A stretch of DNA of 35,848 nt from Planctomycetota bacterium (GTDB lineage: Bacteria > Planctomycetota > Brocadiia > Brocadiales > Brocadiaceae), in NCBI GenBank assembly GCA_016873155.1, contig VGXX01000010.1:1-35848 (forward strand), written 5' to 3'. The position numbers and the translations under genes are program-made. A model generated the notes under the pieces. It saw only the letters and a program-made list of their open reading frames with translations, was not told the DNA's origin and did not search any database. Below, in pieces: positions 1 to 35,848 of the stretch. Each line of letters opens with the position of its first letter. The stretch's first letter is position 1.

Positions 1-14
1 TCATGCAAAATAAA

Positions 15-57
15 GTTTAAGGGAATACCTTAAACAGGTCCTGGTAAACTCAGGATC
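15..57 (+). other. Two adjacent hairpins at left edge
   Basis: Two stems sit side by side. The first pairs 15-22 with 28-35 (8 bp, 5-nt loop). The second pairs 37-43 with 51-57 (7 bp with one G-U). Neither is followed by a T-run. With the larger hairpin at 71-117 they look like the folded 3' part of an RNA, or the trailer of a gene, that begins left of the window. I cannot assign an RNA family. Confidence 0.35.
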
Positions 58-70
58 AGAAGAAAACTAT

Positions 71-124
71 CGAAGAGCTGGGCGCTGTGGGTTTCCTACT
101 CACTACCCGGCTCTTCGTGTTTCT
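71..124 (+). terminator. Strong hairpin, probable terminator of upstream unit
   Basis: A 12-bp stem pairs 71-82 with 106-117 (one G-U), with a 23-nt loop, followed by a short T-rich stretch. It lies just before the HOX promoter and would separate that promoter from whatever is transcribed to the left. The T-tract is weak, so it could instead be a structural stem of an RNA. Confidence 0.45.
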
Positions 125-168
125 GGATAAAATCGATAAAAATAAGAGAAAAATGGATAAAAATGTGC

Positions 169-196
169 TTGACAAGATTCACCATAAATGTATAAT
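169..196 (+). promoter_or_regulatory. Sigma70-type promoter of HOX
   Basis: A perfect TTGACA (169-174) and a perfect TATAAT (191-196) are separated by 16 nt. Transcription would start near 203, giving a 5' leader of about 190 nt before the HOX start at 394. The consensus boxes fit a very highly expressed catabolic gene. The HDH promoter at 4380-4407 has the same spacer length. Confidence 0.8.
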
Positions 197-266
197 AAAA
201 AAGCTTTTTGTTATCTTGCGGGCGAATACTACTTTCTATGATATTTAATGAGTAATGGTATTAGCG

Positions 267-283
267 GGAAGGGGGGTGGTTTG
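267..283 (+). promoter_or_regulatory. G-rich leader element shared with HDH
   Basis: The 17-mer GGAAGGGGGGTGGTTTG lies in the predicted 5' leader, 110 nt before the HOX start. It matches the element at 4496-4512 in the HDH leader at 15 of 17 positions. I see no other copy upstream of a gene in this window. Whether it acts as RNA structure, a protein-binding site or a mRNA stabiliser is unknown. Confidence 0.5.
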
Positions 284-393
284 GTAAGCCGAAAAATCTT
301 ATTGTGTCTACGGTTACCGGTGATTTCAATAAACATCATGGGTAATAATTGTAGTTTTAAAAGCATGTATCAGGAAAGAAAGGAGAAGATGTA

Positions 394-2004
394 ATGCTTG
401 AATTTTTTAAGAAACCATTATCCAGGATTGTGGGGGCAACCATTGCGTTTGCTGGTGTAACATTGCTAACGTGTACAATGGGAAATGGCATTGCAAAGGC
501 GGAAGGCCCTACATTTCAGGATGTAGCATCACAGGTGTTTGGTCAGGCAGTTGGGCCGGATAACGACGGAACATTGTATGTTTTTGGATTGACAGCTAAA
601 TATACTACGCCAGAGTATGTTGAGGGAAGAGGTCCTTACAAGTCATTTTTGAAATTCTTACCTTCAATTCGTTGGTATGATCCAGAGCATTATTGGACAA
701 ATGGCAGCCAAACTGAAGGTGTTTATAAGAATGAAGAATGCGTTCTGTGCCATACCGTTCAGACTCCTACGATTGTGAAAGACTGGAAGATAAGTGCTCA
801 TGGGAAGACAGAAGGCAGGAAAGGAACTGTAACAAAGGATGGAAAGCCATATGAAGGCGTTGTTGGCTGTGATAAATGCCATGGAAATGACCACCAGAAG
901 CTTTTTATGCCCACATACAAACATTGCGGTGAGTGTCATCCGAAAGAGACTGCGGAACATAGGGCTGGTGGTTTGGGTTCACATACCCATGCGTTTACAG
1001 TAAACACCTTGGAATTTTCATGGCAATTAGGAAAACCTGCAGAAGAGGTTGCTGGCTGCGCTGAGTGCCATGCCATTGCGGAAAACAGGTGTGATGGCTG
1101 TCATACAAGGCACGTTTTTAGCCCTGCTGAGGCAAGAAAACCAAGTGCATGCAGATATTGTCACATGGGTATTGACCATGATGAGTGGAAGATGTATTCG
1201 GATTCCATTCATGGTTGTTTATATGAGGCAGAATCTGCCACTATGGATTGGAGCAAACCATCGAAGAAGGGGAACTACAGAGTTCCAACATGTGCTTATT
1301 GCCATATGCAGGATGGGAATCATAATCCACAGCAATTTGGAACGATTTATAGCGATATGGGTATGTTCGAAGTTGACCGTGGTGCACCGAAGCACAAGGC
1401 AAAGAGAGATGCATGGATAAAGAAATGCCAGGATTGTCATTCACCAAGGTTTGCAGCTGATAAACTGAAGGCCATGGACGATGGTATCAGGTTGAGCTTC
1501 ACGAAGTGGAGGGAAGCTGCCGCCGTTATCGTTGGCTGCTTCTTGGACGGCGTTGTTGATCCGATGCCGGAGGGTTCACCGCCAGACTGGTATGGACATT
1601 ACACGTTCAGCTTGTTACCAGGCGGCGATCCAAGGTTCTATGCGACTTCAAACCTTGAACGTCTGGGTCTCGAAATGATTTGCTATCTGATCGGCAATAC
1701 ATACAAGGCGTTGGCTCACATGTGTATGTACAATGCGACGTACGGAAACGGTGGCGCATTTGAAACAGACAGAAAGTTGATCGAGATCAAGACTGAGGCA
1801 GCTAAGTTGAGAAGGTTTGCTGCAATTGAAAAGAAGATTGGTTTGGAACACAAGTCAGAAGCATTCTGGCAGCATGGTGAATATTCGGACTTGCTCCCAG
1901 GTTGGAAGAGAAAACCAGGCGACATAGATCTTGAATGGTTCAAGAGGACTGATATTCCTCACCGTGCGAATGCCGACGCTCCAGTTCAACCGCATGGGCA
2001 TTAA
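394..2004 (+). CDS. Hydroxylamine oxidoreductase (HOX), octaheme cytochrome c, kustc1061-like
   Basis: Soluble anammoxosome enzyme that oxidises hydroxylamine to nitric oxide. The 536-residue protein has a Sec signal at about 1-36 and eight CxxCH motifs at residues 116, 159, 178, 222, 233, 253, 300 and 345. By family alignment the fourth (222-226) carries the catalytic P460 haem. Tyr450, in the short motif NATY, aligns with the tyrosine that cross-links to P460 in HAO-type oxidases, so an oxidative role is expected. The sequence matches my memory of Kuenenia kustc1061 along its whole length, including the GPDNDGTLY and PDWYGHYTFSLLPGG regions. The start is set by AAGGAG at 380-385, 8 nt upstream. 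The gene has its own strong promoter and a terminator at 2051, so it is probably monocistronic. Lys codons favour AAG, as expected for heavy expression. Confidence 0.93.
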   Translation: MLEFFKKPLSRIVGATIAFAGVTLLTCTMGNGIAKAEGPTFQDVASQVFGQAVGPDNDGTLYVFGLTAKYTTPEYVEGRGPYKSFLKFLPSIRWYDPEHYWTNGSQTEGVYKNEECVLCHTVQTPTIVKDWKISAHGKTEGRKGTVTKDGKPYEGVVGCDKCHGNDHQKLFMPTYKHCGECHPKETAEHRAGGLGSHTHAFTVNTLEFSWQLGKPAEEVAGCAECHAIAENRCDGCHTRHVFSPAEARKPSACRYCHMGIDHDEWKMYSDSIHGCLYEAESATMDWSKPSKKGNYRVPTCAYCHMQDGNHNPQQFGTIYSDMGMFEVDRGAPKHKAKRDAWIKKCQDCHSPRFAADKLKAMDDGIRLSFTKWREAAAVIVGCFLDGVVDPMPEGSPPDWYGHYTFSLLPGGDPRFYATSNLERLGLEMICYLIGNTYKALAHMCMYNATYGNGGAFETDRKLIEIKTEAAKLRRFAAIEKKIGLEHKSEAFWQHGEYSDLLPGWKRKPGDIDLEWFKRTDIPHRANADAPVQPHGH

Positions 2005-2050
2005 TTTTAAAAATTTGGTGTAAGAAGCCAAATTTTGTCTCAAGAACGAT

Positions 2051-2089
2051 GAGGGTAGCAGAAATAACTTTGCTACCCTCATTGTGTTT
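2051..2089 (+). terminator. Intrinsic terminator after HOX
   Basis: A perfect 10-bp stem pairs 2051-2060 with 2071-2080 around a 10-nt loop, followed by a T-rich tail. It lies 46 nt past the HOX stop and separates HOX from trpB. Confidence 0.7.
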
Positions 2090-2155
2090 ATGAATTTAAC
2101 TTAATAATGATAAGCGTAAGGAATAATAAAAAATAATATAAAGGCGGTATTGATT

Positions 2156-3403
2156 ATGGGAATGACAACATTGAAATCTAAAGCACAAAAGCACGGGGAT
2201 TCGTGTAAGGTAACTGGTTTTCCTGATAAATTGGGACATTTTGGACGTTTTGGCGGGAAGTTTGTCCCTGAAACCATAATGCCCGCTTTAGATCAATTAG
2301 AAAAGGCTTATTTAGAAGCAAAAAACGATCCTGCCTTTAATACTGAATTAGAGTATTATCTGAGAGAGTATGTGGGACGTCCATCAACCTTATATTATGC
2401 TGAAAGGTTAACAAAGAAGTTGGGAGGCGCAAAAATATACTTAAAGCGGGAAGACCTGAATCATACAGGCGCCCACAAAATAAATAATACCATTGGTCAG
2501 ATATTGCTTGCCATCAGGATGGGTAAAAAGCGGATTATTGCCGAGACAGGGGCCGGACAGCATGGAGTAGCGACTGCTACTGCTGCTGCCATGTTCGGGA
2601 TTGAATGCGATGTGTATATGGGTGAAGAAGACATGAGACGGCAGGCATTGAATGTCTTTAGAATGAAACTGCTGGGTACGCGAGTCATACCGGTGACAAG
2701 TGGCTCAAAAACCTTGAAGGATGCGACGAATGAAGCATTCAGGGACTGGATGGCCTCGGTTAGGAATACCCACTATATTTTAGGGTCGGTGGTTGGTCCT
2801 CATCCCTATCCCATGATGGTCAGGGATTTCCAGTTGGTGATCGGCAGAGAGGTGAAAAAGCAAATATTGGAAAAGGAAAACAGATTGCCCGATTATCTTA
2901 TTGCCTGTGTTGGCGGCGGCAGTAATTCGATGGGTTTGTTCCATCCTTTTATTGAAGATAAAGAGGTAAATATGATTGGGGTGGAGGCCGGAGGTATCGG
3001 GACTGGAATTGGTCAGCACGCATCTACGCTTACCAGCGGTAAGGTCGGTATTTTACACGGGAGTGCAAGTTATGTGTTGCAGGACGATGATGGCCAGACA
3101 TTGCCTGTCCATTCGATTTCCGCTGGCTTGGATTATCCTGGTGTTGGTCCGGAGCATAGTTATTTAAAAGATATTGGAAGGGCGAAATACGTTTCTATTA
3201 TAGACGATGAGGCTGTAAATGCCTTTCAGGAATGTGCGCGGATGGAAGGGATTATTCCCGCCCTTGAGGCATCGCATGCCATTGCATATACGATGAAATT
3301 TGCTCCAACGCTGGGTAAAGACAAAATAATAGTTATCTGTCTGTCGGGTAGTGGTGATAAGGATTCCTTTGAGGTTGCCAAAAAACTTGGATACAAGATT
3401 TAG
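2156..3403 (+). CDS. trpB: Tryptophan synthase beta subunit
   Basis: PLP enzyme that joins indole and serine to make tryptophan, as an alpha2-beta2 complex with TrpA. The 415-residue product has the family N-terminus ([11 protein letters not shown]), the PLP lysine in GAHKINN (Lys108) and the phosphate-binding GGGSNSMG loop. Length is normal for TrpB1. I place the start at ATG 2156, with AAGGCGG at 2141-2147, 8 nt upstream; a TTG two codons earlier (2150) is less likely. trpA follows after 67 nt with no terminator between, so the two should be one transcript. What is odd is the location: the pair sits between the two catabolic haem enzymes and no other trp gene is visible here. Confidence 0.95.
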
Positions 3404-3470
3404 TAATAGCAAAAGTTTTTTTATAATTTTCGAGTGAATGCACTCTTTGATGATTCTGTGATGAGTTTTG

Positions 3471-4286
3471 ATGAATAGGATTGATAAAAAGTTTTGTGAT
3501 TTAAAGAGCAAGAAAAAGCCTGCCTTTATTCCCTTCATTACTGCCGGTGATCCAGACCTGCAAACCACAAAGGCTTTAATATTAGAGTTCGAAAAAAGGG
3601 GTGCTGATATTATCGAACTCGGCATCCCTTTTTCCGACCCTATTGCGGATGGCCCCATTATACAAGCCTCATACTACAGAACCTTAGTTCGAGGAATAAA
3701 GGTTGCACAAATTCTTGACATGGTTTCGGAGCTTCGTGCTGTATCTGAAATACCCATTGTTTCGATGGTATCCTATAGTACGGTATTTAAGGGAGGATGT
3801 CAGGCATTTATTGAAAAGGCATGTAAGGCAGGGTTGGATGGCCTAACAATCCCGGACATGCCTGTGGAAGAGAACAATGATATATTTGAGGCGGCGAAGA
3901 AGAAAGATTTCAAGGTCGTCTGTTTTGTTGCACCAACGACAACGGATGAGCGGATGTCTTTAATCACACAAAAGTCAGAGGGGTTTTTGTATTATATTTC
4001 TGTGGTAGGTATTACCGGGATCAGAGACAAGTTGCCGGATGACATTGTTCAGAACATCAATAAACTAAAACAAATGACCTCTACTCCCATTGCTGTAGGT
4101 TTTGGTGTCTCCACACCAGGTCATGCGAAGTTGATTGGGAAGGTTGCAGATGGGGTTATTGTAGGTAGCGCTATAATAAAAGAAATAGAAAAGCACACAA
4201 ATGAACCCTCAGAGAAACTCGTAAATAAAGTCGGTGAATTTGTAGGACAATTGATTGAGGGAGCGAAAGGTTCGATTGACGTGTAA
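3471..4286 (+). CDS. trpA: Tryptophan synthase alpha subunit
   Basis: TIM-barrel enzyme that cleaves indole-3-glycerol phosphate and passes indole to TrpB. Starting at ATG 3471 gives 271 residues and puts the catalytic residues exactly at the standard family positions, Glu49 (ELGIPFSDP) and Asp60 (IADGP). The loop PDMPVEE and the phosphate-binding GFGVSTP near the C-terminus are also typical. A TTG one codon earlier is the alternative start. The Shine-Dalgarno is weak (GATGAG at 3460-3465), which fits translation following trpB in the same mRNA. No convincing terminator follows; the next gene, HDH, has its own promoter 94 nt downstream. Confidence 0.95.
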   Translation: MNRIDKKFCDLKSKKKPAFIPFITAGDPDLQTTKALILEFEKRGADIIELGIPFSDPIADGPIIQASYYRTLVRGIKVAQILDMVSELRAVSEIPIVSMVSYSTVFKGGCQAFIEKACKAGLDGLTIPDMPVEENNDIFEAAKKKDFKVVCFVAPTTTDERMSLITQKSEGFLYYISVVGITGIRDKLPDDIVQNINKLKQMTSTPIAVGFGVSTPGHAKLIGKVADGVIVGSAIIKEIEKHTNEPSEKLVNKVGEFVGQLIEGAKGSIDV

Positions 4287-4379
4287 CGTTTATGTATACA
4301 AGTTATCTACCTGTGACGACGAGATGATTACGCTCACGTATTTTTGTTTAAAACCAGATAAAAATAATTAACTTTTGTA

Positions 4380-4407
4380 TTGACTTAAGTATTAGATTAA
4401 GTATAAT
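4380..4407 (+). promoter_or_regulatory. Sigma70-type promoter of HDH
   Basis: TTGACT (4380-4385) and a perfect TATAAT (4402-4407) are separated by 16 nt, the same geometry as the HOX promoter. The start would be near 4414, giving a leader of about 193 nt. This promoter occupies the otherwise gene-free 320-nt gap 4287-4606. Confidence 0.75.
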
Positions 4408-4495
4408 AATTTTTCTAAAAATATTAGGATATGTTGTGTATAGTCGGTTGAGACATTGATAAATTTAAGTAGTATTTAAAATTTTGATCTGCATT

Positions 4496-4512
4496 GGAAA
4501 GGGGGTGGTCTG
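4496..4512 (+). promoter_or_regulatory. G-rich leader element shared with HOX
   Basis: GGAAAGGGGGTGGTCTG, 15 of 17 identical to the HOX leader element at 267-283 and on the same strand. It starts 88 nt past the -10 box (70 nt in HOX) and ends 94 nt before the start codon (110 nt in HOX). Confidence 0.5.
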
Positions 4513-4546
4513 CAAGAGTCAACGGTGAGGTTATTTTATTATGTAA

Positions 4547-4567
4547 CGCAATCGAATGACGATTGTG
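4547..4567 (+). promoter_or_regulatory. Hairpin in HDH leader
   Basis: An 8-bp stem (4547-4554 with 4560-4567, one G-U) closes a 5-nt loop. It sits between the G-rich element and the AGGAGGAG ribosome site at 4586-4593. It could stabilise or gate the leader; no function is shown. Confidence 0.35.
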
Positions 4568-4606
4568 GCGTACGGATAATGAGAAAGGAGGAGAATATAA
4601 AGTATC

Positions 4607-6310
4607 ATGCATAAATTTTTGAAAGTAACATTAGCGTCAGCTTTAATAGGATTCGGCACAATGGGTGTGGTAGCCAATCTTATGACGAAAGAAGTAAAGG
4701 CTGTAGAAATTATCACACACTGGGTACCTCATGAAGTTTATGGTCAACCAGGTGAACCGGATAACAACGGTAAGGTGTTCTTTTCTGGTTTAGGGGCAAA
4801 ATACATGGGTTATCCTAAGGATTCGGGAGCACCGCCTTATCCTGGAAAATACAGTAAATTTTGGAAGACGTTGCCTGCCTACCGTTATTATATTCCTGAC
4901 TATATGTACAACAGGGATGAGGTAAGGCCTTCGAACCCGATTAAGGGTACGTTCCAGCTCGAACAATGTATTGGATGTCATTCTGTTATGACCCCTGGTA
5001 TTGTAAGGGATTATAAGAAGAGCGCTCATTCAAGGGCAGAACCAAGCCCAACCGGTTGCGATACCTGTCATGGTAACAACCACCAGAAGTTGACCATGCC
5101 GTCATCAAAGGCTTGCGGCACCAGCGAGTGCCACGAGACGCAGTACAGCGAGCAGGGTCAGGGTGGTATAGGTTCACACGCTTCCTGTTCAAGTTTTGCT
5201 CAGGTAGAATGTGCATGGTCAATTGAAAGGCCACCAGGAGATACTGCTGGTTGCACATTCTGTCATACAAGCTCAGAAGAGAGATGCAGCACTTGCCACC
5301 AGAGGCATCAGTTTGACCCGAAGGTTGCAAGAAAAGCAGAGCAGTGCAAGACTTGTCACTGGGGTAAAGATCATAGAGACTGGGAAGCTTATGACATCGG
5401 TCTCCATGGTGTGGTATATCAGGTGAACAAGTGGGATCCGAAGCAGTTCGACTGGACGAAGAAGCTGGCCGATGCTGATTATGTTGGTCCGACATGTCAG
5501 TACTGCCACATGAGGGGCGGCCACCACAACGTGCAGAGGTTTAGCACGGTGTACACCAGTATGGGTATGTCCATGGCAGATCGTGGCGCACCGATCTGGA
5601 AGGAGAAGAGGGATCGTTGGGCATCAGTTTGTGATGATTGCCATTCACCGAGGTTCGCCAAGGAGAACTTGCAGGCATTGGATGAATCTGTTAAGGATGC
5701 CGGTTTGAAGTATCGCGAAACATTCCAGATTGCCGCAGACCTTGTTAAGGATGGTGTAGCCGATCCTATGCCGAAAGACCTTGCACCTGATTGGTCAGGT
5801 CAGCATGTATGGAGTTTGAAGATCGGCGCTTATCATGACGATCCGGCATTTGGCGGCAAGGCTGGTGAATCAGGTGAGTTCAGGATGTCGAACTGTACTG
5901 ATATTGAAAGGCTTTGCTTTGAGAGCGTTGGATATTTCCAGACATACATCTACAAAGGTATGGCACACGGTTCATGGAACGATGCTACCTATTCTGATGG
6001 TTCGTTTGGTATGGATCGTTGGTTGGTCAACGTAAAGCAGGACGCTTCTCAGGCAAGAAGACTTGCAGCTATCGAGAAGAAGGTTGGCATTACCTGGGTA
6101 CCGGAGAGTTTCTGGAAGACCGGCGAGTGGCTTGATCAGTTGACAGGCCCTTACATTGTGAAGAATCATCCGGGAAAGACCATCTTCGATCTGTGTCCAG
6201 ATCCAGGTTGGTTGGATACGCATCATGCGCCTGCTGAAGAAGTCGAGTACATCAACAGAAAGATCAAAGAACTCGGCTGGAAGACTCCAGAGCATGGTGG
6301 TCATCACTAA
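4607..6310 (+). CDS. Hydrazine dehydrogenase (HDH), octaheme cytochrome c, kustc0694-like
   Basis: Last step of anammox: hydrazine to N2 with release of four low-potential electrons in the anammoxosome. The 567-residue protein has a signal peptide at about 1-32. Haem motifs start at residues 121, 151, 170, 216, 227, 247, 297 and 342. The third is CX4CH (CGTSECH, 170-176) instead of CxxCH. Tyr462, in DATYSDG, matches the number I recall for the P460 cross-linking tyrosine of Kuenenia HDH, and residue 216-220 should bind P460. The sequence agrees with my memory of kustc0694 almost throughout, including the long C-terminal extension after 500 with TGPYIVKNHPGKTIFDLCPD. The start is preceded by AGGAGGAGA (4586-4594). 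It has its own promoter and a strong terminator. Near-identical paralogues are common in anammox genomes, so a second copy elsewhere is possible. Confidence 0.95.
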   Translation: MHKFLKVTLASALIGFGTMGVVANLMTKEVKAVEIITHWVPHEVYGQPGEPDNNGKVFFSGLGAKYMGYPKDSGAPPYPGKYSKFWKTLPAYRYYIPDYMYNRDEVRPSNPIKGTFQLEQCIGCHSVMTPGIVRDYKKSAHSRAEPSPTGCDTCHGNNHQKLTMPSSKACGTSECHETQYSEQGQGGIGSHASCSSFAQVECAWSIERPPGDTAGCTFCHTSSEERCSTCHQRHQFDPKVARKAEQCKTCHWGKDHRDWEAYDIGLHGVVYQVNKWDPKQFDWTKKLADADYVGPTCQYCHMRGGHHNVQRFSTVYTSMGMSMADRGAPIWKEKRDRWASVCDDCHSPRFAKENLQALDESVKDAGLKYRETFQIAADLVKDGVADPMPKDLAPDWSGQHVWSLKIGAYHDDPAFGGKAGESGEFRMSNCTDIERLCFESVGYFQTYIYKGMAHGSWNDATYSDGSFGMDRWLVNVKQDASQARRLAAIEKKVGITWVPESFWKTGEWLDQLTGPYIVKNHPGKTIFDLCPDPGWLDTHHAPAEEVEYINRKIKELGWKTPEHGGHH

Positions 6311-6354
6311 TTTGTAATGTAGTTTTTTCATAGGTATGTAGTTTGTTAAAAGAG

Positions 6355-6392
6355 AAGGAAGCTGTGCGATGATTGCACAGCTTCCTTTTTTT
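6355..6392 (+). terminator. Intrinsic terminator after HDH
   Basis: A 13-bp perfect stem pairs 6355-6367 with 6375-6387 around a 7-nt loop and runs into seven T. This is a textbook rho-independent terminator 44 nt past the HDH stop. Confidence 0.92.
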
Positions 6393-6422
6393 ATTATAAA
6401 AGGGTTGAAATCAGAGAACTTT

Positions 6423-6463
6423 TAAATATACTTAGTAAACTAAAATTTTAGCTAAATATACTT
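6423..6463 (+). promoter_or_regulatory. Possible operator before the TPR gene pair
   Basis: The 11-mer TAAATATACTT occurs at 6423-6433 and 6453-6463, exactly 30 bp apart, about three helical turns. Between them is the 12-bp palindrome CTAAAATTTTAG (6440-6451). The arrangement resembles a repressor or activator site, but AT-rich DNA makes chance matches likely. Confidence 0.3.
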
Positions 6464-6488
6464 TTCTTACACTTGAGTGGAGATGGAT

Positions 6489-7703
6489 ATGAGATTGTAT
6501 AAGTACGCATTTTTGTTAATGTCAACTGCTATTTTTTGCTTACCGATTGCTTGTCAGAAGGGGAAAGACCATATTGAGATTGCCAATAGTTTAGTGAAAG
6601 AGAATAAATTGGATGAGGCATTGGCTGAATATTCAAAGGCAATAGAGGCCAATGTAAATCTTTCGGAGGCGTACTACGGCAGGGGAAATGTTTATCTGGG
6701 GCAAGAAAAGCTGGAAGAAGCAGCGACAGATTTCAGGAAAGCCATTGATATTAATCCGAAATATATTGATGCACACAGGAAATTGGCAGAAACATTTACA
6801 AAGATCGGCGCCCCGGATGATGAATTTCAAAAGCGGTATAAGGCTATTGAAAATGACCCTGAAAACCCTTTAAATTATGTGGATCTTGGCGTTTTTCTTC
6901 ATAAGCTTCAAAAGGAGATAGATGCCATTGAACAATATAAAAGGGCATTAGAGCTTGACCCGAAAAATCCTTATATTATGTTTAACCTTGGGGTGGGTTA
7001 TTTGGATATGGGTTTATATGCAGATGCCGAAACCATGTTTAAAGAGGTTGTCGAAATAAATCCTTCGTATGATAACGGACATTATAATCTTGCTATTTCT
7101 TTGCACAAACAGGGAAAGGTTGATGAAACCATAAAAGAACTCAATAAGACGCTTGAGGTAAATCCTAAATACTCTGATGCCTATGTTGTTTTTGGTTTGA
7201 TCAAGCTGACAGAGAAGAAGTTCGAAGAGGCAATTGCGCAATATAACAAGGCAATGGAGATAAATCCGGATAATCTCGATGCCCGTTATCAAAGGGCGAT
7301 TGTCTTTGCATTGCAAAAGAGATATGACGAGGCATTGACAGAGAATATGGCAGTACTGGAAAAGAACCCCAAATACACGAACGCCGCATACAACATTGGC
7401 GTCATTTATCACAGGACAGACCGTCTCGACAGGGCAATGGAATGGTATGATAAGATAACCAAGAAGATTGACCCTCTGTATGAAGACGCTTATTACAACA
7501 GGGCGCAACTCTATACAATGAAGGGCGACCACAGTAAGGCATATAGTGATTATATCTCCTACTCGTATATTACAAAGTGGAGGACGGGGAAAGATCCTGC
7601 TGTGGTTTATAAACAGGACGAGATCAAGGAGATGTTCATGCAGTCAGTGCCAACGTTAAAAGGACAGGCGAAAGATCAAGAAGTGGAATTAAAATCAAAT
7701 TAA
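6489..7703 (+). CDS. TPR-repeat protein, probable lipoprotein
   Basis: A 404-residue chain of tandem tetratricopeptide repeats, each showing the pattern A..YN.G......G....A...Y.KA.E.NP. About nine or ten repeats run from residue 25 to 370. Such repeats form a superhelix that binds other proteins; the partner here is unknown. ATG 6489 is chosen because GGAG lies 6 nt upstream and it gives a clean signal peptide ending in LPIAC, a slightly imperfect lipobox with Cys at about 23. GTG 6477 and ATG 6483 are alternatives. The next gene, also a TPR protein, begins one base after this stop, so the two are surely one operon and probably arose by duplication. Confidence 0.85.
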   Translation: MRLYKYAFLLMSTAIFCLPIACQKGKDHIEIANSLVKENKLDEALAEYSKAIEANVNLSEAYYGRGNVYLGQEKLEEAATDFRKAIDINPKYIDAHRKLAETFTKIGAPDDEFQKRYKAIENDPENPLNYVDLGVFLHKLQKEIDAIEQYKRALELDPKNPYIMFNLGVGYLDMGLYADAETMFKEVVEINPSYDNGHYNLAISLHKQGKVDETIKELNKTLEVNPKYSDAYVVFGLIKLTEKKFEEAIAQYNKAMEINPDNLDARYQRAIVFALQKRYDEALTENMAVLEKNPKYTNAAYNIGVIYHRTDRLDRAMEWYDKITKKIDPLYEDAYYNRAQLYTMKGDHSKAYSDYISYSYITKWRTGKDPAVVYKQDEIKEMFMQSVPTLKGQAKDQEVELKSN

Positions 7704-7704
7704 T

Positions 7705-8850
7705 ATGTCCAAATTGTTTTCTGTTGTAGGAATTGCTTCATTAATATTTCCATGCTGCTATGGATATGCAAAAGATATTTCTGTGGCTGGTGACAAATAT
7801 TTTGAAAACAGGCAGTGGGATGAGGCTGTTGATGAATACGAGAAATTGCTCTCTAAAAACAGGAATCAACCTGAGATTTATTTTAAACTGGGAAATGCCT
7901 ATTCTAAAAAAGGAGACCTGGAAAAGGCTGTAGAAGCCTTTAATAAGGCTACGCAACTCAAGCCTGATTATTCAGAAGCTTATCAAAGGTTGTCCGAAGT
8001 AAGTATGCAGATAGAAGTCCCTGAGGACGAGCTTAAAGTGCGTCTTAAGGAAGTTCAAAAGGATCCTAATAATTCTGATGCGCATCTCCTATTGGGTTTG
8101 ACTTATTATAAGCGTAATCTCCTTGATGAAGCAAAGAGAGAATACGAAACGGCTATTGGACTTGATCCCAAGAAGGCAGAGGCGTATTTCAACCTCGGTG
8201 TTTTATGTCAGGATACCAATACCCATGATAAGGCATCCGAGTGGTACAAAAAAGCCATTGAGATATCACCAGGCTATGATAAGGCGCATTTTAATCTGGG
8301 GATTGCTTACTATCAATCAGGGCATTTAGAACAGTCTATTTCTGAGTATAAACGGGTTATTGAGATAAATCCGGGGTACGCTGAAGCGTATGTGAATTTG
8401 GGAATTGCTTGTTTTGTAAAAGGCGCGTATAACGATGCCCTTGAAGCCTTAAAGAAGGCGTTATCGCAAGGCTCAAATGTTGCTAAAATTCATTATTATC
8501 TCGGTAATGTTTATCAGAAGATGGATAAAACGGACAAGGCAATAGTTGAGTACAGGCAAGCAATAGAAGCAAATTCAAAATTAGTCGCGCCACACTATAA
8601 TTTAGGTGTCATTTATCTGAAAAAGAAAATGGTTGATCAGGCTGTCAGTGAATTTACAAAGGTAATTACCCTTGACCACGATTATGCCGATGCCTATCTA
8701 AACCGTGGTAAAGCTTATGAATTGAAGGACGATAGGGTAAATGCACAGAACGATTACAATTCCTACCAGCATGCCAAGTCGGCCTTTGCAAGGATTTACA
8801 AAGAAGAGAACGTATCCTCCTATTACGAAGGTTCAAATCCTGACAAATAA
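7705..8850 (+). CDS. Exported TPR-repeat protein
   Basis: A 381-residue protein with a signal peptide (about 1-22, ending CYGYA) followed by about ten TPR units to residue 355, for example AYYQSGHLEQSISEYKRVIE. Its stretch DELKVRLKEVQKDPNN is placed like DEFQKRYKAIENDPEN in the upstream gene, which supports a shared ancestor. The two reading frames are separated by one base and no Shine-Dalgarno is visible, so translation is probably coupled. The protein should be periplasmic or in the anammoxosome lumen and act as a scaffold or assembly factor; no substrate can be named. Confidence 0.85.
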   Translation: MSKLFSVVGIASLIFPCCYGYAKDISVAGDKYFENRQWDEAVDEYEKLLSKNRNQPEIYFKLGNAYSKKGDLEKAVEAFNKATQLKPDYSEAYQRLSEVSMQIEVPEDELKVRLKEVQKDPNNSDAHLLLGLTYYKRNLLDEAKREYETAIGLDPKKAEAYFNLGVLCQDTNTHDKASEWYKKAIEISPGYDKAHFNLGIAYYQSGHLEQSISEYKRVIEINPGYAEAYVNLGIACFVKGAYNDALEALKKALSQGSNVAKIHYYLGNVYQKMDKTDKAIVEYRQAIEANSKLVAPHYNLGVIYLKKKMVDQAVSEFTKVITLDHDYADAYLNRGKAYELKDDRVNAQNDYNSYQHAKSAFARIYKEENVSSYYEGSNPDK

Positions 8851-8877
8851 GCGTTGAATATACAGATACGTTAAGTA

Positions 8878-10470
8878 TCAGCGCACTTCTTTGCCCTTAT
8901 CTTCCTGCTTACCAGCCTCTTTTGCAGTTTTTCCGGTTTCTTGTTTATCATCCTTCACACAGCGGAAACCGATACTTTTGTTTCGGTCCTCAGGGTTTCC
9001 AAATATCCTTACTGCGCAACGCATTTTATATGCATAGGGGGCAAATAATGACCCTCCTTTGATTACCCGTGAGCCGGTGCTGTTTTCCGGTCCTTTGGGA
9101 TTCATGCTGGGGCTGGTTTGGAAATACTCAGGGTGATACCAATCATTGCACCATTCTGAGACACTGCCGATCATATCCAGGCACCCATATGGGCTCTTCC
9201 CAAACTCAAAGCTTCCTACAGACAAGGGCGCGTCAGGCCCGACGTTGCAACGTTTTGCGTCCCATACATTACCCCAGGGGAATCTGCGTCCGTCTGTCCC
9301 TCTGCACGCCTTTTCCCACTCGGCCTCAGTTGGTAACCGTTTGCCCGCCCATCCGGCATATGCATACGCATCGTACCAGTCTATACGGCTCACAGGATAG
9401 TCGGGAAAATCGAAATATGGATAGTCCCAGCCAGTGTGCGGCGTTCCAGGCGTATGGTCTTTGCCTTTTGGTTCTCCCGGAAAACACTTGCTGTGGTCGC
9501 CGGTAGTTCTAATGTACTGCAGGAATTCCCAATATTGGGCATTTGTGACTTCATATTTATCAATGTAGTATGCGTCTAAATATACCTCATGTTGCGGCAT
9601 TTCTTCGGGAATAAATTCGTCTGCTACGGTGCCCATAATGAATTTTCCGGCGGGTACCGGTACCATTTCGCCCCATTTTCCACGATTTTCAAGCAGGGCT
9701 TTCTTCATTTTTTCATCTCGTTCCATCATTGACAATTCCTTGCGCTGGTTCTTCTCTGAAGTATCCAGGCCCTTTTCCAGTTTGCTAATGGCAACTTTAA
9801 CGTCCGCTATAGCCTTTTTATAGTTTTCATCTGACTTTACTTCGGGCGGTTGCGCCTCCAGTAATGTTTTGCATTTATCAAGGTGTGCAAGGGCTTCCTT
9901 TGCTTTTCCAAGCTTCCAATATACCCCGCCCATCATGAAGTGAAGGGGCGGCAGTTCCGGATTTAGCGCTTCTGCTTTTTTGTACTCTTCCAGGGCTCCT
10001 TCGAAATCATTCAGTTCTTCGCGGAGACGGTTCCCTTCCATAAGGTGATACATGGCCGCTTTCGTTTTTTCTTCTAATGGAGCGTCTGGAGAAAGGTTAA
10101 TTTCTATTTTTTTATCAGGTATAGAAGTCTTTTTGTCGGTTGAAGATTTGGGAATAAGTTGGGTCCCGTCTTTTTTGCAAAAATTTTCGCCAGGACTTGC
10201 CTTTTCCTTGCAGGTTGGACATATGAGGTACTCTTCATTGTATTCCACAAGTTGTTTGCCGTCGATACTGCAGAAGCCGATATCTCCAGGATAGATTTTG
10301 TTACATTCTGGACACAGTTTATTCTGGGGAATATTTTTTTGTGTATTTGATACAGTTTCTTTTTTTTGAGATGCTTTTTGCTCCTCTTTTTTTATCTCTT
10401 TTGACATGAGGGTACTGTATGGGAGTATTATGGACATGACAAGTGGAACAATGACATATACAATTCTCAC
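8878..10470 (-). CDS. Zinc-ribbon/TPR/SUMF1-domain exported protein
   Basis: A 530-residue protein. Residues 1-23 form a signal peptide or anchor. Two short zinc ribbons follow (Cys53-Cys56-Cys67 and Cys84-Cys87-Cys98), each ending in an FCxxDG turn where a fourth Cys would be. A TPR-like helical region covers about 135-235, and a full SUMF1/FGE-sulfatase fold about 268-506 (AGKFIMG, VSRIDWYDAYAYAGWAGKRL, EAEWEKA, GFRCV). The paired active-site cysteines of true formylglycine-generating enzymes are absent from the GGS...R region (470-490), so sulfatase activation is unlikely; this looks like the large non-FGE branch of the family. The start is GTG 10470, fixed by AAAGGAGG 9 nt upstream. It lies downstream of the small gene at 11140 on the same strand. 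Confidence 0.82.
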   Translation of the reverse strand: MRIVYVIVPLVMSIILPYSTLMSKEIKKEEQKASQKKETVSNTQKNIPQNKLCPECNKIYPGDIGFCSIDGKQLVEYNEEYLICPTCKEKASPGENFCKKDGTQLIPKSSTDKKTSIPDKKIEINLSPDAPLEEKTKAAMYHLMEGNRLREELNDFEGALEEYKKAEALNPELPPLHFMMGGVYWKLGKAKEALAHLDKCKTLLEAQPPEVKSDENYKKAIADVKVAISKLEKGLDTSEKNQRKELSMMERDEKMKKALLENRGKWGEMVPVPAGKFIMGTVADEFIPEEMPQHEVYLDAYYIDKYEVTNAQYWEFLQYIRTTGDHSKCFPGEPKGKDHTPGTPHTGWDYPYFDFPDYPVSRIDWYDAYAYAGWAGKRLPTEAEWEKACRGTDGRRFPWGNVWDAKRCNVGPDAPLSVGSFEFGKSPYGCLDMIGSVSEWCNDWYHPEYFQTSPSMNPKGPENSTGSRVIKGGSLFAPYAYKMRCAVRIFGNPEDRNKSIGFRCVKDDKQETGKTAKEAGKQEDKGKEVR

Positions 10471-10519
10471 AAGAAAAAACCTCCTTTTAAACTAAACAAA
10501 CAATATGAATTTTTTGCCT

Positions 10520-10550
10520 AAAAAAAAGAGATACGTTGAGTATCTCTTTT
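10520..10550 (-). terminator. Intrinsic terminator of the 10577-11140 gene
   Basis: On the minus strand a 10-bp stem (10525-10534 with 10540-10549, loop 10535-10539) is followed by a T-run (A-run at 10521-10528 on plus). It stops or attenuates transcription between the small exported protein and the SUMF1-domain gene. Confidence 0.75.
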
Positions 10551-10576
10551 CACGCGCTAAGTTAAGTAGAATAAAT

Positions 10577-11140
10577 TTATGGCTTTTTTTCAGCCATTTC
10601 TATATTTTTTTCCTCTTTTTCGGGAATCCAGTTCGACCATCGTCCCCATTCAACGTATTTTTTACCATCGGAAAGCCAATATTGAGTCCCATCCCTTTCC
10701 CGTTTACAGGAGAGATTTTCCACTGTACGAACTTGAGTCTGTTTTATGACTTTGAAGAAGTAGCAGTCAACCTGATGGAAGTTGATTTCGGAATTGTTTG
10801 ATACCTCTTTCATTTCCAAGTCTTCGAACGTCAGTTTTTTTTCGTTAAATTTCTTTTCATCCACGGGGATTTCGTACGTGATAACTTCGGTAACCTTAAT
10901 GGTAAGCGGGTTAGGTTTTTCGTCGACCCAGGGTATTGGTACAATCCCTTCGTAAGGGGCAAAAGATGAGTGAAAACTTGGCGCATCAGCGCCGGGTTGT
11001 TTGGTCGTATCTATAATACCACCTCCCGCATGTTGCGCTTGAACAGATTTTTCCTGCATAAGAAATGCGCTAAAGAAAACGGATATACCGAACACAAGTG
11101 CAGCGCCTGAAATGTGAAATGTGATGGGGCGGCGTTTCAT
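10577..11140 (-). CDS. Exported or membrane-anchored protein of unknown function
   Basis: A 187-residue protein with an N-terminal hydrophobic segment (about 8-28) and a likely cleavage after VQAQ near 36. The rest is hydrophilic with beta-like alternation and contains two Cys (about 126 and 144) that could form a disulfide. I recognise no family. The start at 11140 has AAGGAAGG upstream. The gene is divergent from the 11-heme cytochrome across a 287-nt gap and shares its strand with the SUMF1-domain gene, with a terminator between them. The name stays hypothetical. Confidence 0.65.
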   Translation of the reverse strand: MKRRPITFHISGAALVFGISVFFSAFLMQEKSVQAQHAGGGIIDTTKQPGADAPSFHSSFAPYEGIVPIPWVDEKPNPLTIKVTEVITYEIPVDEKKFNEKKLTFEDLEMKEVSNNSEINFHQVDCYFFKVIKQTQVRTVENLSCKRERDGTQYWLSDGKKYVEWGRWSNWIPEKEEKNIEMAEKKP

Positions 11141-11261
11141 CTTAATTCCTTCCTTTAATTTGGTGTTGTTTGAAGTATGCCGGTTAAGTTATGTGAAAAT
11201 TTTACATGAAAGTGGTATGTTTGTCAATTATAGAAGTATCTCATAGTTATTAAAAAATGAC

Positions 11262-11290
11262 TTGAACATAAAATAACTTTGTGGTAGAAT
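11262..11290 (+). promoter_or_regulatory. Sigma70-type promoter for the 11-heme cytochrome
   Basis: TTGAAC (11262-11267) and TAGAAT (11285-11290) are separated by 17 nt, with GTGG just before the -10 box. A start near 11297 leaves a leader of about 130 nt. It lies in the divergent gap 11141-11427. Confidence 0.6.
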
Positions 11291-11427
11291 CCTCGAACTT
11301 TGAGTTATTTTATTATTACTCATGTATATGAGATAAATTATTAAATATTAGAGATTATATTGCTTTAATTATAGATAGCTAAAAAGCAAAGGCCCTCATT
11401 ACAAAAAAGGAAGATTAGGAGGTATTT

Positions 11428-12645
11428 ATGGAGCGGTTGAAGCAGGTGTTGGAATTTATTCAGAGAAGAAAAAAGCTGGTTGGCTTCTTCACCATAATCG
11501 TATTGGTAGTTTTTTTTGTTACCATAAACAAGGTGTACCATTACTCAGAGAAGAGCGAGTTCTGCGCCAGTTGCCATGAAATGAAAATCCATTACGATTC
11601 ATTCAAGGCATCGAAGCACCACAATGAACACGTGGAAAACTGTCATGCCTGTCATGTTGGGCCTGGACTCAAGGGATATGCCCATGCGAAACTCAGCGAT
11701 GGAACGCATGATTCTTTAATGCATTCATTTCAGGCGTATACGGACGGAGAATTCATCGAGATTGCCGAAGACAGTCTTAAAATCTTGAATGGGAACTGTG
11801 TTCGCTGCCATACAGAAGGATTTACAAAGGATAAATCTCACATTGAATTTGTTTCAAAAAGCAATAAGCACGGTACCCACGGTGAAACGCCTGAAAAATT
11901 GGAATGTACGGATTGTCACCTTGGCGTAGTCCATCCCCACATGCCTGGTGATTTATTCAAGGCATACGCTGCAAGAAAGATTAAACCTTACGGTACGTAT
12001 GAAGAGACGGACTGTCTTGCATGTCATAAAATGGCGACACCCGATGTTGTGAAGGAATGGACAAAAGGTGTTCACGCTGTAAAGGGTGTGACATGCATAA
12101 GCTGTCACGGAAATGACCACCGTTTTATAGCAAAGAAACGAGGCCATGTTTCCGCAAGCACCTGCGGCGAGTGCCATCAGAATCAATATGTTGACTTCAG
12201 AGAAAGCGCACATCTACAAGGGCATCCTGTAGCTGCCACAAGTAGTTTTCATGTGATTAGCACACGATTGTTGAATATAAAAGATTGTAAAGAATGTCAC
12301 AAATTGGGATTGAGCTATGAGTTCGATAGGGTCGGAGGAAGTTGTAATGCCTGCCATCCAAGCCACAAGTTTTCGGTGGCGGAGGCAAAGGCATATGATG
12401 CCTGCGAAAAATGCCATGTTGGAGGGCCGGAACATGCTCAGTTAGACACGAGCGGAAACTCGATATTCGGGAAGGTGCAAAGGTTGCGCAGCCAGGGTCT
12501 GATTACCAAAGACTTGATTACCTGTCAGTCATGTCATGGTCCAAATAAATCACATAATTTTAGTAAGACATTTTTGCCAGAGAATATTGAAGTATTACTC
12601 TTTGGAGCCAAAGGACTGGTAAAGCTTCCCTCAACGCACAAGTAA
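11428..12645 (+). CDS. Membrane-anchored 11-heme cytochrome c (NrfH/NapC-like head plus HAO-like core)
   Basis: A 405-residue protein anchored by one N-terminal helix (about 17-34), as in NapC/NrfH quinol dehydrogenases. Eleven CxxCH motifs start at residues 46, 72, 124, 160, 196, 223, 246, 287, 306, 326 and 366. The first four form the NrfH-like head (CASCHEMK directly after the helix). The last seven reproduce the spacing of HAO haems 1-7: CHGNDH after the second, then CNACHPSHKFSVAEA...CEKCH like CDGCHTRHVFSPAEA...CRYCH in HOX. The eighth HAO haem and the tyrosine-bearing C-terminal domain are missing, so hydroxylamine oxidation is unlikely. The best guess is electron exchange between the quinone pool and soluble haem proteins. 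The start is fixed by TAGGAGG, 6 nt upstream. A terminator at 12689 makes it monocistronic. Confidence 0.85.
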   Translation: MERLKQVLEFIQRRKKLVGFFTIIVLVVFFVTINKVYHYSEKSEFCASCHEMKIHYDSFKASKHHNEHVENCHACHVGPGLKGYAHAKLSDGTHDSLMHSFQAYTDGEFIEIAEDSLKILNGNCVRCHTEGFTKDKSHIEFVSKSNKHGTHGETPEKLECTDCHLGVVHPHMPGDLFKAYAARKIKPYGTYEETDCLACHKMATPDVVKEWTKGVHAVKGVTCISCHGNDHRFIAKKRGHVSASTCGECHQNQYVDFRESAHLQGHPVAATSSFHVISTRLLNIKDCKECHKLGLSYEFDRVGGSCNACHPSHKFSVAEAKAYDACEKCHVGGPEHAQLDTSGNSIFGKVQRLRSQGLITKDLITCQSCHGPNKSHNFSKTFLPENIEVLLFGAKGLVKLPSTHK

Positions 12646-12688
12646 CACTAATTGACTTGAAATAATTTCAAGATTTATTTAACATAAT

Positions 12689-12719
12689 CCCACCGTCTAA
12701 AAACGGTGGGATTTTTTTT
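12689..12719 (+). terminator. Intrinsic terminator after the 11-heme cytochrome
   Basis: An 8-bp GC-rich perfect stem pairs 12689-12696 with 12703-12710 around a 6-nt loop and is followed by A and eight T. Confidence 0.92.
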
Positions 12720-12776
12720 GCCTACGTATATGTACAGGAATTTCAAATACTGAGATTATTCAGTCGCCTTGCTCCT

Positions 12777-12804
12777 TCAGAATGGCGGTTGGACAACATT
12801 CTGA
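12777..12804 (+). other. Hairpin upstream of aconitase
   Basis: An 8-bp perfect inverted repeat (12777-12784 with 12797-12804) with a 12-nt spacer ends 39 nt before the aconitase start. It could be an operator or a leader stem; it has no T-run and is not a terminator. Confidence 0.3.
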
Positions 12805-12843
12805 GCAAAGTGAAAAATCTGGTATGCGAACGAAAGGACTAAA

Positions 12844-14793
12844 ATGGGGAAAAATATCGTACAAAAAATTTTCAGCTCGCATCTCGTCTCTGGCAAACTA
12901 AAGGTTGGTGAGGAGATCGCCATTTCTGTCGATCAAACTCTCACGCAAGATGCTACCGGAACTATGGCTTATTTACAGTTTGAGGCCATGGGTATACCGA
13001 AAGTTAAAACAAAACTTTCGGTCAGTTACGTTGACCACAATACACTCCAAACAGGCTTTGAGAACTTTGACGACCATTTATTTCTTCAGAGCACTGCGAA
13101 AAAATACGGTATTTATTTTTCCAAACCGGGGAATGGTATCTGTCATCAGGTGCATCTGGAGCGGTTCGGTGTTCCGGGGGAAACCTTGCTGGGCTCAGAC
13201 AGCCACACGCCGACGTGCGGCGGGCTGGGAATGATAGCCATTGGCGTAGGCGGTCTTGACGTAGCAATTGCTATGGCCGGCGGGCCGTTTTATATAACAA
13301 TGCCAAAGGTCGTATTGGTAAAACTGTCCGGCGCATTACGACCGTGGGTAACTGCGAAAGACGTGATATTAGAGTTATTGAGAAGGTTAACGGTAAAGGG
13401 CGGCGTCGGGAAAATATTTGAATACGGAGGCGAAGGGGTACAGACACTTACGGTAACAGAACGAGCCACAATCACCAATATGGGCGCAGAACTTGGAGCG
13501 CTTACCTCGATCTTCCCCAGTGATGCACAAACAAAAAAGTATCTCAAAATGCAAGGTAGAGAAGGCGTCTGGAAGCCGCTAAAAGCCGATCCGAGCGCTA
13601 AGTATGATGAAGTTGTAGAAATTGATCTTTCGGCTTTAGAACCACTGATTGCGAGACCCCACAGTCCGGACAATGTTTGCAAAGTCAGTGAAATTAAAGG
13701 TACGAAAGTTAATCAGGTCTGTATCGGAAGTTGTACGAATTCCTCGTTTCATGACCTTATGGTGGCTGCGTCAATGTTGAAGGGACGGAAAGTACATCCT
13801 GACGTAAGCCTCACCATATCTCCGGGTTCAAGACAGGTGTTGGAAATGATAAGTAAAAATGGCGCTTTAGCAGATATGATTGCTGCGGGTGCACGCATTA
13901 TCGAAGTAGCCTGCGGCCCTTGCATTGGAATGGGACAAGCCCCGCCTTCCGGAGGTGTTTCCGTGAGGTCATTTAACAGAAACTTTGAAGGTCGAAGCGG
14001 AACGGCAAATGCTCAGGTGTATCTGTCAAGTCCTGAAACGGCTATAGCAACGGCGATCAACGGCGTTATTAGCGATCCTAGGGATTTTGGTGATCCGATA
14101 GTTATCAAATATCCAAAAAGCTTCATTATCGATGACAGCTTGATCATTCCTCCTTTGGAAAAACCAGAGGAGGTATCAATTATCAGAGGCCCAAATATAA
14201 AACCCCTGCCAAAGAAAGAAACCATGCCTGATACGTTAAAAGGGGACGTCCTTTTAAAGGTGGGAGACAATATCACCACCGACCATATCATGCCGGCAGG
14301 GGCAAAGGTGTTGCCACTGCGGTCGAATATTCCTGCCATCTCTGAATTTGTATTTGAAAAAGTGGACAAGGAGTTTGTTAAACGCGCCAAGGAAAAGGGG
14401 GGTGGCTTCTTGATAGGTGGAGTGAATTATGGTCAGGGATCAAGCAGGGAACATGCGGCGCTGGCGCCCATGTATTTAGGGGTAAAGGCAGTTATTGTCA
14501 AATCCTTTGCCCGCATCCACCGCGCAAATCTTGTGAACTTTGGCATCTTGCCATTAACCTTTGAAAATGAAAATGACTATAATCTATTCGATCTGGGAGA
14601 TACCATTGAGATGCCTGATATGAAAAATAGATTAAAATCCAAAGCCAGTATTACATTAAAGAATGTAACAAAAAATAAGGAAGTGAAAGTAACACACACA
14701 TTAACCCCTCGTGAAATTGATATCCTTTGTGTTGGTGGTTTATTGAATTACCAGGCTCAGATTTGTAATGTTTCCAAGAAAGAAGATGCCTAA
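12844..14793 (+). CDS. Aconitate hydratase
   Basis: Interconverts citrate and isocitrate using a [4Fe-4S] cluster. The 649-residue length fits the compact bacterial/mitochondrial-like type rather than the roughly 900-residue AcnA/AcnB. Cluster cysteines are visible at 297 (GSCTNSS), 357 and 360 (CGPCIGMG). The substrate loop SDSHTPTCGG is near 120 and the swivel domain motif GQGSSREHAALAP near 545. AAAGGACT lies just upstream of ATG 12844. It is flanked by terminators at 12689 and 14838, so it is transcribed alone. In anammox bacteria it would feed central carbon metabolism (2-oxoglutarate for glutamate). Homoaconitase or isopropylmalate isomerase are related, but full-length fusion of both halves favours aconitase. 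Confidence 0.93.
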   Translation: MGKNIVQKIFSSHLVSGKLKVGEEIAISVDQTLTQDATGTMAYLQFEAMGIPKVKTKLSVSYVDHNTLQTGFENFDDHLFLQSTAKKYGIYFSKPGNGICHQVHLERFGVPGETLLGSDSHTPTCGGLGMIAIGVGGLDVAIAMAGGPFYITMPKVVLVKLSGALRPWVTAKDVILELLRRLTVKGGVGKIFEYGGEGVQTLTVTERATITNMGAELGALTSIFPSDAQTKKYLKMQGREGVWKPLKADPSAKYDEVVEIDLSALEPLIARPHSPDNVCKVSEIKGTKVNQVCIGSCTNSSFHDLMVAASMLKGRKVHPDVSLTISPGSRQVLEMISKNGALADMIAAGARIIEVACGPCIGMGQAPPSGGVSVRSFNRNFEGRSGTANAQVYLSSPETAIATAINGVISDPRDFGDPIVIKYPKSFIIDDSLIIPPLEKPEEVSIIRGPNIKPLPKKETMPDTLKGDVLLKVGDNITTDHIMPAGAKVLPLRSNIPAISEFVFEKVDKEFVKRAKEKGGGFLIGGVNYGQGSSREHAALAPMYLGVKAVIVKSFARIHRANLVNFGILPLTFENENDYNLFDLGDTIEMPDMKNRLKSKASITLKNVTKNKEVKVTHTLTPREIDILCVGGLLNYQAQICNVSKKEDA

Positions 14794-14837
14794 CTTTTTG
14801 TGCTGCTTATAATTTGATGATTTTATCGGGTTTTAGG

Positions 14838-14883
14838 AAGTCAACTACTATCGGTCGAAGCCTATAGTAGTTGACTTTTTTCT
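14838..14883 (+). terminator. Intrinsic terminator after aconitase
   Basis: A 14-bp perfect stem pairs 14838-14851 with 14864-14877 around a 12-nt loop and ends in a T-run. The remaining gap to 15193 holds only the small repeats listed next; I see no gene in it. Confidence 0.92.
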
Positions 14884-15044
14884 GTTTAGTTTCTCACAAC
14901 CTTCGTGTTTTCAGCATTCTGCGGTAAACAAAACAATTTTCCTCAAAAGCAGATATTCTTTAGACAATAAGACTGAAATCTCATATTTTAAGTATGCATA
15001 TAGTGGCGTTTAACTCCGAGCTTTGCAACGCTTTAATTATATTA

Positions 15045-15064
15045 TACAAGCATGTACAAGCATG
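15045..15064. repeat. Tandem 10-bp repeat, two copies
   Basis: TACAAGCATG occurs twice head-to-tail in an AT-rich gap. Two copies spaced one helical turn apart could bind a regulator; chance is also plausible. Confidence 0.45.
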
Positions 15065-15087
15065 ACAAAAGATTACCCCGTTAGCAT

Positions 15088-15115
15088 CGTGGTTCGGCAG
15101 GCTCACCACGAACGG
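15088..15115. repeat. Interspersed palindromic element (GTTCGGCAGGCTCACCACGAAC type)
   Basis: The element contains nested arms GTGG/CCAC and GTTCG/CGAAC. Very similar sequences recur between genes in many unrelated bacterial genomes, from my memory of such intergenic repeats. Only one copy is in the window, so mobility cannot be judged here. Confidence 0.5.
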
Positions 15116-15193
15116 AATTGAACAAACTTGGAATATAGGATATTGAAAGGTGTTCGTCTGGTTTCTCCTTTTTGTTAAGGGAAAAGATTCGAT

Positions 15194-15814
15194 ATGAAAA
15201 AAATATTATGGGTAGTTCTTCTATTAAACGCGCTGTTTCTATCTCAGAAAACCAGCCGTGCGGATTCTCCGATTACGGCTACCACGTTTTACGAGGCGTA
15301 TATGGATGTAAAAATGGTGGAAAGGGCGCATCTGGAAGGTGTGATGGGATTAGAGATTGCAGAGTTTCTGACGTCTCCTGAAAACCCCATAGATGTTAAA
15401 GCAGCAGTGATTAATGCCCTTTCATGGAAATTTGACGGGAAAAATAATGCGGAATTGTATGCGTATTACCTGGCGTTATTGTATCACGTGTCAATTACGG
15501 AACTGGATACGGAATTCCTCAGCGCAGATGAGGTATTTTGCATGGGTTATTTAACGGCAATGGACGATTACTTCCATCCGGAGAAGGCCTTGCCTCTACT
15601 TGAAGAAGCGCATAAGTTGATGAAGGACAGTTTTACAGTTTCAATTATTATGGCTCTTACAATTGGGCAAAAGGTCATGGACTATGATTGGTGTGAGGTG
15701 TGGAGGCTAACAGAAGAGGTCTTAAAAAGTAAAGAGCTTAAACAGGATTTACGCCCTGAGGCGATAAAAATGATTATAGGCTATATGATTTTGTACAAAG
15801 AATATTGTGAATGA
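15194..15814 (+). CDS. Small exported protein of unknown function
   Basis: A 206-residue protein with a clear signal peptide (1-23, ending SRA before DSP). The mature part is predicted mostly helical, with acidic and hydrophobic repeats that hint at a TPR-like or HEAT-like bundle, but no motif is firm. AAGGGAAAAG lies upstream of ATG 15194. It stands alone between the aconitase terminator and a palindromic repeat. I do not recognise a family. Confidence 0.65.
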   Translation: MKKILWVVLLLNALFLSQKTSRADSPITATTFYEAYMDVKMVERAHLEGVMGLEIAEFLTSPENPIDVKAAVINALSWKFDGKNNAELYAYYLALLYHVSITELDTEFLSADEVFCMGYLTAMDDYFHPEKALPLLEEAHKLMKDSFTVSIIMALTIGQKVMDYDWCEVWRLTEEVLKSKELKQDLRPEAIKMIIGYMILYKEYCE

Positions 15815-15844
15815 TTTATAGCGCTGTAATGCCGCAACCAAAAA

Positions 15845-15890
15845 GACCCCTCTCTTTGCCCCTCCCTTCGCAAGGGGGGACATAGGGGGT
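15845..15890. repeat. Interspersed C/G-rich palindromic repeat
   Basis: Nested inverted repeat: ACCCC (15846-15850) pairs with GGGGT (15886-15890), and an inner stem pairs 15861-15868 with 15872-15879 around CGC. It is followed by seven A. Elements of this CCCTCCCTTCGCAAGGGGG kind are common intergenic repeats in many genomes, from memory. It may act as a terminator in the minus direction. Confidence 0.55.
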
Positions 15891-15981
15891 AAAAAAATTC
15901 TACTAAAAAGGAAGTTTTTACAAAAGTAATACGATAGATATATCAAGGCACACAAGAAGTACATTGAAAAGGGAGTTGCAG

Positions 15982-16959
15982 ATGTCATTTAATGTGTATG
16001 TCACCCGACAGATTCCTGAGGAAGGAATTAATATACTAAAGAAGTTTTGCCAAACGGTGGAAGTAAATCCGCATGACAGGCCATTAACTTATGATGAGCT
16101 TTTCAGGCAGGTAAAAGGCAGGGATGCTATACTTACTATGCTTTCTGATAGAGTTGATGCGGCATTGATGAATGAGGCAAAGAGTCTGAAAGTTATAGCC
16201 AATTATGCCGTGGGATATGACAATGTTGATGTCAAAGCCGCTACTACAAAAGGTATTATTGTAACTAATACGCCCGGCGTATTGACAGATAGTACGGCGG
16301 ATATGGCATGGGCGCTGCTTTTTTCCATAGCAAGGAGAATTGTCGAAGGCGATAAACTTACCCGTGCCGGTAAATTTATCGGATGGGCACCCCTGATGCT
16401 CTTGGGTGGCGATTTTATTGGAAAGACCTTAGGTATCATTGGCGCTGGCAGGATTGGGACGGCTATGGCCATGCGGTCGAGGGGGTGGTATATGAAGGTG
16501 TTTTATACCACGCATTCTAACAGAAATGCCGTGCTGGAAGAGATGCTTGGCGCTAAAAGAGTAGATTTGGAAACGTTGCTGAAAGAATCGGATTTTATTT
16601 CTATTCATACCTCTCTGTCTGAAAAGACAAGACACTTGATTGGCGCAAAAGAGCTTTCTTTAATGAAGAATACGGCCTATCTCATCAATACGGCACGCGG
16701 TGCAGTAATTGATGAAGCTGCATTGGTGAATGCCTTGAAAAATAGACAGATTGCAGGCGCCGGGTTGGATGTCTATGAGGAAGAACCGAGATTAAAGCCA
16801 GGTCTTGCGGAACTGGATAATGTTGTGTTAGCGCCGCATCTTGGCAGCGCCACTATAGAAACCCGCACCAAAATGGCTGTAATGGCTGCGGAAAATATTA
16901 TTGCTGTCTTAAATAAGCAAAAGCCGAAAAATTGTGTAAATCCGGAAGCGCTTACATGA
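15982..16959 (+). CDS. D-2-hydroxyacid dehydrogenase (glyoxylate/hydroxypyruvate reductase type)
   Basis: NAD(P)H-dependent reductase of 2-oxoacids. The 325-residue protein shows the family pattern: NYAVGYDNVDV, TPGVLTDSTADMAWAL, the dinucleotide-binding GAGRIG (about 154-159), catalytic Arg239 in INTARG, Glu in the DVYEEEP motif and His286 in APHLGSAT. The overall pattern fits glyoxylate reductase (GyaR/GhrB-like) better than phosphoglycerate dehydrogenase, because there is no C-terminal ACT domain. I choose ATG 15982, six nt after GGGAG, over an in-frame TTG at 15964. Its stop overlaps the next gene by four bases (ATGA), so the two are translationally coupled. Confidence 0.88.
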   Translation: MSFNVYVTRQIPEEGINILKKFCQTVEVNPHDRPLTYDELFRQVKGRDAILTMLSDRVDAALMNEAKSLKVIANYAVGYDNVDVKAATTKGIIVTNTPGVLTDSTADMAWALLFSIARRIVEGDKLTRAGKFIGWAPLMLLGGDFIGKTLGIIGAGRIGTAMAMRSRGWYMKVFYTTHSNRNAVLEEMLGAKRVDLETLLKESDFISIHTSLSEKTRHLIGAKELSLMKNTAYLINTARGAVIDEAALVNALKNRQIAGAGLDVYEEEPRLKPGLAELDNVVLAPHLGSATIETRTKMAVMAAENIIAVLNKQKPKNCVNPEALT

Positions 16960-17441
16960 TTAAAATACGGAAGGCAAGGGGTGCAGATTTTGACGCTATA
17001 TGGGATATTTTTCATCAGGTGGTGAAGAAAGGTGATACCTTTGCCTTTGATCCGAAGTCAAGCAAGGAGGATTGTAAGGTCTTGTGGATGTCGTCTCCTG
17101 TTTACACGTGTGTTGCAGAATTACATAACAAAATTCTTGGGACATACATTTTGAGGAAAAATCAGCCTGGTCTGGGTGGACATGTCGCAAATGCAGCTTA
17201 TATGGTACATCCCGGTGCAAGCGGGCAAGGAATTGGCAAGGCATTGGGGATACACTCCATAAAACAGGCAAAAAAACGTGGTTTTTCTGCGATACAGTTT
17301 AATTTTGTAGTGAGTACAAATCTCGTTGCAATCCAGTTATGGCTAAAACTTGGATTCAAGATTGTTGGTATGGTACCAAAGGCATTTAACCATCAAAAGC
17401 TTGGCTTCGTAGACGTTTATATTATGCACAGATTTGTGTAA
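16956..17441 (+). CDS. GNAT-family N-acetyltransferase
   Basis: A 161-residue acetyl-CoA-dependent acetyltransferase. Motif A is visible as VHPGASGQGIGKAL (acetyl-CoA pyrophosphate loop, about 92-105), followed by a motif-B-like stretch LVAIQLWLKLGFKIVG. The substrate (amine, amino acid or protein) cannot be told. The start ATG 16956 overlaps the preceding stop in ATGA; an upstream TTG in the same frame would lie inside the dehydrogenase and is not needed. No terminator is evident in the 80 nt before the convergent gene. Confidence 0.85.
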   Translation: MIKIRKARGADFDAIWDIFHQVVKKGDTFAFDPKSSKEDCKVLWMSSPVYTCVAELHNKILGTYILRKNQPGLGGHVANAAYMVHPGASGQGIGKALGIHSIKQAKKRGFSAIQFNFVVSTNLVAIQLWLKLGFKIVGMVPKAFNHQKLGFVDVYIMHRFV

Positions 17442-17521
17442 AAGTCCCTTTAGTTACTATGATGCGTTTTAAGATTTAAAATACTCAGATGGGATACGAT
17501 GTGTGAGGGAAAAAGACTGGG

Positions 17522-20068
17522 TCAGCTTAACTGCAAATCGGTTTCGTGATTTTGATATTGCCTGACAATAGTTTTCTTCTCAATCTCTTTCATGAGGTTA
17601 TCAATATCTTCCTTCTTCGGTTCGGTAAATGTCTCGCCTACCTGATAATGGAAAATCGTATTGACACTTTCATGAAACATGTTTTCTACCGGTTTGGTCA
17701 TGTCTAATAACCTTACATCGATATTGCTTAATAAATAGGTTATTTGATCAAAAAGCACACTGGTTGCCACCCCTGAATGGATAAACGAGTGCCTGTGTAA
17801 ATAGTTTTCAATGGCGTGGATAAACCCGTGCATTTGAGCGATCTGGTTTTGTAAAAGGAGAATGGCCTTCTCAAGATTTCTTCGTGTCAACTGCGAACTT
17901 TTTAAATAGTCGATATGAACATCCGGTTCCTTTGATATCTTTTTGTCGTTACTTCTGGTATGGGCTGAAATGTATGATTCGATATTTCTTACTTCATCAA
18001 TCAAGCGATCGAGTTTCTTTTCTATTGCTTCAAACTCCGATATATTTTTGTAATAGCAGGTATCTTTTAATTTTTCATGCAACAGTTCAATACCTTTCAG
18101 GAAACCATCTAATTCCTTAGCGCTGAATGAGAAAAATTCGGGTTCGTTTTTAAAGGTGTCGATTTTTTTGATTTGAGCTTCTTTTTCGGCAATATTTTGA
18201 ATACCGGTTTTAACGTCGATAATGCTCTTAAAAACAGGATTTTGATCCAGTTTTTGTATGTTTGCATTGGTATCGCTACCTTTTTCAAGGGATGATTTGC
18301 CTTTATTCGTTACAAAATCTTCCAGCGAGCTAATCTTATGTATGATCTCCTGGTAGGCATTTTCCTTCAGCGGCTTATCGAAGAGAAGTTTTTGTAAATC
18401 CGCTAATATCCCATGAATCGACTCCTGTTTCTGCTGAGTACCTATGATGTCCAGATTGCTCATATCTCTGTAAAGAATTTCGAATTTGTTGAACTTGGGA
18501 AAAATAGTTTTAAAGGGATCCTGTATCTCTTTATTTGCTTTACTCTCCAGGTTCTTAATTAAGTTTTTTAATTGATCGAGGACGTCAGATAAATTCGTTA
18601 GCTGTGGCACGCACTTCCTTGCTTCTAAAAAGGCATCTTCACCTTTAGCGGTCTTCAAATTGGATAACTTTTCCAGGTTTTCATTAAATTTATTAATGAG
18701 TTTTTGAAGGTCTTCTTCCTCTTCTGCCTTTAGACCCTGGTCACGGTGGGTAAACGGTTTTGTGGAGATATCAATCGTTACCGAGAAAACTGATTCAATA
18801 CATCTTTTAATTACCGTTGCAAATTTATTTGAAGACTTCCCGGCAGGATGAACAACATCCTGATGGCTATCTGATTCACCGGCTTTCGTATCCCGTATTG
18901 TCAAAAAATCCAGGTAAGCCAGTAATTTGCTAAAGGAATTCAGAAGCTCATGGTAATCATTCTGTAACATATGATGATTCGCAACCAGGGAAAGTTTCTT
19001 CAATTCGTTATAATTTGCCGTTAAATTGTGATGTTCGCTGCGGATATCGGCCTTATGCTTAAATAATTTTTTGGTTAATTTTACAATAAATTTTTCAATA
19101 CATTTCGCATACGTTAAAAAGAGGCCGTATTCTTCAAGGAGTTTAAATTGTCCGTTGAGTCTGTTCGTTGCTGAATAGACATATCCTGCATATGCCGGCA
19201 TAGCCTTCCAGTTATTGTTTTCAATAATGTGTTCTATCCTCATTAAATCTAAGAATGAATCTTCATTAAACAACAAGGGATTATCTTTTGAAGCTATATG
19301 GTCGAAAACCTCGGCGAAGTAACCAAGATCGTCAATCTTTTCCTCAACCATGGCAAGGTCGTCTTCCTGTGAATTAAAAGTCCGCAACTTCAAATAATGT
19401 TGTTCCATATCCAATTTAAGGATCAAATCGATAAATTGGAGATTTAAATAAATTTCTTTTAAACCTGCGGTGGTAAAGACCCTGTTTTTTGTCTCGATTT
19501 TGTTGAATCGAAGCTCCCGTCCTATTTTTTCTGATGTTAAGGGCAATCCGTTAAAAACCAAATAATCATTGAGCCTTCCCGTATATTTTTCATACGATTC
19601 GGCATGGGTGATATAATTGCGGTGAATATAGTCCGGCGTAAAATTATCAAGCCGGTTTTGTTCTGACTCATCGATTATCAATAAATTGCTTGCACCCTTA
19701 ACGACCCCTTTTTTACAGTGCAATACAAGATGGGGTTTCATCAGATATTGAATAAGGGACTCGACCTCGGTTAACGTAGCGGTTATGTTCGCTTCTACGA
19801 ACCCTTGTTCTTTAAAGGTGTGGAGATTGTCAATTTTCCCCTTATTAAAGAGGCGCTTGGAAATGATTCTCAGGGTTTTCTCGAAAGAGCTGTCTATTAC
19901 CCGGCCTCTAAACTTGACCATATAAGACTTCAAGGACTCTTTCACCACATCTTCCCTTATTTTCTCCTTCATCCCGGCTATCTGAGCACGTACAACCTCG
20001 GAGGTGTGGTATTTCCTTTTTAATAGTTCGTACAAATAATTTTTATCATTCGATATGATAGTTTTCAT
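17522..20068 (-). CDS. Large alpha-helical cytoplasmic protein of unknown function
   Basis: An 848-residue protein rich in Lys, Glu, Leu, Asn and Ile, with no signal peptide, no membrane helix and almost no Cys. Long stretches (about 330-560 and 600-760) have heptad-like spacing of Leu/Ile and look like coiled coil or helical bundle. The first 120 residues are basic. I recognise no catalytic motif and no family. ATG 20068 is the first in-frame start; there is no good Shine-Dalgarno. It lies 68 nt after a lipoprotein gene on the same strand and may share its transcript. Coding is supported by length and by the absence of competing frames. A structural, tethering or cytoskeletal role is conceivable, but is inference only. 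Confidence 0.7.
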   Translation of the reverse strand: MKTIISNDKNYLYELLKRKYHTSEVVRAQIAGMKEKIREDVVKESLKSYMVKFRGRVIDSSFEKTLRIISKRLFNKGKIDNLHTFKEQGFVEANITATLTEVESLIQYLMKPHLVLHCKKGVVKGASNLLIIDESEQNRLDNFTPDYIHRNYITHAESYEKYTGRLNDYLVFNGLPLTSEKIGRELRFNKIETKNRVFTTAGLKEIYLNLQFIDLILKLDMEQHYLKLRTFNSQEDDLAMVEEKIDDLGYFAEVFDHIASKDNPLLFNEDSFLDLMRIEHIIENNNWKAMPAYAGYVYSATNRLNGQFKLLEEYGLFLTYAKCIEKFIVKLTKKLFKHKADIRSEHHNLTANYNELKKLSLVANHHMLQNDYHELLNSFSKLLAYLDFLTIRDTKAGESDSHQDVVHPAGKSSNKFATVIKRCIESVFSVTIDISTKPFTHRDQGLKAEEEEDLQKLINKFNENLEKLSNLKTAKGEDAFLEARKCVPQLTNLSDVLDQLKNLIKNLESKANKEIQDPFKTIFPKFNKFEILYRDMSNLDIIGTQQKQESIHGILADLQKLLFDKPLKENAYQEIIHKISSLEDFVTNKGKSSLEKGSDTNANIQKLDQNPVFKSIIDVKTGIQNIAEKEAQIKKIDTFKNEPEFFSFSAKELDGFLKGIELLHEKLKDTCYYKNISEFEAIEKKLDRLIDEVRNIESYISAHTRSNDKKISKEPDVHIDYLKSSQLTRRNLEKAILLLQNQIAQMHGFIHAIENYLHRHSFIHSGVATSVLFDQITYLLSNIDVRLLDMTKPVENMFHESVNTIFHYQVGETFTEPKKEDIDNLMKEIEKKTIVRQYQNHETDLQLS

Positions 20069-20136
20069 GACTACAATTTAATAAAACTTTCTCAGAAGTC
20101 AAAAAAAATTTTTATTAGGATTGATTTTTGAGATGG

Positions 20137-20787
20137 CTATTTTATTGTGATTTTTTCTCTGAAGGCAATTAATCTCTGCGCAAGCTTAAAGACAAGCTTT
20201 TCAATCGAATCTTCTACTGCGGGTCCGTATTTTGGCCCGGAAATTTTCCACCAGCCGCCTTCCGTTTCATAATCAATCAGATCCAGATTCTTTCCTTCTA
20301 CAGCCAGATCATCCTCAAATATCTTATTCAGGTTTTTGTCCAAGAAAGAAACATGTGCCGACAGATAATGTTTCCCGATAGCCCGCCAAACTGATTCTTC
20401 AACAATCAATTCAAGCTTTGAAGCCTTTAACTGCACCATTAATATGGCGTCTAACCCGGTCTTTTCAATTATTTCTTGATTAGGTAGTTTGTTCAGAATG
20501 GTAACCTTATTAAATACAATTTTTGTCATTTCTTCTATATTTTTAGCCAGTGGCTCGCCTATCGGAAATACGTAGTGATGTATGCCTGCAATCATGTCTG
20601 CTTGCCGTTCTTCCTGACTAAAATGATACAACGATGGATCGATAAAAAGCCCTGCATGCAAGGGAATTTGCTGCATTTCTTTTAATTGTTTGTCTAACGC
20701 AGGCACAATTGGCACTTTCATCCCGCGACTATTAGCGCAACTAACAACAAAGAGGAATAATAAACTAAATAAAGCAATCTTTTTCAT
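20137..20787 (-). CDS. Putative lipoprotein of unknown function
   Basis: A 216-residue protein starting at ATG 20787, chosen because AAGGAT lies just upstream and because this start gives a classical lipoprotein signal: MKK, a hydrophobic core and the lipobox FVVSC with Cys at about 16. The open frame extends 37 codons further upstream to 20898, but that segment lacks signal-peptide character. The mature part (HAGLFIDPSLYHF..., DAILMVQLKASKLEL, a C-terminal amphipathic helix) resembles small envelope lipoproteins that bind or help assemble other envelope components, but I cannot name one. It precedes the 848-residue gene. Confidence 0.7.
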   Translation of the reverse strand: MKKIALFSLLFLFVVSCANSRGMKVPIVPALDKQLKEMQQIPLHAGLFIDPSLYHFSQEERQADMIAGIHHYVFPIGEPLAKNIEEMTKIVFNKVTILNKLPNQEIIEKTGLDAILMVQLKASKLELIVEESVWRAIGKHYLSAHVSFLDKNLNKIFEDDLAVEGKNLDLIDYETEGGWWKISGPKYGPAVEDSIEKLVFKLAQRLIAFREKITIK

Positions 20788-21000
20788 AAATATCCTTGAA
20801 ATACTTTTTAAAATTGATAAAGATATTACTGCCGGATCATTAATTGTAGTTGAAGGTACGCGAGTGAGAATTTCCGTAATTATACAATAAAACTTCATGA
20901 TAAACTAAGCACAAATTATTTGGATTGTGATTGACTTACTTTTTACAACAGGATTCAGTCTTAATAATATTATTTTTAATTATTTGGAGGAGAGTTATTC

Positions 21001-22458
21001 ATGAGAGGCTTTTTGTCGTTCGTTGCTGTGTCAGTAATTTTTAGTATTTTTAGTGGTGTGTTACATGCCCAAAAGCTGGATAAGGGGGTGGGTCCGTACG
21101 CAGAATTTTGGAAACCTATTCCAACGCAAAGATACTGGGCGCCGGACTATTTCTATTCGCCGCCCGCAGAGCCAAAAGGGGTTTTTAACGCAGATGAATG
21201 CACGATTTGCCACAAGGCTTTAAATCCGGGTTTGGTAAAGGCATGGGAGGAAAGCAGCCATGCTAATCTTGATAAGCTTTTGGATTATCAGAAGGTGAAA
21301 TTGGAAGAGATAGAAAAAAACCTTGGGAAGAAGCTTACGAAGGTGGGCTGCATTGATTGTCATGGTAAGGTTGGTGCAGAAAAGTTGGATCATGAAAAAG
21401 AATTAATAATGCCCAATCCCGCTCTTTGCGGTGAGTGTCATAAGCAGGAGTATGAGGAGTTCGAATCTGAAAAACAGTATGGTATTCCCGATTGGAAACC
21501 AGGCAGAGAGAGTCATGCAAAGTCTTACGATGCCAATCTGGACGTAGACGTATGGGCTGCAGTAGACAAAAATATTGTTCAGGGCTGCGATATGTGCCAC
21601 AATATCCAGCACAAGTGCGATAGTTGCCATAGCCGGCATGCCTTTAAGGCATCGGAATCAAGGAGGCCGGAGGCGTGCCAAACCTGCCACAACGGGCCTG
21701 ATCACCCGGATATTGAATATTACAGAGACTCCAAGCACGGCTCTATATATTTTATCGAGGGTCATAGCTGGGACTGGAACAAGCAATTAAAAGATGCGAA
21801 CTATATTTCTCCTACCTGTCAATCCTGTCATATGTACTATAAAGGACAGTATTCGCATAATATGGTCAGGAAGGCTATCATGGGTGAGGGCGACGTGTTG
21901 TTTTATGACAATATCTTCAAAGGGGTAAAACCATCGGATTATATCAAGAACAGCAAGGAATTAATGTCAAGACGGGAGGCGTGGATTGAAGTTTGTGTAC
22001 AGTGCCATTCTACACGGTTTTCCCGGGATTACCTGGACTCAATGGATAAGGCGTCGGATTCCGTTTTTCAGTATGTGAGTGATTCTTACGCTACGATTAA
22101 ATCACTCTATGAGGATGGGGTGCTCTATCCCATGCCTGAAAACAGACCCAAGGCGCCAGCCCCTGTGACGGAGAAATATCCTGATCTGTTGGGTGGTTTC
22201 TACGGCGAATTTTGGGCAAAGAATGGAAACCCAAGTAAAATTGAAAAGGACTTCCTGTATATGTGGGAGAACGATGCCTTTTTGGTCAGGAAGGGTTTGG
22301 CGCACATGAACCCCAATGGGTTTACCTATATCTCGTGGTCGAACCTGCTCAAGAAGTACGTGGATATACAGAGTGAGGCAAATACCTTAAGGAGATTAGC
22401 TGCATTGGAAAAGAAGGCAAAGTTAAGGCCATCAAGGGTGCACAAGAAGAGTAAATAG
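21001..22458 (+). CDS. HAO-like octaheme cytochrome c (third paralogue)
   Basis: A 485-residue octaheme protein with a signal peptide (1-23) and CxxCH motifs starting at 67, 117, 143, 196, 206, 226, 273 and 332. Haem order and spacing follow HAO; 196-200 is the expected P460 haem. Tyr443 in PNGFTY aligns with the P460 cross-linking tyrosine, so an oxidase of hydroxylamine, hydrazine or a similar compound is possible, unlike the tyrosine-less HAO relatives thought to reduce nitrite or NO. It lacks the long C-terminal tail of HDH and the CX4CH third motif. The start is fixed by GGAGGAG, 7 nt upstream. It has no partner gene and ends 17 nt from a convergent kinase gene. Substrate unknown. Confidence 0.88.
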   Translation: MRGFLSFVAVSVIFSIFSGVLHAQKLDKGVGPYAEFWKPIPTQRYWAPDYFYSPPAEPKGVFNADECTICHKALNPGLVKAWEESSHANLDKLLDYQKVKLEEIEKNLGKKLTKVGCIDCHGKVGAEKLDHEKELIMPNPALCGECHKQEYEEFESEKQYGIPDWKPGRESHAKSYDANLDVDVWAAVDKNIVQGCDMCHNIQHKCDSCHSRHAFKASESRRPEACQTCHNGPDHPDIEYYRDSKHGSIYFIEGHSWDWNKQLKDANYISPTCQSCHMYYKGQYSHNMVRKAIMGEGDVLFYDNIFKGVKPSDYIKNSKELMSRREAWIEVCVQCHSTRFSRDYLDSMDKASDSVFQYVSDSYATIKSLYEDGVLYPMPENRPKAPAPVTEKYPDLLGGFYGEFWAKNGNPSKIEKDFLYMWENDAFLVRKGLAHMNPNGFTYISWSNLLKKYVDIQSEANTLRRLAALEKKAKLRPSRVHKKSK

Positions 22459-22475
22459 GCACGTAATGAATCGAA

Positions 22476-25052
22476 CTATTCTTCCACCATTTTCAATGCT
22501 TCCGTTTTTGGTAGGGGGTTTGTAGTTGTATTTGTATTCGTGCGATTTAAAGGCAGGCTAATATAAAAATCAGTGCCAGCGCCTTCTCTACTTTCTATGT
22601 AGATAGCTCCTTCGTGATCCTTTATAATTCGATACACCATAGCCAGTCCAAGGCCGGTGCCTTTGTCTTTATTAGTAAAGAACGGTTCGAAGATATGTGA
22701 AATCTTTTCGACAGGGATTCCCTCTCCGTTATCGGAAATTTTAATAACAAAATACTGCGTATCATTTGGGTCTCGTAAGAAGGGGGATGTAAAGAAGAAG
22801 AAAACGCTGTTAGGATTTAGTTTCGCCATTCTTCTGAACTCCGAAAGGTTGTCCATAAAGCTTGTACGGACTTTAATACTTCCATTTCTTGGGAGTGCAT
22901 CAAGGCTGTTTTGTAAAATATTTAAGAGCACCTGCTTTATTTTATCCTCATCTGCAATGAGAGCGCATCTTTTTTCTTCTAAAGCGGCGGTTATTTCAAT
23001 ACCTTTTTCTGAGGCCGTATCCCTTAGGAAATTTATGGTATCCAATATCGCATTATGAGGGTCTATCGGCTGCATTAAAGGTTCAGAAGGTTTTGCCAGG
23101 TTTAGCATATCTTCAATAATTCTGTTAATCCTTCTGATTTCCTTGAGAGCAATGTTCTGAAAACCATTGTGGAACTCTTCATCGTTTTTCTTGTGAGGGA
23201 GCAGTTGAAAATACGTGTTTATAGCCACGAGTGGATTTTTTATTTCATGGGCAATATTAGCAGCCAGGGCGCCAAGATAGGCGAGGCGGTCGGCATGTTG
23301 TTTTTCCGTCTGAAGCAATTTCAATTCTGTCGTGTCTGTCAGAATTATCAAAGAGCCGAGTTTCTGCCCGTCCTCAGTCTTGAGTTTGGTTATGGTTATG
23401 CTGCAGGGGACTTTTTTGTTCTTTCTATCAATAAAAGTTTCTAGGTTCTGATACTCGGAATCATTATTAAGCGTATGTCGCAAGAGTTGATGAGTATCTT
23501 TCCCTAAATTCTTAAGTATTTTCTCAGATGGATTTGTACCCTTCAGCCCAAGGATTCTTTTTGCCTCGTTATTAATGAGGGTAACCTCTTCATTAATATC
23601 CACGACGATAACCCCGCTTTTCAAACTCTGAAGAATATTGTCCCTGTATGTCTTGGCTTCTTTCAACCCTAAATAAAGATGCGCATTCCTGGCCGCCATG
23701 GCTAACTGCCCGGAGAAGACAAGAAACATCTGAATATCTTCTTGCGTAAAGACCTTTTTATTAACCTTCCTTCCAAGGAAGATTATCCCGAAGAGATTGT
23801 TCTCTTGGAAGACAGGGATACAACTATCCACGTCAAGAGAGGCTAATGTATCTTCTAACAAGTGTTCTACCTTATTATGCGTGAAACGGTTCAATTGATC
23901 TTTGGAAAGAACTGTTCTATTCTGGTAAAGCCAGGTAATAATAGCATCGTGGCTGGAAAGAAACAAATTACTATCTGATGGGAAATTTATAGCTGCCTTC
24001 AGGCTGTAATGCTGGGTCTTTTCGTCCTTTAGCAGTATGCCTATCTTATCAATGCCTACAGAATCATATAAATGTTGGATAGCATACTTAAGAAGTTCGT
24101 TCAAATCATGGATAGATGAAAACATTACCGTAGAATCGCTCAGTATCTTTGAATGGCTGTACCTGGTATGGAACAAGGTCTTCTCAATGACGTGCTGAAT
24201 TGATTCTCTGGCAGGCACAAGGATTAAAACCATCACTACGGCAGAAACCACGTTAGTGATTGTCTCTTTATATTCTGATACAGGGAGTATACTGCTCATA
24301 ATCAGGCCGACAGCGAAATAGATGATACTGAGAACGATGGATAAGGCAGCGTAAACAGTACTCCGCCTGATTACTACACTGATATCCATGAGGTGGTATT
24401 TCACGATAGCGTATGCAACAGCTATTGGAATAGGAATAGAAACTAAAGGCACAAACATCTCAACCTGCCATATACCAATCACCGGCAAGAGAAAGTTTGT
24501 GATGGCTCCCAGAAGTACGGATGCTGCAACCCCAAAATATAAATACTGAACCTGCAGTCTCTTTATGCCGTAATAGCGTATGCTTTTTCTATAAAGGCTA
24601 TATAAGGAATATGCCATACAGGCTATAAAATAGAACCAGAATACAGGGAATAACCAACCATATCTTGCCTGAGGCAGTTGTTTTACAAAAGTTACAGATA
24701 CGACAATGTACGGAGAAAAAAACACCAGAAGGAAACTTATGGCAAAGAAGAATATACTCAGGTATCGATTAACAGACAGTTCTACACGATCAGGAAAGAC
24801 GGATGAAAAAAAGAAAAATGTGGATGGAATAAACATCGCTGCGCAAAAGACCAACTTCAACCTGAATGCGGCCAAACCAGGCTCTCTTGTCTGGAGCATG
24901 AAAAAAATAAAAAATATCCACAAAGATATAGCAAGCGCGAATAAACAAAATCTCCTGTTAATAGTGTTTGCTGGATTTCTCAAGAGTACAAAGACACCAA
25001 GTCCAGCAATCAGTAAGAACATAAATATGAATAGTATTTGACTTACAGGCAT
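22476..25052 (-). CDS. Membrane sensor histidine kinase (7TM-GAF-PAS-HisKA-HATPase)
   Basis: An 858-residue sensor kinase. Seven or eight hydrophobic helices fill residues 5-285 (7TM histidine-kinase head). A GAF domain spans about 310-460 and a PAS domain about 470-580. HisKA carries phospho-acceptor His602 in AHEIKNPL. The ATPase has an N-box near 711 ([10 protein letters not shown]), G1 at 773-779 (SDNGEGI) and G2 at 798-803 (GTGLGL). The architecture resembles PrsK-type kinases, but I would not use that name. GGGAT lies before ATG 25052, ten nt after the ketosynthase stop, so it is the third gene of the radical SAM/ketosynthase operon. No cognate regulator is adjacent; the receiver protein at 28421-29926 is the nearest. 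Confidence 0.9.
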
Positions 25053-25062
25053 ACTTATATCC

Positions 25063-26307
25063 CTAAGAATATCTCCTTAAAACCAGAACGGCGTGCGTTC
25101 CACCTACACTGTGGCTATTTATCAATGCTGTGTCCATGGAAAACCGCCTGGCATGGTGTGGGACATAGTCCAGGTCACATAAAGGGTCAGGTTCGTCTAG
25201 GTTGATTGTGGGAGTAACAAACCCGTTCTTCAGACAAAGGCTTGTAGCGATGACCTGGAAGCCGCCTCCAGCAGCATAAGCCTGACCTGTCATTGATTTA
25301 ATGGAGCTTATGGGTATTTTATACGCATGATTCCCAAAAAATGCTTTAAAGGCATTTGTTTCTGCTATGTCATAACCAGGTATAGCGTTTCCGTGCGCGC
25401 AGATATAGTCTATCTCTTCCCCTTGAATTTTACCGGCTATCAATGCCTGTTCCAATGCGGAGATTAACGCCTGCCCGCTCATGTCTACCCTAACAACGTC
25501 CTGCGCCTCGCATGTGGAGGCGTAGGATGCAATCTCGGCGTATATATTTGCCCCCCTGCTTAAGGCATGATTCAATTCCTCAACCACTATTGCTGCCCCA
25601 CCTTCACTGACAACCATACCGTCGCGGTCTTTATCATACGGTCTGGAGGCTTTCTCCGGTTCGTCATTTCTTTTTGAGAGGATTCCCAAAGCACAAAAGG
25701 TGGCCATGGCAAAGGGGAAGATTGGGGCGTCTGAACTCCCTACGACTGCAACGTCTACATCGCCCCTCTTTATCATTTTATAGCCCCAGCTTACAACGTC
25801 AAGTCCGGTTGAACATCCCGAGGACAGCGTCGAATTTGACCCTGTAATCTTCAACTCCGAACATATATAACCCGTTGACACGTGGGGTGTAAATTCAGGG
25901 GCTGTAAAGCGACTTACTGCTTTCGGTCCGGATTCCAAGAATCTCCTATGCTGACCTTCGTATATATCGTTTTCTGCCCCTATCGTTGTTCCAAAACACA
26001 CACCGCATCTATCCCTATTCTCCTTTCTCAGGTCAATTTCAGAGTCTGCTACAGCCATCTTCGATGCCGCAACACCAAAGTGGGTGAACCTTCCGCTTCT
26101 TTTGACCAATTTTGGATCGAAGTAATCGCAGGGATCGAAGTCTTTTACCTCGCCCGCAATCTGCGTACTGAATGGAGACGGATCAAAGGAAGCAATCCTT
26201 TTTATACCTGATCGTCCGTTGATTAGCGCCTCCCAATATGCGTCTTTTCCATTACCATTAGGGGCTAATATTCCGAGGCCGGTGATAACAACACGCCTTG
26301 TTATCAT
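25063..26307 (-). CDS. Divergent beta-ketoacyl-ACP synthase (FabF-like, Cys-His-Gln)
   Basis: A 414-residue thiolase-fold condensing enzyme of the FabF (KAS II) type. The acyl-binding Cys165 (SSGCSTG) and first His305 (CAHGNAIPG) are present. The second catalytic histidine of FabF, in KSMTGH, is Gln342 here (KSMTGQ). The glycine-rich gate GFGGTN is SVGGTH (400-405), and the usual HGTST after the first His is HGNAI. These changes suggest altered condensation or substrate choice rather than housekeeping fatty-acid synthesis. I set the start at ATG 26307 with GGAGG upstream; it overlaps the end of the radical SAM gene by 50 bp. Placement between radical SAM and kinase genes points to a specialised lipid or polyketide-like product. 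Confidence 0.88.
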   Translation of the reverse strand: MITRRVVITGLGILAPNGNGKDAYWEALINGRSGIKRIASFDPSPFSTQIAGEVKDFDPCDYFDPKLVKRSGRFTHFGVAASKMAVADSEIDLRKENRDRCGVCFGTTIGAENDIYEGQHRRFLESGPKAVSRFTAPEFTPHVSTGYICSELKITGSNSTLSSGCSTGLDVVSWGYKMIKRGDVDVAVVGSSDAPIFPFAMATFCALGILSKRNDEPEKASRPYDKDRDGMVVSEGGAAIVVEELNHALSRGANIYAEIASYASTCEAQDVVRVDMSGQALISALEQALIAGKIQGEEIDYICAHGNAIPGYDIAETNAFKAFFGNHAYKIPISSIKSMTGQAYAAGGGFQVIATSLCLKNGFVTPTINLDEPDPLCDLDYVPHHARRFSMDTALINSHSVGGTHAVLVLRRYS

Positions 26308-28126
26308 GAAGCTTTTCCTCCGCAAAAAATATTTTGTTTGTTGAAGGGAAGTTTTTTTCTGCCAGTTTACGGCTGTATTCGTTTATTTTTTGATAAACGT
26401 CTCTCAGGAAGCCGTAGTTTGTTGTTAATAACGCCAAATCGCTCTTTATTTTAAATTCTTCCAGACCCGTTTGACCTACAAATCCAGCGCTTCGTGCTGC
26501 AAGGCAATGTTCATCGGAGACGTTTACCGTATAACCCATTTCTCTGACCCTTTTATCCATGAACCCGGCCATCTTAAGCATGTCCATGAACTTCATTCCC
26601 TGTAGAGAGATGTTCAGTTCAGGCCACGTGCTTGGATCCTTCGTCAGTTCATACTCATAACGTAAAATCGTTTGGAGATAATCTTCAGGCATACTAAATC
26701 CAAATCTCCGGGGTTCTATTTGCCATACAGTAGCAGGCAAAGGCGCAGCAGGAGTTATTAACACAGAGTCGGGCATGTAATTTTCACTTTTTAATTTGCG
26801 GAGAAAACACAAATTCTCTTCCAGAACCTGCTCGTGGGTTATCCCACTACCAGAAGGTATGGGACACGGATAAATAAAACTTACACCCACATCGAGATGC
26901 TTCCCTTGGTTGTAGGATGCCTGTTTTATGGCCTTAATGGTAAAATAAATATCATCAACAGAATTACCTTTACTCATGGTTTTTGAAAGTATCTCGTTGT
27001 TGACTACTTCAGTACCCAGGAAAACAGCCCTAAGCCCGGAACGTATTATTCTTTCATAGGTTTCAATAAGTTCATCTATTCTCGCCCTTGCCCCGTTTTC
27101 TGCCCGAACGAACATTGAATACTCAAGAGTCAATCCTTCTTTTGTTATTGCATCAGCAATGCGGCTGCTCAATGAAACGGGTGTTGTGGAGCCGGCAAAT
27201 CTGAAAAGCCCAATACCCATTTCTCTGATAGTATTCTTGATTTCCGCAAGGGTTATGTTGATATCCCGGGCCTGGTATCTGCCGGTAATGTTTGGATGTG
27301 TACAAAAATTGCACTTTCCATAATAGCATCCTGAAGATTCATTTATTACTGCTATATTTACCTTTCCATCTTCCTTTTCATAGAGGGGGAAAGGTTTTAA
27401 GTTTAAAGAAAGCCTCTTAATAGGTGTTTCTTTCGCCGCTCCGTTACCGTCTTTGTATATCAAATTAAAAATCTCTCCAGCCTCGGCAAGTTCAGTAATT
27501 CTTTTTATTACCTCAGATTTTGTGCGTCCCTGGCAATACATTTCTCTGGTTGTATGAATAATCTTTGTTAGAGTTGTTTCACCCTCGACATCTATGCAAA
27601 AGTCAAAAGGACTTTTTTCCAATGCATGAGTTTTGAATTGATTAACCTGTGGACCTCCGGCAATTATCAGGGTATTTGGACTCAGTTCGTTAACTCTTTT
27701 GGCAAGCTTCTCGGAGTATGAAAATCTATCCCCAAGCCACGTCTTGATCCCGAGTACTTTTACCTTATTCTTACAGATCTTTTGAGCAAGACCTTCGATA
27801 TATTTTCCCATTTTTTCTTTGATAATCTCAGTGAGATTGTCCTGGAGATGGTTCCACTCCCTTCTCATGGATACGGTCTTTTCAATATCTCCCTTGCCAA
27901 AGATATGCGCAGAGAGTTCAGATAGTCGTGGTGTAAGATCGTTTTTAGTAAATGTTGTGTAGAAATCGATTCTAGCCGGGTCTTCAACGATAATATTAAA
28001 TCCTTCATTTTTACATGCCCTGACCAGTACGCCAATACCATTTTCCTTAAAGCAGTCACTAACAGAATAGGCCTTTCCCATAAATGAATTCCATAACAGA
28101 AGGTCTATGCCTTGAAAGTTGCGCAT
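26258..28126 (-). CDS. Radical SAM protein, B12-binding-like N-terminus, atypical CX4CX2C cluster
   Basis: A 622-residue protein. The N-terminal 60-190 region has the Rossmann-like pattern of B12-binding radical SAM proteins (TLIIAGGPQVNQF, FDFCIDVEGETTL) but no DxHxxG cobalamin motif. The radical SAM core starts at Cys267, and the [4Fe-4S] cysteines are 267, 272 and 275, spaced CX4CX2C instead of CX3CX2C; I checked this in the codons at 27302-27328. GSTTP and MFVRAENG follow as expected for the barrel. The start has AGGAG 8 nt upstream at 28126. It is the first gene of the operon with the ketosynthase and kinase. The likely role is radical modification of a lipid-type or ACP-bound substrate; a ladderane step is a hypothesis. 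Confidence 0.82.
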   Translation of the reverse strand: MRNFQGIDLLLWNSFMGKAYSVSDCFKENGIGVLVRACKNEGFNIIVEDPARIDFYTTFTKNDLTPRLSELSAHIFGKGDIEKTVSMRREWNHLQDNLTEIIKEKMGKYIEGLAQKICKNKVKVLGIKTWLGDRFSYSEKLAKRVNELSPNTLIIAGGPQVNQFKTHALEKSPFDFCIDVEGETTLTKIIHTTREMYCQGRTKSEVIKRITELAEAGEIFNLIYKDGNGAAKETPIKRLSLNLKPFPLYEKEDGKVNIAVINESSGCYYGKCNFCTHPNITGRYQARDINITLAEIKNTIREMGIGLFRFAGSTTPVSLSSRIADAITKEGLTLEYSMFVRAENGARARIDELIETYERIIRSGLRAVFLGTEVVNNEILSKTMSKGNSVDDIYFTIKAIKQASYNQGKHLDVGVSFIYPCPIPSGSGITHEQVLEENLCFLRKLKSENYMPDSVLITPAAPLPATVWQIEPRRFGFSMPEDYLQTILRYEYELTKDPSTWPELNISLQGMKFMDMLKMAGFMDKRVREMGYTVNVSDEHCLAARSAGFVGQTGLEEFKIKSDLALLTTNYGFLRDVYQKINEYSRKLAEKNFPSTNKIFFAEEKLHDNKACCYHRPRNISP

Positions 28127-28420
28127 GAGAAGTCTCCTAAAGAGACGAATGTACTATGGTATTTCATAGTAGAAGTTATTAGGTTAATAAGGTTACTTTA
28201 TTTTAATACTTTTAGTTTTAAAATGAAAGTGTGATATTTTAAGTCCTTCCGCAAATATATAAAACCAGAATAAAAATATTAGTGTTGGTTATCTATGACG
28301 ATAGGTACGGCAAATACGGGGAACAAGAGCTGCGTTTTGAGATGGATACGTTTTCCTGTATTAAATATGGAGGCTTTTGCTCAGGAAGTTTTCGTAAGTA
28401 GACAAACAGCATTTATTGGC
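28127..28420. other. Gap between operon and receiver gene; hairpin 28152-28171
   Basis: This 294-nt AT-rich gap should contain the minus-strand promoter of the radical SAM operon. A 7-bp inverted repeat (28152-28158 with 28165-28171) sits 25 nt upstream of that gene and could be an operator. A 44-codon open frame on plus (28295-28429) has no ribosome site and I do not call it. Confidence 0.35.
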
Positions 28421-29926
28421 TTATTTTAATGAATTTTGTTCCATTTTTAACCGATGACGGTCAGAAAACCAGCTTTTTGATAAATTAGTAACAGCTTGTG
28501 TTACTTCTGGAGGGATGGTATTTTCAGAGTTAACTAAATATCCATTTACCAGGTTTTCCAAATCCTTTATCTTCGTTTCCATTTTCTTAACGTCGCTTAA
28601 ATCAGAGAATATCATAATTGCACCGAGTTCCGTATTATTATCCAATAACAAAGACGTACTAATATCATAGGTAGAACGGGTAACAGGATGCACCACCTCA
28701 CTCCTTTTAAAAGTTTTCTTGTCTTTTAAAGTCCTTAAGAGATAATTGGCAAATAATGAACCAATATATTTAACATCCTTTCCTATCACCTCATCTGAAG
28801 GAATATTTAACATCCTTGCCGCATTTTTATTAAAGATATTAACCTTACAATCTTTATTGATAACAATAATTCCGTAAGGGATATTTTCCAGGACGTTTTC
28901 GTTGTGAATTCTCCTGAGGTTTACCTCCTGGTAAAGGAACGCATTCTCTACTGCCATACCGATATACCCTGCCAGCATGGATAGTAATTCTATATCCTCA
29001 TCAAAAAATGCCTTCCCGGTAATTTTATTTCCCAGGGCAATCACACTGCTCAAATTCCCATTGGCAAAAACAGGTATACACAATTGCGCCTGCAGAAGGT
29101 TCATTTCCTTCTGTATCTTTATGGCTTCACGCACAGTTAATTTGTTAGTCGTTACGTCTCTGTTTATGACCTCTTTATTTAATATCTGATGATTCCTGGT
29201 CAACCACAGCATAATACCTTGATTCGTGGTGAAACAAATACTACGGGCAGTTATCTCATCCAGGCCGAGACAGCGAAAAGGCCGAAACAAACCATCGTTT
29301 TTGTCCATCAACATAAATACTGCCCTTCCTACTCCGAATGTCTCAGCCATCGCCTCGACAGTCAGATCGGCAAGCTTCCCAAGGTCATACACACGTGTTA
29401 ATACCTTCGAAAACTTTTGGAAGACTTCCTTGTATCCAAGAAACGTCACCCTGACATTGTCTTGTTTGTTGAAAGCCGATTCGGACAACCTTGCATCCTC
29501 CGGCTTTAAATTCTTTATATGCGACTGAATGAAACCCAACTCCCTTTTCAGTTCCTGTTTCTCAAAAACCCTCTTTGAGACCATCTCCACTGCGTCTCTT
29601 CGCAGGGGTTTTTTAAGATATTCATATTCACCGGATACCCGAAATTCTTCCGGCAATATTGGCTGAGACTCCGGCACTATCATAACAATCGTCGGTTCAA
29701 TATTTGTTCGTCGGAGTTCTTCTATAAGCTTGTTTGCCCCGTCATCGTTCAAGAGAACATCCAGAAAAGTTACATCGATGTCTATTTTGAGAAATATTTG
29801 CAGCGCCTCCTCATGTGTCCTGGCAATATGGACTACGTAATCTTTACTCAAAGATTTCTTAAAAAAAGCATTCATTGCCTTATCGTTTGAGACTACAAGA
29901 AAAGAATACACAAACTTATCCCCCAA
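28421..29926 (-). CDS. Receiver-GAF-PAS signalling protein (no kinase domain)
   Basis: A 501-residue protein. The receiver domain (about 5-120) has phospho-acceptor Asp56 (TFLDVLL) and Lys105 (YLKKPL), but the usual acidic pair is Asn14-Asp15. GAF lies at about 170-335, PAS at about 342-448, and a short tail follows. No kinase, DNA-binding or cyclic-nucleotide domain is visible. Its GAF-PAS part resembles that of the neighbouring histidine kinase, so it may bind or modulate such a kinase. The start is uncertain: TTG 29926 has only a weak AGGC upstream, and CTG or ATA codons in frame are alternatives. Codons up to 29912 are duplicated perfectly at 30046-31096. Confidence 0.8.
   Translation of the reverse strand: MGDKFVYSFLVVSNDKAMNAFFKKSLSKDYVVHIARTHEEALQIFLKIDIDVTFLDVLLNDDGANKLIEELRRTNIEPTIVMIVPESQPILPEEFRVSGEYEYLKKPLRRDAVEMVSKRVFEKQELKRELGFIQSHIKNLKPEDARLSESAFNKQDNVRVTFLGYKEVFQKFSKVLTRVYDLGKLADLTVEAMAETFGVGRAVFMLMDKNDGLFRPFRCLGLDEITARSICFTTNQGIMLWLTRNHQILNKEVINRDVTTNKLTVREAIKIQKEMNLLQAQLCIPVFANGNLSSVIALGNKITGKAFFDEDIELLSMLAGYIGMAVENAFLYQEVNLRRIHNENVLENIPYGIIVINKDCKVNIFNKNAARMLNIPSDEVIGKDVKYIGSLFANYLLRTLKDKKTFKRSEVVHPVTRSTYDISTSLLLDNNTELGAIMIFSDLSDVKKMETKIKDLENLVNGYLVNSENTIPPEVTQAVTNLSKSWFSDRHRLKMEQNSLK
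28862..29912. repeat. Direct repeat copy A (1051 bp)
   Basis: This segment is repeated in the same orientation at 30046-31096, offset 1184 bp. I compared it line by line and see no difference; both ends break sharply. It covers the receiver, GAF and first residues of the PAS domain of the intact gene. Confidence 0.9.
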
Positions 29927-30033
29927 TAAATTGCCTATAAAAAATTCATTCAGCTATTTCTATAAACATTATACCGAAAATTGTAACTATATTATGTACC
30001 AAATTACCAAAATGCTTTTTAGGATAGCTGTCA

Positions 30034-31095
30034 CTAATTATTTAAAACAATAATTCCGTAAGGGATATTTTCCAGGACGTTTTCGTTGTGAATTCTCCTG
30101 AGGTTTACCTCCTGGTAAAGGAACGCATTCTCTACTGCCATACCGATATACCCTGCCAGCATGGATAGTAATTCTATATCCTCATCAAAAAATGCCTTCC
30201 CGGTAATTTTATTTCCCAGGGCAATCACACTGCTCAAATTCCCATTGGCAAAAACAGGTATACACAATTGCGCCTGCAGAAGGTTCATTTCCTTCTGTAT
30301 CTTTATGGCTTCACGCACAGTTAATTTGTTAGTCGTTACGTCTCTGTTTATGACCTCTTTATTTAATATCTGATGATTCCTGGTCAACCACAGCATAATA
30401 CCTTGATTCGTGGTGAAACAAATACTACGGGCAGTTATCTCATCCAGGCCGAGACAGCGAAAAGGCCGAAACAAACCATCGTTTTTGTCCATCAACATAA
30501 ATACTGCCCTTCCTACTCCGAATGTCTCAGCCATCGCCTCGACAGTCAGATCGGCAAGCTTCCCAAGGTCATACACACGTGTTAATACCTTCGAAAACTT
30601 TTGGAAGACTTCCTTGTATCCAAGAAACGTCACCCTGACATTGTCTTGTTTGTTGAAAGCCGATTCGGACAACCTTGCATCCTCCGGCTTTAAATTCTTT
30701 ATATGCGACTGAATGAAACCCAACTCCCTTTTCAGTTCCTGTTTCTCAAAAACCCTCTTTGAGACCATCTCCACTGCGTCTCTTCGCAGGGGTTTTTTAA
30801 GATATTCATATTCACCGGATACCCGAAATTCTTCCGGCAATATTGGCTGAGACTCCGGCACTATCATAACAATCGTCGGTTCAATATTTGTTCGTCGGAG
30901 TTCTTCTATAAGCTTGTTTGCCCCGTCATCGTTCAAGAGAACATCCAGAAAAGTTACATCGATGTCTATTTTGAGAAATATTTGCAGCGCCTCCTCATGT
31001 GTCCTGGCAATATGGACTACGTAATCTTTACTCAAAGATTTCTTAAAAAAAGCATTCATTGCCTTATCGTTTGAGACTACAAGAAAAGAATACAC
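30034..31095 (-). pseudogene. Truncated duplicate of the receiver-GAF-PAS gene
   Basis: 353 codons identical to the intact gene at 28421-29926 from its YSFLVV to its PYGIIV, then a frame that runs into LNN and a stop. The PAS domain and tail are lost; receiver and GAF are complete, so a shortened protein could still be made. The original start lies outside the repeat; here GTG 31095 with GAGGA about 7 nt upstream is usable. The codons just before it (IGHLYEDDTV) resemble those before the intact copy (IGNLLGDKFV), so the junction may lie in older homologous sequence. It is either a decoy or regulator domain or a decaying copy. Confidence 0.75.
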
Positions 31096-31096
31096 A
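30046..31096. repeat. Direct repeat copy B (1051 bp)
   Basis: Second copy of 28862-29912 in the same orientation, separated by 133 bp (29913-30045). There is no insertion-sequence signature or inverted repeat at either end. The spacer contains a possible minus-strand -10 box (ATTATA on plus at 29968-29973) that could drive the intact gene. Confidence 0.9.
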
Positions 31097-31720
31097 GTGT
31101 CATCCTCATATAAATGACCTATTAGTCACCCCTGCGGGAGATATGACTGAAAACAGTACACCCTAAAATAACAATTCCAGGTCTACCGAAAGCCCGATAT
31201 TCCTCTTTATCCCTATTGGAGCAACTAGTGTACCAATTGTTGCTGTGGTTAATTAACGGTAAAAATACTTTTTTATAATCAATAATCAAAGTTTTAGTGT
31301 AAAAGAGATAATACACTTGTTAAAACAATTACTCTTATCAAAGCTAACGTAATTCAAAATAAATAATTTGCTATGCGGCTGATAGTTTTATTTAAAATTA
31401 ATCTGAATTTTCGCAAAAATTTAATGCTATTGTAAGATAAATCTTATAAAATACGCACAATATTGAACATTGCTTTGACATTTTTGTTGTGGATTATGCA
31501 AGGAGTAATCAATATAAGAAATTACTATATTGACAATAAACTCTTACAAATTAATTAAAATTGTGAGCTTAATCTCAGGAACAAAGGGGTTACAATTTAT
31601 CAGTAATTCCTTTGTAAAGATTGGTACATAAATTGTTTTAATACCTACGCTGTTATAAAAAATTTGGCAAAAAAAACAAATCTGAAATCTTGGATAAGCT
31701 TAATTTTTAGGAATTAAATT
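31097..31720. other. AT-rich intergenic region, 624 bp
   Basis: No convincing gene. It separates the minus-strand duplicate from the plus-strand HD-GYP gene and must hold both promoters. A weak plus candidate is TTGACA at 31530-31535 with TAATTA at 31552-31557 (16-nt spacer). A small inverted repeat GCAAC/GTTGC lies near 31221-31243. A 64-codon minus frame (31122-31316) lacks coding character. Confidence 0.4.
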
Positions 31721-32737
31721 ATGGTTCAAAGAATAAAATCGGCAAGTATACTTGTGGTTGATGACGATTTGGGTGTAAGAGAATCGTTAAAAATGATCCT
31801 GATGGATAAGTATTATGTGTCTACTGCATCAAATATTGAAGAGGCAATAAATAGCTTAAAGGTCATCGAACCAGAACTGATCTTCCTCGATATAAAAATA
31901 TCCAAAGAAAATGGTCTTGATTTTCTTAAGCAGATACATTCTGACAAATCCAATATTCCGGTAGTCATGATTACTGCCTTTCCTTCATCACAAACCGCCA
32001 TTACAGCGTTTCGAAGTGGAGCATTTGATTATATTATTAAGCCCTTTGAACCATCTGAGATACATACAACAGTAGAAAGGGCGTTACAACATCGTACTGA
32101 ATCGTATGAAAAAGACAAGCTTGTGTATAATCTGAGGAGCGCCGTTCACAAAAACTTCTTCTCTACCACAGAATCTCTATTACTTGCTATAGACGCTAAA
32201 GACTCTTATACTGCAGGCCACTCTAAAAGAGTATCTTTATTGTTCGGTTTAATAACAAAAGAATTAGGCATGAACGAGGCGAGAATCGTAAAATTGCGGT
32301 ATGGAGCATTTCTTCACGATATAGGAAAGATAGGGGTGAGAGATGATATACTGACAAAAACAGACGATCTTACTGGGGAAGAATTTTTCTTAATGAAACA
32401 GCATCCTGAGATAGGTTATAATATTCTTGTACCCATTAATTTCCTGAAAGAAGGTTTACCAATAGTACGTTACCACCATGAATGGTATAACGGTGAGGGA
32501 TATCCTCACGGCCTAAGGGGGGAAGAAATTCCTCAGGAGGTTGCCATTTTCTCTGTCATAGATGCTTACGATGCGTTGACTACGGACAGGTATTATCGTA
32601 AAAAATATTCTAATCAAGAAGCGTTTAAAATTATTACAGAAGGTATAGGCACGCAATTTATGCCTACTTTAGCCGAAAAAGTTCTTTCAATCATTAAAAA
32701 ATGCTGTGAAACCTGGCATCTGGGCGGAAGCAACTAA
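31721..32737 (+). CDS. Response regulator with HD-GYP phosphodiesterase domain
   Basis: A 338-residue RpfG-like protein. The receiver (about 8-120) has the acidic pair Asp14-Asp15, phospho-acceptor Asp57 (FLDIKI) and Lys107 (IIKPFE). The HD-GYP domain (about 150-330) shows HDIGKIG with His199-Asp200, HHEWYNGEGYP with GYP at 260-262, and DAYDALTTDR. This predicts hydrolysis of cyclic di-GMP under control of an unlinked or nearby kinase. AGGA lies 8 nt before ATG 31721. The next gene, the FadL-like porin, is 73 nt downstream on the same strand and may be co-transcribed. Confidence 0.93.
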   Translation: MVQRIKSASILVVDDDLGVRESLKMILMDKYYVSTASNIEEAINSLKVIEPELIFLDIKISKENGLDFLKQIHSDKSNIPVVMITAFPSSQTAITAFRSGAFDYIIKPFEPSEIHTTVERALQHRTESYEKDKLVYNLRSAVHKNFFSTTESLLLAIDAKDSYTAGHSKRVSLLFGLITKELGMNEARIVKLRYGAFLHDIGKIGVRDDILTKTDDLTGEEFFLMKQHPEIGYNILVPINFLKEGLPIVRYHHEWYNGEGYPHGLRGEEIPQEVAIFSVIDAYDALTTDRYYRKKYSNQEAFKIITEGIGTQFMPTLAEKVLSIIKKCCETWHLGGSN

Positions 32738-32810
32738 GGAAAATTACCAAAATAAACTTTCTAATTCCTGTCATGTTAATAAACATCCGTATAGGTAATT
32801 TATAATCGGC

Positions 32811-34118
32811 ATGAAACGATTACTTGTTGTCTATACTTTTATCCTTATTTTCTCCTTTTGTGGCAAGAACGTCTTAGCACAGGGAGCATCTGGATTACAC
32901 AACCCGGTTCTTGGAGCTTCAGCGCTCGCACAGGGGAATGCATTTGTAGCCCGTGCAGACGATGCCTCTGCAATCTATTTTAACCCGGCGGGTCTTACGC
33001 AATTACAAAAACCACAACTTTCTCTGGGTACAAGTTTTGTCCTTCCCTCCGTAGAATATCACGGTAATGGTGTGAGTGAGGATATGGACACAAAAGTGAA
33101 CACCATACCAAATATGTACTTTACCAGCCCAATCATAGAAAATAAATTAGCCGCTGGCATTGGCATAAACGTCCCTTACGGCCTCCAGGGCAAATGGGAC
33201 GGCGATGGATTCTCCAGATATGTCGTTACAGACTTTGATTTACGAATTATCAATGTAAATCCAACCATTACTTATAAACCATCTTCTTTCTTTTCAGTAG
33301 GAGTCGGACTGGACTATTATTATGCAAACGTAGAACAAGGTCGACACCTTAATGTAGGGGTAATTAATTCTGCTCTGACAGGCACCCCTTTAGATACCAG
33401 CACTCCTGATGGACTTCAGGAGAGCAAAATGCACGGCGATGCATTCGGGTACAATACAGGAATGCTATTTAATATCACTCCAAGTCATAGTGTTGGCATT
33501 TCATTCAGAAGTAAGGCAGATATAGATTTTAAGGGCAAGCTAAAACTCTCTAAATTAAGCGGTGCAACCACAGCAGTATTTGGTTCCGATGATTTCGATA
33601 CACGAACCACTACGAATGCCACATTACCAGAGATGCTCTCACTAGGTTATGCATATAAACATAATAATCTTTGGAGCATAGAAGCGGATGTTCAGTGGAC
33701 AAATTGGTCCAGGTTTGACGTTGTCAAATACGATTTTGATACAACAAATGCCTTACTGGAAGCAAGTAAGGAGGATGTACGAAATTGGCACAATACCTTC
33801 AGTTTCGCTCTCGGTGGGGAATATAAGTTAAATGAAGCCATAAAAGTAAGAGGTGGTTATACCTTTCATGAGTCTCCGGTTCCAGGTGATACCTTTGAGC
33901 CTTCAGTTCCACAGAGCAGCCGGCATGGAATTTTTACAGGTCTTGGGTATAGCTGGGGGAAGAAATTGAACAAAGGGATTGACTTTGCTTACGGGACGGT
34001 TTTCTATGAAAATCGAAACGTAGATAACTCAGTTGGGGATGCAGTACAAGGTCCTATAGATGGGCATTATGACCTCATTACCCATATAATGGCAATAAAT
34101 TTTAATTATATATTTTAA
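32811..34118 (+). CDS. FadL/OmpP1/TodX-type outer-membrane channel
   Basis: A 435-residue beta-barrel protein with a signal peptide (1-23, ending VLAQ). The N-terminal hatch region carries the family signature NAFVARADDASAIYFNPAGL. Alternating beta strands run to a C-terminal aromatic end (NYIF), the usual signal for outer-membrane assembly. Members carry hydrophobic molecules such as fatty acids or aromatics across the outer membrane; the substrate here is unknown. It supports a Gram-negative-type outer membrane in this planctomycete. The start at 32811 has only a weak ribosome site. Its end is 45 bp from a convergent gene. Confidence 0.92.
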   Translation: MKRLLVVYTFILIFSFCGKNVLAQGASGLHNPVLGASALAQGNAFVARADDASAIYFNPAGLTQLQKPQLSLGTSFVLPSVEYHGNGVSEDMDTKVNTIPNMYFTSPIIENKLAAGIGINVPYGLQGKWDGDGFSRYVVTDFDLRIINVNPTITYKPSSFFSVGVGLDYYYANVEQGRHLNVGVINSALTGTPLDTSTPDGLQESKMHGDAFGYNTGMLFNITPSHSVGISFRSKADIDFKGKLKLSKLSGATTAVFGSDDFDTRTTTNATLPEMLSLGYAYKHNNLWSIEADVQWTNWSRFDVVKYDFDTTNALLEASKEDVRNWHNTFSFALGGEYKLNEAIKVRGGYTFHESPVPGDTFEPSVPQSSRHGIFTGLGYSWGKKLNKGIDFAYGTVFYENRNVDNSVGDAVQGPIDGHYDLITHIMAINFNYIF

Positions 34119-34163
34119 AATGTGGACAATGCTTCCGAGTCGATCTTAGGTTTTGTGATTGGT

Positions 34164-35390
34164 TCAGTGAACCGTTACTTTTTGTCTGACTTTTTTGGGA
34201 GATTCGGATTCAATGCCTATTTCTTCGTCGGTAAGGTAGCAAGCGGGATCATGTTCCCATATGTCGCCATAATATGCCTCTGCCCTTGCCCTGAAATTCC
34301 CGCTGCATATATTGAGCCATCTGCACTTAGCGCAACGCCCTTTAACGTAAGGGTTTTTGTTCTTGAGTTTAGCCATTAACTCATTGGAAGTGTCTTCCCA
34401 TATCTCGCCAAACTTCCTTTTTCTGATATTTCCGAAAGAGTATTGTCTCCAAAACTGATCGGCGTATACTTCCCCATCCCAGCTTATACAGGCAAGCCCC
34501 TTACCGGAGCTATTCCCCTCATTCCACTGGAGGAGTTCAAACACTTCTTTTGCCCTCTTGGGATTTTCTTTCAAAAGCCGTAAATATATGTATGGGCCGT
34601 CGGCATGATTATCCACGGTGAGCACCTCGATTTTACGACCTCTGTCATGCGCCTCCTTGGTCTTATCAATGATAAGGTCAACAACCTTGCGGGTTTCTTT
34701 GTGGGAAAGGTCTTCTTCTATCAGGTTAGAACCCCTTCCTGAGTATACCAGGTGATAAAAACAAACCCTCGGGATGTTTTCTTTTTCAATGAGTTGAAAT
34801 ATACCCGCTATATCATGTGCATTCCTCTTATTAATGGTAAAACGCAGACCTACCTTAATACCTACAGACATGCAATTCCTAATACCTTCCAGAGCCGCAT
34901 CAAATGCACCGGGAATACCGCGGAAACGGTCGTTTGTTTCTTTAAGACCATCAAGACTGATTCCCACATAGGAAAGCCCAAATTTTTTTAACTCATTTGC
35001 CTTATCCCTTGTAATTAAAGTGCCATTCGTGCTAATAACGGCTCGCAACCCCTTCTCCTTGGCATAACCAATTAATTCGAGGAGATCGGGTCTCATGAGT
35101 GGTTCTCCGCCTGAAAAAAGAATTACAGGAGCCCCATATTCTGCCAGATCGTCCAACATGGCCTTTGCCTCTTTTGTAGATAGTTCGTTTGGGTATTCAA
35201 TATCTTTTGATTGAGAGTAACAATGGATGCATTTCAAATTACAACGTTGTCCTACATTCCAGACTACAACTGGTTTCTTGTCTTGAGAAAATTGTAATAA
35301 ATGTGATGGTAGTTTTTTGGATTCTCTACCATATCGTAATGCGTCGGACGGTTCTACGGTGCCACAGTATAACTTTGATATACCAATCAT
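34164..35390 (-). CDS. Radical SAM/SPASM haem-biosynthesis protein (AhbC/NirJ family)
   Basis: A 408-residue protein. The radical SAM cluster cysteines are 50, 54 and 57 (CNLKCIHC), GGEP is at 94-97, and SPASM-type cysteines are 301, 353, 356, 362 and 384. The opening MIGISKLYCGTVEPSDALRY, the segment VLTVDNHADGPY (256-267) and the end DPACYLTDEE are features I associate with NirJ1/AhbC. AhbC removes two acetate side chains from didecarboxysiroheme to give Fe-coproporphyrin III; NirJ acts in haem d1 synthesis. The two cannot be separated here without partner genes. An organism this rich in c-type haem needs such a route. The start has AGGAG 9 nt upstream. Confidence 0.82.
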   Translation of the reverse strand: MIGISKLYCGTVEPSDALRYGRESKKLPSHLLQFSQDKKPVVVWNVGQRCNLKCIHCYSQSKDIEYPNELSTKEAKAMLDDLAEYGAPVILFSGGEPLMRPDLLELIGYAKEKGLRAVISTNGTLITRDKANELKKFGLSYVGISLDGLKETNDRFRGIPGAFDAALEGIRNCMSVGIKVGLRFTINKRNAHDIAGIFQLIEKENIPRVCFYHLVYSGRGSNLIEEDLSHKETRKVVDLIIDKTKEAHDRGRKIEVLTVDNHADGPYIYLRLLKENPKRAKEVFELLQWNEGNSSGKGLACISWDGEVYADQFWRQYSFGNIRKRKFGEIWEDTSNELMAKLKNKNPYVKGRCAKCRWLNICSGNFRARAEAYYGDIWEHDPACYLTDEEIGIESESPKKVRQKVTVH

Positions 35391-35554
35391 TACTGCATCT
35401 CCTGCACAGGACGTGTGTGCTTAAGTAAGGATAGAGGGATAAAACCCGCTCTACGTGTTATTTTAGGATTAGATAAACAATTGATAAAAATTATAGGATT
35501 TATTATAACCAAAAATCCTCATTTAGTAAAAAATATTTTGCAACTTTTAAAAAC

Positions 35555-35848
35555 TTATTGTCCTACAGCGTAGAGTTTCCAGTCTACACAACCAACATAG
35601 AGGGTGTTTTTTGAGTCTATGGCCGGTGAAGAAAGTAATGGCTCGCCAATTGTTGCGTGCCACTTAAGGGTGCCGTCGGTATTAACGGCATATAATTTAC
35701 CATCCCATGAACCTATATAAATGACACCATTAGCATCAACCGTAGGGGAGGCGGTAATAGATTTTTCGGTTTTAAATTTCCATTTAAGCGCACCATCTTT
35801 TGCTATGGCATAAAGATTGCCTTCTTGCGTTCCCACATAGATTGTTTC
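35555..35848 (-). CDS. PQQ-like beta-propeller repeat protein (C-terminal part)
   Basis: Open from the right edge to the stop at 35555 (97 codons). It shows the end of a propeller with repeats of the form IYVG..DG.LYA....G.LKW, for example VIYIGSWDGKLYAV, two full blades and part of a third. Its 5' end is outside the window. Such WD40-like PQQ repeats occur in quinoproteins and in BamB-like or extracytoplasmic scaffold proteins; quinone binding cannot be inferred from this fragment. Confidence 0.8.
   Translation of the reverse strand, partial: ETIYVGTQEGNLYAIAKDGALKWKFKTEKSITASPTVDANGVIYIGSWDGKLYAVNTDGTLKWHATIGEPLLSSPAIDSKNTLYVGCVDWKLYAVGQ

Follow-up and report, generated by a model that had tools for sequence, protein, structure and literature searches.

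An undecahaem NrfH-HAO fusion cytochrome as a candidate membrane-anchored hydrazine-to-quinone link in anammox bacteria

Results

Genes of the locus and anatomy of the fusion gene

The window, i.e., the whole 35,848-nt stretch of DNA that was analysed, carries a gene for an undecahaem cytochrome among genes of nitrogen metabolism. The following features were annotated:

394..2004, + strand: HAO/HOX-type octahaem hydroxylamine oxidoreductase (6t5e, 1112 bits; KsHAO 4n4j, 1040 bits)
4607..6310, + strand: hydrazine dehydrogenase, HDH (NF052343, 1235.8 bits, cut-off 900)
6477..8850, + strand: pair of TPR proteins encoded between HDH and the fusion gene, a conserved part of the cluster
8878..10470, - strand: protein with a double zinc ribbon, TPR and FGE-sulfatase parts, divergent, beside the fusion gene in three families
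11417..11422, + strand: RBS-like AGGAGG in the sequence, 5 bases before the ATG
11428..12645, + strand: undecahaem NrfH-HAO fusion gene, ATG start, 405 aa
11479..11535, + strand: N-terminal transmembrane helix, residues 18-36, predicted from hydropathy (helix 15-40 in the full-length model)
12844..14793, + strand: aconitase gene, which directly follows the fusion gene in Brocadiaceae, f2 and f101 but not in the Scalindua-like family

The fusion protein contains 11 CxxCH motifs, which start at residues 46, 72, 124, 160, 196, 223, 246, 287, 306, 326 and 366, and no cysteine was found beyond these motifs in its 405 residues. The segment of residues 18-36 is its only strongly hydrophobic stretch (Kyte-Doolittle mean 2.34). 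The full length and all 11 haems are kept in 33 aligned relatives (49-96% identity), so the open reading frame did not arise by chance. The family f2 orthologues (L039, L040, L057, L058) have a CX3CH motif for haem 1 instead of CX2CH, and the Met ligand is kept in them.

The gene order HAO/HOX - trpB - trpA - HDH - TPR - TPR - (FGE, opposite strand) - fusion gene recurs in Brocadiaceae, the Scalindua-like family and f2. Linkage was counted over the 19 GTDB loci that had at least 6.5 kb of upstream sequence. In 14 of them, belonging to three families, HDH is encoded on the same strand no more than 10 kb upstream of the fusion gene; the exceptions include both Kuenenia-type loci. In the Kuenenia genome G088, the fusion gene lies away from HDH, at a distance of 8 kb downstream from hzsB-hzsC-hzsA. 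Outside Kuenenia, the zinc-ribbon/TPR/FGE protein is the most constant neighbour of the fusion gene.

Two further observations were made in the window. At 21,001-22,458, the window encodes another octahaem HAO-like protein, its third; among solved structures, it matches the aerobic HAO of Nitrosomonas best (362 bits, against 208 for anammox HAO). Within 28,854-31,096, a segment of 1059 bases (~28,854-29,912) is repeated at ~30,038-31,096 with 99.8% identity; the repeat duplicates much of a response-regulator/GAF gene and may have arisen by recent tandem duplication or be an assembly artefact.

The NapC/NrfH-type head

The N-terminal part of the protein was assigned by profile searches and by alignment to 2j7a_C:

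11545..11943, + strand: NapC/NrfH-type tetrahaem head, residues 40-172, haems 46, 72, 124 and 160 (PF03264, TIGR03153, 2j7a)
11581..11583, + strand: Met52, equivalent of NrfH Met49 (CXXCHXM, ligand of the menaquinol-side haem; alignment to 2j7a_C)
11689..11712, + strand: Lys88 and Asp95, equivalents of NrfH Lys82 and Asp89 (quinone site; alignment to 2j7a_C)

Pfam PF03264 (NapC/NirT) matched residues 20-170 with 58.2 bits (cut-off 24.1), and the NrfH structure 2j7a matched the head with an E-value of 1.2e-8. The score for TIGR03153, the NrfH equivalog, was 87 bits, which is below its cut-off of 134.2. Since haem motifs alone can yield false matches, a control was used in which all spacers were shuffled and every CxxCH was kept in place (500 shuffles per half). 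The head scored 62.6 bits against the NrfH profile, and its shuffled versions reached a mean of 9.0 and a maximum of 33.0 bits. Met52, Lys88 and Asp95 are invariant across 33 orthologues. The quinone-site residues are numbered as in Desulfovibrio NrfH (2j7a), where Lys82 belongs to this site. In NrfH, the haem that interacts with menaquinol has the Met of CXXCHXM as a ligand and an Asp on its distal side (review, PMC8840924). No NrfA-type pentahaem gene was found in the window. By its head, the predicted protein is a member of the NapC/NrfH superfamily, but it is not NrfH proper.

Homology of the C-terminal half to HAO

The part that follows the head was mapped by alignment:

11983..12573, + strand: HAO-type heptahaem part, residues 186-382; haems 196, 223, 246, 287, 306, 326 and 366 correspond to HAO haems 1-7
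12430..12435, + strand: residues 335-336, position of the HAO catalytic Asp-His; Asp relaxed (E/D/V/P/I/A/S), His336 invariant
12466..12468, + strand: Phe347, at the position of a conserved HAO His (97%; alignment)

Against an HAO profile built without the fusion family, the C-terminal half scored 133.9 bits, and its 500 shuffles gave a mean of 32.9 and a maximum of 56.8 bits. Comparison of the fusion-family profile with that of 42 HAO-like proteins gave a probability of 100 and an E-value of 2e-42 over residues 184-383. The seven haems of this half align with HAO haems 1-7 in all 72 HAO-like rows (72/72), and haem 287 falls on the position of catalytic haem 4. Pfam PF13447 (Multi-haem_cyto, HAO family) matched residues 220-352 with 18.3 bits, just below the cut-off of 21.9. 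The profile search of the PDB returned HAO/HDH entries at the top (1.6e-19 to 8.4e-11), followed by the related octahaem protein 4qo5 and then by NrfH (8.3e-7). It was thus confirmed that the two halves are homologous to NrfH and HAO, respectively, beyond the CxxCH motifs alone.

The AlphaFold model of residues 182-389 had a pLDDT of 84.9. The alignment behind it contained HAO rows, so its agreement with the HAO fold is not an independent proof; NrfH rows were left out, as MAFFT placed them on the C-terminal half. In Foldseek, the first 10 PDB matches of this model were all HAO/HDH-family entries (E to 4e-7). With VIA-align, Z was 12.1 to HDH (4.3 A over 179 residues) and 9.1-9.5 to HAOs; octahaem nitrite reductases were placed lower (Z 5.4-6.2), which we do not take as excluding them. 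A full-length AlphaFold prediction from the 33 orthologues alone was poor (pLDDT 51) and was not used for any claim about the fold.

Lost and kept catalytic features

The fusion protein stops 35 residues past its last haem motif. No CxxCH follows residue 370, so HAO haem 8 is absent, and the chain, which ends at residue 405, also lacks the C-terminal helical domain of HAO with the cross-linking tyrosine. Seven histidines outside the haem motifs are conserved in HAO-like proteins, and in the numbering of the fusion protein they correspond to positions 216, 231, 262, 313, 336, 347 and 376. H216, H231, H262, H313, H336 and H376 are invariant in the fusion family, as is W211; five of the six conserved non-catalytic histidines are therefore retained without change. 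At position 347, the 22 Brocadiaceae rows all have Phe, and the histidine is kept in the Scalindua-like and f2 families. The loop between haems 4 and 5 holds two more invariant residues, Asp300 and Gly303.

The relaxed position 335 speaks against HAO chemistry, as does the lack of haem 8 and of the tyrosine domain, and loss of HAO catalysis in the body is strongly implied by the sequence. The body is, on the same grounds, a relative of HAO that has neither the octahaem complement nor the catalytic features of that family. At a guess, the invariant His336 may now serve as a ligand to what was once the catalytic haem.

The analysis shows, at the level of the predicted protein, a single chain that joins an NrfH-type head to a shortened heptahaem body of the HAO type. 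A preliminary description of the locus had proposed a membrane anchor with four NrfH-like and seven HAO-like haem sites in one 405-residue chain, and the reading frame, hydropathy, profiles and alignment confirmed it. It had also held that haem 8 and the catalytic tyrosine region are missing, which the end of the chain at residue 405 bears out, and that the enzyme part had been cut down, which is supported by the sequence, profile, structure-model and conservation tests. The HAO-like packing that it expected for this half was matched in the model, in whose alignment HAO rows were used.

Distribution and origin of the fusion family

In a search of 392 genomes of the phylum, full-length orthologues were found in the anammox order only. 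A scan of 84,980 species genomes added 46 further loci, all of them from Brocadiales or similar Planctomycetota MAGs, plus one unrelated 32-haem protein. Hence no full-length match was obtained outside the anammox order in either set (392 phylum genomes; 84,980 species genomes). The orthologue is present, as a single copy, in 53 of the 59 sampled genomes of this order, and the search for the same architecture elsewhere that the preliminary description had called for thus returned orthologues inside the order and none outside it.

As to the genomes without an orthologue, the contig of G366 ends just past the neighbouring FGE gene, and G409 and G403 are 84% and 79% complete. In G153, which is 99% complete, HDH is matched at best by a broken fragment. 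The two genomes of family f4 (G354, G393) have a full HDH and no orthologue, so the fusion gene is not strictly required for hydrazine oxidation; this family shows that another solution exists.

In the tree of C-terminal halves, the fusion family is recovered as one clade (support 100/100), whose stem is 1.3-1.35 changes per site long. This clade stands apart from all HAO-like proteins of anammox bacteria and other planctomycetes, and it branches internally along family lines. Both the fusion and the truncation therefore predate the split of the families that have the gene. A recent origin of this half from HDH, HAO or HOX was rejected on the basis of the single, fully supported clade and its long stem.

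Discussion

Proposed role of the fusion protein

The strongest clues to the function are the near-universality of the gene in the anammox order, its conserved linkage to HDH and the exact NrfH quinone-site residues. In 2013, the partner of the anammox hydrazine oxidoreductase was described as 'an as yet unidentified cytochrome c' (PMC3701875), and in 2025 the entry of hydrazine-derived electrons into the respiratory membrane was still acknowledged as a gap (PMC12954380). We consider the fusion protein a strong candidate for the link between hydrazine oxidation and the respiratory membrane. That it is a membrane-anchored undecahaem quinone-cytochrome module forming the hydrazine-to-quinone link in anammox bacteria seems to us an even proposition. 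We put forward more tentatively, as a possibility, that it is the unidentified membrane acceptor of hydrazine electrons itself (HDH:menaquinone oxidoreductase), derived from a relative of HAO that was reduced to a wire and joined to an NrfH head before the main anammox families diverged.

According to this proposal, the body would dock HDH, or a small cytochrome serving HDH (possibly also HAO/HOX), and would take up low-potential electrons. These would run along the haem chain from the body to the NrfH-type head, which would reduce menaquinone beside the membrane helix. Judged by sequence and model, the protein appears to have the parts for such a link: an anchor, a quinone site and an HAO-shaped haem wire. 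From the conserved linkage and co-occurrence, we infer that HDH is the electron donor or partner; the direction of electrons towards quinone and the membrane of residence are deduced in the same manner. The idea of an electron wire between the quinone pool and soluble anammox cytochromes, already present in the preliminary description, stands as the best reading, with the strength of a deduction.

Several points count against an HDH-quinone link. Family f4 has HDH without an orthologue, and the Kuenenia gene lies away from HDH. NrfH/NapC heads are best known as quinol oxidisers, which speaks against quinone reduction. The missing protein for hydrazine electrons has also been proposed to pump protons, which speaks against a link with a single helix. 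Quinone reduction at a single-helix NrfH-type site would by itself conserve no energy and pump no protons; if the fusion protein is the link, energy conservation must happen downstream.

Alternative explanations

The electrons might also run the other way, with the head oxidising menaquinol and the heptahaem body feeding reductive steps (nitrite reduction, HZS or an electron-transfer partner of HZS). We find this unlikely, but it deserves the most attention among the alternatives. It follows the usual NrfH/NapC direction (PMC8840924) and has a precedent in reverse-HURM (PMC3701875), and it would fit the position of the Kuenenia gene 8 kb downstream of the hzs genes. KsCSTR_12840, probably the orthologue in Kuenenia as judged by gene position, increased along with HZS, HDH, HOX and NXR and was interpreted as an HZS-linked cytochrome (PMC10006275). 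However, linkage to HZS is seen in Kuenenia only, and the linkage shared by three families is to HDH and HAO/HOX. Moreover, an exchange of electrons with HZS has been reported for the soluble cytochrome Kuste2854 (PMC8388095). It is unlikely that the fusion protein is Kuste2854, which appears, as inferred from gene order, to be KsCSTR_28140 of the other HZS cluster.

An exit route similar to that of CymA, carrying menaquinol electrons via the periplasm-equivalent towards porin-cytochrome systems and extracellular electron transfer, is improbable. An upregulated CymA-like tetrahaem cytochrome has indeed been invoked for extracellular electron transfer by anammox bacteria (PMC7188810), but that protein is tetrahaem and not undecahaem. 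Likewise, the protein that is probably the Kuenenia orthologue increased in the presence of Fe2O3 or MnO2, but so did HZS, HDH and NXR in the same experiment (PMC10006275), and near-universal presence with linkage to HDH suggests a place in core catabolism. We give still less credence to a self-contained quinol/quinone-coupled enzyme in which an open haem at the haem 4 position (287) still converts a nitrogen oxide. The haem 4 motif, His336 (the equivalent of the catalytic His), Asp300 and Gly303 are invariant, which speaks for such an enzyme; however, the catalytic Asp position is occupied by E, D, V, P, I, A or S, the C-terminal domain with the cross-linking Tyr is gone together with haem 8, and His336 may simply have become a sixth ligand.

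The fusion was not found described in the open literature searched. The preliminary description had asked whether the family was already known with a function, and the one label encountered was 'NapC/NirT family cytochrome c', for the probable Kuenenia orthologue. What is new here is the near-universality of the fusion family in the anammox order, the lack of full-length matches outside it in the genomes searched, its old single clade and its linkage to HDH. The hydrazine-to-quinone reading offers one concrete, purifiable candidate for the gap in the anammox energy scheme.

Comparison with known systems

Like NrfH (2j7a), the fusion protein has one membrane helix, four haems, CXXCHXM at haem 1 and the Lys82/Asp89 equivalents; it differs in carrying a seven-haem domain after the head in place of a separate NrfA, and in its NrfH equivalog score (87 vs. 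134 bits). With HDH and HAO (6hif, 4n4j, 6t5e, 1fgj) it shares haems 1-7 in register, the non-motif histidines and the HAO fold, whereas haem 8 and the C-terminal helical/tyrosine domain are absent from the fusion body, its catalytic Asp is relaxed and it falls in a separate clade.

Other NapC-headed multihaem proteins, such as TorC-like ones and those with 13-16 haems in f4 and other planctomycetes, also join such a head to more haems, but their downstream haems do not show the full register of HAO haems 1-7. The f4 proteins (L208:7450-9192, L209:8304-10103, L210:6095-8008) were accordingly rejected as orthologues, having 13 or more haems and no HAO register. An Armatimonadetes MAG protein with a NapC-like head (L127:8636-10789; 717 residues, 32 haems) was likewise rejected as the same architecture. 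In Brocadiaceae, multicopper-oxidase-like domains were seen fused to an octahaem HAO-like domain (L212:6245-8773 and L006:511-3015; ~840 aa).

The same two modules occur in the non-anammox planctomycete G145 (L214:4985-7546) as adjacent genes ~12 bases apart, with the head gene first. This pair is unfused and has a full octahaem HAO, unlike the fusion protein, which is one chain and has no haem 8, and it shows that the two-gene form exists in the phylum. In the tree, its HAO does not group with the fusion family; the pair is an analogue and not a shown ancestor, and its HAO was rejected as the direct parent of the fusion body.

In HURM, an octahaem HAO is coupled to quinone via a separate NapC/NrfH-related cytochrome, cM552 (PMC3701875). 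The claim that HAO-type proteins elsewhere pair with a separate NapC-like partner agrees with HURM and with the L214 pair. The likeness to HURM consists in an HAO-family protein and a NapC/NrfH-family tetrahaem protein forming a single route that connects a nitrogen compound with the quinone pool. In the anammox protein, however, both modules lie in one polypeptide, and a separate protein (HDH or HAO) is the presumed enzyme; the HAO part of the fusion is probably not catalytically competent, as judged from the loss of haem 8, the Tyr domain and a conserved Asp, and competent HDH and HAO genes lie nearby. An enzyme family can thus become a wiring part through truncation and fusion, and we regard the fusion protein as a version of the known HAO plus NapC/NrfH module in which the two parts are fused and the enzyme is missing.
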